DNA of 64,000 bases from Thermacetogenium phaeum DSM 12270 (GTDB lineage: Bacteria > Bacillota > DSM-12270 > Thermacetogeniales > Thermacetogeniaceae). Made by a program: the position numbers and the translations under genes. Location of the stretch: NCBI RefSeq assembly GCF_000305935.1, contig NC_018870.1, positions 637,942 to 701,941 on the forward strand, given 5' to 3'. The first letter of the stretch is position 1. Each line of letters starts with the position of its first letter. Of this stretch, positions 1-64,000 are shown one piece after another. The notes beneath the pieces are model-generated. The model was not told where the DNA came from. It searched no databases and worked only from the letters and a program-made list of their open reading frames with translations.

Positions 1-283
1 GCCATTTAAAGGCAGCGAATAGGTCCCAAAAGGAAAAAGAGGAGAGAACGCCGAAATTGTGTGGAGATTTGCCAACCAGTTTCAAAGGCGGTTTGCCGGA
101 AGGGCGCTTTCTGCGGGGACGGCGGAAAGCGGCGGTTCACACTTCAGTGCGGTGGTAGAACTATCCCGCTCTGCGGAATGAATGCCGGGATGCTGTAATT
201 GTGGTGTTGGGCCGGACGGTCCGGGACTTCAACAGGTTGTGCGAATCATAGCCTTTGCTTTTGGTTCGGGAGGGGAATCTGGA
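1..283. other. Leading region without a recognised gene
   Basis: I see no convincing coding region here. An open frame continues upstream of the first gene to position 182, but it has no ribosome binding site at its first ATG and an unusual Cys-rich beginning, so I treat it as leader. Confidence 0.4.
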
Positions 284-1861
284 ATGCCGGTCACGCTGAC
301 TTTCTACGACGGCACCGACTGCATCGGCGGCAACAAGATCCTTTTGGAAGACGGAGGAGCCGCCCTGCTCTTCGACTTCGGCACCAACTTTTCTGCGGAG
401 GGGACGTACTTCGATGAGTTTCTTCAGCCCAGGAGCAGCTTCGGCCTGTCCGACCTGCTTTGCCTGGGCTTTCTTCCGCCTCTGAGGGGGCTGTACAGAG
501 AAGATCTGGAGTATCCGGGTACTTGGGAGAAGTACAACGGCCATCCTATGTTCCGCAGCCTTGAGGTTCAGGGCGTTTTTCTTTCCCACGCCCACTACGA
601 CCACTGCGGCTACTTCCCTTACCTGCGGGAAGACATTCCCGTGTTTATGAGCCTGACCAGCGCCCTCCTCTGCAAGGTTTTGCAGGACACTGGCGGAGGA
701 AACAGGCTGAACGACATCTGCTACGTGGAGCCCCGGGAGTTAAAGGACGGCCTTATTCAAAAGGCGAAGTCGACAAAGAGCAATCCCAACCCGGCCAGGC
801 AGCGCCCCCACCGTGCTTTCGGCGGCAGCGCCTCTGCCGGCGTATGCAGCTTCTGGGAGCGCAGCGACTCCTCGCGGGGCCTGATCAGCTGCCCGCTGGA
901 ATCGTGCGGGGATGCGGCGGAGGCAGGAGGGCTTCAGGTATGCTTCTGGCCGGTGGACCACTCCATACCAGGGGCGGGGGCGTACGGCATCAAGACTTCC
1001 GAGGGCTGGATAATCTACACGGGCGACCTGCGGCTTCACGGAAAATATTCCTATCTGACGAGGCAGTTTATCGGAGCAGCGGCGGAGCTCGGACCGACGG
1101 TGCTCATCTGTGAGGGCACGCACCCCGAAGTCACGAGGCCGGTTGGCGAAGAGCACGTGGCTGCGAACTGCTTTGAGGTGGTGAAGGAAGAAGATGGCCT
1201 GGTTGTGGCCGACTTCGGCCCGCGCAACGTCGAACGGCTGCTGTCGTTCCTGGAGATAGCGGGGGAGACCGGCCGTCTGCTGGTCCTCACAACCAAAGAT
1301 GTTTATCTGCTGGAAGCCCTGCATGCGGTGGGCGGCTTGGGCATCCCGCACCCGTACGAGAGCAGCCAGATCGCCCTTTACGTTCGCCCTCAGGTCGTGC
1401 GGAAAAAATGGGAGAATGCCCTGTTGGACAGGTTCGCAGCGCGAGCGCCCGAAAGGCTTGTTGGCGCAGCGAAGATTAAGGCCGACCCCGGCAGGTACAT
1501 CCTCTGCTTTTCGTACTACGACTTTCACGCCTTGCTAGACATCGAGCCGGAAGGCGGAACGTATATCTACTCTTCCAGCGAGGCATTCAACGAGGAAATG
1601 CTGCTCGACCACGAAAAGGTGCGAAACTGGATAGACCTGTTTGGGTTCAAGCTCTACGGCAGCCTGGGACGGGAAAGAGAAAAGTCCGGCTTCCACGCCA
1701 GCGGCCACATCCACGGCCCGGGGATAGAAGAATTAGTGGAAAGCATCAAGCCGGAAATTCTGATTCCGGTACACACTGAAAGCAGGGATTTTTTCAGGCG
1801 GTTTGAGGATGTCTGCAGGGTGATCTATCCGCAGAAAGGGAAAAGCATAACGCTTAAATAA
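284..1861 (+). CDS. Metallo-beta-lactamase-fold hydrolase
   Basis: A 525-residue protein with the metal-binding motif HAHYDH at about residues 102-107, followed by later His/Asp positions typical of the fold (a DHS segment in the middle, a GHIHG segment near the C-terminus). The long form and the C-terminal GHIHG resemble RNase J and related exonuclease-type members more than small glyoxalase-type ones, but the substrate cannot be told from sequence. I chose the ATG at 284 because a purine-rich GGGAGGGG site lies just upstream; the frame is open back to 182. It is followed by an independent gene 48 bases downstream on the same strand. Fold assignment is firm, substrate unknown. Confidence 0.8.
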   Translation: MPVTLTFYDGTDCIGGNKILLEDGGAALLFDFGTNFSAEGTYFDEFLQPRSSFGLSDLLCLGFLPPLRGLYREDLEYPGTWEKYNGHPMFRSLEVQGVFLSHAHYDHCGYFPYLREDIPVFMSLTSALLCKVLQDTGGGNRLNDICYVEPRELKDGLIQKAKSTKSNPNPARQRPHRAFGGSASAGVCSFWERSDSSRGLISCPLESCGDAAEAGGLQVCFWPVDHSIPGAGAYGIKTSEGWIIYTGDLRLHGKYSYLTRQFIGAAAELGPTVLICEGTHPEVTRPVGEEHVAANCFEVVKEEDGLVVADFGPRNVERLLSFLEIAGETGRLLVLTTKDVYLLEALHAVGGLGIPHPYESSQIALYVRPQVVRKKWENALLDRFAARAPERLVGAAKIKADPGRYILCFSYYDFHALLDIEPEGGTYIYSSSEAFNEEMLLDHEKVRNWIDLFGFKLYGSLGREREKSGFHASGHIHGPGIEELVESIKPEILIPVHTESRDFFRRFEDVCRVIYPQKGKSITLK

Positions 1862-1908
1862 GTACTGAGTGAGCGGAGAAACGATAAAAATTAAAAGGAG
1901 GCGGGAGA

Positions 1909-2646
1909 ATGAGCCTGATTGATGATATTATTGACAGTTTGGTTGGCGACGAAGTTGTCAGGGATGTTCGGGTTGGCCCTTTCTGGACAGGCGTATGGAG
2001 CCGCTGCTGCGGCCTGGCCTCCACAACCTTCACGCACGAGCATGAGGGGCGTTTTCCCGTAGGTGAGGCGGGTTTTTTGACGGGCAAAAGCGCTCGCTCT
2101 CTGTGCCGCTATGCAACTTCGGAAAGCCTGCTGGAAGCCACTATCGGAATCGCCGCCATCAATTCTTTGATAGAGCCGGATGTGGAGCGGTGCCAGGAGA
2201 TTAACGCCGGGGAATTGCTCGTGGAGAGGGGGGCGGGGAAACGGGTCGCGGTTGTGGGGCATTTCCCCTTTGTTCCGCAGCTGCGCAGGGTGGCCGGAGA
2301 GCTCTGGGTGCTGGAAAAAAGACCTCAGGACGGTGATTTGCCGGCGGAAGAGGCGGCAAACATCATTCCCATGGCCGACGTGGTAGCCATAACCGGTACT
2401 GCACTGATCAACGGTACAATGGAAGGGCTTCTTGAGCTCTGCCGGAAAGACAGCCTGGTGATGGTGCTGGGCCCGACGACGCCTCTTACGGCCGTATGGT
2501 TTGATTATGGAGTGGATTTGATTTCCGGGACGCGCGTGGTGGAGCCGGAGACGGTGCTCAGATTCGTTTCAGAAGGTGTGGTTTTCAAGCAGCTGGGCGG
2601 TCGGGGCGTCAGGCTGCTCACTATGACAAAAAGCAGTGTCAAATAG
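1909..2646 (+). CDS. DUF4213/DUF364 (Rossmann-like) protein
   Basis: A 245-residue soluble protein matching my recollection of the DUF364 family: an N-terminal DUF4213-type segment, a Rossmann-like region starting near the VAVVGHFPF segment, and the characteristic ending with [10 protein letters not shown] followed by VLRFVSEG. Some members are described as putative heavy-metal chelation domains and occur near metal or cofactor genes; here there is no such neighbour apart from a YbjQ-type protein just downstream. The start is fixed by an AGGAGG site a few bases before the ATG. Biochemical role unknown. Confidence 0.75.
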
Positions 2647-2659
2647 AGGCTTTTTAAAC

Positions 2660-2683
2660 GGGTGCAGTGGTTCGGTTGCACCC
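2660..2683 (+). terminator. Hairpin after the DUF364 gene
   Basis: A 7-bp perfect stem (GGGTGCA / TGCACCC) with a 10-base loop lies 14 bases after the stop codon. No T-run follows, so termination is only a suggestion. Confidence 0.3.
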
Positions 2684-2842
2684 CTTGGTGAACCAGAATC
2701 CAACGAATTCGCTAGTGGGAATTTGTCAATTATAAAGGGGAACTTCCGTTCTGCTGGGCGATCAAAAGTTCCGGTATCTAGAAAGGATATTCAGATTGTC
2801 TGGCGAAACAGACAGTATCTCAGCCAAAAGGAGGCCGAACAG

Positions 2843-3154
2843 ATGATCATGACAACCACACCCTCTATTGAGGGAAAGCCGGTTCAGGAGTACCTGGGCA
2901 TCGTTACCGGGGAGGCCATTATGGGAGCCAATATTGTGCGTGATTTCTTCGCCAGCGTAACGGACGTCGTAGGCGGTCGCTCCGGGGCCTATGAGGCCAA
3001 GCTGAGCCAGGCCCGCCGGTTGGCGCTGCGGGAGATGGCCGAAGAAGCTCAGCAGCTGGGAGCCAATGCCGTCATCGGCATCGACCTGGACTACGAGGTA
3101 GTGCGGGATGGGATGCTGATGGTCACGGTCAGCGGTACCGCCGTCAGGGTATAG
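2843..3154 (+). CDS. YbjQ / UPF0145 family protein
   Basis: A 103-residue protein with the features of the UPF0145 family: the [15 protein letters not shown] segment, the [10 protein letters not shown] segment, the long helix rich in A, R and E, and the [13 protein letters not shown] strand. The family is described as a putative heavy-metal-binding domain that assembles into pentamers; function in bacteria is unsettled. The length equals the usual family length when starting at the ATG at 2843, which has GGAGG eight bases upstream. A longer in-frame extension to 2636 lacks conservation and is ignored. Confidence 0.85.
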
Positions 3155-3500
3155 GTAGCGCTTGACGCGCGTCTTTGGTCTCTCCCTCCCGGTAGCGGGC
3201 CAGCAGGCGCTCCTCCGTTATCGCCCGCCAGGGTTTTATTCTGTTAATGATTATTGCTTTCACGACGGTTTTAGCGATCATCTGGAGGTAATGCCCCCGG
3301 GGAAACGGAAAACAAGCCCCTGACTGAAGCGGAGAGGGTCAGAGGCAGGATGCTGTCTTTTACAGTTGCCGGAATTTTCTTTGCCGTGGTGATTCTGCTG
3401 TGCAAGGTGTGCAAGCCTTGACGACATTATGAGAGAATAGCAGGGTAAAAATATATTATTCAGATTTTGGTGCCTAAGAACCAAGAAAGGGTGAGTCGGA
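3155..3500. other. Intergenic region with tiny reading frames
   Basis: No recognisable gene. Three very short frames follow each other: a 14-codon frame at 3247-3291, a 10-codon frame starting at 3291 behind a TGGAGG site, and a hydrophobic frame ending at 3421 that is described separately. Confidence 0.4.
3350..3421 (+). CDS. Possible 23-residue hydrophobic peptide
   Basis: The frame encodes a short peptide whose middle part (TVAGIFFAVVILL) would make a single membrane segment, followed by a Cys/Lys tail. The frame stays open upstream for 25 codons with a charged stretch, but there is no other ATG and only a weak AGAGG site. It could be a small membrane peptide or chance; I have no family match. 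Confidence 0.2.
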   Translation: MLSFTVAGIFFAVVILLCKVCKP

Positions 3501-4427
3501 GTGGATATCCACCATCGTTTGGCTACGGCGGCACAGCGGGTGGAAGAGAAACGAAAGTTGCTGCGCAGGCTTGAGCATACCTGCCAGATGGCAACTGCCG
3601 AAAAGGAACGTTCTGCCAAGCTAAAGAAGCGATTGACTTCCGAGGAAAAAGACATGAAGCGGCTCGACGGGCTGTCGCTGGTAAACCTGTTTCACACCGT
3701 ACTCGGTGATAAGGAGAAGGCCAGGCAAAAAGAGCGGCAAGAATACCTGGCCGCCAAGCTCAGCTACGATGAATCCTGTGATACTCTAAAGACCCTGGAA
3801 GCCGAGCTGGAGAAACTGGAAAAGGAAGTAAAAGCCCTCGGGGATCCGGAGCGGGAATATGAAGCTGCTTTGAAAGACAAGGAAGGATTTTTGCTTCAAA
3901 CCGGCGCTCCGGCTGCCCGGCAACTTTTTGAACTGGATGAGCAGGAGGGGCGCCTGGTTGCCGCGATGAAGGAAATTGATGAAGCACTCCGGGCTGGAGA
4001 AAAAGTCATCGAAGCACTGGGGAATGTGGAGAATCACCTGAGCAGTGCCCGCAACTGGGGGGCCTGGGACCTCCTGGGGGGAGGTCTGCTAGCCACGGCG
4101 GTTAAGCATTCCCGCCTTAACGAAGCCCGAATAGATGTCCATCGTGCCCAGCAATTGCTGCATTTATTTGAACGTGAGCTTGCCGACGTCAAGGAAGAGA
4201 TGAAGATTGATATCGGTGGGTTGGCCACCTTTGCAGACTTTTTCTTCGACGGGCTGATTGTAGACTTGGTAGTACAGTCCAGAATACACAAATCGCTGGA
4301 CTGCACCAAACAGCAGAAGGCAAGGGTGCAGGAAGCTGTAGCCCGGTTACGGCAGATGGTGGATGAAGCCCAAAACAGCTTGAAGGAAATTCATGAGCAG
4401 AGAAGACAGATTATTGAAAATGCGTAA
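3501..4427 (+). CDS. Coiled-coil protein of unknown function
   Basis: A 308-residue soluble protein dominated by heptad-like charged helices (residues about 1-30, 70-110 and 255-305), with a central Gly/Leu-rich part (AWDLLGGGLLATAVKHS, about residues 187-205) that may be a hinge or amphipathic helix. No signal peptide and no transmembrane segment is evident. I do not recognise a named family. The GTG start at 3501 has an AAAGGG site upstream; an ATG start is not available near it. It is the last gene before the accessory island. Function unknown. Confidence 0.7.
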   Translation: MDIHHRLATAAQRVEEKRKLLRRLEHTCQMATAEKERSAKLKKRLTSEEKDMKRLDGLSLVNLFHTVLGDKEKARQKERQEYLAAKLSYDESCDTLKTLEAELEKLEKEVKALGDPEREYEAALKDKEGFLLQTGAPAARQLFELDEQEGRLVAAMKEIDEALRAGEKVIEALGNVENHLSSARNWGAWDLLGGGLLATAVKHSRLNEARIDVHRAQQLLHLFERELADVKEEMKIDIGGLATFADFFFDGLIVDLVVQSRIHKSLDCTKQQKARVQEAVARLRQMVDEAQNSLKEIHEQRRQIIENA

Positions 4428-4533
4428 AATGGATTCTACTTGGCGTGTTTTGCTCACTTTAATTTTATCTTCAATTTTATCTTCTGGGGCATTAGACGAG
4501 TATAATTAAAACCCGTACAATTTTCCGCCACAA

Positions 4534-4712
4534 TCAAAAAAGTAGCAGGGCATCAACCACCCGCACGAGTTTTCGTGCAGTAAGAACCAAAGCACGGCGA
4601 TGGTGGTGAGTGGAACTCTCTTTAAACTTACGGGCATAGAACTCGGCAAACCGGGGGTCCCCTTTACGCACGCTGTCGGCGGCCATTACAAAGTAATGGC
4701 GCAGGTACTTCT
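4534..4712 (-). pseudogene. IS110-family transposase remnant (C-terminal end)
   Basis: The minus strand encodes about 60 residues nearly identical to the C-terminus of the complete IS110 transposase at 12883-14136 (for example the FVMAADSVRK and THHHRRALVLTARKLVRVVD segments). Everything upstream of that part is missing, and the similarity stops abruptly inside position 4712, where a different gene begins on the other strand. It is the scar of a deleted or partly replaced element of the same kind that is still present 8 kb away. Confidence 0.85.
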
Positions 4713-4714
4713 TA

Positions 4715-5146
4715 ATGCCCGGACTCACCGTTGGCCTCATTGCTATCTTCTACTGGTATTGGCATGCTAAAGGTGGGAACCCTTTAAGCTGCCCAAGGGC
4801 TTTATTTGATGTCAGCCTAGCTTTGGCTCCTGTTTTGCTGTATCTCGTGTTTGAAATAATCCCGGGGTCAAAGAGTGTCACTGAAGATGTTTTTTCTTTA
4901 TTATCTACCCCAGCAGAAATACTGTACCTTCTTTACCGCGGGGCAACAGGAACCATCGGTCAGAGTTTGAATTCTCTCGGAAACCTTGCCATCCGGGTTT
5001 TTGTTCTCGTAACATCTCTAACTGTCTTAACGTTCAGGTCAAAAAAGCTCTCTTTCATCCTGGTACTGGCCATAATTGCCAATACCTACCTTGCCGCAAT
5101 TCTGTTAGGATTCCTTCAAATAATGATGGTCGGTGCTCTTGACTGA
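4715..5146 (+). CDS. Membrane protein, probably 5'-truncated
   Basis: A 143-residue protein with about four hydrophobic segments (near residues 5-16, 30-47, 85-105 and 112-135). The reading frame begins directly at the boundary of the IS110 remnant and has no ribosome binding site, so the native N-terminus was probably lost when the element inserted or was deleted. I recognise no family. It is therefore best seen as a broken or re-started gene. Confidence 0.4.
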   Translation: MPGLTVGLIAIFYWYWHAKGGNPLSCPRALFDVSLALAPVLLYLVFEIIPGSKSVTEDVFSLLSTPAEILYLLYRGATGTIGQSLNSLGNLAIRVFVLVTSLTVLTFRSKKLSFILVLAIIANTYLAAILLGFLQIMMVGALD

Positions 5147-5425
5147 CTAGACACCAGTTGCTGGGGACTTTCTTCAAAACGGAACACCGATGTTACCGGT
5201 CGACCGCTGACGCATAGGGCACATATTCTCAATATGAATGGTGAGTCCTACCGGCTCAAACAACGTCAGTCTAAGACAGCTTAGCAAGGAGGTGGATCTT
5301 TTAAAAGATCACAGTGGCTTATTTTTGTAAAAGATCTTGCGCCCTGGGGATTTTCGACCCATCATCTGGAATCACCGCCCGGATTGAGGTTTGTCATTTA
5401 TAATGATTAATTCTCCATAAAGGAT
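5147..5425. other. Gap with no recognised gene
   Basis: No gene is seen. The right part may be decayed continuation of the neighbouring transposase remnant. Confidence 0.4.
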
Positions 5426-5937
5426 TCAATCTCCTGGCCCGATTTGGTATGAGTTTGTCACGTTCAGCTCCACCACCGCCTGCTTTTTGTCCTTCTTCTG
5501 GTCAGGACGAAAGCCCAGCCTGATGAGGTCGCTTTTATTGTAGTCCCCTTCGAATGTAGAAGGATGTGGTGTCCCAGAGGATCTGGTCCGGGTCGATCTT
5601 GAAGTGAGAAAGTACGGCGAGCACGACGGCCTTGCCGATATCGTCAACGCAGGGAGCTACCGCATCCAGAGTTCTGCCCACCCGGTCGTCGTTCGTCGTT
5701 CAGATTATTAGGCGGTATCCCGTAGAGTTCACGGATGCCCCTTATCTCCGCCCAATCTTCGAGGTAAAGGAGAGGCAAGGGGTCGTCAAGGCGATTTAAC
5801 ACCAGTTGCTCGATCATCTGGCCGTGGGAGAGTCCCCCGTCATCACGCTCCATCGGCACGATTCGGTCCACGATCTCTCGGATGACGAGAGAATTAATGA
5901 ACGGTTTCAAAAGGTAGAGCGATCCGATGAACTTCAT
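5426..5937 (-). pseudogene. IS1634-type (IS4 superfamily) transposase remnant
   Basis: The minus strand first reads an N-terminal DUF4277-like domain (KPFINSLVIREIVDRIVPME, then HGQMIEQLVLNRLDDP and WAEIRGIRELYGIPP), which then shifts frame around 5640-5700 into a part with YNKSDLIRLGFRPDQKKDKK followed by QAVVELNV. These are consecutive segments of IS1634-family transposases. At least one frameshift lies between them, and the catalytic C-terminal two thirds are missing. The element is dead. Confidence 0.8.
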
Positions 5938-5985
5938 GGAATCGATACTGATGTCGATCCCCGGAGGTGGATATTATACGAAAAC

Positions 5986-6050
5986 TTAACAAAAACTTAA
6001 CATTTTCACTCGATCTAAAAGCCATCTTCAAACGTCTATATTATAGAAGC
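5986..6050 (+). promoter_or_regulatory. Conserved leader of the sigma factor gene
   Basis: The 65 bases before the sigma start are conserved in both copies and contain two TTAAC repeats and an AACGTCTATATTATAG block that holds a TATATT -10-like box (6037-6042) and a CGTC element like the -10 of ECF promoters. No clear -35 is visible at the right spacing. Autoregulation by the ECF sigma is an inference. Confidence 0.35.
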
Positions 6051-6656
6051 ATGATAAAGGGAGCCTACGCCGTGTCTTTTGTAAGATTACTCAGGGGATT
6101 ATTTAACAAGGGAGAACCGTGCACTCCCGGGGTTATCGAGCTCCTCTACCGGTGGTACGGACGGTCGGTCTACTACGCTTCTTATTATGTCCTCCACGAT
6201 CAGTACCTTGCCGAAGACATCACCCAGGAGGTTTTTCTTACCGCTCTAAACAAGCTGGATACCCTGCGAGACCCGACAAAAGTCGAGGCCTGGCTGATTA
6301 GAACCGCCATCAACCGGTCGTGCGATTGGCTCCGGAAAAATCGCCCTATGGTAACGCTGGACGAGGTTGCAGATAAGCAGGAGGAGGATGTGGTACTGGA
6401 CCGCATCCTGGAGAGAGAGAACAAGAAAGAAATCCTCGAAGCTCTCTCCCTGCTGCCTACACTAAACCAGGAGGTCGCCTATTACAGGTTTTACCGCGGG
6501 ATGAATTGTCGAGAAATATCGGAGGTCCTGGAGATTCCCGAAGGAACGGTTAAATCCCGCCTGAAAAGGGCGCTGGAGCTTGTTGCCGATTATCTCAAAA
6601 AGGAGGCCAGCAAAGAGAATGTTCCAGGAAAAGAAACCGGAAAAAATGATCGCTGA
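6051..6656 (+). CDS. ECF-type RNA polymerase sigma factor
   Basis: A 201-residue sigma-70-family protein of the ECF type. Region 2 is visible as the segment from GVIELLYRWYGRSVYYASYY through AEDITQEVFLTALNKL and the RTAINRSCDWLRKN motif; region 4 as EILEALSLLPTLNQEVAYYRFY followed by the helix-turn-helix with ISEVLEIPEGTVKSRL. Its 3' end overlaps the following anti-sigma gene by 38 bases, so the two are translationally linked. The ATG at 6051 lies directly after the conserved leader; a longer frame reaches 5967 without support. Probably directs transcription of envelope or surface genes nearby, which is inference. Confidence 0.9.
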   Translation: MIKGAYAVSFVRLLRGLFNKGEPCTPGVIELLYRWYGRSVYYASYYVLHDQYLAEDITQEVFLTALNKLDTLRDPTKVEAWLIRTAINRSCDWLRKNRPMVTLDEVADKQEEDVVLDRILERENKKEILEALSLLPTLNQEVAYYRFYRGMNCREISEVLEIPEGTVKSRLKRALELVADYLKKEASKENVPGKETGKNDR

Positions 6657-7365
6657 TGCCGTCAAAGCCCGCATCCTTGCCGCCCCTCCCCCGGATCTGG
6701 AACGCATCTGGGCAGGCATTAACCGGAAAATCCGCAGGCAACGCGCCATTGAGGCGGGCAAAAGGGTCCTTGCCCTCGCCGCGGTACTCCTTCTTTTCGC
6801 AGGGTTCTATTCCATATTTCACCCCGAGCCGGTACGGGCTATCGGTAAAAAGGTCTGGTACAGCTTCGGCACCATCTTTCGAGGGCATATCGGAAACGTC
6901 ACTATGTCCTATACGGACAGCCTGGGGCCGAACCCCCCGGAACAGCCGTGCAACGTGTCGCCGCAGCTGGAACAATCCCTGGCGGCGGTAGCAGCAAAGT
7001 GCCCCTTTAAATTATTGGTTCCGGGTTATTTGCCTCATGGATTTACCTTATCCCAGGTCAAATATTATCCCGAAGGCAAAGGGTTCGCCATGGTTGAACT
7101 CTACTACACAGCAGGGGAGAAGTGGCTGCTCATTGTTCAATGGAAGGCGGAGAACCAGGGCATCGGCTACTCTTTCGACACCGATGATACGGTGGTCAGC
7201 GATGTTACCGTACGAGGCAATCCCGGAAAATTGTATTACAGGCAGAGCAACGGCGGCTACAGCCAGCTTACGTGGGCCGAGGGGGATCGCAATTACAGGA
7301 TAGGAGGTGCAATTAGTCCATCGGAAATTGAGCGTGTCGCCTCATCCCTCCGCGAGCTGAACTAA
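6619..7365 (+). CDS. Membrane-anchored anti-sigma factor, DUF4367 domain
   Basis: A 248-residue protein with a cytoplasmic N-terminus of about 45 residues (a short helix with the PPPDLERIWAGINRKI segment), one transmembrane helix (LALAAVLLLFAGFYSIF, about 50-66) and an extracytoplasmic DUF4367 domain (from FKLLVPGYLPHGFTL to the end). This layout is usual for anti-sigma factors encoded after ECF sigma genes. GGAGG lies twelve bases before the ATG at 6619, inside the sigma gene. An identical protein is encoded at 11622-12368. Confidence 0.85.
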   Translation: MFQEKKPEKMIADAVKARILAAPPPDLERIWAGINRKIRRQRAIEAGKRVLALAAVLLLFAGFYSIFHPEPVRAIGKKVWYSFGTIFRGHIGNVTMSYTDSLGPNPPEQPCNVSPQLEQSLAAVAAKCPFKLLVPGYLPHGFTLSQVKYYPEGKGFAMVELYYTAGEKWLLIVQWKAENQGIGYSFDTDDTVVSDVTVRGNPGKLYYRQSNGGYSQLTWAEGDRNYRIGGAISPSEIERVASSLRELN

Positions 7366-7372
7366 TAAACGG

Positions 7373-7561
7373 GAGGTCACCATCTCCGGCGGCTACAATG
7401 CCACTGCCTACAACACCGTTTCCGTCACAGGGAAACACAACCTGACCGTAACCCCGGGGTATTACTACAGAACCATGGCCAGGCAGCAGTGCTACAACGA
7501 CGGCAGCTACGACCCCGCCTCACCTGCGGTTTCCACATCCGGTTATATCTACGTGTATTAA
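7373..7561 (+). pseudogene. C-terminal fragment of a secreted or surface protein
   Basis: This open frame without a start codon encodes about 62 residues: VTISGGYNATAYNTVSVTGK, then HNLTVTPGYYYRT, ending with TSGYIYVY and a TAA. The repeated aromatic and Thr/Ser pattern suggests the C-terminal end of an extracellular beta-rich protein. It directly follows the anti-sigma gene, and the beginning of it is duplicated in copy 2, where it is cut. The 5' part of the gene is gone. Confidence 0.5.
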
Positions 7562-7630
7562 GGCTTTACCGAAGTGACGATTCCGGGAGGTGAGAAAAAA
7601 ATAATTTCGTTTGTATTCTTTGTCTAAAAG

Positions 7631-7693
7631 AACGGCCTCTCGCTGAACCGGCAGGCCGTAAACCAACGGTTCAACCAGGGGTGAGTACCCTTC
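7631..7693 (+). repeat. Structured dispersed repeat A
   Basis: The 5' half is closely similar to 8529-8555 (shared core GAACCGGCAGGCCGT and AACCAAC) and both end with AGTACCCTTC. The core can pair as CGGCCT with AGGCCG. Both copies lie upstream of small exported or membrane protein genes. No known riboswitch class matches. Confidence 0.6.
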
Positions 7694-8034
7694 CTTTGCA
7701 GAGCAAAGGCGCCATTATAACTGATTTCAACGTTACAGGAAGCATTTGGAGCGGGAGTTCGTTGGCGGTAAGAGTCAAAGTTACCGATACTACTAATGGT
7801 CAAACCATAACAAGAACCATTTTCAATCCCACTTCCGGATATTTTGATAACCAGCGTGTAACTTCCACAGAACAGTTTTATCTATATGCGGGGCATAGGT
7901 ATTCGTTTATGTTTGAAACCGAAACTAATGCAGGTGCTGTTATCTCCGCTACAATGACTGATTTTTACTCTAAAGAATTCGATGGCACTCAGAGAAAAAT
8001 TGTCTTTAATTCGATGGGTTTATATCGCAACTAA
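7681..8034 (+). CDS. Small protein, possibly a surface-protein fragment
   Basis: A 117-residue beta-rich protein with many Thr, Ser and aromatic residues and no signal peptide, membrane helix or Cys. The GTG start at 7681 has only a weak purine run before it and lies inside structured repeat A, so the real gene may once have begun further upstream. The composition is like an extracellular domain. It sits 9 bases before a small membrane protein gene. I recognise no family. Confidence 0.4.
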   Translation: MSTLPLQSKGAIITDFNVTGSIWSGSSLAVRVKVTDTTNGQTITRTIFNPTSGYFDNQRVTSTEQFYLYAGHRYSFMFETETNAGAVISATMTDFYSKEFDGTQRKIVFNSMGLYRN

Positions 8035-8043
8035 GGAGGAAAG

Positions 8044-8310
8044 ATGGATTATAAGATTTTTTTAGGCCTATTGTTATTAGCTGGTTTAGTCTACTATTTC
8101 CGTCAAGCTTTTACTTCACAAAAAAATAAAGCCAGAATCGTTGACCTGCTGGTGGTAGGCATCATACTCTTTACGAGTCCAAAAATCCATGTTCATATTA
8201 AAACCGACCCCCTAATGATTGCCGGAATATTGGTATTTGCTTACGCATGGGGAATCTTAATTATTGAAAAATTCTGGGAAGGCTATAAAGGAAATGAGAA
8301 AAATCGATAA
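8044..8310 (+). CDS. Small two-helix membrane protein
   Basis: An 88-residue protein with an N-terminal hydrophobic helix (about residues 5-20), a second hydrophobic stretch (about 33-43) and a third (about 56-75), then a short basic tail. It has a strong AAGGAGG site seven bases before the ATG and follows the preceding gene with a 9-base gap. A GC-rich hairpin ends the unit. No family recognised. Confidence 0.6.
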   Translation: MDYKIFLGLLLLAGLVYYFRQAFTSQKNKARIVDLLVVGIILFTSPKIHVHIKTDPLMIAGILVFAYAWGILIIEKFWEGYKGNEKNR

Positions 8311-8338
8311 GGAGGGGGCCAGCAACCCCCTCCTCTTC
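8311..8338 (+). terminator. Terminator-like hairpin
   Basis: An 8-bp perfect stem (GGAGGGGG / CCCCCTCC) with a 7-base loop starts directly after the stop codon of the membrane protein gene. The following TCTTCT is only a weak T-tract. Confidence 0.6.
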
Positions 8339-8703
8339 TACCCCCGTATGTAACGTTCAGTATACGATGATTTACTCTGCCCGACGGATTGGTGTCTAAT
8401 TTCTAGGGTACATTCAACTGCTCCTACTCGGAGCAGCAACAGAAGTTAGCACCACTTGCTGGTTCCACTGGTATCAGCCGAAACTGCCAGAAAAGGGATG
8501 GCCGTTATTCTTGTGGGGTTATAAAATGAACAGCCTGCGGCGAACCGGCAGGCCGTCAACCAACCCTCACAGGAGGGAAGTACCCTTCGGGTAAAAGTCG
8601 TTACTCTGTTTGCTTTACCTTCTTCTAGCTGGTATCCCTTTTTGTGGGATAAGAGTACATTTACACCTTGGTTCTGAGATATCAATCAAAAGGGGGAAGA
8701 CTT
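8339..8703. other. Intergenic region holding repeat B
   Basis: No convincing gene. The region contains the second structured repeat (8529-8588), a perfect small hairpin TACCC-TTCG-GGGTA-like at about 8581-8593, and the ribosome site of the next gene (AAAAGGGGGAAG). Confidence 0.5.
8529..8588 (+). repeat. Structured dispersed repeat B
   Basis: Partner of the repeat at 7631-7693. It contains stem GCCTGC / GCAGGC, stem CCCTC / GAGGG and the shared ending AGTACCCTTC. It lies 115 bases before the SurA-like gene. Confidence 0.6.
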
Positions 8704-9513
8704 ATGCATAACATAAATCCCAGGTTGAAATTCTGGAACAAGTACTTTGCTGCCGCCGTTTTAACTGTACTCCTGGCCGGAATGTCGATAGCAATTTACC
8801 CGGAAAAGAAGAATCTTCGGGCTCAAGAGTATTCAACTACGCAAGACGCCTTGCAATGCACGGGGAAGTTCATCCGCTCTCATAAGGACTTGCTTCATAG
8901 GGCTGCACAGAGTTTAAAGAATTTTGAACAGCCGGAAGATCAGATTGTCGCCTGGATAGAAGGAATACCCCTTACCGTTGGGGAACTGGAATTTCGGGAT
9001 GGATTACGTAAATCTATCAATCCTTCGTCTTATAGTCAGGTGGCTTTTAACATCCTAGCTGAAGAAAAGATACTCCTCAACGAAGCTGTAAAAAGAAATG
9101 TGATCCCCACTTCCAAGGAGATTAATGAATTTCTGGCAAAGGAAAAGGAAGAGTATGGGTCTAATCCGGATTACCGCTCCGATGTTGACCTCCTGATCAA
9201 GGAGTGGGGAATTTCCGAAGCTGAGTACTGGGAAGATTACGAGTGGTATAATGCTTTCCGCATCATCATGATCGATAAACTATATAAAGACGTGATTAAA
9301 GAAGCGGTAACAGCCGGGTTGCTTCCAAAAGAGGACAATTTAAAAAACAGTGACATTTCAATTGCCACCGCTGTGCAACAAAAACAGAAAGCAAAAGAAT
9401 CCTACTGGAATCGGTTTAAACTGGAACTCAAAAGAGGAGCAAAAGTTCGGGTTAATAAGGATTTGCCTTCTCTTGAACTAAAACTTGATCCAGAGAAGTG
9501 GTATTTATCATAA
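8704..9513 (+). CDS. Exported SurA-N-like protein without a PPIase domain
   Basis: A 269-residue protein. Residues about 12-30 form one hydrophobic signal-anchor helix. The middle part (from IVAWIEGIPLTVGELEFRDG through EEKILLNEAVKRNVIPTSKE to the end of the long helices) has the pattern of SurA/PrsA-type chaperone N-terminal domains. No parvulin-type isomerase domain follows; the C-terminus is a short Lys-rich tail. It probably acts outside the membrane in protein folding or as a structural factor. The ATG at 8704 has an AAGGGGGAAG site; the frame is open further upstream. Confidence 0.65.
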   Translation: MHNINPRLKFWNKYFAAAVLTVLLAGMSIAIYPEKKNLRAQEYSTTQDALQCTGKFIRSHKDLLHRAAQSLKNFEQPEDQIVAWIEGIPLTVGELEFRDGLRKSINPSSYSQVAFNILAEEKILLNEAVKRNVIPTSKEINEFLAKEKEEYGSNPDYRSDVDLLIKEWGISEAEYWEDYEWYNAFRIIMIDKLYKDVIKEAVTAGLLPKEDNLKNSDISIATAVQQKQKAKESYWNRFKLELKRGAKVRVNKDLPSLELKLDPEKWYLS

Positions 9514-9546
9514 AAAAGAGTGGAAATGGCTTATAAAAAAAGATTC

Positions 9547-9573
9547 AGGGGAGTCTCGCCCTCCCCTTTCTTT
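9547..9573 (+). terminator. Rho-independent terminator
   Basis: A GGGGAG / CTCCCC stem with a 7-base loop is followed by TTTCTTT, 34 bases after the SurA-like gene. Confidence 0.75.
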
Positions 9574-9821
9574 GAAAGTGTTAAAGAAATGCTGACGAAT
9601 ATCATCAGGTTGCAGTGGGGGTATTGGAGGGTTCTTGATCTCGTTGACTACTTCCTCCATTCGTTTCAATTGCTGCATCTCCCGAAGGATTTCACGGATC
9701 TGCCGGTAACTGTCTTCATCATTATGTCCCAGTGGATGAAATTACTTGGTGCCTGAGGTACTCTCCGTTAACATAATAATTGTGTACCACCTGCATGGAT
9801 CGGAGATCCCTGACTTTAAAA
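9574..9821. other. Gap with no supported gene
   Basis: Open frames exist on both strands but have no ribosome site and no family pattern. One minus-strand frame (QQLKRMEEVVNEIKNPPIPP) looks helical but runs through the terminator, so I do not accept it. Confidence 0.4.
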
Positions 9822-10238
9822 TTACCTTATCCAGTGGAACGCGATATCTTCCCTGGTAGCAATAAGGTTGAACTCGTGGTGATCTGCAGTTACAAGGCTG
9901 GCACCGCGGACTTTTGCTTCCGCGGCCGCTATTGAGTCTGCTAAAGACAACCTGTAAGTCGCTTTCAACCTGCCGGCCTCCAGAAAAACCTCCTGGGTAA
10001 TCTCAGTGACTTCGGTAACAGGTAGTGCCCGTATTTTTCCCAATACCTGTTCACTTGTCTCCGGGCCTACTTCGCGATAGATACCGTAGTAAACCTCCAG
10101 CAGGTTTAACCGGTGCAGAAACAAATTGGGCTCCTGACGATTAGACTTCCGCAGCAGTTCTTCCACAACATCCGCACCAGCTTCGTCGTTCAGAAAGGCG
10201 ATGAGGGCACAGGCATCAAGCACATAATAATCGCTCAT
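9822..10238 (-). CDS. vapC: PIN-domain ribonuclease toxin, VapC type
   Basis: A 138-residue protein with the PIN-domain acidic residues in order: the Asp in VLDACALIAFL (residue 8), the Glu in LNLLEVYYG (about 48), the Asp in LSLADSIAAA (about 101) and the Asp in LVTADHHEF (about 119). These residues bind magnesium in VapC toxins, which cleave specific RNAs. The upstream partner on the same strand overlaps by 4 bases (ATGA), which is usual for toxin-antitoxin pairs. The closest target RNA cannot be deduced. Confidence 0.88.
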   Translation of the reverse strand: MSDYYVLDACALIAFLNDEAGADVVEELLRKSNRQEPNLFLHRLNLLEVYYGIYREVGPETSEQVLGKIRALPVTEVTEITQEVFLEAGRLKATYRLSLADSIAAAEAKVRGASLVTADHHEFNLIATREDIAFHWIR

Positions 10239-10465
10239 GTTTCCAGATCCTTTTCCAATTGCTTGGACTGCAGGTATTTTTCTACGTTAAAGCCTTTTCC
10301 CTTCAAAATCCCCCGTGCCTCACGAATTGGATCTTCCACGGGTTTGAGAAGAAATCCCTCGCGCACCTCCACAATGGTTACTCGCTTACCTTTCAGTTTT
10401 CGCGCTACCTCTGCCGGTAAATTCAGTTCGTCCGCATTCACTTCAGGGGTTAGCAACACCTTCAC
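10235..10465 (-). CDS. vapB: AbrB/VapB-like antitoxin
   Basis: A 76-residue protein whose N-terminal half (LNLPAEVARKLKGKRVTIVE followed by VREGFLLKP) has the swapped-hairpin AbrB or MazE pattern used for DNA binding, and whose C-terminal half (ILKGKGFNVEKYLQSKQ) is a helix likely to wrap the toxin. It lies immediately upstream of the PIN toxin and overlaps it by 4 bases. It probably neutralises the toxin and represses its own promoter. Confidence 0.8.
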   Translation of the reverse strand: MKVLLTPEVNADELNLPAEVARKLKGKRVTIVEVREGFLLKPVEDPIREARGILKGKGFNVEKYLQSKQLEKDLET

Positions 10466-10679
10466 CTCCAGTATAGAGACGGGCCAGTTCTTTGAGTCAT
10501 TCCTTTGAAATAGTATCTGTTGACAATTGTTCTTGAACGGTTATCTTTATTTGCAATATCGGCCTTGCCAGAATTTTGCTCTTCCCCGGTAGTAACACTG
10601 CTTTTTGTAAAATTATACCACAAAGAACGACCTGTTCTCAACCATTGCTGGCGGTTCGTCCGTGTCAAGATTTAGTAAG
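10466..10679. other. Region upstream of vapBC
   Basis: No gene is supported. The TA promoter should lie here on the minus strand, but I see no clear -35/-10 pair. Confidence 0.4.
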
Positions 10680-10940
10680 CGCTATGTTGTGCCGGTTTTG
10701 CCATTCTATGGTTTCTAATCGCTTTGCCTCTCCTGTATTCACAATCCCTTCCCAGTTCTCTCTAAGATAACGCAACAGTGGAGGAGTCTCTCCTTCCGCT
10801 TACCTTTCACTTTCTTAGCCGCTTCTGTTATTACTCCCTGGGTCTCTCTCCCCAGTCTCCCTCAGATATCGCTGCGCAGGCTTTTTTGTAGGCCTTTTCG
10901 TCATGGCTGAGGGCTTCGATCAGACGCTTGTTTAATTGAT
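10680..10940 (-). pseudogene. ISLre2-type transposase remnant
   Basis: The plus-strand sequence here aligns with about 15300-15560 of the complete ISLre2 element, for example TCCCAGTTCTC...AAGATAA, the CCTGGGTCTC / CTTGGGTTTC segment and the TTCGTCAT...GAGGGCTTCG segment. It is diverged, with indels, and no long frame survives. It marks an older insertion of a related element. Confidence 0.7.
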
Positions 10941-11197
10941 TTTTCGCTAAGGTCAGGCAGCCGACCGGCTCTTATAACGGCACAGTCCAATGCTGCCTGT
11001 TATCCTCTATCAAAACCGTCTTCACAGCGGATTCGGATACGCGAAGCTCCCGCAGTTTTTCCGGTGATAAACTTCATAAGTTGCTATTCGATGATCTATC
11101 TGGACAGGCTGGCTGCTACAGAAAAAAATTAACAAAATCTTAACATTTCCGGTCGATCCAAAAGCCCTCTTCAAACGTCTATATTATAGAGCATGAT

Positions 11198-11659
11198 CAC
11201 GATCAGTACCTTGCCGAAGACGTCACCCAGGAGGTTTTTCTTACCGCTCTAAACAAGCTGGATACCCTGCGAGACCCGACAAAAGTCGAGGCCTGGCTGA
11301 TTAGAACCGCCATCAACCGGTCGTGCGATTGGCTCCGGAAAAATCGCCCTATGTTAGCGCTGGACGAGGTTGCAGATAAGCAGGAGGAGGATGTGGTACT
11401 GGACCGCATCCTGGAGAGAGAGAACAAGAAAGAAATCCTCGAAGCTCTCTCCCTGCTGCCTACACTAAACCAGGAGGTCGCCTATTACAGGTTTTACCGC
11501 GGGATGAATTGTCGAGAAATATCGGAGGTCCTGGAGATTCCCGAAGGAACGGTTAAATCCCGCCTGAAAAGGGCGCTGGAGCTTGTTGCCGATTATCTCA
11601 AAAAGGAGGCCAGCAAAGAGAATGTTCCAGGAAAAGAAACCGGAAAAAATGATCGCTGA
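11198..11659 (+). pseudogene. Truncated ECF sigma factor (copy 2)
   Basis: The start codon region at 11193 is joined to what is codon 49 of the intact gene through a 139-base deletion, which shifts the frame. Region 2.1 and part of region 2 are lost, and the remaining in-frame ATG at 11351 would give only a region-4 fragment of 102 residues. Differences from copy 1 within the shared part are Ile to Val and Val-Thr to Leu-Ala. Not expected to be a working sigma factor, though the region-4 part could be translated. Confidence 0.85.
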
Positions 11660-12368
11660 TGCCGTCAAAGCCCGCATCCTTGCCGCCCCTCCCCCGGATC
11701 TGGAACGCATCTGGGCAGGCATTAACCGGAAAATCCGCAGGCAACGCGCCATTGAGGCGGGCAAAAGGGTCCTTGCCCTCGCCGCGGTACTCCTTCTTTT
11801 CGCAGGGTTCTATTCCATATTTCACCCCGAGCCGGTACGGGCTATCGGTAAAAAGGTCTGGTACAGCTTCGGCACCATCTTTCGAGGGCATATCGGAAAC
11901 GTCACTATGTCCTATACGGACAGCCTGGGGCCGAACCCCCCGGAACAGCCGTGCAACGTGTCGCCGCAGCTGGAACAATCCCTGGCGGCGGTAGCAGCAA
12001 AGTGCCCCTTTAAATTATTGGTTCCGGGTTATTTGCCTCATGGATTTACCTTATCCCAGGTCAAATATTATCCCGAAGGCAAAGGGTTCGCCATGGTTGA
12101 ACTCTACTACACAGCAGGGGAGAAGTGGCTGCTCATTGTTCAATGGAAGGCGGAGAACCAGGGCATCGGCTACTCTTTCGACACCGATGATACGGTGGTC
12201 AGCGATGTTACCGTACGAGGCAATCCCGGAAAATTGTATTACAGGCAGAGCAACGGCGGCTACAGCCAGCTTACGTGGGCCGAGGGGGATCGCAATTACA
12301 GGATAGGAGGTGCAATTAGTCCATCGGAAATTGAGCGTGTCGCCTCATCCCTCCGCGAGCTGAACTAA
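11622..12368 (+). CDS. Anti-sigma factor, DUF4367 domain (copy 2)
   Basis: This encodes the same 248 residues as the anti-sigma at 6619-7365, with one transmembrane helix and the extracytoplasmic DUF4367 domain. Its ribosome site (GGAGG inside the truncated sigma gene) is also kept. Because the adjacent sigma is broken, this copy would add to the pool that holds the copy-1 sigma, if it is transcribed. The conserved leader with its -10-like box lies 430 bases upstream, so expression is possible. Confidence 0.85.
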   Translation: MFQEKKPEKMIADAVKARILAAPPPDLERIWAGINRKIRRQRAIEAGKRVLALAAVLLLFAGFYSIFHPEPVRAIGKKVWYSFGTIFRGHIGNVTMSYTDSLGPNPPEQPCNVSPQLEQSLAAVAAKCPFKLLVPGYLPHGFTLSQVKYYPEGKGFAMVELYYTAGEKWLLIVQWKAENQGIGYSFDTDDTVVSDVTVRGNPGKLYYRQSNGGYSQLTWAEGDRNYRIGGAISPSEIERVASSLRELN

Positions 12369-12481
12369 TAAACGGGAGGTCACCATCTCCGGCGGCTACA
12401 ATGCCACTGCCTACAACACCGTTTCCGTCACAGGGAAACACAACTTGACCGGGGTACCCTTCCTTTGCAGAGCAAAGGCGC

Positions 12482-12882
12482 AGTCAATTTGATTATGTTC
12501 TTGTTTAATTATTTTCTCCTGAGGGAGGTGGAAGATATAAAAACCTAGCAGGATGCGGTAATGAAGATACGGGAAAATTACTAACTTACTAAAGAGGAAA
12601 ATATACCAAAAGCCTTACGGTAATATGTCAAGATCCAAGGACCAAAATTTCTAAGAAAATTTTCTAAAAAAGCGCATACCAAACCAAGCTTGTTTCCAGA
12701 GGTAAATGGAAAAAAGCAACATAAATGGTTCATCGGTTGAGAGACAATAGTCAGGTGGTGATATGAATGCTGCTCCACGCACTGTAGCGTCTTATCCGTT
12801 GTGGTCTTTCGGGATAAACCCTACTGGACGGTCGATACGGTATTATGAAGCGTTGCTATTAGCAGAAGAGCCACCCGACAGA
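12482..12882. other. AT-richer gap before the IS110 element
   Basis: No supported gene. A frame from 12763 (ATG with GGTGGTGAT upstream) of 53 codons runs into the IS110 end and is probably fortuitous. The right end of the IS110 element must lie in this stretch, but IS110 elements have no terminal repeats, so it cannot be placed. Confidence 0.4.
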
Positions 12883-14136
12883 CTAAACCTTAACCACCTT
12901 TCTCTGCCCCTGGGGCACGTATAGTTGGTTGCTGCGTAGCAGAGCATCAACCACCCGCACGAGTTTACGTGCGGTCAGAACCAAAGCACGGCGATGGTGG
13001 TGAGTGGAACTCTCTTTAAACTTACGGGCATAGAACTCGGCAAACCTGGGGTCCCATTTACGCACGCTGTCGGCGGCCATTACAAAGTAATAGCGCAGGT
13101 ACACATTGCCGGTTTTCGTAAGCGGCGTGTCATCGGCTTCAAACTCGCCTGACTGGTGTTTCCGCCAGGTGAGGCCGGCAAACTTGGCGACTGCCTTCTC
13201 GTTGTCGAACCGGTGGATGTCGCCGATCTCGGCGATTATTCCGGCGGTACAGACAGGCCCCATGCCCGGCATCGACTGCAGAGTGTTCGGAAAGTGTGAC
13301 AGTTCTTTCTCAATCGCCTTGTCAATACTCTTGACCTGCTGTTCCAGGGTGCGGATGGTCTGCAAACTGGTGGCCAGGATCAGGTTCACCGGCTCCAGGA
13401 GGCTTCCGTGCAGCCTGTAAGCGCAGGCTGCGGCATGCTTTAAGGCCTTGGCCGTAGCTTCGGGGTTGGAGAAATGACTCTTCCCCTTCTCCATCAGGAA
13501 GTCAATCAACTCATCAAGCGGTCGTGCCGCAATCTCTTCCGGAGAAAGGAACTCGGTCAGGATCGCCTCCGAGGTGGCCCCGAAGATGTCGCTCAGCACC
13601 TTGTCCTGGCAGATGGTATTGAACTTCAGGAACAGGTTGGTCAGGAAGTAGTTCTTCTCCCGAGTGATGGTCTGGATCAGGTGGTAACGGAACCTGGTCA
13701 GCCGCTGGAGGGGCAGGTAGCGGAAGTCCACCTGGCAGCTCTCGGGCAGCCGCCCGAACCTTAGCCGGTCGGCGATCACCAGGCAGTCGAACCAGTCATC
13801 CTTTGGAATATCGACGTACTGTTTTCTGAAGTTGGCGATCACCTTGGGATTGAAGACGTACACCTGGGGGTGGAAGGAAGCCAGCAAAGGCTCACCGGCC
13901 AGGCGCATCTGCAGGTGCCAGCCATAGACAGAGGTGGACTCCATGCCGATCCGCAGGGAATCAACTTCGTTGGCGCCGCAGATCTCCACCAGGTACTTAA
14001 CAAAGGACTCTGCACCCGGATCGTCGTTCTTGCAGCGAATGCGCTTGGCGATCTCCTCGCCCTCGGCGTCGAACATCCGGGCCTTGAAATCTTTCATGCT
14101 GACATCGATACCGACAAACAGTTTCATCAGTTTCAC
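12883..14136 (-). CDS. IS110-family transposase (DEDD recombinase)
   Basis: A 417-residue protein with an N-terminal RuvC-like DEDD domain (Asp in FVGIDVSMKD near residue 10; Glu in RIGMESTSVYG; the Asp pair in PKDDWFDCLVIADRL) and a C-terminal Transposase_20 domain (PGMGPVCTAGIIAEIGDI, then WRKHQSGEF carrying the likely catalytic Ser, then KTGNVYLRYYF). The frame is complete. GTG at 14136 has a GGGAGGGG site upstream. IS110-type enzymes use a bridge RNA from a non-coding end to pair donor and target. A C-terminal remnant of the same element lies at 4534-4712. Confidence 0.92.
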   Translation of the reverse strand: MKLMKLFVGIDVSMKDFKARMFDAEGEEIAKRIRCKNDDPGAESFVKYLVEICGANEVDSLRIGMESTSVYGWHLQMRLAGEPLLASFHPQVYVFNPKVIANFRKQYVDIPKDDWFDCLVIADRLRFGRLPESCQVDFRYLPLQRLTRFRYHLIQTITREKNYFLTNLFLKFNTICQDKVLSDIFGATSEAILTEFLSPEEIAARPLDELIDFLMEKGKSHFSNPEATAKALKHAAACAYRLHGSLLEPVNLILATSLQTIRTLEQQVKSIDKAIEKELSHFPNTLQSMPGMGPVCTAGIIAEIGDIHRFDNEKAVAKFAGLTWRKHQSGEFEADDTPLTKTGNVYLRYYFVMAADSVRKWDPRFAEFYARKFKESSTHHHRRALVLTARKLVRVVDALLRSNQLYVPQGQRKVVKV

Positions 14137-14290
14137 CCCCTCCCAAGGAGGAATTGTGCAAGATTATGCGGGGTCCCAGGCACCATAACCGGTCAACAGC
14201 CTCGCCGGAAACAACGCTTTCCTGTCAGGACCTTGTTCTATCCAACCTGCTACCATTGGACAGGATCTTGACAAGTTGCGCAACTTACGT
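14137..14290 (-). ncRNA. Candidate IS110 bridge-RNA region
   Basis: In IS110 elements of the IS621 type the bridge RNA is encoded in the non-coding end upstream of the transposase. Here that end is 14137-14290 on the minus strand. It contains several GC-rich inverted repeats, including TTGCGCAA at about 14275-14282 and paired CCTGTC / GACAGG blocks. Exact ends, stems and loops are not determined; this is positional inference. Confidence 0.45.
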
Positions 14291-14519
14291 GTCAGGGGTA
14301 CAGGTTATGGGCTGGGGGTCAGGCTTTCTAAGAGGTCGGACCTCAAGGAGGACAACACCTACCCAGAACATAATCTCACGACTACATTTTGCCTGGAACA
14401 CCGCCAAAAGTGAATACCCAATTTCCAGTTGTCAAGGAGCATTTTTGATCCAAGCCGGGCTTCTTTTAAGGGCTAGATCAATTGGTGTTACAAAAACTAT
14501 CTTACGAGGAGGAAGGAAT
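14291..14519. other. Gap between IS110 and the next gene
   Basis: No gene seen; fragments of other decayed elements may be present but I could not identify them. Confidence 0.35.
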
Positions 14520-14786
14520 ATGTTGCGAAAAATTGGTAATAAGAGAATTTTTTCAGTAATGCAGATTATCTTGTTTATTTATATGGCTGTGTTCGTTTAT
14601 GGAATAGGGATAAAAGCAAAAGTTGCTGAAGCTCTGGATAATAACACAAAATACCGGGGATATATTGAGAACCATATTAAGCAATGGGTGAATAATAACT
14701 ACTCGTACTATTATAACGTAAATGAGGTCGATGTAGATGTCGAAGCTTTTTCAGTGTCCATGTCAAGATCCAGTAGGTATTTTTAA
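14520..14786 (+). CDS. Small membrane-anchored protein, perhaps 3'-truncated
   Basis: An 88-residue protein with one N-terminal membrane helix (IILFIYMAVFVYGIGI, about residues 16-31) and an outside part rich in Asn, Tyr and Val. The site GAGGAGGAAGG lies directly before the ATG. The frame ends 17 bases before the terminal repeat of the ISLre2 element with an SMSRSSRYF tail, so the original C-terminus may have been lost by that insertion. No family recognised. Confidence 0.55.
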   Translation: MLRKIGNKRIFSVMQIILFIYMAVFVYGIGIKAKVAEALDNNTKYRGYIENHIKQWVNNNYSYYYNVNEVDVDVEAFSVSMSRSSRYF

Positions 14787-14802
14787 TAAAATTTTTCCCC
14801 TT

Positions 14803-16485
14803 AAGAGACCTCGACGTTCAAAACCTTAAGCTTCAAAGCAATGGCTTTGACCTTGAATTTAACTGAAGATTGTTGAGATAAACTTGACAACCAGGTAGCT
14901 AGGAGGAACAGACAACAATAACACGTTACCCCCTCGCAAAACATTTAACACATGCAGAGACCAAGCTATCAGTGCTACTCGGGAAACCGGTTAGCAAATA
15001 AGAGCAGCAAATTCCGGCCGGGTCAGTTCCCGTAAAACATGTTTTATCCAGGGACGATCCGCAAAAGGCCCTTTTAATGCCGGTATTGTCGCCTGCAGCC
15101 ATTCCCCTATTTCTCCGGCTTTTTGTTTTTCTACCGACTTTTCTACTGGTTTTATCTGCGCTATCTCCTTCAGCTTTCCATGTTCCACTGGCCAGCGCGA
15201 AGCATAATTGCTAAGCTCTCCGTTTGCTTTGGCAGCCAGAAGCCGGGCCATCCGGTCTCCTCCGGTTGTGGTCCACTTGGCCCCCAGGCGTTTCATCCGC
15301 CGTGCTACGTTGTGCTGAATCTGCCCTTCGATGGTTCCTAAACGTTTTGCTCCTGCCGAGTTAATAATCCCCGTCCAGTTCTCTTCAAGATAATGCAATA
15401 GCTTGATGAGCCTCTTTTTCCGGTTGCCTCTGGTTTTTTTGATTGCTTCTGTGAGTATTGCTTGGGTTTCCTGCCAGTTGCTATGAGAGATGGCTGCGCC
15501 TACTTTCTGAAAGGTTTCTTCGTCATACCAGAGGGCTTCGGTTAAATGCCTGTTTAGATGGTATGGGTCTAAGCAGTATACAGCACCGGGGAAGTATTCC
15601 AGCCCCTCTTTGATCCATTTTGCTCCATCGCCACCTATGTAGATCTCTTTGATCTGTTCTAAATCCCATTTCCCCCCAGCCCGAGCATAGCTCTCTTCCC
15701 AGGCCACTTGTCCTTCACTTAGGGTGCTTACAACAAGCTTGTTTTGCAGGGCAAAGCGGTTCCGGCTAACTTGTTTCTTCCCTTCGTAGGTTACTATGTG
15801 TTTGATTTCTCCTCGCTTCTCTTTTTCCCGTTGCAGATTGACTATCACTCCATCACCTTCAATATGCAACTCCCCAACCACTTCTTTCCCACCTGGTGCT
15901 CCTCCGTCTTCAAATACCGCCGCTCTCTTCTCTTCCCCTTCTCACTGCAGTATTTCGCCTGCTTCTTGGGTGATATGCCAGATGGTCATGGTGCTTAATT
16001 TAGGTACAAGATAACTCAATATCTCCGCTGCCCGGCCAAAGGAAAGTTCGGTGCTTAGTTTGATTGCCAACTCTTTGAGGTAAGGAGTAACCCTGGCCCG
16101 CTCCGGCCAGCCCAGCAGTTCGTCTAAAAAGAATTTGGTTTCCCCGGTTTCTTTGTTCCTGTACAGGCGCCTTTTTAAGGGAAATTCCCCAAAGGTGCTG
16201 ATGGCTGTTTTTGTCCGAAAACCGACAACCTCCCAGATGCTCCGGTCTCGTTCATTCATCAGACGGGTATCGATCTTTTCTAATGCCCAGGTGAAAATCT
16301 GGTTACACACGTCCTGGCAGAGTTCGTGAACCCCTTTCTCAAGCTCAGAGAAGTCTTCGCACTCTCCAATTAATTTGACTAAACCTTTGACAAAAAGAAG
16401 GACTGCCCCCACTATGTGGCGAATATCTAACATGAGACCTCACACTCCTTTTTGGGGTGATAGATTTTGGGTGCCGAGGTCTCTT
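14803..16485. mobile_element. ISLre2-family insertion sequence
   Basis: The ends are imperfect 24-base inverted repeats: AAGAGACCTCGACGTTCAAA at 14803 onward and, on the other strand from 16485, AAGAGACCTCGGCACCCAAA. Nineteen of 24 positions match. The single gene between them is frameshifted. I could not identify target-site duplications. Confidence 0.8.
14991..16433 (-). pseudogene. ISLre2 (UPF0236) transposase, frameshifted
   Basis: Two minus-strand frames make up one protein. The first (16433-15942, 163 residues) ends with ITQEAGEILQ and a stop. The second resumes in another frame with SEKGKRRAAVFEDGGAPGGK, VVGELHIEGD and continues to the C-terminus at 14991. The family normally has one frame of about 470-480 residues, which is the sum of the parts. 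The typical acidic residues and the CLDPYHLNRHL motif are kept. A single base change near 15945 would restore the frame, so the break is young. There is no obvious slippery site that would suggest programmed frameshifting. Confidence 0.85.
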
Positions 16486-16681
16486 TTCTTTTTAAGAAGC
16501 CGATCCCCTTCTTTTACCTACTGAAATTTTACATGGCCTTTTTCAGTTAATGAAGATAAAATCGAGGGCATTGCAAAAGTGTGCGTAAATAAGTAAGCGT
16601 CAAATACAACCCACCTTGGCACAGTGCTCGAGATTAAGGGATAATCTTCCTCAGAAAACGAACTGAGGAGGATTTCCCCTT

Positions 16682-17002
16682 ATGACCAGAGCCGAATTAC
16701 AAAAACTTTGGGAAGCTCGCATAGCCGAATACAGGGAAAGCGGGCAAAGCGTTAAAGAATGGTGCGCCTCCCACGAAGGCATTAACCCCAGGCAGTTATG
16801 GTACTGGCTGCGGAAGTTTAAGAACCAGACCCCGGCTCCTCCGGAGATTTCCAACCGGTGGCTGTCGGTAGAAATAAGCGAGGAAGATTCCCTAGAACAG
16901 GCCCTACTGGTCAAAATAGGACCGGCCAGCATCGAGGTAAGACCCGGCTTTGACCCGGCCTTACTCACCAAGGTAGTTCAGGTGCTGATGGCGTTATGCT
17001 AA
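16682..17002 (+). CDS. tnpA: IS66 TnpA accessory protein
   Basis: A 106-residue protein with the IS66 Orf1 pattern: a helix-turn-helix-like N-terminus (MTRAELQKLWEARIAEYRES, then GQSVKEWCASHEGINPRQLWYW) and a C-terminal part typical of the IS66 accessory family. It overlaps tnpB by 7 bases. A GAGGAGG site lies just before the ATG. It is thought to assist the TnpC transposase; the exact role is not settled. Confidence 0.85.
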   Translation: MTRAELQKLWEARIAEYRESGQSVKEWCASHEGINPRQLWYWLRKFKNQTPAPPEISNRWLSVEISEEDSLEQALLVKIGPASIEVRPGFDPALLTKVVQVLMALC

Positions 17003-17352
17003 ACGAAGCTGGTATCGACCGGGTTTACCTCGCCTGCGGAGCAACAGACCTGCGCAAATCTATTGACGGCCTGGCGGTACTGGTCAAGGAAGGCTTCGAA
17101 TTAGACCCTTTTTCTTCTTGCCTCTTTGTCTTCTGCAACCGTAAGAGGGACAAACTGAAGATCCTCCACTGGGAGCACAACGGGTTTTGGCTTTATTACC
17201 GCCGGCTGGAGAAGGGCAAATTCATATGGCCTCAAGATACCACTTCTTCAACCATCACCATCAGCCGCCGGGAGCTGCGCTGGCTGCTTGACGGCCTCCC
17301 CCTAAACCAGCCTAAAGCCCACCCCGAGGTAAAAGCACGCACCATCTTGTAA
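16996..17352 (+). CDS. tnpB: IS66 TnpB accessory protein
   Basis: A 118-residue protein of the IS66 Orf2 family: VYLACGATDLRKSIDGLAVL, then LFVFCNRKRDKLKILHWEHN and GFWLYYRRLEKGKFIWP are consecutive family hallmarks, and the length is normal. It is distinct from the RNA-guided TnpB of IS605 elements in spite of the name. It overlaps the upstream gene and lies about 105 bases before tnpC. Confidence 0.9.
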   Translation: MLNEAGIDRVYLACGATDLRKSIDGLAVLVKEGFELDPFSSCLFVFCNRKRDKLKILHWEHNGFWLYYRRLEKGKFIWPQDTTSSTITISRRELRWLLDGLPLNQPKAHPEVKARTIL

Positions 17353-17457
17353 AAGAAATCACTAGAAAGAAATATTTTTTGTCTGTGGTTGATTCTAGAG
17401 GAATTCGACACGATTCGTCGAATCCTTAAAGCATGAACACTCCAATCTATCGCCACC

Positions 17458-18964
17458 ATGACTATAGAAGAGCTGCGAGAGCGATGTGTCCACCTGGAAC
17501 AACAAAACGCCGAACTGACCGCTAAATTAAACTGGTTTATGGAGCAGTTCCGTTTAAGCAAGAAACGGCAATTCGGTTCTTCCAGCGAACGCTTTTTAAC
17601 GAAGCGGAAGTGGAAGCCCGGCCGGAGGAAGCGGAGCCGGATTTGGAGACCATCACCTACCAGCGCCGCAAAACACGTACCCGCCGGGAGATGAACCTGG
17701 AAAAACTGCCGGTAGAAATAGTAGAGCACCGTCTGCCCGAAGAGGAGCGGGTCTGCCCGTGCTGCGGTGGCCCTTTACATGAAATGAGCACTGAGGTGCG
17801 GCAAGAGCTCAAAATCATCCCGGCCCAGGTGAAAGTGGTTAAGCACGTGCGCTACGTCTATTCCTGCCGCCGCTGCGAGAAAGAAGAAATAACCACTCCT
17901 GTTATCACGGCGCCTATGCTTGCTCCTGTACTTCCGGGAAGTCCTCCCTCATGGCCTACATTATGACCCAGAAATACGGGGCAGGATTGCCCCTCTACCG
18001 CCAGGAGCAGCAGTTTAAAAGTTTGGGGATAGACCTTTCCCGGCAGACCATGGCCAACTGGGTGCTTCATGGAGCTAACACCTACTTAACCCTTATTTAC
18101 GACCGTCTTCATGAACACCTCCTCAAAAGAGACATTCTCCATGCCGACGAAACCACATTACAGGTACTTCATGAACCGGGAAGGGAGCCTACCACCAAAT
18201 CATTCCTCTGGCTTTACCGTAGCGGGTGGGACGGTCCCCCGATTATCCTTTACGACTACCAGACCACCCGGGCCGGCAAACACCCCCGCCGGTTCCTGGC
18301 AGGTTTTAAGGGCTATTTGCATGTTGACGGCTATGACGGCTACAATGGACTTTCCGGGGTCACCCTGGTGGGCTGCTGGGCCCATGCCCGGCGCAAGTTT
18401 GACGAAGCTTTAAAAGCCCTGCCGCAAGATAAAAGAAACAAAGCAGTGGCTGCCCGGGAGGGGCTGGAGTTCTGCAACAGGCTTTTTGCCATAGAGCGCG
18501 AGCTTAAAGACAAAACCCCGGAGGAACGATATCAAATACGGCAGGGGCGCAGCCGGCCCGTGCTGGAGGACTTTTTGGCATGGCTGAAGAAGCAGAAAGC
18601 GAAAGTGTTGCCCAAAAGTACCTTTGGGCAGGCGGTTTACTATTGCCTGGGCCAATGGGATAAGCTAACGGCCTTTTTACAAGACGGGCGTTTGGAAATT
18701 GATAACAACCGCAGCGAGCGTTCTATAAAACCCTTTGTTATTGGCCGCAAGAACTGGCTATTTGCCAACACCCCTCGGGGTGCGAGGGCCAGCGCTATTG
18801 TCTACAGTATCATAGAAACGGCCAAGGAGAATGGGTTAAACCCCTTCCACTATCTCACTTACCTCTTCGAAAAACTTCCCAACCTGGACCCCCAGGATGA
18901 AGAGGCGTTGGACCGGCTCCTCCCCTGGTCCGAAACCTTACCCCCTACCTGCCGGATGAATTAA
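17458..18964 (+). pseudogene. tnpC: IS66 TnpC transposase with two lesions
   Basis: Three frames together form the DDE transposase. Frame 1 (from 17458) has the leucine-zipper-like N-terminus and ends its homology at GSSSER; there the text jumps to LFNEAEVEA in another frame, as if about 20 bases were deleted. Frame 2 carries the zinc finger (CPCCGG and CRRCE) to about 17940. Frame 3 (17951-18964) carries the catalytic core: [23 protein letters not shown], then [12 protein letters not shown] and the [19 protein letters not shown] Glu motif. The catalytic residues remain, but no single protein can be made. Confidence 0.9.
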
Positions 18965-19032
18965 TTGGAATGCTTAAGCCCCCACCTCAAACACAAGGTG
19001 GGGGTTATTTTACGCTTACTTTTAGGCGCACA

Positions 19033-19400
19033 GTATTTATTAATAAAGCTACAACAAGAAACTGCTACAACATTTAAACCAACAAGATATTTGGTAATAT
19101 CCTTTATTCTATATTTAGTACTTGGGCGCTTTGATTGGAATAGAAAACATAATAAATAACATAAAAAAAAGAAGGCCGATGGCGTTTAAATATGGAGAGA
19201 CAAAGTATTATTGGACTCCCAGCACTGATGCTTTCTTTAACGCCTGTATATATTAAGTTTCAAAAAGTTTTTCATATACCTATCAGCGAATTAAACCAGG
19301 CATATACCATTTTTAGGTTAATTTTAGGTTATGTAATAACAACAAGTTTCTATAAGAAGCCATTTATTCAACAGTCTCCATAAAGGAGCTAGTTTACCTC
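19033..19400. other. AT-rich flank with possible membrane-protein fragments
   Basis: This stretch is clearly more AT-rich than its surroundings. The plus strand contains a hydrophobic end (TRYLVISFILYLVLGRF) up to 19159 and a second hydrophobic frame at 19192-19383 (62 residues, weak ribosome site). They could be the remains of one membrane-protein gene into which IS66 inserted; I do not recognise a family. Confidence 0.35.
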
Positions 19401-19516
19401 CTCGCAGATGTTCCGGGTACCAGCCGAATTTTGTTAAATAGCAGCGAATTCTGAAAATCCACGCTGGCAACACTCTTTTTGTTCCAGAGTTTTTGGTCAC
19501 ATGAATATCAAAAAAA

Positions 19517-19546
19517 GACAGTTCTCTATCGGGAACTGTTTTTTTT
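19517..19546 (+). terminator. Strong rho-independent terminator
   Basis: Stem ACAGTTC / GAACTGT with an 8-base loop, followed by eight T and preceded by a run of A, so it can act in both directions. It closes the accessory island. Confidence 0.85.
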
Positions 19547-19550
19547 GTGC

Positions 19551-19580
19551 GCCCGGCATGTCTGCTGAGCCAGTGGGTTG
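19551..19580 (+). repeat. 30-base dispersed repeat, copy 1
   Basis: The 30 bases beginning GCCCGGCATG and ending CAGTGGGTTG recur at 30726-30755 with one mismatch (C/T at position 12). Both copies follow a hairpin terminator directly. Confidence 0.8.
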
Positions 19581-19815
19581 AAAGAGTCCCATGCCACCTA
19601 ACCAGCAGAAAAGCAATCGAAGGCAAGGGGGTTTCCTTCCTTGCCGTTTTTGCCTAATTCGGAGCCACCTTCCTGGAAGGGGCTTGTCATTCTGTCCTTA
19701 AGGCCTCTTGGCGCCATCCTTTTTGACCGATGTCTGGTTGAAGATGCATTTTCGAAAAAACGGCGTCCTGTTTTGAGACGCAGCTTCGGCGGAGGAGTGC
19801 ATTTTCGCAGCGACA

Positions 19816-19833
19816 TTGCCGTTCTGACGGCAA
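19816..19833. promoter_or_regulatory. Perfect 18-base palindrome
   Basis: TTGCCGT and ACGGCAA are separated by TCTG, 20 bases upstream of the candidate sigma-54 promoter. Could be an activator or repressor site. Confidence 0.5.
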
Positions 19834-19852
19834 TGAAAGTTTTTGCTGAAAC

Positions 19853-19870
19853 CTGGCATTCTTTTTGCAT
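19853..19870 (+). promoter_or_regulatory. Candidate sigma-54 (-24/-12) promoter
   Basis: CTGGCATTCTTTTTGCAT has GG at 19855-19856 and GC at 19867-19868 with exactly ten bases between, which is the sigma-54 spacing, plus the TTGCA -12 block. The nearest gene downstream is the hydrogenase operon 835 bases away. Confidence 0.5.
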
Positions 19871-20705
19871 ATGGAGCTGATGGCGGTAGTCGTTGCATTG
19901 AGTTTTTATATAGGGAAATCTGATGCGGTGGTGATGGAGAGTAAAGTGGGCTATCGGTTCACACCAGAGAAGGGAAGGGTTAGGCGGCACTGATTAATGG
20001 TACCTGGCAAAAGACCGGCGAGCAAGGGGGCAACATAAATATAAGATGCTGCTGATAATGCCGGTTAATCTGGTTAATTGAGTTTGAAAGCAGGCCTCTC
20101 TGGGTGGGCTTTATGGGGGCGAGAAGAATCTACTGGGATGGGAATTACAGCACTTGTTGCCAGATAAAGTATTCTGTATACAGGGTGCGCTCCCGGAAGG
20201 ATTTGCTCTACCGATGTAGTATTATTAACAGACGGGATTAATTATCATTACTCGCATGATGTGCGTTAATTACGTTCCCCGAATTCATTTGCCTGTGGCT
20301 TTGGCTATGGCGGGTGAGTCGGTAGGGTTCGTCCGGAAACGGGTAGGCCTCCCGTTGCGGAAAGGGTGAACAGGATAATGCTATTAACTGATAAGTTTGG
20401 GGGGCCGGCTATTCCTGGGGGATATCCGGCTCTTTGGCTGATAAACCTTCCCGGCTTTTTCGAGAGGCCTGCCGCAAAATCTGCAAAATCATAGAGAAAA
20501 AAATTTGCGGCGGGCAGCATAAGGGTGCAGTAAAGAGAAGAAACCTGCACCGGTGGTTTGTCATTACGCCTCTACCGCATTACTGCCCGCTGCTTTTTTA
20601 TTCAGAAAAAACATTCTACTCCGGCGTGTTAAGGGGAAGGGGGGATAAGTTTCTGTTAATGGTCTTGTTTTCGTTAGATAAAAGATTCAACAAGGAGGGA
20701 TTAAT

Positions 20706-21773
20706 ATGAGAGAGATCAACCGCCGCGAATTTTTAAAGCTCTGCGCCGGTTCGGTGGCGGCCGCGGGGCTCAGCCAGTTGCTACTGCCGGAGCTGGCTAG
20801 ATCCTTGCCTGCGGCGGGGAACCCTCCGGTGATCTGGATTCAGGGTGCGAGCTGTACCGGATGCTCCATTTCACTGCTGAATTCTACTCAGCCGGGGGTT
20901 AAGGAAATCCTGACAGAAGTCATTGATCTCAAGTTCCATCCCAACATTTCTGCAGCTGCCGGTGAACTGGCGATGAGGGTGATCGATGATACAAAAGAAG
21001 CTGGCAACTATTACCTGGTTGTGGAAGGAGCCGTTCCCACCAAGGACGGAGGGATCTACTGCACTGTAGGGGAAAGAGATGGAAAAGAGATCACCTTTTT
21101 GGAGAGAGTAAAGGAACTGGGAGCCGAAGCTTCTGCCGTTTTGGCCGTTGGGACCTGTGCGGCTTTTGGGGGGATCCCCGCTGCCAAGCCCAATCCTACC
21201 GGGTGTAAGGGCGTGCGGGATGTTTTCAAGGAGGCCGGAATCAGCACCCAGGTGATCAACGTGGCCGGATGCCCACCGCATCCCGACTGGGTGGTGGGTA
21301 CGCTGGCACACCTGTTGCTGTTTAAAGAGGCGCCTGAGCTGGATGACTTCGGGAGGCCAAAAGTATTCTTCGGGAAGTGCGTCCACGACAACTGCCCGCG
21401 GCGGCAGTATTTCGACAACAGCATATTTGCTAAAAACTTCAGCGAGCCGGGCTGCCTGCTGGAGCTCGGCTGCAAGGGGCCGCAGGCCCACTGCGACAGC
21501 TTCGACAGGATGTGGAACGGTGGGGTCAGCTGGTGCCTGAAAGCGGGGGCGCCCTGCACTGCCTGTACGGAAAAGGGATTCCCCGGCTGTGCCGTTCCCT
21601 TCTATGAGAGGATGGAACCCATTCATCTGCCCAACATCAACGCCACCGCTGACGCCGTAGGCGGCGCCCTGGGGGTGGCCGTGGCGGCGGGGATAGGCGC
21701 CCATCTCATAGGCAATATAGCCAAAGGCAGGATCGGGAAAAAAGAGGAGGGGCAGGTGAAGGAAAATGCCTAA
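20706..21773 (+). CDS. hyaA: [NiFe] hydrogenase small subunit, Tat-exported
   Basis: A 355-residue subunit carrying the iron-sulfur relay. The N-terminus has a Tat signal with the RREFLK motif (residues 6-11) and a hydrophobic stretch, so the heterodimer is exported folded. Proximal-cluster Cys are in SCTGCS (about 49-53), VGTCAAFGG and AGCPPHPD; the medial and distal cluster ligands are in KCVHDNCPRR, GCLLELGCKGPQ and the CTACTEKGFPGCAVPF segment. The C-terminal hydrophobic helix (about 318-338) would anchor it in the membrane. A CAAGGAGGG site lies before the ATG. Group 1-type membrane-bound uptake hydrogenase by context. Confidence 0.93.
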   Translation: MREINRREFLKLCAGSVAAAGLSQLLLPELARSLPAAGNPPVIWIQGASCTGCSISLLNSTQPGVKEILTEVIDLKFHPNISAAAGELAMRVIDDTKEAGNYYLVVEGAVPTKDGGIYCTVGERDGKEITFLERVKELGAEASAVLAVGTCAAFGGIPAAKPNPTGCKGVRDVFKEAGISTQVINVAGCPPHPDWVVGTLAHLLLFKEAPELDDFGRPKVFFGKCVHDNCPRRQYFDNSIFAKNFSEPGCLLELGCKGPQAHCDSFDRMWNGGVSWCLKAGAPCTACTEKGFPGCAVPFYERMEPIHLPNINATADAVGGALGVAVAAGIGAHLIGNIAKGRIGKKEEGQVKENA

Positions 21774-23190
21774 AGTCATCGTCGACCCGGTAACGAGGAT
21801 CGAGGGGCACCTGAAGATCGAAGTGGAGGTTGAGGGAGGAAAAGTAACCGAAGCTAAAAGCAGCGGCACGCTTTTCCGCGGGGTGGAGCTGATCCTGCGC
21901 GGTCACGACCCCAGGGACGCCCAGGAGATCGTCCAGAGGATCTGCGGAGTCTGCCCCATCGGCCACGCCACGGCAGCCACCCTGGCCCTTGACGATGCTT
22001 TCGGGATCAAACCGCCTGGCAATGGAAGAATAATCCGTAACCTGATCCTGGGGGCCAACTACATCCAATCCCACATACTGCATTTTTACCATCTGGCAGC
22101 ACTGGACTACGTAAAGGCCCCGGACAACATTCTGCCGCTGGCTCCCCGCTACGAGGGGGATTACCGGCTTCCGGAAGCAGTGAACAGCGCCGCGGTCAAT
22201 CACTACCTGCAGGCTCTGGAAATGCGCAAAAAAGCGCATGAAATGCTGGCCATCTTCGGGGGGAGAGCACCCGGACAGCGCGCCATCGTTCCGGGAGGCG
22301 TCACCGAAACGGTAGATGCCCAAAAGATCATCAATTTCAAGTTCCGGCTGGCGGAGCTGACATCTTTTATCGAGAACGTCTATGTGCCCGACGTCTTGGC
22401 GATTGCCGAAGTCTATCAGGACTGGCTGGAGATAGGCAAGGGCTGTGGGAACATGCTGGCCTACGGCGCCTTCCCCGTGGATGACGACGGTGAGCTCTTC
22501 TTCAAGCGCGGCCGCTACACCGAAGGTGTTGACGGGGAAGTTGACCCCGACAAGATCACCGAGGACGTCAAATACTCCTGGTATGAGGATGACACCGGGG
22601 GTAAGAAGCCCACGGAAAGCGTGATTACCCCGGCACCGAAGAAAGAAGGGGCTTACTCCTGGATGAAGGCGCCGCGCTATGACGGCAAGGTCCATGAAGT
22701 GGGGCCGCTCGCCCGGATGTGGGTTGCCGGAGACCCAGAGATTAGAAGTTTAGGGGAAAAGGCCTTCTCCGTGATGGGACGCCATGCCGCCAGAGCTCTG
22801 GAGTGCAAAAAACTGGCCCATGCCATGGCCGGCTGGCTTGAGCAGCTGCAGCCGGGTGAACCGACCTGCACTCCCCACGAAGTACCCCGGGAAGCGGAAG
22901 GTGTCGGCCTTACCGAAGCAGCAAGGGGTGCCCTCGGGCACTGGATCAAGATCAAAGGCGGGCGCATCGAAAAGTACAACGCCGTTGTGCCGACTACCTG
23001 GAACGGAGGGCCGCGTGACGAGAAGGGGCAGCCGGGGCCAATTGAACAGGCGCTGGTGGGGACGCCCGTTAAGGACCCCAACAACCCGATCGAACTGGTG
23101 CGCGTGGTGCGCTCCTTTGACCCCTGCCTTGCCTGTGCAGTGCATGTGATTACCCCGGACCGGGATGTTCGCAAGTTCCGGGTCTACTAG
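21766..23190 (+). CDS. hyaB: [NiFe] hydrogenase large subunit
   Basis: A 474-residue catalytic subunit. The active-site ligands are present as RICGVCP (about 62-68) near the N-terminus and DPCLACAVH (about 452-460) near the C-terminus. After the final His, a 14-residue tail remains that a hydrogenase-specific endopeptidase must cut after cofactor insertion. The gene overlaps the small subunit by 8 bases. It oxidises hydrogen outside the membrane together with its partner. No endopeptidase gene and no hyp maturation genes are in the window, so they must lie elsewhere. Confidence 0.95.
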   Translation: MPKVIVDPVTRIEGHLKIEVEVEGGKVTEAKSSGTLFRGVELILRGHDPRDAQEIVQRICGVCPIGHATAATLALDDAFGIKPPGNGRIIRNLILGANYIQSHILHFYHLAALDYVKAPDNILPLAPRYEGDYRLPEAVNSAAVNHYLQALEMRKKAHEMLAIFGGRAPGQRAIVPGGVTETVDAQKIINFKFRLAELTSFIENVYVPDVLAIAEVYQDWLEIGKGCGNMLAYGAFPVDDDGELFFKRGRYTEGVDGEVDPDKITEDVKYSWYEDDTGGKKPTESVITPAPKKEGAYSWMKAPRYDGKVHEVGPLARMWVAGDPEIRSLGEKAFSVMGRHAARALECKKLAHAMAGWLEQLQPGEPTCTPHEVPREAEGVGLTEAARGALGHWIKIKGGRIEKYNAVVPTTWNGGPRDEKGQPGPIEQALVGTPVKDPNNPIELVRVVRSFDPCLACAVHVITPDRDVRKFRVY

Positions 23191-23201
23191 GGGGGAAGAC
23201 A

Positions 23202-23858
23202 ATGAAGAGAATGGTTTATCGGCATACGCTGGCGGTCAGGTTCTTTCACTGGTGGAACTGCATCTCTATCTTCATGCTGCTGGCCACCGGGTTTTATATC
23301 CATACGCCTGATGGGTTCTGGTCGTACATTTTTCCATCTATGAATGTGGCCCGCAAGCTCCACTTCATCTTTATGTACACGGTTATTGCCGGATTGGTGG
23401 GAAGGCTCTACTACGCCTTCGTGAGCGGTGATTACAGGAACTTCAAGCCGCGCTTTGCGGATATTCCCAACATGTTTAAACTGATGAAGTACTACCTCTT
23501 CCTGAGCGATGAGCTTCCCGACTGGGGGGAAAAATATAACCCCGGCCAGAAGATGATGTACGCCGGTTTCGTCCCTCTTCTGCTCATCCAGATCATCACC
23601 GGCTTCATCCTCTACATGCCGACGACGTTGAACAGCTGGGCCTACTGGGTAGGAGGGGCAAACATCATCCGCATTATCCACTACGCCGTTGCCTGGATCT
23701 TCGTCTACTGCGTGGCGGCGCACATCTACCTGGATTTCAGCGAGGGGATAGCCAATATCAAAGGGATGATCACCGGTTACAGGCCTGCAGATTTTCACGA
23801 GAAGCATCGAAAGAAAAGCGTTTCCCCTGCCGGAAGGGGAAAGGCCGTCGAGGGTTGA
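23202..23858 (+). CDS. hyaC: Hydrogenase cytochrome b subunit
   Basis: A 218-residue integral membrane protein with four or five hydrophobic helices (about 18-36, 56-75, 125-145, 160-185). His residues at the helix ends (HTLAVRFFHWWN, LHFIFMY, IHYAVAW, AAHIYLDF) are typical heme b ligands of the Ni/Fe-hydrogenase b-type cytochrome family. It takes electrons from the small subunit and passes them to the quinone pool. It starts 11 bases after the large subunit and ends the operon, which is followed by a strong terminator. Confidence 0.92.
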   Translation: MKRMVYRHTLAVRFFHWWNCISIFMLLATGFYIHTPDGFWSYIFPSMNVARKLHFIFMYTVIAGLVGRLYYAFVSGDYRNFKPRFADIPNMFKLMKYYLFLSDELPDWGEKYNPGQKMMYAGFVPLLLIQIITGFILYMPTTLNSWAYWVGGANIIRIIHYAVAWIFVYCVAAHIYLDFSEGIANIKGMITGYRPADFHEKHRKKSVSPAGRGKAVEG

Positions 23859-23879
23859 GGTTGATAGCCGCCGACGGAA

Positions 23880-23907
23880 ATGCCCGCCTGAGGAGGCGGG
23901 CATTTTC
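23880..23907 (+). terminator. Terminator of the hydrogenase operon
   Basis: Perfect 10-bp stem (ATGCCCGCCT / AGGCGGGCAT) with a 4-base loop and a short T-run. The convergent nitrilase gene starts its 3' end 40 bases further. Confidence 0.9.
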
Positions 23908-23946
23908 TGATCGCGGCTTCTTTTCCGGGCCAATTCTTTCTGCTCA

Positions 23947-24714
23947 TTAAACAGCCCGCTCATCACCGGGAGCTAATTGGGGGTGCTCGCCGGGGATGTC
24001 ACAGGTAATTAAGGTTTCCGAGGCTTCGTCGGCGAGGGCAACGAGCGCTCCCTCCGGGTCGGCGATCAGGCTGTTGCCCAGGCTGATGAGGCCGATGTGG
24101 CTGCCTACGGCATTGGCCAGAAGAACGTAACAGTGATTCTCCACCGCCCTGGCTATGGGTAGCGCCCGGTTTTTGGTTAGTTTCCAGCGGGCCTCTGCCG
24201 GATTATAATAATGGGCGGAAAGGATGAAGAGGGCGCTCGTCCCTTCGGGGCAGCTGCTTCTGGCCAGTTCGGGGTAGTTCTGGTCGCGGCAGATGATCAC
24301 CCCGAATCTATGCCCGTTATAGGTGAAGGACAGGGGTTGGGTGCCGGGGGTGAAGAATTTCTCCTCGGCAGCGGTCAGGTGGATTTTGTAGTAGGTGTAT
24401 TTGACCCCGTCGGGCAGAATCACGGAAGCAGCGTTGTACATTTTCCTGTCTTTAAATTCTGCTCTTCCTATAATAAGGCCGATTTTTAATTTCTCTACCT
24501 GGCTTCCGATCAGCTCCAGAGCACGCCCCAGTTCCTCCTCGATGCCAGGCTGTCCCAGGGTTTTCTTGTCGTATCCCGTTAGACACATTTCCGGAAAAAC
24601 CAGTAGGTCGACCCCCTTGAGCCTGGCCTCTTCAGCCGTGCGAAGGATGGTGGAGGTGTTTGTGGCGACGCTGTTTGTGATGAACATCTGAGCGGCACCT
24701 AGCCTCAAAGTCAT
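23947..24714 (-). CDS. Carbon-nitrogen hydrolase (nitrilase superfamily)
   Basis: A 255-residue enzyme with the Glu-Lys-Cys triad: Glu in LVFPEMCLTGY (about 43), Lys in YTYYKIHLTA (about 110) and Cys in GVIICRDQNYPE (about 143). Such enzymes hydrolyse amides or nitriles of small molecules; the substrate is open. It is read from the minus strand, convergent with the hydrogenase operon, and has a GGAGGCG site directly before its ATG. It stands alone. Confidence 0.88.
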   Translation of the reverse strand: MTLRLGAAQMFITNSVATNTSTILRTAEEARLKGVDLLVFPEMCLTGYDKKTLGQPGIEEELGRALELIGSQVEKLKIGLIIGRAEFKDRKMYNAASVILPDGVKYTYYKIHLTAAEEKFFTPGTQPLSFTYNGHRFGVIICRDQNYPELARSSCPEGTSALFILSAHYYNPAEARWKLTKNRALPIARAVENHCYVLLANAVGSHIGLISLGNSLIADPEGALVALADEASETLITCDIPGEHPQLAPGDERAV

Positions 24715-24981
24715 TCGCCTCCAAGGTATATATTTCCTGTACTATCTTACAACGCCCCTCCTACGGTTGACAAGCGGCCTCAAGTGGAAGCGGCCGGAAG
24801 CCGCAAAGGATCTGCGTCTCCTGCAGCGAAATCAAAAGGGGGGTAGATCTGCAGCGGCCGCGAGCAGGGGGACGGTGAGCCGAGGTTTCACGGCGGCCTT
24901 TCCTTTGAGAAAATGGCGGGGACAGTTTCCGAGCTGCTCCGCAGCAGGCAAAAGACAGACTGCGCTAGAGGAGGTATTGCT

Positions 24982-25710
24982 GTGAGGATTGTCATCGATC
25001 CCGGGCATGGAGGAGCCGACAGCGGAGCGGTCGGCCCGGGTGGCACGAGGGAGAAGGATGTCAATTTGGCCGTGGCTAAGCTGTTCTTCAGATATCTGGA
25101 GCCGGTTGCCAATGTCAGATTGACCAGAAGGGATGACCGCCATCTTGGAGAGAGTGAATCCGCCGACCTGGTGGAGCGGGTGAGGATTGCCGAGACCTGG
25201 CGGGCATCTTACTTTATCTCTCTCCACTGCAATGCCGCCGCAGAAGGAGCGCGCGGCGTGGAGACCTATGCCTATAAACCGGGGGGAGAGGGGGAGCGCC
25301 TGGCCAGGGCGATCCAGAAGGGGCTTGTTGAGGCAACCGGTTTCCCTGACAGAGGGGTTAAATTCGCTGACTATTACGTCCTGCGCAAGACCAGTATGCC
25401 TGCCGTCCTGGTAGAAATGGGTTTTATCAGCAATCCCGAAGAGGAAAGGCTGCTGGGCGACCCGGCCTTTCAAGACCGCCTGGCCTGGGCGATGGCCCGG
25501 AGCACCGCCGGCTTTTTGGGATATCAGATCCCGCCGCCACCGCCGGTTAAGGGATATCCGCTGGTTCACGTCAGCGTCCGCGGCAGGATGATCACCGGTA
25601 TTATCCTGGAGAACAGGACATTCGTCTGGATTGACGACGTTGCGAAGGCTTACGGGGATAGGACCCGCTGGGATCCCCAGGAGAGAAAGGTGTATGTAGA
25701 AGGGCCGTAG
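24982..25710 (+). CDS. N-acetylmuramoyl-L-alanine amidase (Amidase_3)
   Basis: A 242-residue enzyme. The catalytic domain (residues 1-185) has the zinc ligands in IDPGHGGADSG (His 9), the Glu/His segment FISLHCNAAA and the VLVEMGFISN catalytic Glu. The last 50 residues (LVHVSVRGRMITGIILENRT) look like a small copper-amine-oxidase-like or stalk-type add-on domain. There is no signal peptide in this start. The GTG at 24982 is chosen for its AGAGGAGGT site; an upstream ATG at 24913 would add an unsupported extension. Probably cuts peptidoglycan side chains, e.g. in sporulation or division. Confidence 0.85.
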   Translation: MRIVIDPGHGGADSGAVGPGGTREKDVNLAVAKLFFRYLEPVANVRLTRRDDRHLGESESADLVERVRIAETWRASYFISLHCNAAAEGARGVETYAYKPGGEGERLARAIQKGLVEATGFPDRGVKFADYYVLRKTSMPAVLVEMGFISNPEEERLLGDPAFQDRLAWAMARSTAGFLGYQIPPPPPVKGYPLVHVSVRGRMITGIILENRTFVWIDDVAKAYGDRTRWDPQERKVYVEGP

Positions 25711-25854
25711 AAGTGGTAAAATAGGTTTGGCAGCGTTCCTTATTGCGAAAATCGGTGGATGTAGGTATTTATATTGAAAGCAGCTGGGCCGTGATTTAAC
25801 TAGTCGCGGGTAGTGCCAGAAACGAATTAAGGGCTTTGCTCTCTACTCCTGGGG
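25711..25854. other. Short intergenic region
   Basis: No gene; contains no clear terminator for the amidase gene. Confidence 0.3.
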
Positions 25855-26376
25855 GTGATGAACATTCCGAGAAAGAGAAAAAAATGTCTGGTGGGCTATT
25901 TCCCCCCGGCCAGTTACTACAAACCGGCGGGAGTTCCTCTGCGGGAACTGGATGAGGTAAAGATATCTGTAGAGGAGTTTGAAGCCCTTCGCCTGAAGGA
26001 TCTGGAGGGAATGGATCAGGAGCAGTGCGCCGAAAGGATGGGAATTGCCCGGACGACGTTCCAGCGTATTTTATATGCTGCCAGATCGAAGATCGCCGGG
26101 GCTCTGGTGGAAGGAAAAGCGATCCGCATTGAGGGCGGCGAATACATCATGCAGTCACGGCCGTTCAAGTGCGTCCGGTGCGGCCGTGAATTTGAGGTGC
26201 CCCGCGCTGCTGCCTGGGTGGAGGGAGAAGGGTATTGTCCCAGGTGCAGCGAGGAGTATGATCATAGCTGGGGCGGCCCGGGGCACGGAGGAAGGCACCG
26301 TTTTCGTGGAAGGTGCCGGCGCAATGGCGGCGGTGGGGCGCTGGAGAGCAACGGAATTGAAGAGGATAAGGAGTGA
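25855..26376 (+). CDS. DUF134 (UPF0251) HTH protein with a C-terminal zinc finger
   Basis: A 173-residue protein. Residues 1-95 are the DUF134 domain (VPLRELDEVKISVEEFEALR, then DLEGMDQEQCAERMGIARTT and FQRILYAARSKIAGALVEGK), which has a sigma-region-4-like helix-turn-helix. Residues about 103-130 form a CxxC...CxxC finger (CVRCGREFE and CPRCSEEY). A His/Gly/Arg-rich tail follows. This type is found in anaerobes and is proposed to be a DNA-binding regulator. GTG at 25855 and ATG at 25858 are both possible starts. Confidence 0.85.
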   Translation: MMNIPRKRKKCLVGYFPPASYYKPAGVPLRELDEVKISVEEFEALRLKDLEGMDQEQCAERMGIARTTFQRILYAARSKIAGALVEGKAIRIEGGEYIMQSRPFKCVRCGREFEVPRAAAWVEGEGYCPRCSEEYDHSWGGPGHGGRHRFRGRCRRNGGGGALESNGIEEDKE

Positions 26377-26436
26377 GAATTTTTTCTACCTGCTGCCGTT
26401 GCAGGTGTATTTTGGTGGTGGAAAGGGGAAATCGGG

Positions 26437-27090
26437 ATGAGCAAACGAGAGATCGTGGCCGTATCCTTCGTGGCAGCGCTTTTGATCAGCAATACCCTGG
26501 CGGCGAAATTGATCGCTGCCGGTCCCTTCGTTCTCCCTGCGGCGGTTGTGGTCTATCCCTTCTGCTTCATGTTGGGGGACGTTCTCACAGAAGTGTGGGG
26601 CTTCCGCTATGCCAGGAAGGTTATTTACGCCGGGTTCCTGGCAAATCTGGGGATGGTGGTTTTCACGTATTTAGGCGGCCTTCTTCCCTCTGCTCCGGTC
26701 TGGCCGCACCAGGAAGCTTACATGGCGATTTTTGGCTTCGTTCCGAGGATTGTGGCGGGGAGCTTCATCGCCTATATGGCAGGGGAGCTGCTGAACAGCT
26801 GGTCACTGGAAAGAATTAGGGCCTTGACGGGAATCAGGCTCCTCTTCGTCAGAACGATAGGTTCTACCCTTGTGGGGCAGATTGTCGATACGGGTATTTT
26901 TATAACCATTGCTTTTGCCGGGACGGTTCCGAATTCCGTTTTGATCAGTATGATCCTGGCCCAGTATGCCGTGAAGGTTCTTTTTGAAGCATTGGGGGGA
27001 ACCCCTCTGGCCTACATACTGGTAAACTGGGCACGGGATGACAAAACCGGTTACGCTCCACGCTTGATGATGAGGGGACAGGAGTACTAG
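26437..27090 (+). CDS. Queuosine precursor transporter, YhhQ/VUT family
   Basis: A 217-residue membrane protein with six hydrophobic helices. Family signs are the N-terminal NTLAAKLIAAGPF, the MLGDVLTEVWGFRYARKVIY segment and the IDTGIFITIAFAGTVP-like motif. Members import queuine or preQ0/preQ1 for tRNA modification. No preQ1 riboswitch is recognisable upstream. It follows DUF134 by 60 bases and may be cotranscribed with it. The start has a weak AAGGGGAAAT site. Confidence 0.85.
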   Translation: MSKREIVAVSFVAALLISNTLAAKLIAAGPFVLPAAVVVYPFCFMLGDVLTEVWGFRYARKVIYAGFLANLGMVVFTYLGGLLPSAPVWPHQEAYMAIFGFVPRIVAGSFIAYMAGELLNSWSLERIRALTGIRLLFVRTIGSTLVGQIVDTGIFITIAFAGTVPNSVLISMILAQYAVKVLFEALGGTPLAYILVNWARDDKTGYAPRLMMRGQEY

Positions 27091-27253
27091 GAGTTGCATT
27101 TTTCGCCTGCTCAGCCGGCAAGGAGTCTGTTCTCTGCAGAGCGCCACGGGTGGGGATGAATCGAGAGGGAGCAGCCCCGGGAGTTGTCCCCCGGAGCTTG
27201 ATCTTAGGAAAGGTGACAAGGCAATCGGTTGTGGCAGGCTGGAGTTAAAGGGT

Positions 27254-27517
27254 TTATAGCACTTTATTCTTTTTATAAGACCGGACCATCTTAACCATCA
27301 TGCTGGCCAGGCTCTGGCGCTCCTGTTCGCTGCCGTGCTCCCAGAGAGCTTTGAGCACTTTGTTTTCCGGGGCGTCCGGGACGACGTTAGCAGCCAGATA
27401 GTCCCCGAAAACTTTTGCGGAGTTCTCGATCTGGGCATGTGACAGCCCGATTTTTTCTGCAGTATCGAGAGCGGTGGAGAGGGTATCTATCCACTGGTCG
27501 AAGGTTCGGATATCCAT
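27254..27517 (-). CDS. DUF3243 family protein
   Basis: An 87-residue protein with the DUF3243 pattern: a FDQWIDTLSTALDTAEKIG segment, the AKVFGDYLAANV segment and the ALWEHGSEQERQSLASMMVK end. Function unknown; widespread in Firmicutes (B. subtilis YmfJ). Read alone from the minus strand with a GAGGAGG site before the ATG. Confidence 0.85.
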   Translation of the reverse strand: MDIRTFDQWIDTLSTALDTAEKIGLSHAQIENSAKVFGDYLAANVVPDAPENKVLKALWEHGSEQERQSLASMMVKMVRSYKKNKVL

Positions 27518-27785
27518 GAAGAGACCTCCTCGGAAATATTTTGCGTGAAAGCCTGCCTTTTATATCTTTTCAGCTGCTGGCGGGATTTATGCAGAGCCGG
27601 GCTGCAGCAGGGCGCTGATGCAGGGCATTTATTATGAAACGCAGTCGCACGGCCGGGAAGGGCGGTATTCCGGGAGAACAGCTGACAGTTTTCTGGTTGA
27701 CGAACTTATTTTTGCCGAAAGGGAAAAGCGGTAGGATGTCAAAAATAGAACAGTTGGTTATTGATACGCAAAAGGGGGAGCTCTC

Positions 27786-29390
27786 TTGCTGACAATTATC
27801 TTTGGCGTCTTGGGCGGGCTGGCTTTATTTCTGTTCGGTATGAAAATAATGGGGGAGGGGCTGCAGAGAGTCGCCGGCGACAAAATCCGCAGGGTGCTGG
27901 AACGGGTCACCAGGTTTCCTGTTGTTGCAGTAGCCCTCGGCGCCGTTACCACGGCTACCATTCAGAGCAGCAGCGCCACGACCGTTCTGGTTGTTGGCTT
28001 CGTCAATGCCGGTTTGATGACCTTAAAGCAGGCCATCGGCATCATCATGGGGGCGAATATTGGCACGACGATAACCGCCCAGGTGATAGCCTTTAAGTTG
28101 ACGGACTACATGTTTCCCATCATTGCGGTAGGGTTTGGCATCTATTTTTTCAGCAAAAGGCGCCTCTACCACTACATCGGGCAGTTTATAATGGGGCTGG
28201 GTATCCTTTTTCTCGGCCTGGCGGTAATGTCGGAGATGGTAGCGCCCTTAAAAAACAGCCCGGGCTTTTTGGAGCTTATAGCAAATTTTTCTAGATACCC
28301 TCTCCTCGGGGTTCTCGTCGGGATACTGACCACCTGCATCGTTCAGAGCAGTTCGGCGACGATCGCCATGCTGATCGCCCTTGCCAGCGAAGGGATAATG
28401 CCTTTCTCAGCAGCGATACCCGTGCTCTTCGGGGACAACATCGGCACCTGCATAACTGCCGTCCTGTCCAGCATCGGCACCAATCTCAACGCCAAAAGGG
28501 CGGCTTTGTCCCACGTGATGTTCAATGTCATGGGGACGATCATTTTCTTAACGTTTCTCCCCTGGTTTAAAGAATTCGTCTATCTCATTTCCCCGGATCA
28601 GCCGGCGCGGCTCATCGCCAATGCCCACACCTCTTTCAACACCTTGAATACTCTTCTCTTCCTTCCTTTTGTCGGTGCTTTCGCCAGGTTTATCGAATTT
28701 ATCCTTCCCGGCACCGTCAGAATCGAGGAAAAAGGACCCATTTATCTGGATGAGAGGATGATGGATTCTCCCGCCGTCGCCCTTTCCCTGGCTACTAAAG
28801 AAATCATCAGAATGGCGAAAATTGCGGGGAGAAGCCTGGAAGCCGCCATGAACGGATTCTACGAAAAGAATGAAAAACTGCTGGAATCGGCCTTCAAGGA
28901 CGAAGAAGTGGTGGACGAGCTGGAGCGGGCGATTACCTTTTATCTGGCCAAACTGTCTCAAAAGGGCATGACTGCTGCTCTTTCGGGGAGGCATACAGGG
29001 CTACTGCATGTGGTCAACGACTTTGAAAGGGTGGGTGATCACGCTGAGAACATCGCCGAACTGGCCAGGGCGCGCATCGAGGAGAACCTGCCTTACAGTG
29101 ATTTTGCCCTCAAGGAGCTGAAAGACATGTATCAACTCGTCTGCAGCTCTTATAACAACGCTCTCGAGGCTTTGCAAAATGAAGATAAAAAGAAAGCGCG
29201 TCTGGTGATCGAAAGCGAGCCTTTGATCGACCGGATGGAGGAGATCCTGAGAAAGAACCACCTGCACCGCCTCAACAAGGGAATCTGCTACCCGATATCC
29301 GGTGTGATCTTCCTCGATATCATCAACAACCTGGAGAGAGTGGGGGATCACGCCAATAACATCGCCCAGGTCGTTCTGGAGTATTTCTGA
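27786..29390 (+). CDS. Na+/phosphate cotransporter family protein with PhoU-like tail
   Basis: A 534-residue protein. Residues 1-310 hold eight or nine hydrophobic helices and both QSSSATT repeats that mark the NptA/PitA-type sodium-phosphate family (TIQSSSATTVLVVGFVNAGL and TCIVQSSSATIAMLIALAS). Residues about 340-534 form two PhoU-like helical bundles with repeated FERVGDHAENIAE and LERVGDHANNIAQ metal-site motifs. It imports inorganic phosphate. The TTG start at 27786 fits a GGGGGAG site seven bases upstream; no ATG is available nearby. Confidence 0.9.
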   Translation: MLTIIFGVLGGLALFLFGMKIMGEGLQRVAGDKIRRVLERVTRFPVVAVALGAVTTATIQSSSATTVLVVGFVNAGLMTLKQAIGIIMGANIGTTITAQVIAFKLTDYMFPIIAVGFGIYFFSKRRLYHYIGQFIMGLGILFLGLAVMSEMVAPLKNSPGFLELIANFSRYPLLGVLVGILTTCIVQSSSATIAMLIALASEGIMPFSAAIPVLFGDNIGTCITAVLSSIGTNLNAKRAALSHVMFNVMGTIIFLTFLPWFKEFVYLISPDQPARLIANAHTSFNTLNTLLFLPFVGAFARFIEFILPGTVRIEEKGPIYLDERMMDSPAVALSLATKEIIRMAKIAGRSLEAAMNGFYEKNEKLLESAFKDEEVVDELERAITFYLAKLSQKGMTAALSGRHTGLLHVVNDFERVGDHAENIAELARARIEENLPYSDFALKELKDMYQLVCSSYNNALEALQNEDKKKARLVIESEPLIDRMEEILRKNHLHRLNKGICYPISGVIFLDIINNLERVGDHANNIAQVVLEYF

Positions 29391-29465
29391 GGAATGTCTC
29401 TGTGTTACGACAAATGAGCTGACAGGCTTTCAATAATTATGACAAATATTTCAGCGTCCACAAAA

Positions 29466-29542
29466 TAATCCACAGGGGATCTGGCTTAAAATGAAGGTTA
29501 TGAACAGATTTATCCACATTATCCACAACTTAATGTTGATAA
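29466..29542. promoter_or_regulatory. Cluster of DnaA-box-like sequences
   Basis: Within 77 bases there are two perfect consensus boxes TTATCCACA in direct tandem (29510-29518 and 29519-29527), one TAATCCACA (29466-29474) and one reverse-strand box TGTTGATAA (29534-29542), each of the last two with one mismatch. The intergenic region is AT-rich around it. Confidence 0.75.
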
Positions 29543-29622
29543 GAGCCAGTTTTTGGGAAGCATTTTTCGACATCCGAAATTAAAACAAAATAACCCGATG
29601 CAACCTGTTGTGTCTAAAATTA

Positions 29623-29650
29623 TATTATTTACCATGCATGGTAATAAATA
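29623..29650. promoter_or_regulatory. Long palindrome, putative operator
   Basis: TTACCATGCATGGTAA at 29629-29644 is a perfect 16-base palindrome, and the flanking TATT / AATA (29623-29626 and 29647-29650) extends it. It sits just upstream of the cold-shock promoter. Confidence 0.65.
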
Positions 29651-29670
29651 CATTGCAACCGAGCAATAAA

Positions 29671-29700
29671 TTGACAACGTCTTGCACACTGTGTTATGAT
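29671..29700 (+). promoter_or_regulatory. Promoter of the cold-shock gene
   Basis: A consensus -35 box TTGACA (29671-29676), 18 bases, and TATGAT (29695-29700) as -10. Transcription would start near 29707, leaving a leader of about 60 bases. Confidence 0.75.
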
Positions 29701-29769
29701 AAAGACACTCGTTAAGCCTGGTTCTGCCTGCCGGCTAGCGAGATCAAATTTTAGGAGGAATGTAAAGTA

Positions 29770-29967
29770 ATGCTAGGCAAAGTCAAGTGGTTCAACAAGG
29801 AGAAGGGGTACGGCTTCATCGAGTGTGACGAAGGTGGAGACGTATTCGTTCACTACTCGGCGATTCAAGAGGAGGGTTTCAAGACCTTGGCCGAAGGGGA
29901 GCGGGTGGAATTTGAGATCGTTCAGGGCGCCCGTGGTCCCCAGGCTTCCAAGGTCATAAAGTTATAG
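29770..29967 (+). CDS. csp: Cold-shock protein (CspA/CspD family)
   Basis: A 65-residue single-domain protein with the RNA-binding RNP1 (KGYGFIECD) and RNP2 (VFVHYSAI) motifs at about residues 12-34 and the typical length. It binds single-stranded nucleic acid as an RNA chaperone. A GGAGGAATGT site lies before the ATG. The promoter and terminator around it suggest a monocistronic unit. Confidence 0.95.
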
Positions 29968-30002
29968 AGATCTCTCACCTTGATATCGGACGCTGGCAGG
30001 AT

Positions 30003-30036
30003 GGGACCCCGAGACGAAGCGGCGGGGTCCTTTTGT
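30003..30036 (+). terminator. Terminator of csp
   Basis: GGACCCCG / CGGGGTCC stem with an 11-base loop, followed by TTTTGTTT. Confidence 0.85.
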
Positions 30037-30133
30037 TTAACAAAGCTGCCGCTGATTGATTATTTTCCTTTCGAGGGAATAATAATAAAGACAAGCAATA
30101 TTTAACAAATATTCTATGGGGGTGGATGCTAAA

Positions 30134-30667
30134 GTGAAAATCGCCATCCGGGGAAAGAATGTTGCAGTGACCGACGGACTGAAGAGTTATCTGGAAAAAA
30201 AGTTGACCAAACTCACCCGGTATTTTGATTCCATCCAGGAGGCGCAGGTTGCGGTCTCGACGGTTGGCGAAGGTTTTGCGGTGGAAGTGACAATTCCCCT
30301 CAACGGCGGCATGATTCTGCGCGGCGAAGAAGTAAGCAGGGAGAACTTTTTTGAAGCGGTTGATCTCGTCGTCGAGAAGCTGGAGAAGCAGATTCACAAG
30401 CAGCGAACGAAGCTGTACCGCAAGTTCCGCAACCAGGGGCTGAAGGATCTGATTGCGTCGATGGGGGAAAACGAGAAAAGAGAGGAGCCGGTTATCGTCA
30501 GGACGAAGCGCTTTGCCATGAAGCCGATGGCCGTCGATGAGGCGGTGCTGCAGATGAATTTGCTCGGACATGACTTTTTCGTTTTCACCAATTCTGAGAC
30601 GGGACAGGTAAACGTTATCTACCGGAGGAAGGACGGCAATCTCGGCCTGATCGAGCCGGAGATGTAG
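30134..30667 (+). CDS. hpf: Ribosome hibernation promoting factor, long form
   Basis: A 177-residue protein. The N-terminal domain (residues 1-100, KIAIRGKNVAVTDGLKSYLE) is the ribosome-binding HPF/YfiA fold; the C-terminal domain (from VRTKRFAMKPMAVDEAVLQM to the end) mediates 100S dimer formation in the long form. It inactivates ribosomes in stationary phase. GTG at 30134 has a GGGGGTGG site; ATG at 30116 gives a six-residue longer form without a good site. Order hpf-secA-prfB is typical for Firmicutes. Confidence 0.92.
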   Translation: MKIAIRGKNVAVTDGLKSYLEKKLTKLTRYFDSIQEAQVAVSTVGEGFAVEVTIPLNGGMILRGEEVSRENFFEAVDLVVEKLEKQIHKQRTKLYRKFRNQGLKDLIASMGENEKREEPVIVRTKRFAMKPMAVDEAVLQMNLLGHDFFVFTNSETGQVNVIYRRKDGNLGLIEPEM

Positions 30668-30689
30668 TGAGTTCCATCAGGTTGATAGA

Positions 30690-30717
30690 TAAAGGCAGCC
30701 GTAGTGGCTGCCTTTAT
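30690..30717 (+). terminator. Terminator of hpf
   Basis: Perfect 10-bp stem AAAGGCAGCC / GGCTGCCTTT with a 5-base loop. Confidence 0.85.
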
Positions 30718-30725
30718 GCGTGTTT

Positions 30726-30755
30726 GCCCGGCATGTTTGCTGAGCCAGTGGGTTG
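30726..30755 (+). repeat. 30-base dispersed repeat, copy 2
   Basis: Matches 19551-19580 at 29 of 30 positions and likewise directly follows a terminator. See the finding on this repeat. Confidence 0.8.
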
Positions 30756-30901
30756 TAAAGTTTCTGTTGCCTGACCGGGAAAGGCCATTCTGCGGCAGGG
30801 CGTCCCGGCGACGGTAAGGTTGGCGGCCATCCTGACAGGACGAAATTGTTTGCCAGCTTTCCCGGTCGTTCTGGTTGTCAGTGGGGGTAGGAGGTGTTAA
30901 A

Positions 30902-30952
30902 ATGAAAACGGTTGGGAGAAAGAGGGTGCAGGGAAATGCTGAGTGCTCTTAA
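30902..30952 (+). CDS. Possible 16-residue leader peptide of secA
   Basis: The ATG at 30902 has the best ribosome site in the region (TAGGAGGTG, seven bases away). The frame reads [16 protein letters not shown] and stops at 30952, 17 bases inside secA in another frame. It may couple translation to secA. No export or stalling motif is recognisable, so this could also simply be an unused start. Confidence 0.35.
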
Positions 30953-33608
30953 GAACCTCTTTGATGACAATGCGCGAGAAATCAAGCGCTTGCAGAAAAC
31001 GGTTGAGCTGATCAACGACCTGGAGGGTGAAATAAAGGCCCTTTCCGATCAGCAGCTGAGGGCCAAAACCGATGAATTCAAGAGCCGGCTCTCCGATGGG
31101 GAAACCCTGGATGATTTGCTGCCGGAGGCGTTTGCCGTCGTCAGGGAGGCCTCCCGTCGGGTGCTGGGTATGCGCCACTTTGATGTTCAATTGATGGGTG
31201 GTATTGTCCTGCACCAGGGGAGAATAGCCGAAATGAAGACCGGCGAGGGGAAGACCCTGGTAGCCACACTGCCCGCCTACCTCAACGCCCTGACAGGCGA
31301 AGGGGTGCATATCGTTACCGTCAACGATTACCTGGCGCGCCGGGACAGCGAATGGATGGGAGGAATTTACCGTTTCCTCGGCCTTAAGGTGGGCGTGATC
31401 GTTCATGGTTTGGATGCCCGGCAGCGGAAAGAGGCCTATGCGGCAGATGTGACCTACGGCACCAACAACGAGTTCGGTTTCGACTACTTGAGGGATAACA
31501 TGGTGCTGCGCCGGGAAGAGATCGTGCAGCGATCTTTGAATTACGCCATCGTCGACGAGGTGGACAGCATCCTCATCGATGAGGCGCGCACACCGCTGAT
31601 TATTTCCGGTCAGGCAGATAAACCGACCGATCTCTATTACAGGATCGCTAAGGTCATACCTAGGCTTAAGAAGGACGTTGATTATCAGGTTGACGAAAAA
31701 CTGCAGACCGTTGCTCTGACCGAGGAAGGCACCAGGAAAGTGGAGAAGCTGCTGGGCGTAGAGAACCTTTCCGATGAGGAAAATCTGGAGCTGGCGCATC
31801 ACGTTTACCAGGGCCTGCGGGCGCATGCTCTGATGAAGCGCGACCGCGACTATGTGGTCAAGGATGGCCAGGTGATCATTGTGGACGAATTCACAGGGCG
31901 CCTGATGTACGGGAGGCGCTTCAGCGAGGGGCTGCACCAGGCCATCGAGGCAAAGGAAGGTGTCCGCATTGAGCGGGAATCTCAGACGCTGGCAACCATC
32001 ACCTTCCAGAACTATTTCCGGATGTACAGGAAGCTGGCCGGCATGACAGGTACTGCCGCTACCGAGGAGGATGAGTTTCGAAAGATTTACGGCCTTGATG
32101 TGGTGGTCATTCCGACCCACAAACCGATGATCCGTCGCGACTACCCGGATGTGATCTACCGCACTGAAGAGGGGAAGTTCGCTGCCGTCGTTGAGGAAAT
32201 CGCCGAGTGTTACCGGCGTGGCCAGCCGGTGCTGGTCGGCACCATCTCCATTGAGAAGTCGGAGATGCTGAGCAGGCTTTTAAAAAAGCGGGGGATCCCC
32301 CACCAGGTACTTAACGCTAAATATCACGAGCAGGAGGCGAAGATCGTTGCCCAGGCTGGTCGGTTGGGAATGGTGACCATTGCCACAAATATGGCGGGGC
32401 GCGGGACGGATATCCTGCTGGGGGGGAACCCGGAATATCTGGCCAAGGAGGAGCTGCTGCGCCGGGGAGTTGCTCCGGAGGTGGTCGCCGAGGCGGCCGA
32501 GTACGGTAAGCCTTCCTCCGCGGAAGTGGCAGCTGTACGCCAGGAGTACCGCCGGCTCGTGGACAGGTTTAAAAAAGACACCGATGCCGAGCATGAGAAA
32601 GTGGTTGCCCTTGGGGGACTGCACATCATCGGTACGGAGCGCCACGAGAGCAGGCGCATCGACAACCAGCTGCGCGGCCGCGCCGGGCGCCAGGGTGACC
32701 CGGGCTCCTCGCGGTTTTATGTTTCCTTGGAAGACGATCTGATGCGCCTCTTCGGATCGGACAGCATTTCCGGGATCATGGATAAGCTGGGAATGAATGA
32801 CAGCATTCCCATCGAACATCCCTTGGTGAGCCGCTCCATCGAATCCGCCCAGAAGAAGGTGGAGTCTCGCAACTTCGATATGCGGAAGCACGTTTTGGAG
32901 TACGACGACGTGATGAACCAGCAGCGCGAGGTTATCTACAGCCAGCGCCGTCGGGTTCTCATGGGTGAGGACCTGCGGGAGTCGCTGCAGGAGATGATCA
33001 CCAAGGTTGTCGAGGCTGCGGTGGAGCGCCATACTGCTGCGGGTAAATACCCGGAGGAGTGGGACCTGGAGGAGCTCATAGCTTACGGGGAGCAGGTTTT
33101 TCTGCGGCCGGGGAAGATAACTGCCGAAGAGTTGAGAGAGTTGGGTTCACGGGAGGCGATCCGGGAAAGGCTGGTCGAGGAGGCCCTCGCGCACTGGAAG
33201 GAGCGGGAGGAGGAGCTGGGCTCTGAGACCATGCGCGACCTGGAGCGCTTCATACTGCTGCGTGTCGTGGACACTAAGTGGATGGATCACCTGGATGCCA
33301 TGGACCAGCTGCGCCAGGGGATAGGTTTGCGGGCTTACGGTCAGAAGGATCCCCTCGTGGAGTATAAGTTCGAAGCCTATCACATGTTTCAGGAGATGAT
33401 AAGAAGCATCCAGGAGGACGTGGTTCGTTATCTTTACAGGGTGCGGCTGGTGCCGGCGAAGGAGGAGAGAAGAGTGCACCGGCTTGTCGAGAGCAGGGGT
33501 GAAGGTGATGTTCGACGGACGCCGGTCAGGGCAGAGCGCCGGGTAGGCAGAAATGACCCCTGCCCCTGCGGGAGTGGCAAAAAATATAAGCGCTGCTGTG
33601 GAAAATAG
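30936..33608 (+). CDS. secA: Preprotein translocase ATPase SecA
   Basis: An 890-residue motor that drives precursor proteins through SecYEG. The order of domains is clear: Walker A ([11 protein letters not shown], about 100-110), the [15 protein letters not shown] Walker B, the preprotein-binding insertion, helicase motifs up to [15 protein letters not shown], the helical scaffold, and a C-terminal zinc SEC-C motif ([16 protein letters not shown]). The ATG at 30936 matches the usual start; a TTG at 30912 is in frame but poor. The preceding leader ORF may affect its translation. Confidence 0.97.
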
Positions 33609-33762
33609 AACAGGATTTGGCAGGGAAACAGGGATTTCGTGGATAAATAAATAGCACCGAGGGGCAATAGGGTATTTTAACAGAAACAGCCATAATATGG
33701 TGCGGAATAACAAGCATAGCCGGCTCTCTATTTATTTAGTATTTTTGTTTGATAAAGAGAAC

Positions 33763-33787
33763 CTTCTCCGTGGCTGTTAGGGAGAAG
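33763..33787 (+). promoter_or_regulatory. Hairpin over the ribosome site of the HD gene
   Basis: CTTCTCC (33763-33769) pairs perfectly with GGAGAAG (33781-33787), which is the only Shine-Dalgarno-like sequence of the GTG at 33792. Translation may be held low by this fold. Confidence 0.45.
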
Positions 33788-33791
33788 AACG

Positions 33792-34967
33792 GTGGATAAG
33801 GAAGTATCAGCCATAAGGAATTGCATATTGGAGCAGTGCGATGACCTCCCTCTGCGGGAAGTTTACTATAAGGCCATGCTCGGTGTGCTCAAGCCCAGGA
33901 TAATTCCTTATCTGGATGGCGTCTTTGAGATCAAGGAACTCCTGGCGCTGGCTGAAGTAGTTTCTGCGGGAGAGAACCAGCTGCACCATGTAATTCGGAT
34001 GCTGGAACTCGCCGCCTTCATACCCGACAACGTTCTGGAGACCATGAAAATAAACAGGGGGGATCTGGTTGCAGGGGTGCTTTTCCACGATGTGGGCAAA
34101 GGATCGGAGGTGGATGACAGGGTATTTGACCCCGCTGCTGTGAAAAAAGGAAGGGCACCTTTGTTCCTCCACCATTATCCCGGGATCAGCTGGGCGGACT
34201 GGTATGTTCCCTTTCATGATCATATCGGGTTGAGTTATCAGATCGCCAGGAGGCACAACCAGCCCGAGGAGGTCCTGGAGGCGGTTGTTCTCCACCACCA
34301 TGTCAGAATCAGGCCGCGGGCGCTCCAGCTGGTGGGAGACGCTCTCAATCTCAGCAGCATCGTTAAGATGGACATTTACCACTACAAGCCGGAGCAGTAT
34401 GCAGCACCGGGCAGCAATCTGGCGCAGGTGATCGCCATTCTCGATCAGCTGTGTGCTATAGAGAGAAAATTTCGGGGGATCACCGGAGCAGGTCTCGATC
34501 CGCTCCGGATAGAGTATGAGGTTGTCAGGGACCTGGTGATCGGGATTACCGACAAAGATGACCCCCGCCTCAAACTGCTAGGAGTTACCCTGTCGGGGAA
34601 TGAAACCGTTATTCTTTTCGATTTAAGGGCTTTTGGCAGTTATGTCAAGATGCACACGGAATATGAGGTGCAAAACATCAAAGCCTCCATTCTGCAGCTG
34701 ATCCGCTCTCTGGTCAGGGTGAACCGGTCGGGAAGTGAGCGCGACCTCGTTGCTCTCATCGGGGGTGACGAGTATGCCGTTATCACGAAGGTAGACGACC
34801 CGGTGATTATAGAAGAAATGATCAGGAGAATATCTACGGTAGTGAAGCTGCGGATGGGCTTTGGGATGCGGACAGGCTACGCAGTGGGTGATGCGATCGC
34901 CGTTAATTTTCACAACGCCCGCATTCAGGCGGAACTGTCAAAAGAACACCGTTTTCTCGATGAATAG
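33792..34967 (+). CDS. HD-domain protein with a C-terminal GGDEY palm-like domain
   Basis: A 391-residue protein. The first 200 residues are an HD phosphohydrolase domain: His in LHHVIRMLELA (about 64-65), the HD pair in LFHDVGKGSEV (about 98-99) and later His in HDHIGLSYQIARRHN and LHHHVRIRP; it lacks the GYP motif of c-di-GMP phosphodiesterases. The last 130 residues resemble a GGDEF cyclase fold, with LIGGDEYAVIT (about 337-343) at the active-site turn, i.e. Tyr in place of Phe. No receiver or membrane part. A nucleotide-signalling role is inferred. GTG start with the SD inside a hairpin. Lies between secA and prfB. Confidence 0.7.
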   Translation: MDKEVSAIRNCILEQCDDLPLREVYYKAMLGVLKPRIIPYLDGVFEIKELLALAEVVSAGENQLHHVIRMLELAAFIPDNVLETMKINRGDLVAGVLFHDVGKGSEVDDRVFDPAAVKKGRAPLFLHHYPGISWADWYVPFHDHIGLSYQIARRHNQPEEVLEAVVLHHHVRIRPRALQLVGDALNLSSIVKMDIYHYKPEQYAAPGSNLAQVIAILDQLCAIERKFRGITGAGLDPLRIEYEVVRDLVIGITDKDDPRLKLLGVTLSGNETVILFDLRAFGSYVKMHTEYEVQNIKASILQLIRSLVRVNRSGSERDLVALIGGDEYAVITKVDDPVIIEEMIRRISTVVKLRMGFGMRTGYAVGDAIAVNFHNARIQAELSKEHRFLDE

Positions 34968-34981
34968 AAAGGAGACTGGGT

Positions 34982-36086
34982 GTGCTGAAGGACTACAAAA
35001 AGGAACTGGAACAGCTGCAGAGCAGGTTTGAAGAAATGAGGGTTTCTCTTTGACATCGATGCCAGGGAAAAACGGCTGCAAGAGATAGATAAACTGACGA
35101 CTGCTCCTGATTTCTGGAACGATCCCGATCAGGCCCGCAAGGTGCTGCAGGAGGCGGCGCATTTAAAAGAGGATCTCGATCGTTACCTGGAGATCAAGAA
35201 AGAGATCGAAGAACTGCAGGTGCTCCTGGAATTAAGCATGGAATCCGGCGACCCGGAGCTGGAAGAGGAGCTGGCAGAGGGGCTGGAGAGTTTGCAGAAG
35301 ACATTTGAAAGGTGGGAGCAGGACAATCTTTTTACAGGCCCCTACGATCAGAGGAATGCCTTGGTATCGCTGCATGCCGGAGCGGGAGGAACGGAAGCCC
35401 AGGACTGGGTAGAGATGCTCTTTCGCATGTATACGCGCTGGGCGTCCCAGGAGCACGGCTTTAAAGTCGAAGTGCTTGATTACCTGCCCGGCGATGAGGC
35501 CGGGATTAAGAGCGTTACTTTTTTGGTTGCCGGCCGCAATGCCTACGGTTACCTGAAGGCGGAGCGGGGGGTGCACCGGCTGGTCCGGATCTCCCCATTT
35601 GACGCTTCCGGACGGCGCCACACCTCCTTTGCTTCGGTCGATGTCATCCCCCAGGTGGAGGCGGATACGGAGATCGAAATCAATCCGGATGATCTGCGGA
35701 TCGATACTTACCGGGCGAGCGGCCCCGGCGGACAGTACGTCAACAAAACCGATTCGGCGGTAAGGATTACCCACCTGCCGACGGGGATCGTCGTTCAGTG
35801 CCAGAGTGAGCGTTCCCAGCTGGCCAACAGGCTGCGCGCCATGAACATGCTGCGCTCCCGGCTGCTGGCTCTGAAGAAACAGGAGCAGGATGAGGAGCTG
35901 GCTAGGCTGCGCGGGGAGCAGCGGGAGATTGCCTGGGGCAACCAGATCCGCTCTTATGTCTTCGAGCCTTATACCCTTGTTAAGGACCATCGGACGGGTC
36001 TGGAAACGGGAAATGTCCAGGCAGTTATGAACGGTCAGATCGATCCCTTTATCGAGGCTTACCTCCGACAGTTCCCCGAGCGTTAA
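34982..36086 (+). CDS. prfB: Peptide chain release factor 2, programmed +1 frameshift
   Basis: A 367-residue release factor for UGA and UAA codons. Codons 1-23 start at GTG 34982 and reach an in-frame TGA at 35051-35053; the reading then moves by +1 at CTT-TGA-C and continues from GAC at 35052 to 36086. The slip site CTTTGAC and a GAGGG upstream element fit the classic autoregulatory device, in which low RF2 favours the shift. The GGQ motif appears in YRASGPGGQYVNKTDSAVR. The start has an AAAGGAG site. Neighbours secA and ftsE fit Firmicutes order. Confidence 0.95.
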
Positions 36087-36160
36087 CAAGCCGCATACCC
36101 GAGCAGCCTCAGGCAGGCGGTTTCTTTCATTTCGATAATCCCCGGGAAAAAGAGAAAGTT

Positions 36161-37096
36161 TTGACAGGCCGGGGCAGGGGTGAAAAAGGGGGGTTCGGTA
36201 AAAAATATAGCTGGGGTAATACCTGGACGGAGTGGGATTCTTTGCGCCTGCGAAGATTGGTTTTGGTTTACATCTGGATTACTGTTGGTTCTTTGGCCAT
36301 TGCTCTAGCTCTAGACATTTTTTTGGTTCCCAACAGGATCGCCGCCGGCGGTGTCAGCGGCCTGGCGATCATTTTGTTTCATCTGGCCGGAATTCCGGTA
36401 GGATGGGTGCTTCTTGCCCTGAACGTCCCCCTATTTCTGCTTTCCTACCGGGAGCTGGGGCTGCGGACTTTTGTCCGCAGCCTTTACGGAGCCGTAGTTA
36501 CTTCGTTTTTCGTGGAACTGCTGGAGGCGCGCCTTCCCGTGATGACCCATGATGTGCTTTTGGCGGCCATCTACGGCGGGATCGTGGCCGGAATCGGGAT
36601 GGGTGTAGTTCTCAAGGCCGGCGGAACTACCGGGGGTACCGATTTGGTAGCGCGCCTGCTGCACAAGTATCTTCCGGTAACCGTGGGTCAGGGGCTGTTG
36701 GCTGCCGATTTTGTGGTGATCAGCCTGGCTGGGTACTTTTTTGATCCGGAGCTGGCCCTCTATGCCCTGCTCTCCCTTTTCATCACCAGCAAGACGATCG
36801 ACCTGGTGCAGGAGGGGATCAGCTTTGCCAAGGCCGCCTATATCATCTCCGAGCGCCATAATGAGATAGCGGAGGCCGTCTTCCAGCAGCTGGGGAGGGG
36901 TGTGACCGCTCTGGAGGCCCGGGGAATGTATACAGGGGAAAGCCGCCCCCTTCTGATCTGTGTGATCGGAAAAACCGAAGAGAGCCGGTTGAAAGAACTG
37001 ATCTATGAGATTGACAGGAAGGCCTTTGTTTTTATAACCGATGCCCATGAAGTGCTGGGCGAGGGTTTCAAGGATTTTCGCAAACAGGAATTATAA
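36161..37096 (+). CDS. YitT-family membrane protein (DUF161/DUF2179)
   Basis: A 311-residue protein. Five hydrophobic helices lie between residues about 30 and 215, with the family segments LDIFLVPNRIAAGGVSGLAI and GMGVVLKAGGTTGGTDLVAR. The C-terminal 80 residues form the DUF2179 domain (TALEARGMYTGESRPLLICV). Its function is unknown; it is widespread in Firmicutes. The TTG at 36161 has no good ribosome site, and the first 25 residues are Gly/Arg-rich, so the real start may be further inside. Confidence 0.85.
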   Translation: MTGRGRGEKGGFGKKYSWGNTWTEWDSLRLRRLVLVYIWITVGSLAIALALDIFLVPNRIAAGGVSGLAIILFHLAGIPVGWVLLALNVPLFLLSYRELGLRTFVRSLYGAVVTSFFVELLEARLPVMTHDVLLAAIYGGIVAGIGMGVVLKAGGTTGGTDLVARLLHKYLPVTVGQGLLAADFVVISLAGYFFDPELALYALLSLFITSKTIDLVQEGISFAKAAYIISERHNEIAEAVFQQLGRGVTALEARGMYTGESRPLLICVIGKTEESRLKELIYEIDRKAFVFITDAHEVLGEGFKDFRKQEL

Positions 37097-37118
37097 TAGT
37101 CAGAGAGGAGTTCAAGAT

Positions 37119-37952
37119 ATGGCAGCGGCACAAGAAGAGCTGTTGTGGCACCTTGAGGAGAAGGCCCGCAGGATTCGCATCGACATTATCCGGATGCTGG
37201 CCGAGGCCGGTTCCGGGCATCCGGGGGGGAGCCTTTCCGGTGTGGAAATCGTGACTGCCCTGTTTTTTCATGTTCTCCGCCTGAGGCCGGAGGAACCGGA
37301 GTGGCCGGAGCGCGATCGGTTCATCCTGAGCAAAGGGCACGCCGCTCCTCTCCTCTATGCCGCTCTGGCAGAACGGGGGTTTTTCCCCAGAGAGGAGCTT
37401 TTGACTCTGAGGAAGCTGGGAAGCCGCCTGCAGGGGCATCCCGTCCGCAACAAGGCACCGGGAGTTGAGGCCTCCACCGGGTCCCTCGGGCAGGGGCTCT
37501 CCGTGGGGCTGGGGATAGCCCTGGCGGGGAGGCTTGACCGGAGGGACTACCGCGTCTACGTACTGCTCGGTGACGGCGAGAGCGAGGAGGGGCAGGTTTG
37601 GGAGGCGGCGATGGCGGCGGCGCATTACCGGGCCGGCAACCTCACCGCTATCCTTGACTTCAACGGGCTTCAGATTGACGGCCGCATCCAGGAGGTGATG
37701 TCCCCCCTCCCGCTGCCGGATAAGTGGGAGGCTTTTGGATGGGCGGTCCGGGAGGTCGACGGGCACGACTTCCGGGAACTGCTGGAGGCCTTTGAGTGGG
37801 CGAAGGGGGTTCACGACCGGCCGTCGATGATCATCGCCAGGACGGTGAAGGGGAAAGGCGTATCCTTTATGGAAGACGTTGCAGACTGGCACGGGAAGGC
37901 GCCCAGCAGGGAGCAGGCGGAGCAGGCGCTGGGCGAGCTGTCCGGAGTTTAA
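37119..37952 (+). CDS. Transketolase, N-terminal subunit
   Basis: A 277-residue protein corresponding to the thiamine-pyrophosphate-binding half of transketolase: the SGHPGGSLSG segment (about 30-40), ILSKGHAAPLLYAAL, and the GDGESEEGQVWEAAMAAAHY motif that binds magnesium and diphosphate. It ends where full-length transketolases continue. The other half is the next gene. Works in the non-oxidative pentose phosphate path. An AGAGAGGAG site precedes the ATG at 37119. Confidence 0.93.
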   Translation: MAAAQEELLWHLEEKARRIRIDIIRMLAEAGSGHPGGSLSGVEIVTALFFHVLRLRPEEPEWPERDRFILSKGHAAPLLYAALAERGFFPREELLTLRKLGSRLQGHPVRNKAPGVEASTGSLGQGLSVGLGIALAGRLDRRDYRVYVLLGDGESEEGQVWEAAMAAAHYRAGNLTAILDFNGLQIDGRIQEVMSPLPLPDKWEAFGWAVREVDGHDFRELLEAFEWAKGVHDRPSMIIARTVKGKGVSFMEDVADWHGKAPSREQAEQALGELSGV

Positions 37953-37971
37953 AAGGAGGACAAATTGCGAA

Positions 37972-38946
37972 ATGAATATTCTTAATCTCGAGAACCGGGA
38001 GATGATCGCTACCAGGGAGGCCTACGGCCGCGTCCTGGTCGAGCTCGGAAAAAGGTACCGGGATCTGGTGGTGCTTGACGCCGATCTCTCCAAATCGACA
38101 AAAACGAGCGAATTCGCCAAACATTACCCGGAGCGGTTTTTCAATATGGGGATCGCCGAACAGAATCTGATGGGTACTGCCGCGGGGTTTGCCCTGGCGG
38201 GAAAAATCCCTTGTGCCAGCACCTTCGCGGTGTTTGCGGTGGGGCGTGCCTTCGACCAGGTGCGCAATTCCATCGCTTATCCTGCTTTGAATGTCAAGAT
38301 CGTCGCCAGCCATGCCGGGATAACGGTAGGGGAGGACGGCGCCAGCCACCAATCTGTAGAAGACATTTCCCTGATGAGGTCACTTCCCAACATGACAGTC
38401 ATCGTTCCCGCCGATGCCACCGAGACCGCCCGGGCGGTGGAAGCGGCGGTGGAATACCGCGGCCCCGTCTATATCAGGCTGGGGCGGCCTGCCGTACCGG
38501 TGCTTTTCGGCGCCGACTACGAGTTCCGGATCGGTAGGGCGGCTGTTTTAAGAGAGGGGGAGGATGCGGTCATCTTCGCGACGGGGATCATGGTCTACGA
38601 GTCTCTCAAGGCCGCCGTCTTACTGGCGGAAGAGGGAACGGAGACGGCTGTTGTCAATGTTTCCACCATTAAACCCCTGGATGAGCAGACCGTTATCAAC
38701 TGGGCGCGGAAAGCCGGGGCGGTGGTGACCGCAGAGGAGCATTCCATCTACGGAGGGCTGGGGAGCGCCGTGGCCGAGGTGCTCGGCGAAAACTGCCCGG
38801 TTCCTCTGGAAAGGGTGGGGATCAGGGACCGCTTCGGGGAGTCGGGGAGCCCCGATAAACTGCTCGAGGCCTTCGGTTTAACTGCTCCCCACATAGCTCA
38901 GGCGGTGCGCCGGGTCAGGGGGCGCCGGGCGGCAGGGGTAAGGTAA
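37972..38946 (+). CDS. Transketolase, C-terminal subunit
   Basis: A 324-residue protein corresponding to the pyrimidine-binding and C-terminal halves: MIATREAYGRVLVELG, the FNMGIAEQNLMGTAAGFALA segment with the catalytic Glu, ITVGEDGASHQSVED and the C-terminal domain. It must assemble with the N-terminal subunit encoded 19 bases upstream. A AAAAGGAGGA site precedes it by 12 bases. A strong terminator follows at 39011. Confidence 0.93.
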   Translation: MNILNLENREMIATREAYGRVLVELGKRYRDLVVLDADLSKSTKTSEFAKHYPERFFNMGIAEQNLMGTAAGFALAGKIPCASTFAVFAVGRAFDQVRNSIAYPALNVKIVASHAGITVGEDGASHQSVEDISLMRSLPNMTVIVPADATETARAVEAAVEYRGPVYIRLGRPAVPVLFGADYEFRIGRAAVLREGEDAVIFATGIMVYESLKAAVLLAEEGTETAVVNVSTIKPLDEQTVINWARKAGAVVTAEEHSIYGGLGSAVAEVLGENCPVPLERVGIRDRFGESGSPDKLLEAFGLTAPHIAQAVRRVRGRRAAGVR

Positions 38947-39010
38947 AAATCACCGGAAGAGGAATTTTTTAAATTAAGCATGAATTAAAAGGATATCCGC
39001 ATTTTATGTC

Positions 39011-39049
39011 GAAAACAACTTCCAACAGGAGGAAGTTGTTTTCTTTTTT
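39011..39049 (+). terminator. Strong terminator after the transketolase genes
   Basis: Perfect 13-bp stem (GAAAACAACTTCC / GGAAGTTGTTTTC) with a 7-base loop and a T6 run. Confidence 0.92.
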
Positions 39050-39093
39050 CGCCTTACGATTCGACGCAGCTGTTGTAACAGGGGTGATTTTAG

Positions 39094-39780
39094 GTGATCA
39101 GGTTTTTTAACGTCTCCAAGGTGTACCCCAACGGGGTGAAGGCCCTCACCGGGATCACCCTTCAAATAGAGAAGGGCGAGTTCGTTTTCCTTGTTGGGCC
39201 GAGCGGTGCCGGAAAGTCAACCCTGATCAAGCTGATCTTCAGGGAAGAGCTCCCTACGAAAGGGCAGATCTACATCGGGGGGAGAAGTATCGTCAGGATG
39301 AAGCACCGGGAGGTGCCCGGGCTGCGACGCCAGATAGGAATGGTTTTTCAGGATTTCCGGCTGCTGCCGGACCGCACGGTCTTCGAAAATGTCGCTTTTG
39401 CCATGCAGGTTGTGGGGGCGGGCTGGAAGGAGATTAAGAAGCGGGTGCCGGAAGTCCTGCAGCAGATGGGGATCCAGGATCGGATGAAGTATTATCCCCG
39501 TCAGCTTTCCGGAGGGGAGCAGCAGCGGGTGGCCATCGCCCGGGCGCTCGTCAACAGGCCTGTGATCCTCATCGCCGATGAGCCCACCGGCAACCTGGAT
39601 ATGGATACCTCCTGGGAGATCATGCACTATTTCCAGGAGATCAACCGCCAGGGGACGACGGTGCTGGTAGCCACCCATGCCAGGGAAATAGTCGATGCAT
39701 TGCGGAAGCGGGTTATCGCTCTGGAGCGCGGGAACATCGTCAGAGACGAATACCAGGGGGCATATGCCAGTGCGACTTAA
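39094..39780 (+). CDS. ftsE: Cell-division ATP-binding protein FtsE
   Basis: A 228-residue ABC ATPase: Walker [10 protein letters not shown] (about 37-45), Q-loop [20 protein letters not shown], signature [15 protein letters not shown] (about 138-152), Walker [14 protein letters not shown]. FtsEX links division-ring assembly to peptidoglycan hydrolases. GTG start with GGGGTGATTTTAG upstream; the 3' end overlaps ftsX by 17 bases. Confidence 0.95.
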
Positions 39781-40657
39781 TGTAGTAGCCTACATCTTCC
39801 AGGAGACCTTTCGTTCCCTCAAGCGCAATAACTGGTTGAATTTTGCTGCCGCAGGAACCACCGCCGTTTCCCTATTTGTCCTGGGGATCGCCATCCTCCT
39901 GGTGGTTAACACCGAACACATCGCCAGCACGGTCGAATCCAACGTGGAGATCATGGTTTTTCTAAAACAGGAGCTGCCGGAAGATGAGGTGCGCGGCCTG
40001 CGGCCGAAAATCGCCGGCATTCCCGGTGTTGAGGAAGTGCAGTTTATTTCGCGTGATGAGGCCTTGAGATCTCTGGAGCGCCAGATGGGTGAGGGAAGCA
40101 ATTTGCGGGAGAGCCTGGGAGGCGAGAACCCCCTTCCCGATGCCTATAAGATACGGACGCGGGAACCCCAGCAGGTCGGCTCTGTCGCCGCTGCCGTAGG
40201 CCAGCTGCCCGGCGTGGAGAAGGTGCGCTACGGGCAGGAGGTGGTGGAGAAGCTGTTCCGGCTGACGCGCTGGGTTCGGATGATCGGGATGACGGTCGTG
40301 GCCCTGCTGGGTATCTGTGCAGTTTTTCTGATTGCCACCACGATCCGCCTGACCCTCTTCGCGCGGCGCCGGGAGATCAACATCATGAAGTATGTAGGAG
40401 CGAGCGACTGGTTCGTGCGCTGGCCTTTTCTCCTCGAGGGGGTCATCCTGGGCGGGGTGGGGGCACTGGTCGCCGCCGGAGCCCTCTATTTTTCCTACAA
40501 CACTCTGGTGTCCAAGCTCCAGGAGACCGTTACCTTCCTGCCTCTTGTTAATGACGGCAGGGTGATGCTGAAGATCTTTGAGGGTATTCTGGCCGCAGGG
40601 GCCGGATTGGGGATAATAGGGAGCTTTATCTCCGTACACCGCTACCTGAAGGTATAG
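39764..40657 (+). CDS. ftsX: Cell-division permease-like protein FtsX
   Basis: A 297-residue membrane protein: an N-terminal cytoplasmic part, first transmembrane helix (AVSLFVLGIAILLVV, about 28-42), a large outer domain, and three further helices (about 180-205, 230-250, 270-290), the last pair forming the FtsX/MacB-like domain. It transmits the state of FtsE to a hydrolase activator outside. The ATG at 39764 has a CAGGGGG site. The EnvC-like gene downstream is the expected partner. Confidence 0.93.
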   Translation: MPVRLNVVAYIFQETFRSLKRNNWLNFAAAGTTAVSLFVLGIAILLVVNTEHIASTVESNVEIMVFLKQELPEDEVRGLRPKIAGIPGVEEVQFISRDEALRSLERQMGEGSNLRESLGGENPLPDAYKIRTREPQQVGSVAAAVGQLPGVEKVRYGQEVVEKLFRLTRWVRMIGMTVVALLGICAVFLIATTIRLTLFARRREINIMKYVGASDWFVRWPFLLEGVILGGVGALVAAGALYFSYNTLVSKLQETVTFLPLVNDGRVMLKIFEGILAAGAGLGIIGSFISVHRYLKV

Positions 40658-40679
40658 AGTCAGTGAAAAGACGGGGGCG

Positions 40680-40722
40680 AGCCGGGGGCCAACTCCGGCT
40701 TGGAGGTGGTCGAATTCCTCCA
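40680..40722 (+). promoter_or_regulatory. Two adjacent hairpins between ftsX and the M23 gene
   Basis: AGCCGG / CCGGCT (40680-40700) is directly followed by TGGAGG / CCTCCA (40701-40722). No T-run follows. Could be an attenuator or mRNA processing site in the operon. Confidence 0.4.
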
Positions 40723-40792
40723 CCAACCCCTGTTATTCGAATGAGTTATGAAACCGGCATGTTCTTCTGAGAAGGAAATGGGAGGGAGAGTT

Positions 40793-41932
40793 GTGCGAGC
40801 TCAAGGGATAAGGGTGATTGCCTGCCTGCTGGTGGGGGCCGCCCTGGTCTTCAGCTCGGTTGCACCGGGTCGAGCGGCTGATTCAGATCTTCTCCAGAAG
40901 AAGAAGGAGCTGGAGGAGGTCAACCGCCAGCTCGAGCTGCGGAAGCAGCAGCTGGAAAGGAACAAAAAAGAACGGAATGCCGTCCTTGAGGAGCTGAGCC
41001 AGATCGATCGGGATATTAGCGAAACGACCCGCGATCTGGAAAGAATTGAGCAAGAACTCAAATTGCTGGAAGAGAACATTCAAGAAACGGAAGAGCAGCT
41101 TAAAGAGAAAGAAGCCGACCTTCAAGAGCGGACGGAATATCTCCACAAGCGCCTGCAGGATATCTATATGGAGGGGAACGTTTCCTTTCTGGAGGTTCTG
41201 CTGGAGAGTACCAGTATGAGCGATTTCGTGACGCGCTTCGACTTCTTGACGCGAATCGCCGAGCAGGATTCCAGGCTGGTCAGGGAGCTGGCCGCGGAGC
41301 GCGACCGGATCGAACAGCGCAAAAAAGAACTGATGACGAAAAAAGAAGAGGTCGCCGTTTTAAGGCAGACGATTCTGGCCAAAAGGGAGTACCTGGCGGC
41401 GCGCAGCGCAGACCGGAAGGCGGTGCTGTCCTCTCTGAACACGGAGAGAGAAGCCTACCTGCGGGCGGTTCAGGAACTGGAGGAATCCTCCCGTCGCCTG
41501 ACCCAGCTTATTCAGCAGATGCAGAGCGGCGGACAGCCCCGGCAGGGGACGGGGCGCTTCATCTGGCCTGCTGCCGGGCCGATCACCTCCAGTTATGGGA
41601 TGCGCTACCATCCCATTCTCCATGAGTACAGAATGCATACCGGGATAGACATCGGTGCCCCTCACGGCGCTGCCGTCAAGGCCGCAGATGACGGGACCGT
41701 TATCTACGCCGGCTGGATGGGCGGCTACGGCCAGGTTGTGGTCATCGACCACGGAGGAGGCTATTCCACCTTATACGCGCACCTTTCCAGTATCCTGGTG
41801 GGCAAAGGCGACGGGGTGAACCAGGGCCAGACCATCGGACGGGTCGGCAGCACCGGCTGGAGTACGGGACCCCACCTGCATTTCGAAGTGCGTGTGAACG
41901 GGAATCCCCAGAACCCCTTGAGTTATCTGTGA
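40793..41932 (+). CDS. EnvC-like murein hydrolase activator, M23 (LytM) domain
   Basis: A 379-residue exported protein: a signal peptide (residues about 5-28, ending GRA-AD), a long coiled coil (about 30-245) and a C-terminal M23 peptidase domain with the zinc motifs HTGIDIGAPH (about 290) and HLHFEV (about 365). The coiled coil plus LytM layout matches EnvC, which is activated by FtsEX to cut septal peptidoglycan. The GTG at 40793 is chosen for a GGGAGGGAG site and a good signal peptide; the frame is open upstream to 40748. It ends exactly where a TnpB element begins, but the protein is intact. Confidence 0.9.
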   Translation: MRAQGIRVIACLLVGAALVFSSVAPGRAADSDLLQKKKELEEVNRQLELRKQQLERNKKERNAVLEELSQIDRDISETTRDLERIEQELKLLEENIQETEEQLKEKEADLQERTEYLHKRLQDIYMEGNVSFLEVLLESTSMSDFVTRFDFLTRIAEQDSRLVRELAAERDRIEQRKKELMTKKEEVAVLRQTILAKREYLAARSADRKAVLSSLNTEREAYLRAVQELEESSRRLTQLIQQMQSGGQPRQGTGRFIWPAAGPITSSYGMRYHPILHEYRMHTGIDIGAPHGAAVKAADDGTVIYAGWMGGYGQVVVIDHGGGYSTLYAHLSSILVGKGDGVNQGQTIGRVGSTGWSTGPHLHFEVRVNGNPQNPLSYL

Positions 41933-42069
41933 CATCCTCCCCTCAATGAATTGAGGGGCATCCTCAAGCGCGGGATGGCAGCTTTCGCCGCAGGTTAGCC
42001 AGCATTCTCCGGATGATCCGGATCATCACCTTGGCCTTAAGGGGTGTCACACTCCCCTTTCTCGCAGGG
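41933..42069 (-). ncRNA. Candidate omega-RNA region (TnpB right end)
   Basis: In TnpB elements the guide scaffold is made from the 3' end of tnpB through the right end of the element. On the minus strand this stretch contains a GGGGAGTGTGACACCCC-like hairpin, a GCGGCGAAAGCTGC-like hairpin and the terminal TTGAGGGG stem. Ends are not determined; positional inference. Confidence 0.4.
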
Positions 42070-43205
42070 TCATGCCCCGAGAGCATCGAGCGCTCTAGCG
42101 GCTATGTTTATAGCTCCAACTCTGTCCGCATCAGACTGGTAGCCGCATTTCGTGCATTTGAACCAGCCCTGCTTCTTCCGATTGTAGCGGGAAACATTCC
42201 CGCACTTGGGGCATGTTTTGGAAGTCTCCTTGGGATCGACGTAGATTACGGGCACGCCTTGAAGCGCAGCTTTATACTCGATGAACGAGGCCAGCTCCCG
42301 GAAGTTCCAGCCCGACATCATCCGGTTGAACTTCTTGGATCCTTTGGTCCGTTCCCGGATGCCCAGCAGGTTTTCCAATGCAATCGCCTTGCTTTCAGCT
42401 TTCGCGATCTCGACAATACGCCTGGAAATACAGTGGTTGATATACCGCATCCATCTTCGTTCACGACCTGCTTCTTTCTTGACACGGGACAGTCTCCCTA
42501 CCTGCTGGAGCGCTTTCCGCCGTTCTGCCCAACGCTCTTTTCGCCACCTTATCTGGCGGCCATCAAAGAAGATGTTGTTGGACAGCACAGCCAGTTTGAC
42601 GATGCCGAAATCGACCCCAATAATGCCGCCCGGCTCCTTATAGGATGTTTTATAAACCAGTGATTTTTATAAACCAGTGATATTGAAACGTACCATTCAC
42701 CACTCTCCCTCTGCCATATCTCCATAGACCCCTGTCGACAGGAACCTCCTGCCAGGTCTTGGAGCCTTCTGGCGTGGTACTCGGAAGCAGCAAGAGGCAT
42801 GGTTATCTGGCTTCTGCCGGAGGAGACGGGAAACTTGATAACCCATGTTCCCGATGGTAGCTGGTGAAGAGAGTAGCAGTCCTGCCGCACCATTACCGGA
42901 ATTGTTTTCTCAAACTTAGGTGGTCCGGCCTTTTTGCCCCTGCGCTTGTGGGAAAGATAGGAGCGCTTGGCGGATAACGCTTTGAGCATGGCGCACTGGA
43001 GCGTGCCCCGATTAAGGTCGAAGAGGTCACGCGCTTGCTGGTAGGTTTCCCGGTTTAACCGGGTACGGCTGGTAGTATTGAGAATTTCTGCTTGTTCCAG
43101 AAACCAGGCACATGCTTGCCTGTAGGTTTCTAGCATTCGGCTCATTTTCTCCAGTTTGCCTTTGTTGGGCTTAAGGAGCTTGACTCTTAGAGTTACCGTC
43201 TGCAT
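42070..43205 (-). pseudogene. TnpB nuclease, broken by a 17-bp tandem duplication
   Basis: Two minus-strand frames make one RNA-guided TnpB. The first half (43205 to about 42650) is the N-terminal wedge/REC part. The second (about 42650-42070) has the RuvC core: Asp in IIGVDFGIVKLAVLSNN, Glu in AIALENLLGIRE, a zinc finger (CPKCG and CTKCGY) and Asp in QSDADRVGAINIA. They are out of phase because an exact 17-base unit is present twice at 42648-42681. Removing one copy restores VYKTSYKEPGGIIGVDFG and an otherwise complete protein of about 375 residues. Loss of function looks recent. Confidence 0.9.
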
Positions 43206-43343
43206 TTGGGCCTCTCCTCCGGTTTGCTTAGACTATAGCACAACCGGAAGTATAAACCAAGCCGCCATTCATCCCTTGATTGAAATCAGGGGCATTCTGG
43301 CAGGAAATTTGTAAATATTGAAAAGCTTATTGAAACCGGGAGC

Positions 43344-43377
43344 GGCCGGTGCTATGATGGTACCGGTCATTTTTTTG
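43344..43377 (+). terminator. Terminator downstream of the TnpB element
   Basis: GGCCGGT / ACCGGTC stem (one G-U pair), 11-base loop, followed by a T8 run. It is probably the original terminator of the ftsEX-M23 transcript, now 1.4 kb away because of the inserted element. Confidence 0.6.
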
Positions 43378-43828
43378 CCATTTGAGGCCTTGTTCGGGGT
43401 AGGCGGTCGGCTCCCAGGTTAATTTTGATTAGGTGGACCGGTGTTGGCTCAGTGGCTTTTTGCATTCATGCCCGAAGGGATATGTGTGCCGTAAAAAGCC
43501 CCGCCCGTTCTGCCAACTTTTGCGGCGTGCTGCTAAGTGTCTCCCCGGTGGGAGAGTGATATTGATTCGAATAAAGGAATAATATATGCAAGAACAGAAT
43601 GAGAGAGGCTTGCTCTCTTAATCGAAGAAGCCCATCGAAAAAACCCCCATCTAACCGACCAGTCTTCAGGATGGGCAGGGTTGCAAACAGGAAAAGAGCC
43701 GGAGGCACAGGAGACGGCTACTGCAAGAGAATGGCCGGGAATTGACGCTATCCGGTTTAGGATCGGCAGCAGCAGTTGCCGGTGGGGTTTCGGTGTTTAG
43801 GAAAAACGGTTAGAATTATTTTTTGGGG
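43378..43828. other. Intergenic region upstream of ctpA
   Basis: No supported gene. There is a small stem AGAGAG / CTCTCT near 43602-43619. Promoter elements for ctpA are not clear. Confidence 0.4.
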
Positions 43829-45046
43829 ATGTCGGAAGATGAGACTTTGTTCCCCGTTACAACCCGGGAGGTGGACAGGCTGAGACCGCGTTTTCTTCGC
43901 ATTTCGTCGGCGGGGGTTGCCCTGCTTTTTCTGCTTGCCGCGCTGGCGGGGCTCTTTATCTGGGCCAGAAAGAGCGGCCTTGACAAACTCGTGAGAACTT
44001 ATATTCTCATTAAAACCCAGTATCTCGAGGAGGTCGGTACGGCGGAACTGGTTAACGGCGCAGTTAAGGGAATGGTGGAGGCGCTCAAAGATCCTTATTC
44101 CGTCTATCTGGACGAGGATGCCTACCGGGAGCTGAATCTCCAGATTGAAGGCACCTTCGGTGGGATCGGTGTAGAGATCGACCTGGACAGGGATCAGCAG
44201 TTGATTGTCGTTTCGCCTCTTCCCGGCACTCCGGCAGGGCGGGCCGGGATCAAAAGCGGGGATATCATCAGGGAGATCAACGGCAGGGATACGAAGAACA
44301 TGACCATTGTTGAGGCCGCCAACCTGCTCAGAGGGCAGCCGGGCACAGAAGTGTCGTTGCTCATCTGGCGTAAGGATGAGAACCGTTCCCTTCGCTTCAA
44401 CCTGGTGCGGGAGCAGATCGCCGTTCCCTCGGTAACGAGCAGAATGCTTGCCGGTCATCCGGGGATCGGCTACCTGCAGGTGATGCACTTCAACCGGGCC
44501 AGCACCAATGCTCAACTCAGACAGGAACTCTCCAAACTGGAGGCGGCGCGTTACAGGGGGGTTATTTTGGATTTGCGGGGGAATCCGGGCGGGGACCTCG
44601 AGGCTGCGGTAGAGCTGGCTGGGTATTTCTTGAAAAAGGGACCGGTGGTGCGGATCGTTCATAGAGAGGGTATTGAAGATATCTGGCCGCCGAGACATGT
44701 GCAGCAGCGCGTCAAAGTGCCCCTGGTCGTGCTTGTGGACGGAGGCAGCGCCAGCGCCTCGGAGATCGTTGCCGGTGCCATCAAGGATACGGGGAGTGGG
44801 ATTCTGGTGGGAACGCGCACCTTCGGAAAGGGTCTGGTTCAGACCGTTTTCAGTCTGGGCGGCGGAGAAGGGGTCAAGCTGACCACGAACAAGTATCTGA
44901 CCCCCGGCGGTCTTGATATTCACAAAAAGGGGATCCTGCCGGATGTGGTCATCGAGCAGCCGGAAGGAACCGATAGTGATGTTCAGCTGGAAAAGGCAAT
45001 CGAAATCCTCGAAGAACAGTTAAAAAACGAGAAGCAGGCGGCGTAA
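43829..45046 (+). CDS. ctpA: Carboxy-terminal processing protease (S41)
   Basis: A 405-residue exported or membrane-anchored protease: one helix (about 30-47), a PDZ domain (about 105-190, with GIGVEIDLDRDQQL and SGDIIREINGRD) and the S41 core with the catalytic Ser in VDGGSASASEIVAGA (about 308) and Lys in GTRTFGKGLVQ (about 335). In B. subtilis the ortholog CtpB lies at the same place, between ftsX and minJ, and acts in sporulation signalling. The ATG at 43829 is preceded by GGGG; a TTG two codons upstream is also possible. Confidence 0.92.
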   Translation: MSEDETLFPVTTREVDRLRPRFLRISSAGVALLFLLAALAGLFIWARKSGLDKLVRTYILIKTQYLEEVGTAELVNGAVKGMVEALKDPYSVYLDEDAYRELNLQIEGTFGGIGVEIDLDRDQQLIVVSPLPGTPAGRAGIKSGDIIREINGRDTKNMTIVEAANLLRGQPGTEVSLLIWRKDENRSLRFNLVREQIAVPSVTSRMLAGHPGIGYLQVMHFNRASTNAQLRQELSKLEAARYRGVILDLRGNPGGDLEAAVELAGYFLKKGPVVRIVHREGIEDIWPPRHVQQRVKVPLVVLVDGGSASASEIVAGAIKDTGSGILVGTRTFGKGLVQTVFSLGGGEGVKLTTNKYLTPGGLDIHKKGILPDVVIEQPEGTDSDVQLEKAIEILEEQLKNEKQAA

Positions 45047-46297
45047 ATGATGGATCTTGCTCTCTTTAAAGTTTTTTCCATGACCGCAATTGTGGTCCTG
45101 AAAGCTCTGATCAATCCCTTTTTCACGGTGGTGATCGTCCTGGTCTGGGCGCAGTATCGCCGCATGCAGGGGACCAAGATGACGCTGTTCGGGGTGCGGG
45201 AATCCGCTCTGCGCCTTACTGCTCTGGCCCTGGCTTATGGGGTTGTCGGGGGTTTTCTCGGCAGTTTGCTGATGGTCCTCTTCGGCGTGACCATTAATGA
45301 AGTGGGGATCGGGTGGCTTTGGGGGATCGCCATTTTGCTGATGCTGTTTCACCCCCGATTTTTATGCTTCTCTTATGCCGGAGGTGTCCTCTCCCTGGTT
45401 TCCCTGGCCTTGGGATACCCCCAGGTGAACATTCCCGGTCTGATGGGGCTGGTGGCCGTTCTGCATTTTGTGGAGAGCGTTTTGATCCTGCTGAGCGGCC
45501 ATCGCGATCCTCTTCCCGTCTACGTCCGCAACCAGGCCGGGCGGGTGGTCGGCGCTTTCAACCTCCAAAAGTTCTGGCCGATACCTCTGGCGGTGATGAC
45601 GATTTTCCCGGGAGCCGCCCAGCAGCTCGCCGGGGATATCATCAGAATGCCGGAGTGGTGGCCGCTCATCCGGCCCTGGGGGGCGCTTTCCTCCCAGGAG
45701 ATCACCTATAGTGTGCTCCCGGTTATCGCCGCCCTCGGCTACGGAGAGCTGGCCATCACCTGTCTGCCGCGGGAGCGCGCCAAGCGCTCCGCCGTTCACC
45801 TGGCCGTTTTCAGTTCTGTTCTCCTCGGGTTATCCGTTCTGGCGTCTCACCATCCGCAGCTGTCCGTCCTACCCGCCCTCTTTTCTCCGTTGGGGCACGA
45901 GCTGATTATCTACCTGGGGCGGAGGGAGGAGCTGCAGGGTGCCCCCCGATTTGTTTCTCCTGCTTCAGGGGTGATGGTTCTCGATGTCATCAAAGGATCC
46001 CCAGCCCACCGGGCGGGAATTCGTGCCGGTGATGTGATCCGGAGGATTGGGGATTACCCCGTCAGCTTCCGCCGGGATCTCGCCCAGCTACTGGAATCCG
46101 GTGCTGAAACCTTGACGGTGGAGTTCACCACCGGCTTGAAGACGAAAAGGCGAAAGATACTGCGGCAGAAGCCGGGGCTGCCAGTGGGATTGATAACCGC
46201 TCCCGAGCCGGGTGATCTGCCTAATGTCGATTACCTGAAGGGGGGGCCGCTTCCGGGGCTGCTGCGGCGGTTCCGCCGCCGGCTACGCCCAAAGTAA
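45047..46297 (+). CDS. MinJ-like membrane protein with a PDZ domain
   Basis: A 416-residue protein with about eight transmembrane helices in the first 295 residues and a PDZ domain near the C-terminus (GVMVLDVIKGSPAHRAGIRA and GDVIRRIGDYPV). Its ATG begins directly after the stop codon of ctpA. The domain layout and the place between ctpA and uvrB match B. subtilis MinJ, which places the Min division inhibitor at poles and septa. Sequence alone does not prove this role; a wider PDZ-membrane family is an alternative. Confidence 0.75.
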   Translation: MMDLALFKVFSMTAIVVLKALINPFFTVVIVLVWAQYRRMQGTKMTLFGVRESALRLTALALAYGVVGGFLGSLLMVLFGVTINEVGIGWLWGIAILLMLFHPRFLCFSYAGGVLSLVSLALGYPQVNIPGLMGLVAVLHFVESVLILLSGHRDPLPVYVRNQAGRVVGAFNLQKFWPIPLAVMTIFPGAAQQLAGDIIRMPEWWPLIRPWGALSSQEITYSVLPVIAALGYGELAITCLPRERAKRSAVHLAVFSSVLLGLSVLASHHPQLSVLPALFSPLGHELIIYLGRREELQGAPRFVSPASGVMVLDVIKGSPAHRAGIRAGDVIRRIGDYPVSFRRDLAQLLESGAETLTVEFTTGLKTKRRKILRQKPGLPVGLITAPEPGDLPNVDYLKGGPLPGLLRRFRRRLRPK

Positions 46298-46448
46298 AGC
46301 CCTTTGTTTTTGCCCCGCCCTTTTTCCACCTCATTAATTCCTCCGTCAAGTAACTCCATCCTTCTTTTCGTAATAGTATGTAGAAAACCGATCTTACCGG
46401 ATTGGGGGTGAAGGGGCTATCTGGCTCTGTTGCGGGTAGCCCCTGGAG

Positions 46449-47522
46449 ATGGAAAACAACAACAGGCACTTATTTGGGAGCGCCCTGACGGGCCGGGGAT
46501 TTGTGTCTTACTGGCGGTCGCATTTTGAGGACTTCAGGCTTCTGTATCTCTTGAATGGTGGTACCCCTGCAGTGCAGAGCCTGACCATTCGCTTATTGGG
46601 GTTGGCTTTGGCGGACCGCGGCTTTGGCGTCAATTATTTTCACCGGGCGGAATATCCCCGTTTTTTAGAAGGCTTGACTGTGCCCTCAAGGGCGGCCGGT
46701 GTGCTCAGCGGGGGGCATCCCTGTGCCCGAGAGGGGGTTTTTCCACCGCATCTCGAGGTGTTGGACGTGGCTCTGCCCGGCGCCCCCGGGGGATTGTCGG
46801 AGGGAGCCCTTGGCCCCGGATTAAACGAGGCCCTCCGGTTGCTGCAGGCTGCCGGGGAGACGTATGAGCGGATTCGCCGGAGGGGCGGAGAACCGGTTGA
46901 CGAAGGAGCCGTCGCCGCCCGGGCCGCCGGATGGATAGAGGAACTCCGGGTGGGAAAACCGCTCCTCAGGCATTATTTTGCCGGGAGCGTGGCTGCCGGA
47001 GGGGTGCGGGATTTTATCAGCCATCTATCCGGCTTCTGCCGGAAGCGCTATGTTCTGCGAGGGGCTCCGGGAGCCGGAGCAGTGGCCGTTCGGGAGGTCT
47101 TGATCCAGGCCTTAAGCCGCGGCTGCCCTGTGGATGCCTGCCACTCCTGGATTAACCCCGGCGACCTGGTGTTGCTCCTTCTGCCGGAGAATGGGGTGGC
47201 TGTCGTTGACGGCACCTGCGGTTATGAACCGGAACTTCTTCCCGGGGATGTCGTCTGGGAACTGGAAAGCAACCTCAGAGCAGGAGCGGGTGCCTTGCAG
47301 AGGGAAGGGGCGCGGTGGCAAGAGCTCAACGCCCTCCTGGACGAGGCGGGGCAAATTCTCGAAGCTTCTGCGGAGCATCTGGAGAAAGGGGTAGTCTATC
47401 CCCCGGAAGAAGAGGTTCAGAAGATCGTCTCCCGGATGGCCAGAGCAATAGCGGTTCCGGAAGGGCGTCGGGCGGCAAGCGCAGTTCGTGTTGCACAAGA
47501 AAGGCGGGAAATTTGCCTTTAA
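46449..47522 (+). CDS. PRK06851-like duplicated ATPase with degenerate P-loops
   Basis: A 357-residue protein built from two similar halves. Each half begins with a short strand and a would-be Walker A: LLNGGTPAVQSLTIRLLG (about residue 33) and VLRGAPGAGAVAVREVLIQA (about 200). In the family I know as PRK06851 these positions read GGPGTGKST. Here both Lys and Ser/Thr are gone. Other family features (RHYFAGSVAAGG and the VNYFHRAEYPRFLEGL segment) remain. Family assignment is from memory of the pattern. It probably binds no nucleotide in the usual way. It follows the MinJ-like gene by 150 bases. Confidence 0.6.
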   Translation: MENNNRHLFGSALTGRGFVSYWRSHFEDFRLLYLLNGGTPAVQSLTIRLLGLALADRGFGVNYFHRAEYPRFLEGLTVPSRAAGVLSGGHPCAREGVFPPHLEVLDVALPGAPGGLSEGALGPGLNEALRLLQAAGETYERIRRRGGEPVDEGAVAARAAGWIEELRVGKPLLRHYFAGSVAAGGVRDFISHLSGFCRKRYVLRGAPGAGAVAVREVLIQALSRGCPVDACHSWINPGDLVLLLLPENGVAVVDGTCGYEPELLPGDVVWELESNLRAGAGALQREGARWQELNALLDEAGQILEASAEHLEKGVVYPPEEEVQKIVSRMARAIAVPEGRRAASAVRVAQERREICL

Positions 47523-47857
47523 GATAGAATTCGGACGGTTCATCGAAAAAACGGCAGTTAGAGGGGGGTGATTTTTGACGTTCGGTAATGATTAATGAAC
47601 TGCCGTTCGTAGGTGTGCTATAATAATTACCAACCTGAAGGGAGTGGGGGATGCAGCCGTGAACAGTAGAAGTTTTTCAGATCCCTGCCGGTTGCCAAGT
47701 CCCTTTATCATCATCTCGCTTTGTTCTGGATGGGGACAGGCCTGAGAACCGGAGAGGTCTCTTGGGTGGTATTATGGGGGGTTGATTGGCCTGCTAACGG
47801 GCGACACGAATTCTGTCATATTAGGGGAGAGGAAGCTGAAAGGGGGCACGGCACTAG
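47523..47857. other. Intergenic region with a possible promoter
   Basis: A TATAAT box (47619-47624) lies 240 bases before the next gene, but a matching -35 is not clear. No gene recognised. Confidence 0.4.
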
Positions 47858-49822
47858 ATGTCGCTGGTACTGGGGATAGACGCAGGTGGTACTTATACGG
47901 ACGGGGTTATTCTCGATCTCGACAGCCAGCAGATCGTTGCTAAGGCCAAGGTGATGACCACTCATAATAACCTGACTGCAGGAATAAGGCGTTGTTTGGA
48001 AGGCTTAAGGTGCGACGACTTCAAAGCCGTCAAGGCGGTAACGCTGTCCACGACTTTGGCCACCAACGCCATAGTGGAGGGGCGCGGCGGTGAAGCGGGT
48101 TTGTTGCTGATCGGCTGTGAACCGAAAGACAGGCTGCCCGTCAGGCATTATCAAGTGATCCGCGGGGGGCATAATGTGCAGGGCCTTCCTCAGGAAGAGT
48201 TTGATCAGGATGAAGCCCGGGAAGCCATCAGGAGGTTTGAGGGAAAGGTTGAAGCCGTGGCCGTATCCGGGTATTTCAGCATCCGCAATCCGGAACATGA
48301 GCTGCTGGCCCGGGACTTGGTCCGGGAAATACTCGGCGTTCCTGTGGTTTGTGCCCATGAGCTATCTGCCTCCCTCGGTTTTTACGAACGGTCGATCACC
48401 GCGGCCCTGAACGCCAGATTGATTCCGGTTATCGCCGAACTGATCGATTCGGTTCAAAAGGTTTTGGACCAGATGGGGATCAGCGCACCACTGCTGATCG
48501 TTAGAGGGGACGGCAGTCTGATGAGCGAGCAGCTGGCCAGGGAGAGGCCGGTCGAAACCATCCTCTCCGGCCCGGCGGCGAGCATCTCCGGGGCTACGTT
48601 CCTGGTGAAGGTGAAGGAGGCCCTGGTGCTGGATATGGGGGGGACGACTACCGATATAGCTATTTTACATAATGGAGTACCGAGGATAGACGAAGAGGGG
48701 GCTGTTGTCGGTGGTTGGGCGACCCGCGTCCGGGCGGCTGAAATAAATACCTATGGTGTCGGAGGGGACAGCTACATTCGGGTTGACAGGGAGGGAAGGA
48801 TTTTGGTGGGCCCCCGCCGGGTTTTGCCGCTGGCGTTGGCGGTCTGCGAATACCCTTATCTGCTGGATGAGCTGCACAGGCAGGAGAAGGGGGATGTTTT
48901 TAGCCTCGCTTATTCTCAGCCGGCTGATTGTTATCTCTACGCTGGCGGAGGACGGGCCGACTTTCTATCGGATACCGAAAAGGAGGCGCTGGAGATTCTG
49001 AAAAATGGCCCTCACACCCTGTCATCTCTGGCCGAGATGATGGATGTGAAGCCTTACCTGCTCAACCTCGAGCCTTTGGTGGATGCGGGGGTCCTCTGGA
49101 AGGCGTCGGTCACCCCTACCGACATTTTGCACGCCAGAGGCCTCTATACTCCCTGGAACAGGGAGGCGGCCGTCTTCGGGATACGGGCTCTGGCCAAGAA
49201 AAAGGGCGTGGGTTTCGAAGAGTTTTTGGAGCTGGCTTGGGAATCCATCTTGGAAAAGCTGTTCCTGGCCATCCTGCAGAGTGTCCTTAATTTCGAAAAT
49301 GTCGGCTGGCAGATTGGAGATGAGCCGGGGGCAATGTATTTCGTTAATAGAATCCTCAAACCGGGTGCTAACGGTGCTCTTTTTAACTGCGCCCTTAAAT
49401 TCGATATCCCGTTGGTGGCGATCGGGGCTCCTGTGCAGGCTTATCTGCCCGAAGTTGCCAAAAAGTTAAACATGGAATTGATCATACCGCCCACTGCCGA
49501 AGTGGCCAATGCCGTCGGGGCGGCGTCCGGTAAGGTCGTTGAGGTGGTTGAGGTTTTGATTAAGTCGCGTTCAGACGGGGGATTTACCGTCCATACCCCC
49601 TGTGAGAGAAAGGAGTTCGATTCCCTGGCAGAGGCTTCGGAATACGCCCGGTCGGAGGCGATGAGGTGCGCCGAATTAAAGGCGAAAAAGGCCGGGGCCG
49701 CCGCTTACCGCCTGAATGTCGACCGGAAAGACCTTTATATCAGGGAATGGGATCTTTTTATAGAGAGCAGCATAACCGCAACGGCGGTCGGCTGGCCGGT
49801 CTGGCAGGAAAAGCCTCATTGA
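47858..49822 (+). CDS. Hydantoinase/oxoprolinase-family protein (HyuA-like)
   Basis: A 654-residue protein of the ASKHA fold. The N-terminal HydA/OxoP domain has GIDAGGTYTDGVILD (about 6-20) and the middle domain the phosphate-binding motifs VLDMGGTTTDIAIL (about 258-271) and the GGDSYIRV segment. The family hydrolyses cyclic amides with ATP; here the C-terminal half is shorter than in 5-oxoprolinases and no HyuB gene follows, so the substrate is unclear. The AAAGGGGG site before the ATG supports the start. It could also be an activator-type ASKHA protein. Confidence 0.8.
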   Translation: MSLVLGIDAGGTYTDGVILDLDSQQIVAKAKVMTTHNNLTAGIRRCLEGLRCDDFKAVKAVTLSTTLATNAIVEGRGGEAGLLLIGCEPKDRLPVRHYQVIRGGHNVQGLPQEEFDQDEAREAIRRFEGKVEAVAVSGYFSIRNPEHELLARDLVREILGVPVVCAHELSASLGFYERSITAALNARLIPVIAELIDSVQKVLDQMGISAPLLIVRGDGSLMSEQLARERPVETILSGPAASISGATFLVKVKEALVLDMGGTTTDIAILHNGVPRIDEEGAVVGGWATRVRAAEINTYGVGGDSYIRVDREGRILVGPRRVLPLALAVCEYPYLLDELHRQEKGDVFSLAYSQPADCYLYAGGGRADFLSDTEKEALEILKNGPHTLSSLAEMMDVKPYLLNLEPLVDAGVLWKASVTPTDILHARGLYTPWNREAAVFGIRALAKKKGVGFEEFLELAWESILEKLFLAILQSVLNFENVGWQIGDEPGAMYFVNRILKPGANGALFNCALKFDIPLVAIGAPVQAYLPEVAKKLNMELIIPPTAEVANAVGAASGKVVEVVEVLIKSRSDGGFTVHTPCERKEFDSLAEASEYARSEAMRCAELKAKKAGAAAYRLNVDRKDLYIREWDLFIESSITATAVGWPVWQEKPH

Positions 49823-50006
49823 GCGAGAGAGTCAGTGCGGTGACCTCTTGTCCGTCTCGAAAGCGTTTTTTCGCGGCTGTCCTCAAGTGATCTGAGAGGA
49901 ATGTGGTCGGCAGCGTTCGGGAATCGAGGTGAAATGCGGGAGGTGCGGCGCCGCGCCATACCGGTTTCAGGTCGGCCGAGAAAAGGAAGGGGGAAAGGCA
50001 GCCTTT

Positions 50007-50420
50007 ATGAAAGAGCGTCCGCTACTTGGTGGTGATGCCGGTGACCGTTTCCTGGAAGTAGCGGTGGGAGAGGGGAGGCACCGTCTGGTCTGCACCGCCG
50101 TCCTTGCCGGGGAGGATGTTACCGTCGTTGTCAGCGGTGGGGATCGCCCCCATGTCGGGGCCGTGGCGATGGCCGTCCCCAGGCCGAGCCTCAAAGACCC
50201 AAATAAAACCAGCGCAACGGCCTCCGTTCTGGCGGTAACTGGCCATAAGGATGACGAACTAGCCAGGGCGATCTCTCTGCGCCTGGCTGCGGAGTTGTCC
50301 CGCCTGGTCGTGGTGGTCGCCGGAGTGCATGTAGATGGTGCTGATGAAGATGACATCAAAAAGATAACGGCCAATGCCGGGCAGGCGGCGCAGCGGCTGG
50401 TCGAGGCGCTGCGGGGGTAG
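50007..50420 (+). CDS. LpdD-like (prenylated-flavin chaperone domain) protein
   Basis: A 137-residue protein with the segments VSGGDRPHVGAVAMAVPRP, SLKDPNKTSATASVLAVTGH and VVVVAGVHVDGADEDDIKK, which I recall from the LpdD-like prenylated-flavin chaperone family. The family is linked to UbiD-type decarboxylases, but no UbiD or UbiX gene is in the window. ATG at 50007 has a GGGGGAAAGG site; GTG at 49929 would add a CxxC-containing extension of 26 residues. The function here is not certain. Confidence 0.55.
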   Translation: MKERPLLGGDAGDRFLEVAVGEGRHRLVCTAVLAGEDVTVVVSGGDRPHVGAVAMAVPRPSLKDPNKTSATASVLAVTGHKDDELARAISLRLAAELSRLVVVVAGVHVDGADEDDIKKITANAGQAAQRLVEALRG

Positions 50421-50442
50421 GATTTGACGACAAGCCGTTCTG

Positions 50443-50472
50443 TTGTTGTGGATAAAATCCATGTGATATAAT
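50443..50472 (+). promoter_or_regulatory. Probable uvrB promoter
   Basis: TTGTTG (50443-50448), 18 bases, TATAAT (50467-50472). The spacer contains the palindrome TGGAT-AAA-ATCCA. Confidence 0.5.
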
Positions 50473-50484
50473 GCGGAGGGAACA

Positions 50485-50496
50485 GAACTCCTGTTT
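50485..50496 (+). promoter_or_regulatory. Imperfect LexA-box-like sequence before uvrB
   Basis: GAACTCCTGTTT matches the Gram-positive LexA core GAAC-N4-GTTC at 7 of 8 positions and lies at about +7 of the predicted transcript. Confidence 0.35.
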
Positions 50497-50652
50497 TCTT
50501 TTCTGGCCTGCGTTGGCCGTTTTCGCCCGGTCATCGGCTGCCGGCTGCTCAAAGGGGAGGTGTGAGCACCCTTTTTAGCGCCGGGAAGATGTGCCTTGTC
50601 GGAAGCGGTTTGGCCGGCCGGAAACAAGACCGTTCAGAAACGGGTGTGATTA

Positions 50653-52806
50653 ATGGGAAGGTTTGTGCTGAAATCTTCGTTCACCCCCACCGGGGATCAG
50701 CCGAAAGCGATCGCCTCATTGACAGAGGGGATCAAAGCGGGAATGCCCTTTCAGACTTTGCTGGGGGTGACCGGCTCCGGAAAAACCTTTACGATTGCCG
50801 GCGTCATCCAGGAGGTGCAGAAGCCCACTCTGGTGATCGCCCCCAACAAGACCCTGGCAGCCCAGCTCTGCGGGGAGTTCCGGGAATTCTTTCCGGACAA
50901 CGCTGTGGAATACTTCGTCAGCTACTACGACTACTACCAGCCAGAGGCCTATGTACCCCAGACCGACACCTATATCGAGAAGGATTCCTCTTTGAACGAG
51001 GAGATCGATAAGCTCCGGCACTCGGCTACCGCAAGCCTCCTGGAGCGGGATGACGTGATCATCGTGGCCAGCGTTTCCTGTATTTACGGCCTGGGCTCCC
51101 CTATGGACTACAGGCAGATGGTGGTTTCCCTGCGCCAGGGGATGAATGTCGACCGGGACGAGGTGATCGCCCGGCTTACCGACATCCAGTACCACCGCAA
51201 CGATTACGAGTTCACCAGGGGCTGCTTCCGGGTGCGGGGGGATGTCGTCGAGATCTTTCCCGCCTCCTACGGAGAGAAGGCCCTGCGGGTGGAGTTCTTC
51301 GGTGACGAGATCGAGCGCATTCTGGAGATAGATACCCTCACCGGGGAGGTCTTGGCGCGCCGCCTCCATGCGGCGGTCTTCCCGGCATCCCATTATGTGA
51401 CATCTCCTGACCGGATGAGCAGGGCGCTGGATGCGATCGAAAGGGAGCTCGAAGAGCGCCTCCAGGAGCTGCGCTCCGAAGGGAAGCTGTTGGAGGCCCA
51501 GCGCCTGGAGCAGCGCACCCGCTTCGATATGGAGATGATGCGGGAGGTGGGGACCTGTAAGGGGATCGAAAACTACTCCCGGCATCTGACCGGGCGCCGG
51601 CCGGGAGAGCCGCCTTATTGCCTTCTGGACTTCTTTCCGGAAGACTTCCTGGTGGTGATCGACGAATCCCACATTACCGTGCCCCAGATCGGCGGCATGT
51701 ACGCCGGGGACTACAGCAGGAAAAAGACCCTGGTGGATTACGGGTTCCGGCTTCCCTCGGCTTTGGACAACCGCCCGCTGCGCTTTGACGAGTTCCTGGC
51801 CAAGGTGCCGGAGGTTATCTTCGTCTCGGCGACCCCTGGTCCCTTCGAGCTGGACCACAGCCACCAGGTGGTGGAGCAGATCGTGCGGCCGACCGGGCTG
51901 GTGGATCCGGAGGTGGAGGTGCGCCCGGCAGCCGGCCAGGTGGACGACCTGGTGGCGGAGATCCGCCTGCGCGTGGAAAAGCGGCAGCGCGTCCTGGTGA
52001 CCACCCTCACCAAGAAGATGGCGGAGGACCTTACCGATTACCTCCAGGAGCTGGGGATCAAAGTGCGCTACCTGCATTCAGACATCAATGCTCTGGAGCG
52101 CATGGAGATCCTGCGCGACCTGCGCCTGGGCGTTTTTGATGTTCTTGTGGGAATCAACCTCCTGCGGGAGGGGCTCGATCTTCCGGAGGTGGCTCTGGTG
52201 GCCATCCTGGATGCCGACAAAGAGGGGTTCCTGCGGTCAGAGCGCTCTCTGATTCAGACCATCGGGCGGGCTGCCAGGAATGTGGAAGGCAAGGTGATCA
52301 TGTACGCCGATGCGGTCACCGACTCCATGCGGCGCGCCATTGACGAGACCAACAGGAGGCGCCGTATCCAGAAGGAATACAATGAGAAGCACGGTATCAC
52401 TCCCCGCACCGTCCAGAAGGGGGTACGGGGGTTAATCGAGATTACCCTCCCGGCGGAAGTGGCCGAAGAAAAGGTGGGCTACAGCACAGGAAGGTCGCTG
52501 GAAGGCATGAGCAAGAAGGAGCTGGAGAAGCTCATTGCCCGGTTAGAGCAGGAGATGCGCCAGGCCTCCCGGCAGCTGGCCTTTGAAAGGGCCGCAGAGG
52601 TGCGGGATTTGATCATCGAACTGCGCAAAGAACTGAGCACCAGGTCCCGCAAGGGCGGGAGCGACAGGAAAGAAGTGCTGACCGATTCTGAGACGGAAAA
52701 GGCAGGGAGGCATCAAAAGGAGAGATGTGCGCCAGGCAGGAAAAAAAGGTCTACCTCCCGGCGCGGGACAAGATTGTCATCCGGGGGGCGCGGGTCCACA
52801 ACCTGA
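50653..52806 (+). CDS. uvrB: Excinuclease ABC subunit B
   Basis: A 717-residue helicase-like damage-verification subunit. Walker A is [10 protein letters not shown] (about 37-46); the beta-hairpin lies in [19 protein letters not shown] (about 92-110); helicase motifs continue to [13 protein letters not shown]; the UVR domain that binds UvrC is at about 630-665. The C-terminal 50 residues are a poorly conserved basic tail that overlaps uvrA by 82 bases, which is longer than usual. With UvrA and UvrC it carries out nucleotide excision repair. Confidence 0.97.
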
Positions 52807-55622
52807 AAAACATCGACGTGGAGATACCTCGCAACAAGCTGGTAGTGATTACGGGATTATCCGGGTCGGGGAAATCCTCCCTGGCCTTTGACACCATATA
52901 TGCCGAAGGACAGCGGCGCTATGTGGAGTCTCTCTCCGCTTACGCCCGCCAGTTCCTGGGCGTGGCCGACAAGCCCGATGTGGACTACATCGAAGGGCTT
53001 TCCCCGGCCATCTCCATCGATCAGAAGGCCGGGAGCCGCAATCCCCGCTCTACTGTGGGAACGGTAACGGAGATCTACGATTACTTGCGCCTGCTGTTTG
53101 CCCGGATCGGGAGGCCTCACTGTCCCAGGTGCGGCCGGCCGGTGCAACAGCAGACGGTTTCCGGTATGGTCGACCAGGTTCTCTCCAACCCCGAGGGGAC
53201 GAAGATCCAGATCCTCGCCCCGATCGTGCGCGGCAAGAAGGGGGAGCATCCGAAGCTCCTGGCGGAGCTTCGGAAGAAAGGTTTCGTACGGGTGAGGGTG
53301 AACGGGGAGATCAGGGAGCTGGACGAGGATATCCCTTTAGACAGGAATAAAAAGCACAACATCGATGTTGTCGTCGACCGCCTGGTGGTGCGGCCGGGCC
53401 TGGGGACGCGCCTGGCCGACTCCCTGGAGATGGCTCTGGAGCTGGGGGAGGGGCTTGCCCTGGCGGTGTACCCTGACGGTGGAGAGGTGGTTTTCAGCCA
53501 GAACTTCGCCTGCCCTGAATGCGGCATCAGCCTGGAGGAGATCACCCCCCGCCTCTTCTCCTTCAACAGCCCCTACGGAGCCTGCAGGGAGTGCTCCGGG
53601 CTGGGTTACCGCATGGAGGTGGACCCGGACCTGGTGGTGGCCAGGGAGCGGTCCGTCCGGGAGGGCGCCCTCCTCCCCTGGACGCATTCCACCCAGCATT
53701 ACTATCCGCAGATGGTGAAGTCGCTCATGGAGCACTACGGTTGCGGGTGGGAGACGCCCTTTCAGGACCTGCCGGAGGAGGTGCAGGATGTCCTCCTCTA
53801 CGGCACCTCTGAGCGCGTCCGCTTCCGCTACCAGGATGCTTTCGGCCGGACCAGGGCCTGGTACGGGGCGTTTGAAGGGGTAATCCCCTATCTGATGCGC
53901 CGCTACCGGGAGACGGAATCCGAGGAGGTGCGGGAGGAGATCGAGCGGTTCATGACTTCCCGCCCCTGCCCCTCCTGTAAAGGGGCGCGCCTGCGCCCGG
54001 AGAGCCTGGCGGTGACGGTAGGTGGGAAGAACATTGCGGAGGTGACGCGCTTAACCGTTCTGGAAGCGCGTTCTTTTTTGAAGAACCTCTCCCTTACTCC
54101 GCGGGAGGAGAAGATTGCGCACCAGGTGATCAAGGAAATCGATGCCAGGCTGGGATTTCTGGTGAATGTGGGGCTGGACTACCTGACCCTTGACCGGCCG
54201 GCCGGGACTCTGGCAGGGGGGGAGGCCCAGCGCATCCGCCTGGCGACTCAGATCGGCTCCGGACTGGTAGGGGTGCTCTACATCCTGGATGAGCCCAGCA
54301 TCGGGCTGCACCCCAGGGACAACACCAGGCTGATCCAGACCCTTAAGGATCTGCGTGACCTGGGGAATACCCTCATTGTCGTTGAGCATGATGAGGAGAT
54401 GATGCTCAATGCCGATGAGATCATCGACATCGGCCCCGGTGCCGGTGTCCACGGCGGCCGGGTGGTGGCTCAGGGAACCCTGGAGGAGATCATGCAGGCT
54501 CCGGAGTCCATCACAGGGCAGTATCTTTCCGGGCGGCGGGAGATCCCCGTGCCGGAGGCCAGGCGCAAGCCTGGTGACCGCTGGCTGGAGGTGCTGGGGG
54601 CGCGGGAATTCAACCTGAAGGATATCGATGTGGCCCTGCCCCTGGGGCTTTTTATCTGTATCACCGGGGTTTCCGGTTCCGGGAAGAGCACCCTGTTGGA
54701 GGAGATCATCTATAAGGGGCTTGTCCAGAGGCTGTACGGCACCCGCACCAGGCAGGGGAAATTCCGGGAGATGCGCGGTGTGGAGCACCTGGACAAGGTG
54801 ATCAAGATCGACCAGTCTCCCATCGGACGCACTCCCAGGTCGAACCCGGCTACCTATACCGGAGCCTTCGACGGGATCCGGGAACTGTTCTCTCTGACTC
54901 CGGAGGCCCGCAGGCGCGGCTACCGCCCGGGACGCTTCAGCTTTAATGTGCGCGGGGGGCGCTGCGAGGCCTGCCGGGGGGACGGGATCATCAAAATCGA
55001 GATGCACTTCCTCCCGGATGTCTATGTCCCCTGCGATGAGTGCAAGGGGAGGCGCTACAACCGGGAGACCCTGGAGGTTAAGTATAAGGGGAAGAACATT
55101 GCCGAGGTCCTGGACATGACCGTCAGTGAGGCCAATGATTTCTTCCAGAACATTCCTAAAGTAAGCCGCAAGCTCCAGACGCTGGTGGATGTCGGCCTGG
55201 GCTACATCAAACTCGGCCAGCCCGCCACCACCCTTTCCGGTGGGGAGGCCCAGCGGGTCAAGCTGGCGGCGGAGCTTTCCCGGCGTAGCAACGGTCGTAC
55301 CCTCTACATTCTGGATGAGCCCACGACGGGCCTGCATAAAGAGGACATCAGAAGGCTGCTCCTTGTTCTGGAGCGCCTTGTCGAGACCGGGAATACGGTG
55401 GTGGTCATCGAGCACAACCTGGATGTGATCAAAACCGCCGACTATGTCATCGACCTGGGCCCCGAGGGCGGAGAGCGAGGGGGGCGGGTTGTGGCCACGG
55501 GAACGCCGGAGGAAATTGCCGCCTGCCCCGAGTCCCACACCGGGCGCTATCTGAGAAAGGTGCTGGGGATGGACCGGTCTTCGCAGCGGGGGCCGGATAA
55601 AACCGTTCTGACGACGGGGTGA
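52725..55622 (+). CDS. uvrA: Excinuclease ABC subunit A
   Basis: A 965-residue damage-recognition ATPase with two ABC modules: Walker [10 protein letters not shown] (about 44-52) and GVSGSGKST (about 645-653); signature [16 protein letters not shown] and [16 protein letters not shown]; zinc modules CPRCG / CPECG near 125-265 and CEACRGDG / CDECKGRRY at about 745-775. It loads UvrB at DNA lesions. The ATG at 52725 has an AAAAGGAGAG site inside the end of uvrB. Confidence 0.97.
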
Positions 55623-55641
55623 GCTTCTGGAGGTGGAAGCC

Positions 55642-57471
55642 GTGGATGCCTCGCTGGATATCAACGCAGAGCTCAAAAAGGAACTGGATCACCTTCCCGA
55701 CAGGCCGGGTGTCTACATCTTCCGAAACCGGGGGGGAAGGCCCATTTATGTAGGGAAAGCGGTTTCTCTCCCCAACCGCCTGCGGTCCTACTTCCAGGCA
55801 CGGGGGATTCCCGAGCGGATCAGGCGCATGATGGAGGAGGCGGAGCGCCTGGAGTATATAGTTACCGACACCGAGGCGGAGGCACTGGTCCTGGAGTGCA
55901 ACCTGATCAAGAGGTACCGCCCCAAGTACAACATCGATCTCAAGGATGACAAATCTTACCCTTACATCCGGGTGACTGCTGAGGAATTTCCCAGGGTGAT
56001 GAAGACCCGCAGCCTGGTTCAGGACGGGTCGCGTTACTTCGGGCCCTACCCCGACGTAGGGGCGGTTAAGGAGACCCTCAACTCCCTGCGCCGGCTCTTT
56101 CCCTTCAGGTCCTGCCCCGACCGCAGGCCGGCGCCGCGCAGCAGGCCCTGCCTCTACGGTCAGATCGGACAGTGCCTTGCTCCCTGCACCGGCGGCGTTT
56201 CTCCCGAGAAGTACGGGGATATGATCGAGCAGCTGGTGCTCTTCCTGGAGGGGAGGACCCATGAGGTCGAAAAGCGCCTGCGCCAGCAGATGAAGGAGGC
56301 GGCGGAGCGGCTCGACTTCGAAGAGGCCGCCCGCTACCGGAACCGTCTGGAGGCCGTTAACAAGTTCCGGGAGCAGCAGAGGGTGGCCCGGGCAACCGGC
56401 CCAGATCAGGACATCCTGGCGGTTGGTGCCTACTTAGAGGAGGTATGTGTGGTCGTCCTTCGTGCCCGGGGGGGGAAGGTGGTGTCCCAGGAGCACTACT
56501 TCGTTACCGGAGCCGAGGGGCTCCCCCCCGGGGAGGTTCTGGCTTCCTTCATCAAAAGATACTATCAGGAGGGGAGGGAGATCCCCAAGGACGTGCTTGT
56601 CAGTTCGCCGTTCCCGGAAGGAGAACTCCTGGCCGGTTGGCTGGGTGAAAAACGGGGAAGCAAGGTGGAGATCCGCTTCCCCAGGCGCGGAAGGGGGAAG
56701 GATCTGGTGGAACTGGCCCTGGAGAACGCCGCCCTCAAAGCCGAGCAGCGCTACCGCTGCTCCCTGAAAAGCAAGGAGAAAGGGAGGGCACTGGTGCTCG
56801 CCCTCCAGGAGGCTCTCCATCTCAACCGCCCTCCCAGGAGGCTGGAGTGCATCGACATCTCCCACTTCGGGGGGAAGGAAGCGGTGGGGTCGCTTGTCTG
56901 CTTCAGCGACGGTCAGCCCGACAAGCAGGGGTACAGGCGCTATCGGCTCAAGGCATCAAAAGAGGGTGATGATTACGCCGCAGTGCGGGAAGTGGTTCTG
57001 CGCCGGGTTAAAAATGCCGGTAAAGACGGCCTGCCGGACCTGCTGGTGATCGACGGGGGCAGGGGGCAGCTCAACGCTGCATTGGAGGCGCTGCGGGACA
57101 GCGGCTCTCCCGGCGTGTCGGTAGTTTCCCTGGCCAAGGAGGAGGAGGGGATCTACCTGCCCGGGTACCAGAGCCCTGTCCTCCTTCCCCGGAACCACCA
57201 GGGTCTCCACCTTCTCCAGCAGGCGCGCGATGAGGCGCACAGGTTTGCCAATAGCTACCGCGAGCGGCTGAGCAGGCGTAAGGTTAAGGCCTCGCTCCTG
57301 GAGCAGGTGGCGGGGATCGGGAAGAAGAGGCAGGATGCCCTGATCCGGCGCTTTGGCTCCCTCGCCCGGATGCGGGAGGCGACCCTTGAGGAGCTGGCTG
57401 AGGTGCCGGGGATGAACAGGAAGGCCGCCGAGGCCTTGTACGAATTCCTGCACCAACCGGAGGCTCAATAG
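55642..57471 (+). CDS. uvrC: Excinuclease ABC subunit C
   Basis: A 609-residue dual-incision nuclease. The GIY-YIG domain is at the N-terminus (GVYIFRNRGGRPIYVGKA, about 23-40), the UVR motif near 205-240 (EAAERLDFEEAARYRNRL), the RNase H-like second nuclease in IDISHFGGKEAVGSLVCF and LLVIDGGRGQLNAAL, and a C-terminal helix-hairpin-helix pair. GTG at 55642 has TGGAGG eight bases upstream; GTG at 55633 is in frame too. It follows uvrA by 19 bases. Confidence 0.95.
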   Translation: MDASLDINAELKKELDHLPDRPGVYIFRNRGGRPIYVGKAVSLPNRLRSYFQARGIPERIRRMMEEAERLEYIVTDTEAEALVLECNLIKRYRPKYNIDLKDDKSYPYIRVTAEEFPRVMKTRSLVQDGSRYFGPYPDVGAVKETLNSLRRLFPFRSCPDRRPAPRSRPCLYGQIGQCLAPCTGGVSPEKYGDMIEQLVLFLEGRTHEVEKRLRQQMKEAAERLDFEEAARYRNRLEAVNKFREQQRVARATGPDQDILAVGAYLEEVCVVVLRARGGKVVSQEHYFVTGAEGLPPGEVLASFIKRYYQEGREIPKDVLVSSPFPEGELLAGWLGEKRGSKVEIRFPRRGRGKDLVELALENAALKAEQRYRCSLKSKEKGRALVLALQEALHLNRPPRRLECIDISHFGGKEAVGSLVCFSDGQPDKQGYRRYRLKASKEGDDYAAVREVVLRRVKNAGKDGLPDLLVIDGGRGQLNAALEALRDSGSPGVSVVSLAKEEEGIYLPGYQSPVLLPRNHQGLHLLQQARDEAHRFANSYRERLSRRKVKASLLEQVAGIGKKRQDALIRRFGSLARMREATLEELAEVPGMNRKAAEALYEFLHQPEAQ

Positions 57472-57653
57472 ACCACCATGCCGCCGGAGGCGGCACCGTC
57501 GTCCTGTCCGGCCTGAAAACGGGAGTCGAGCGGTAGACCGGCAGGGTATGCGGTCTATTTTCAGGGCAGAGGCCGTTGTTCGGGTGTTACTGCTGCCCGT
57601 TAAGATAAGGGATCCGGTGAAACAACCGATAATGGAGTTACGGAGGATTGCCG

Positions 57654-58532
57654 ATGGGTGAGATAAAACTGGTGGCCGTCGATCTGGATGACACCCTCCT
57701 GCGGGATGACCTGACCATCTCCAGGCGATCGCTGAGTGTCCTGCGAGAGGTACGGGAGAGGGGCGTTGTCGTTACCCTGGCAACGGGAAGAATGTTCCCT
57801 TCGGCCCTGCCCTATGCCAGGCAGTTGAATTTCGAGATGCCCCTGATAACCTACCAGGGCGCTCTGGTGAAAAACGCCTTCTCCGGAGAGGTCGTTTACG
57901 AGTGCAGCCTGCCTGAAGAGGTGGCGCGCCTGGTTATTCATTACGGGCGCCGGAACAACATCCACATCAACTCTTATCTTCAGGATAAGCTCTACGTCGA
58001 AAGGATCACATCCTTAGGTGAACACTATGAGCGGCACGCAGGGGTGCCCTTTACGAAAGTGGATGACCTGGAGGAGCTTCTGGAAACCGGCCTTCCCTAC
58101 AAGATGCTGCTTATCGACGAGGAGGAGAAGCTTCAAGAGCATGCGGCAAAGCTGCGGGAGCTTTTTGAGGGGGTGGGGCAGGACGTCTACCTGGCCAAGT
58201 CCAAGCCCACTTACCTGGAGGTTAATCACCCACAGGCCACCAAGGGTGCGGCCTTAAAGAAACTGGCGCAGAGGTTGGGGGTAAGCCGGGAAGAGGTGAT
58301 GGCCTTCGGGGACAGCTATAATGACCTGGAGATGCTGGATTTTGCCGGGATCGGTGTCGCCGTCGCCAACGCTTACCCCGAAGTGCGCGCTCGTGCCCGA
58401 TATATTACGGCTTCCAACAACGACGACGGCGTTGCCGAGGCACTGTTAAAATACGTCCTCAAAGGGGACACCTCCTTTGTGCGGATCGCCGGGGACGGGG
58501 AAAAAGGCATAGGGAAGAGCGATTTGCGATAA
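57654..58532 (+). CDS. Cof-type HAD phosphatase
   Basis: A 292-residue sugar- or cofactor-phosphatase of the HAD superfamily: motif I VDLDDTLLRDD (about 9-19), motif II in VVTLATGRMF, the C2 cap, motif III Lys in HPQATKGAALKKL and motif IV FGDSYNDLEML (about 222-232). The ATG at 57654 has CGGAGG seven bases upstream. It precedes pgi by 26 bases and may belong to a sugar-phosphate unit with pgi and the ROK kinase. Confidence 0.9.
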   Translation: MGEIKLVAVDLDDTLLRDDLTISRRSLSVLREVRERGVVVTLATGRMFPSALPYARQLNFEMPLITYQGALVKNAFSGEVVYECSLPEEVARLVIHYGRRNNIHINSYLQDKLYVERITSLGEHYERHAGVPFTKVDDLEELLETGLPYKMLLIDEEEKLQEHAAKLRELFEGVGQDVYLAKSKPTYLEVNHPQATKGAALKKLAQRLGVSREEVMAFGDSYNDLEMLDFAGIGVAVANAYPEVRARARYITASNNDDGVAEALLKYVLKGDTSFVRIAGDGEKGIGKSDLR

Positions 58533-58558
58533 AATGAAAGAAAAAAAGGGTGTGGCGG

Positions 58559-59953
58559 ATGGAGGATCTGATTAAGGTTGATGTCGGCCATTTGCTGGCT
58601 GAGGGGGGGAGTGACCACTTCCTTTCCGCGGCGGAGCTGGACTCCCTGATTGCCGGGTACGGTACGGTGTTTCGGGAGTTTCAGGTCGATTTGAGAGAGA
58701 GACGCTCTCCTATTACCCTTTCCTTCCTGGAAGAAGAGGATATCGCCAGGATCAAAGGCATCGCTGCGGAACTGCGGGGGAAGTACGAGAACGTTCTGCT
58801 GCTGGGGATAGGCGGTTCCGCTCTGGGAACGAAGGCCATTCTCCAGTTTTTAAGGGGGCCTTACAACATCCTGGAGGATCGGCCGCGCCTTTTTGTCCTG
58901 GATAACATCGATCCGGCAGTTGCTGCACAGCTGGGGCGCATCCTCGATTTCGGCGAGACCGCTCTAGTCTACACCAGCAAGTCCGGGGCTACCCCGGAGA
59001 CGGCGGCAAACTTTATCTATTTTTATCAAAGGTACAGGGAAGCCGGTGGTGATGACAGGGACATCGTCATCATCTGCGACCCGGGGGACAACGGCATCAA
59101 TCACCTCGCCCGCAAGCTGAACTGCCACCTGCTCCGCTTCCCACCGGCCCTTCAGGGAAGATATTCGGTGATGTCCTCTGTAGGGTTCCTCCCTGCGGAG
59201 CTGGCCGGGATCGACTGCAGGGAACTGTTGAAGGGAGCCGAGGCGGTGCACAGAGCGGCAGTTGAGGCACCTCCTGCGGAAAACCCGCTCTTTCTGTTGG
59301 GCGCCTGTCTTCTGCAATTGAGCCGGCGCGGGAAGAGTATTCATGTGCTTTTCCATTACAGCAGCCTGCTGGTCGAGTTCGGGCTCTGGTTCATGCAGCT
59401 TTGGGGAGAGAGTCTAGGCAAGAGGCTTTCCCTAACCGGAGAAGTGGTGAAGGCGGGAACGACACCTCTGGCCTGCACAGGGGCAACAGACCAGCACTCT
59501 TTGTTGCAGCTCTTCAAAGAGGGGCCCGACGATAAGGTTTTCGGTTTTGTCGGAGTGGAGCGGGCACAGCGCGACCTCAGACTGGCAGGTGTTTTCCCGG
59601 AAGAGCTCGAATATTCTTATTTTGAGGGACATACCATGCAGGAACAGCTTCAGATCGAGCAGCTGGCCACAGAGATGAGCCTGGTGAATTCAGGGCATCC
59701 CTGCTACAGGATTACCCTGCGGGATGTCAGCGCTCCGGCCCTGGGCGCTCTCTTCTACTTCTACGAAGCGCTCACCGTTTTTATGGCGCAGCTTTATAAT
59801 GTTAACCCTTATGATCAGCCCGGGGTTGAGGAGGGTAAACACATCACCTATGCCCTGATGGGCAGGAAAGATTACCGGCACCGGGAAGAAGAATACCGGA
59901 AGGGATTGGAGAGGTACCGGGAAGGGAGCCGCATCTTTGGAATCAAGGAATAA
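58559..59953 (+). CDS. pgi: Glucose-6-phosphate isomerase
   Basis: A 464-residue two-SIS-domain enzyme that interconverts glucose 6-phosphate and fructose 6-phosphate. The sugar-phosphate loops are in LLGIGGSALGTKAI (about 80-93) and VYTSKSGATPETAANF (about 138-153); the catalytic Glu lies in WGESLGKRL, His and Lys in EGHTMQEQLQ and QPGVEEGKHI. The length and type fit the bacterial/archaeal short form (about 440-470) of Firmicutes. ATG at 58559; GTG at 58550 is also possible. Confidence 0.93.
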   Translation: MEDLIKVDVGHLLAEGGSDHFLSAAELDSLIAGYGTVFREFQVDLRERRSPITLSFLEEEDIARIKGIAAELRGKYENVLLLGIGGSALGTKAILQFLRGPYNILEDRPRLFVLDNIDPAVAAQLGRILDFGETALVYTSKSGATPETAANFIYFYQRYREAGGDDRDIVIICDPGDNGINHLARKLNCHLLRFPPALQGRYSVMSSVGFLPAELAGIDCRELLKGAEAVHRAAVEAPPAENPLFLLGACLLQLSRRGKSIHVLFHYSSLLVEFGLWFMQLWGESLGKRLSLTGEVVKAGTTPLACTGATDQHSLLQLFKEGPDDKVFGFVGVERAQRDLRLAGVFPEELEYSYFEGHTMQEQLQIEQLATEMSLVNSGHPCYRITLRDVSAPALGALFYFYEALTVFMAQLYNVNPYDQPGVEEGKHITYALMGRKDYRHREEEYRKGLERYREGSRIFGIKE

Positions 59954-59971
59954 GCCGATAGGAGAACAAAG

Positions 59972-60934
59972 ATGAGCAATGTCTTGGCGGTGGACCTGGG
60001 GGGAACCAAGATCCGTTCGGCGCTGGTGACTCCGGGAGGAGAGATTGTCGCGGAGGATGTCCGCCTTACAGAGGCCTGTCTGGGTTTCAAAGGGGTTGCC
60101 GACCGCATCCTGGCGGGGATGGCGGCGGTTGCCGCAGGCAGGGACACCTGTGGAGCGGGGTTGGCCGTGCCCGCTTACCTGGAACCGGGCACGGAGCGGA
60201 TCCTCTTTGCACCGAATTTGAAATGGCGGAACGTGGATTTAAAAAGGGAACTGGAAGATGCTCTGGGGTTGCCCGTCTGGCTGGAGAACGACGCCAACCT
60301 GGCTGCTCTGGGGGAGCACCGCTACGGTGCGGGGCGGGGGTTTAAGGATCTGGTTTATATCACCGTCAGCACGGGGGTCGGGAGCGGATTGGTTCTGGGC
60401 GGCAGGCTTTATAACGGCGCTTACGGCGGTGCCGGGGAGTTCGGGCACATGGTTGTTGACCCGGAGGGCCCCTTTTGTTCCTGCGGGAACAGAGGTTGTC
60501 TGGAGGGAGTTGCCTCTGGGTGCGCCATTAAAAGAAAGGCCCAGGAACTGATAAAATCCGGAAGCGGTAGAAGGATGCTCGAACTGGCTGGTGGAGATCT
60601 CTCTGCCGTCGATTCCCGGATAGTCGGGCTGGCCGCCCGGGAAGGCGACTCCGAGGCCAGGTCGATTTTGGCGTCGGCCGGACGCTACCTGGGGATTGCT
60701 ATAGCCAGTGTTGCCAACCTTCTTAACCCGGCGGTGTTTATCGTCGGCGGAGGGGTTGCTCGCGGTGTGGGGAATTACCTGCTGGAGCCCGCCGTTGAAG
60801 AGGCCTATCGCCACGTCTATCCTCCCTACCGGGGGTCGCTGAAGATTCTCCCTGCCGCTCTGGAGGGCAGGGAGGGTGTCCTGGGAGCGGCGGTTTTCGC
60901 CCTTGAGCGGCTGGCCGGTAGCTGTAATGGCTGA
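59972..60934 (+). CDS. ROK-family sugar kinase, probable glucokinase
   Basis: A 320-residue kinase. ATP-binding DLGGTKIRSAL is at residues 8-18, the substrate-binding LENDANLAALGEHRYGAG near 105-122, the phosphate-2 motif TVSTGVGSGLVLGGRLYNG and the ROK zinc motif with GHMVVDPEGPFCSCGNRGCL (about 154-173). It probably phosphorylates glucose, placing it next to pgi. A GATAGGAG site precedes the ATG. Confidence 0.88.
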   Translation: MSNVLAVDLGGTKIRSALVTPGGEIVAEDVRLTEACLGFKGVADRILAGMAAVAAGRDTCGAGLAVPAYLEPGTERILFAPNLKWRNVDLKRELEDALGLPVWLENDANLAALGEHRYGAGRGFKDLVYITVSTGVGSGLVLGGRLYNGAYGGAGEFGHMVVDPEGPFCSCGNRGCLEGVASGCAIKRKAQELIKSGSGRRMLELAGGDLSAVDSRIVGLAAREGDSEARSILASAGRYLGIAIASVANLLNPAVFIVGGGVARGVGNYLLEPAVEEAYRHVYPPYRGSLKILPAALEGREGVLGAAVFALERLAGSCNG

Positions 60935-60993
60935 CTGGCCACGGAGTACACACGGAGTACAGTAGTTGATCAGGTACGGGAGGGAGAGGGGCA

Positions 60994-61878
60994 ATGGAAG
61001 AGCCGAATGCCATCCGTCTGGTGATCGTTACCGGGCTTTCCGGTGCGGGCAAGACCCAGGCAATCAGGATTCTGGAGGATCTGGGCTTTTTCTGTATCGA
61101 CAACCTGCCACCGATGCTGATCCCCAAAATCACCGAACTCTGCCAGCAATCCGGGGGAAAGGTGAAGCGGGTTGCCCTGGTGATGGATGTCCGGGGAGCG
61201 CTTTTCTACGATTCCCTGAGCGAGGAGCTGCGCAAGCTGTCGGAACAGGGGATTAAATACGAGCTCCTCTTTCTGGAAGCGTCCGATGCGGCACTGGTCA
61301 GAAGGTACAAGGAAACCCGCAGACAGCACCCCTTCAAGGGGGAGGGCTCCGTCCTGGAGGCTATCCGGGCTGAGAGGAAGCGCCTCCGGGAGATACGCGG
61401 TGCGGCCGACATCGTTCTCGACACCACCGAGATGACCGTTCACGATCTGAAGAAGAACCTTACCCAGATTTTCGGTGACGGCCGACCTGGATTTACGATT
61501 AAAATCGTATCTTTCGGCTACAAGTTTGGAATCCCTCTGGATGCCGACCTGGTGATGGATATCCGTTTTCTCCCCAACCCCAACTATGTGGATGAACTGA
61601 AGATGTTAACCGGGCTGGATCCGGCTGTGGTGCAATACATCTTCTCTTATCCGGTATCGAACACCTTCCTGCGCCGCTTTTATAACCTCTTGAAGTTTCT
61701 CCTGCCCTATTATATTAAAGAAGGCAAAACCTACCTCGTGATTGCGGTTGGATGCACCGGCGGCCAACACAGGTCGGTGGCGGTGGCAGAAAAGCTGGCC
61801 GAACTGCTAAAGAAGTGCTGCTCCATCCAGGTTCAGCACCGCGACCTTTCACGGGGAAGGTCAGGTGAAGAGCCGTGA
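60994..61878 (+). CDS. rapZ: RNase adapter / nucleotide-binding protein RapZ (YvcJ)
   Basis: A 294-residue protein with an N-terminal P-loop GLSGAGKTQAI (about 14-24) and the C-terminal domain (from IKIVSFGYKFGIPLDADLVM to VGCTGGQHRSVAVAEKLAE) that defines the family. In Gram-negatives it guides RNase E to GlmZ; in Firmicutes it affects competence and wall metabolism and binds nucleotides. The next gene overlaps by 4 bases (GTGA). Confidence 0.95.
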   Translation: MEEPNAIRLVIVTGLSGAGKTQAIRILEDLGFFCIDNLPPMLIPKITELCQQSGGKVKRVALVMDVRGALFYDSLSEELRKLSEQGIKYELLFLEASDAALVRRYKETRRQHPFKGEGSVLEAIRAERKRLREIRGAADIVLDTTEMTVHDLKKNLTQIFGDGRPGFTIKIVSFGYKFGIPLDADLVMDIRFLPNPNYVDELKMLTGLDPAVVQYIFSYPVSNTFLRRFYNLLKFLLPYYIKEGKTYLVIAVGCTGGQHRSVAVAEKLAELLKKCCSIQVQHRDLSRGRSGEEP

Positions 61879-62921
61879 GGCTGAGCAGTCTGTACACTCT
61901 GCTTTATCGTTTTTACCGCCGGCAGTTCCTCCGGCTCGGCCCCCGGGTGGTGGCGGTGGGCGGAGGTACAGGACTTCCCGTGCTGCTCAGGGGATTAAAG
62001 AAGTACACCGAAAACATCACCGCCATCGTCACTGTAGCCGATGACGGCGGGAGTTCGGGGAGGCTGCGGGGTGAATTCGGGATCCTGCCGCCGGGGGATA
62101 TCAGAAACTGCCTGGTGGCCCTTGCGGAGACGGAAACCCTAATGGATAAACTCTTTCACTACCGCTTTGCCCAGGGGGATGGGCTCACCGGCCATAACCT
62201 CGGCAATCTGCTGCTCACCGCTTTGACGGATATCACAGGGGACTTTCAAACGGCGATCAGGGAGGCCAGCAGGGTTTTGAAGGTGCGCGGACAGGTGCTT
62301 CCCTCTACCCTGCACCAGGTAACCCTTCATGCCGAACTGGCAGACGGGACCGTGATCAGCGGCGAAAGCACCCTGCCCCTGGCCGGAGCTCCTTTGAAGA
62401 GGGTTTTCCTGACGCCGGAGTCCTGCTCGCCGGTACCGGAGGCCATTGACGCCATCTACCGGGCGGATCTGATCCTGCTCGGGCCGGGCAGCCTCTTTAC
62501 GAGTGTTTTGTCCAGCCTGCTGGTTCCGGGAATTGCCTCCGCCATCAAGCAGTCCCAAGCTGTAAAGTGCTACGTCTGCAATATCATGACCCAACCCGGT
62601 GAAACCACCAACTATACCGCTTCGGATCACCTGCGGGCGATTTACGACCATGTCGGGCACGGCTGGATCGATTACGTGCTGGTCAATACGAAGAAAATTG
62701 CCCAGGCCAGTCTGGAGAAATACGCACGCCAGGGAGCGGCACCGGTCAAAATCGACTACGGCGCGCTGGAGAAAATGGGGGTGAGGGTGCTGAAGGCAGA
62801 CCTGCTGGACGAGAGGGAGCTGGTGCGCCATGACCCTGAGAAGCTGGGGCGTGCCGTTCTTAGGCTCTTAGGCGGGCACATACCCCCCGGCGGCAGAGGC
62901 CAGCCGAGCCGAGAGCGATAA
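61875..62921 (+). CDS. yvcK: YvcK family protein (UPF0052/CofD)
   Basis: A 348-residue protein of the CofD-like fold: VVAVGGGTGLPVLLRGLKKY (about 26-45), VTVADDGGSSGRLRGEFGIL and GPGSLFTSVLSSLLVPGI. In B. subtilis YvcK binds UDP-sugars and regulates carbon flow toward cell-wall synthesis. The first 25 residues form a basic, partly hydrophobic extension. GTG start overlapping rapZ. Order rapZ-yvcK-whiA is conserved. Confidence 0.95.
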   Translation: MRLSSLYTLLYRFYRRQFLRLGPRVVAVGGGTGLPVLLRGLKKYTENITAIVTVADDGGSSGRLRGEFGILPPGDIRNCLVALAETETLMDKLFHYRFAQGDGLTGHNLGNLLLTALTDITGDFQTAIREASRVLKVRGQVLPSTLHQVTLHAELADGTVISGESTLPLAGAPLKRVFLTPESCSPVPEAIDAIYRADLILLGPGSLFTSVLSSLLVPGIASAIKQSQAVKCYVCNIMTQPGETTNYTASDHLRAIYDHVGHGWIDYVLVNTKKIAQASLEKYARQGAAPVKIDYGALEKMGVRVLKADLLDERELVRHDPEKLGRAVLRLLGGHIPPGGRGQPSRER

Positions 62922-63088
62922 CGCAGTTGCGGAAGGCACAAGCGGATATCCGGCGACCGGAGCCGTCTTGAGTGGGTGAAAACAGGAGTTACCGGGGCGG
63001 GGCCGACGGAAGTTTTAGAGCGGTGCAGCTATTAATTATTGATAAAGAGCGGCGTATCTTTCAGGACGGGGGAAAGGGTGATGGTAAG

Positions 63089-64000
63089 ATGTCTTTTTCG
63101 GCACAGGTCAAGGATGAGGTAGCCCGCCTCGAATTGCGAAACGACTGCTGCCGACGGTCGGAGCTGGCGGCCCTGGCGCGGGTTGCGGGGACGATTCTGC
63201 TCGGACAGGAAAAGAGGCAGCTGGTCCTGACCACCGAAGCCTCTACCGTTGCCCGCCGCATCTTCAGGCTGGTCAAGGCGTTGGGATGGGGCGGGGTGAT
63301 CACGGTGCGGCGCTATGCCCGGCCGCGGCGCCACCGGTTGTTCGCAGTTCACATACCCCTGGAGGAAGAAGGACGCCTTCTGCTGCCGCAGCTGGGGTTT
63401 GTCGGCGGTGAGAACATTCCCCTCCCCCGCCTGGACCCCGCTGTTTTTGAGAGAAACTGCTGCCGGCGGGCATTTCTCAGGGGCTGCTTTCTTGGCTGCG
63501 GCTTTGTCAGCGACCCCAATCGGGCCTATCACCTGGAACTGGTGCTGAAGACTGTGCAGGGTGTCGAGGATGTGGCGGCTGCGCTCTCCGCATTCGGTTT
63601 GAGGTCGGGCATTGGGGAACGCAAGGAGGCCTACCGGATTTACCTTAAGGATGCGGAACAGGTGGTGGAGTTTTTGCGGGTGATCGGAGCCAACCAGGCG
63701 GTGCTCTATTTCGAAAACTGCCGTGTCCTCAAAGAGATGAAGAATCAGATCAACAGGTTGGTGAACTGTGAGACCGCCAACCTCGGGAAAACGGTGGAAA
63801 CGGGGCTGAAGCAGGTGGCCCTGATCAAAGAGATCGAGGCCCTGGCAGGGCTCGGTGCCCTGCGGCCGCAGCTGCGGGAACTGGCTCTGCTTCGGCTGCG
63901 TTACCCGGAGGCGAGCCTCTCCGAGCTGGGCCGGCTGCTCATGCCTCCCTTGGGGAAATCCGGGGTCAGCCACCGCTTCAGGGAAATGCAGCGCTTCGCC
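63089..64000 (+). CDS. whiA: Sporulation/division regulator WhiA (cut by window end)
   Basis: 304 codons are visible with no stop before the window end; the family has about 310-320 residues, so only the last few are missing. It starts MSFSAQVKDEVARLELRNDC. The N-terminal part is a LAGLIDADG homing-endonuclease-like fold (AFLRGCFLGCGFVSDPNRAY), and the C-terminal helix-turn-helix begins near LRELALLRLRYPEASLSELG with KSGVSHRFREMQRF. In Firmicutes it affects cell division. The ATG at 63089 has an AAAGGGTGAT site. Confidence 0.93.
   Translation, partial: MSFSAQVKDEVARLELRNDCCRRSELAALARVAGTILLGQEKRQLVLTTEASTVARRIFRLVKALGWGGVITVRRYARPRRHRLFAVHIPLEEEGRLLLPQLGFVGGENIPLPRLDPAVFERNCCRRAFLRGCFLGCGFVSDPNRAYHLELVLKTVQGVEDVAAALSAFGLRSGIGERKEAYRIYLKDAEQVVEFLRVIGANQAVLYFENCRVLKEMKNQINRLVNCETANLGKTVETGLKQVALIKEIEALAGLGALRPQLRELALLRLRYPEASLSELGRLLMPPLGKSGVSHRFREMQRFA

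What the first reader, a model, noticed from the sequence alone, without database searches (positions are those of the whole stretch)
42648..42681. TnpB inactivated by an exact 17-bp tandem duplication
TTTTATAAACCAGTGAT occurs twice in direct succession. Deleting one unit restores one continuous TnpB frame with complete RuvC residues. Because the repeat is exact, the event is recent and reversible by slippage or recombination, so a subpopulation could carry the active form (phase-variation-like).
Basis: seen in the sequence. Interest (0 to 1): 0.6.

Follow-up and report, generated by a model that had tools for sequence, protein, structure and literature searches.

The report
Decayed TnpB transposon, shared frameshifting duplication
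The 17-base duplication is real and breaks a transposon's RNA-guided nuclease gene, but all three full copies of the transposon in this genome carry it, so it marks an ordinary decayed mobile element rather than a fresh, flickering on/off switch.

Summary
The exact tandem TTTTATAAACCAGTGAT x2 at 42648-42681 is real and not chance. It sits just upstream of the RuvC-I motif of a minus-strand tnpB and splits it into two frames. The gene lies in a 1,382-bp IS200/IS605-superfamily, IS1341-like element (tnpB only) at 41929-43310, inserted 3' of TTTAC. The genome is Thermacetogenium phaeum (2,939,057 bp, matching CP003732).

The genome holds three full-length copies at different TTTAC sites, about 1% apart, and every one has both units; none has one unit. 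One copy has a further 1-bp frameshifting deletion. Related elements in other genera have one unit and mostly an intact 372-aa frame. The lesion therefore arose before the copies multiplied, or was spread between them by recombination. It has persisted while about 20 other differences accumulated.

The element's ends are intact. Other elements in the genome supply intact TnpA with the same target and the same terminal bases, so mobilisation in trans of a dead-TnpB element is the best explanation. Fervidicola shows a second case: two copies sharing one frameshifting deletion. Phase variation has no support but cannot be excluded without reads. Ordinary; low interest.

The parts
42648..42664 (.). 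first 17-bp unit TTTTATAAACCAGTGAT
   Evidence: TRF; sequence; homologous single unit in relatives
42665..42681 (.). second, identical 17-bp unit
   Evidence: TRF; sequence
42549..43205 (-). 5' fragment of tnpB (218 aa; first ~179 aa homologous, rest out of frame after the duplication)
   Evidence: ORF; NCBIfam guided_TnpB 2-183/389, below cut-off (E 9e-4, 18.6 bits against 100); alignment
42070..42666 (-). 3' fragment of tnpB, open -1 frame with RuvC motifs and zinc ribbon; first ATG/GTG/TTG start is GTG at 42588, downstream of the RuvC-I Asp
   Evidence: Pfam Cas12f1-like_TNB; NCBIfam guided_TnpB over cut-off
41929..43310 (-). whole element, 1,382 bp, tnpB only (IS1341-like), borders set by comparing three copies with different flanks
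43311..43315 (-). target site TTTAC abutting the left end (same pentamer at all three full copies and the left-end fragment)
43273..43292 (-). left-end subterminal hairpin (CCCCTGATTTCAATCAAGGG)
   Evidence: sequence
41939..41958 (-). right-end subterminal hairpin (CCCCTCAATTCATTGAGGGG), covarying in relatives
41929..42080 (-). putative omegaRNA (reRNA) scaffold at the 3' end of tnpB and right end; strongly conserved, structured
   Evidence: alignment; 53 pairs, 10 with compensatory changes; sub-threshold Rfam HgcC match at 41920-42024 (26 bits, gathering 50)

Best explanation
A TnpB-only member of the IS200/IS605 superfamily (IS1341-like) in which a tandem duplication, probably by replication slippage, frameshifted tnpB just before RuvC-I, so no full TnpB is made. 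Transposition in this superfamily needs TnpA and the end hairpins, not TnpB. The dead-TnpB element was therefore most likely moved in trans by a resident TnpA and now stands at three TTTAC sites; alternatively recombination between copies spread the lesion. Shown: the duplication, three copies with different flanks, intact ends, single unit in relatives, intact tnpA genes elsewhere in the genome. Inferred: loss of nuclease activity, mobilisation in trans, slippage as origin, and the order duplication first, copies second.
For: The 17-mer occurs exactly six times in the genome, as three tandem pairs. Three full copies, 99% identical, share TTTAC|left end and ...GATGTCAC|right end but have unrelated flanks. 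Relatives in other genera lack the extra unit. The genome has two near-identical IS605-type elements with intact 137-140-aa TnpA frames, inserted after TTAC and ending in GTCAC, plus a third intact Y1 TnpA reading frame. Halanaerobium hydrogeniformans is a published parallel: one intact tnpA and many IS605 copies inferred to move in trans (PMC7290912). TnpB is dispensable for transposition (PMC8612924). Independent parallel: two Fervidicola copies at different sites share one complex frameshifting indel.
Against: Guide-like bases next to the hairpins differ between this element (GAATG/GGATG) and the TnpA-bearing ones (GAAAG/GGAAG), so recognition by that TnpA is unproven. SNPs among the three copies are mutually incompatible (element sites 184/274 against 299/386), so recombination has probably occurred and could have spread the lesion after transposition. 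The C-terminal half shows 1 nonsynonymous to 5 synonymous differences, odd for a pseudogene (p=0.017, post hoc, six changes).
Confidence: 0.8

Rival explanations
1. Phase-variable TnpB: the 17-bp tandem expands and contracts often enough that part of the population carries an active gene.
For: The repeat is exact and a one-unit state is what relatives with an intact frame have.
Against: Three of three full-length copies carry both units while differing by about 1% elsewhere, so switching fast on that time scale is unlikely; one copy has a second frameshift that contraction would not mend. Two units is a minimal array; known phase-variable tracts are usually longer arrays of short units (own knowledge).
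Confidence: 0.04
2. The duplication arose once in one copy and was spread to the others by gene conversion, not by transposition of an already broken element.
For: Incompatible SNP patterns among copies; dN/dS between copies 0.2-0.5, and 0.12 between the two Fervidicola copies that share a lesion despite 6.9% divergence, as if most divergence accumulated in working genes.
Against: No clear SNP-free conversion tract around the duplication (nearest SNPs 102 bp upstream and 44 bp downstream of the 34-bp array); it requires two conversions plus loss of all unconverted copies.
Confidence: 0.22
3. The two fragments are still made and work together (split TnpB), or a -1 frameshift yields the full protein.
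For: Both frames stay open in the window copy and in one other copy; the C-terminal half shows few nonsynonymous changes.
Against: The only ATG/GTG/TTG starts for the C-terminal frame lie after the RuvC-I Asp; no canonical slippery heptamer in the short overlap (by eye); one copy has an extra frameshift in the N-terminal part.
Confidence: 0.03
4. Assembly artefact.
For: The copies are 1.4-kb repeats about 99% identical, where consensus can be copied between loci.
Against: Private SNPs of the copies lie within 44-106 bp of the tandem on either side, within one read length; published finished single-contig genome (PMC3551663).
Confidence: 0.03

Closest known systems
IS1341-type (tnpB-only) elements of the IS200/IS605 superfamily
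   Same: tnpB only, subterminal hairpins, fixed short target (TTTAC) at the left end, structured right end
   Different: tnpB broken by a 17-bp tandem duplication in every full-length copy of this genome
Decayed IS605 copies and PATE of Halanaerobium hydrogeniformans (PMC7290912)
   Same: multiple copies with decayed coding parts but intact ends, thought to be mobilised in trans by one intact TnpA
   Different: there mainly tnpA decay; here a tnpB frameshift shared by all full copies
ISDra2 TnpB (8h1j, 8exa) and AsCas12f1 (8j12)
   Same: homologous RuvC and zinc-ribbon part by sequence (using the intact relative L029); the protein name AsCas12f1 for 8j12 is from own knowledge
   Different: those are full-length nucleases; this one is frameshifted

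Membership tests
IS200/IS605 superfamily, IS1341 group | tnpB gene (RuvC + zinc ribbon) | tested here: met
   NCBIfam guided_TnpB over cut-off for the C-terminal fragment and for the intact relative L029; Pfam PF07282
IS200/IS605 superfamily, IS1341 group | no tnpA within the element | tested here: met
   borders 41929-43310 hold only tnpB; Y1 hits lie elsewhere in the genome
IS200/IS605 superfamily, IS1341 group | subterminal hairpins and insertion 3' of a short fixed target, no target duplication | tested here: met
   three copies after TTTAC with hairpins at both ends and unrelated flanks; TTTAC is not repeated at the right end
IS200/IS605 superfamily, IS1341 group | mobilisation by a Y1 TnpA in trans | not testable with these tools
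   candidate intact TnpAs present with the same target and terminal GTCAC; no assay
Functional TnpB RNA-guided nuclease | single continuous ORF joining the N-terminal part and the RuvC domain | tested here: not met
   frame broken in all three full copies
Functional TnpB RNA-guided nuclease | omegaRNA scaffold at the 3' end with guide beyond the right end | tested here: inconclusive
   conserved, partly covarying structure, weak HgcC match; expression unknown
Phase-variable gene | both repeat states present in copies or population | tested here: not met
   all three copies of the genome are in the two-unit state; population reads not available

The most novel reading that the evidence does not exclude
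Frameshifted TnpBs that persist in several diverged copies (T. phaeum, and separately Fervidicola) are kept for a function, for example as a natural split or recoded RNA-guided protein whose C-terminal half is still under selection.
Probability: 0.03. Interest if true: 0.6.

Novelty: new member of a known kind. Interest (0 to 1): 0.17.

Why it matters
It corrects an attractive reading: an exact repeat need not be recent or switching if every copy in the genome has it. It also gives a small natural example bearing on whether IS200/IS605 elements need their own TnpB to spread; TnpB is thought to aid retention (discussed in PMC11870625), yet elements with the same broken tnpB stand at three sites.

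Tried and rejected
Plasmid collection: no similar DNA. Only one genome of the genus is held, so no sister strain could be compared; wider searches ('order', 'class') gave the same 20 genomes. Programmed frameshifting considered: no canonical heptamer seen by eye. Restart of the C-terminal half considered: an AAGGAG precedes an ATT codon before RuvC-I, where relatives have AACGAG or AATGAG, but ATT starts are rare and nothing further supports it. Conversion tract around the duplication: not distinguishable from chance. Selection counts are too few to conclude. No structure prediction was run: homology by sequence was enough. A literature search for slippage rates of such repeats found nothing useful, so no switching rate is claimed.

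Full report
Observation. The two exact 17-bp units lie at 42648-42664 and 42665-42681. They are the strongest tandem array of the window; in 60 Markov simulations no exact tandem with a unit above 10 bp arose. On the minus strand they interrupt tnpB: 42549-43205 is the 5' fragment, and a -1 frame open from 42666 to 42070 is the 3' fragment. Relatives show a 17-column gap at this point and, where intact, a 372-aa frame, so the two-unit state is derived and frame-breaking. The 3' fragment scores over the guided_TnpB cut-off and carries the RuvC motifs and zinc ribbon.

Genome. The window lies in a single 2,939,057-bp contig. This is the published size of the Thermacetogenium phaeum chromosome, CP003732 (PMC3551663). 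The identification rests on that exact length.

Element. Comparing three copies with different flanks fixes the borders at 41929-43310 (1,382 bp), 3' of TTTAC, ending GATGTCAC, with a hairpin at each end and no tnpA. It is an IS1341-like, tnpB-only element of the IS200/IS605 superfamily. Its right end with the 3' end of tnpB is conserved across genera and folds with some covariation, as expected of an omegaRNA scaffold; Rfam gives only a sub-threshold HgcC match.

Copies in the genome. The 17-mer occurs six times, as three tandem pairs, all in full-length copies of this element. The copies differ at about 20 sites; one also lacks a single base in the 5' fragment. Two truncated copies at 1782065 and 2203425 lack the region of the duplication. 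There is no one-unit copy. TnpBs of other lineages in the genome have long open frames.

Relatives. In eleven related loci of other genera that cover the site (L026-L033, L036, L037, L041) the site has one unit. Most full-length ones have an open 372-aa frame. Two Fervidicola ferrireducens copies at different sites, 6.9% apart, share one complex indel (net -31 nt) that breaks the frame, while another copy there is intact: a second case of a shared tnpB lesion.

How it most likely works. TnpB is dispensable for transposition (PMC8612924), and elements with intact ends are thought to move in trans (PMC7290912). T. phaeum has two near-identical IS605-type elements with intact TnpA, which insert after TTAC and end in GTCAC like this one, plus another intact Y1 frame. 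So a slippage duplication that killed tnpB need not stop the element from spreading. Mobilisation in trans is inferred: bases next to the hairpins differ between the two element types. The copies also appear to recombine (incompatible SNPs), so spread of the lesion by gene conversion is a serious rival. In either case the event is not private to this copy and not demonstrably recent.

Selection. Coding differences among the three copies are 7 nonsynonymous and 8 synonymous; by halves 6:3 (5' part) and 1:5 (3' part). The last is lower than neutral expectation (p=0.017, post hoc). dN/dS between copies is 0.2-0.5 against about 0.15 among working relatives, and 0.12 for the Fervidicola pair. With so few changes this fits either relaxed constraint with some divergence predating the lesion, or chance. 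A functional split protein is not supported: the 3' frame has no ATG, GTG or TTG start before the RuvC-I aspartate.

Phase variation. Three of three copies in the same state after about 1% divergence, and a second lesion in one of them, argue against frequent switching. Only reads could exclude a rare single-unit class.

Verdict. Observation confirmed; interpretation partly supported; an ordinary decayed mobile element with a modest evolutionary point.

Noticed in passing
41929-41932 (and 43311-43316): The element inserted at the stop codon of the M23-type peptidase gene (40748-41932): the joined flanks imply CTG TAA before insertion, and the element's end now supplies CTG TGA, leaving the protein unchanged.
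   Followed up: partly
L032 and L037 (Fervidicola ferrireducens): Two tnpB copies at different sites, 6.9% apart with low dN/dS (0.12), share one complex frameshifting indel, suggesting lesion spread by recombination or co-mobilisation.
   Followed up: partly
L010 (genome 1782065-1782765): Internal-deletion copy joins the left end directly to the 3' half of tnpB, creating ATG GCC GTG CTG...: a new start for a RuvC fragment lacking the first catalytic Asp; its right end is truncated.
   Followed up: partly
41920-42024 (-): Sub-threshold match to Rfam HgcC (RF00062, E 0.0015, full model length) over the right end, hinting that this Rfam family may be related to omegaRNAs of TnpB elements.
   Followed up: no
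L013 (genome 2313472-2313747): Remnant of a related element: right end (GAGGACGTCAC) plus a short TnpB C-terminal piece; similar right-end matches occur in two genomes of the same family.
   Followed up: no
window 4461, 5981, 60940: Other exact tandem duplications with 11-12-bp units, more than the zero seen in 60 simulations.
   Followed up: no
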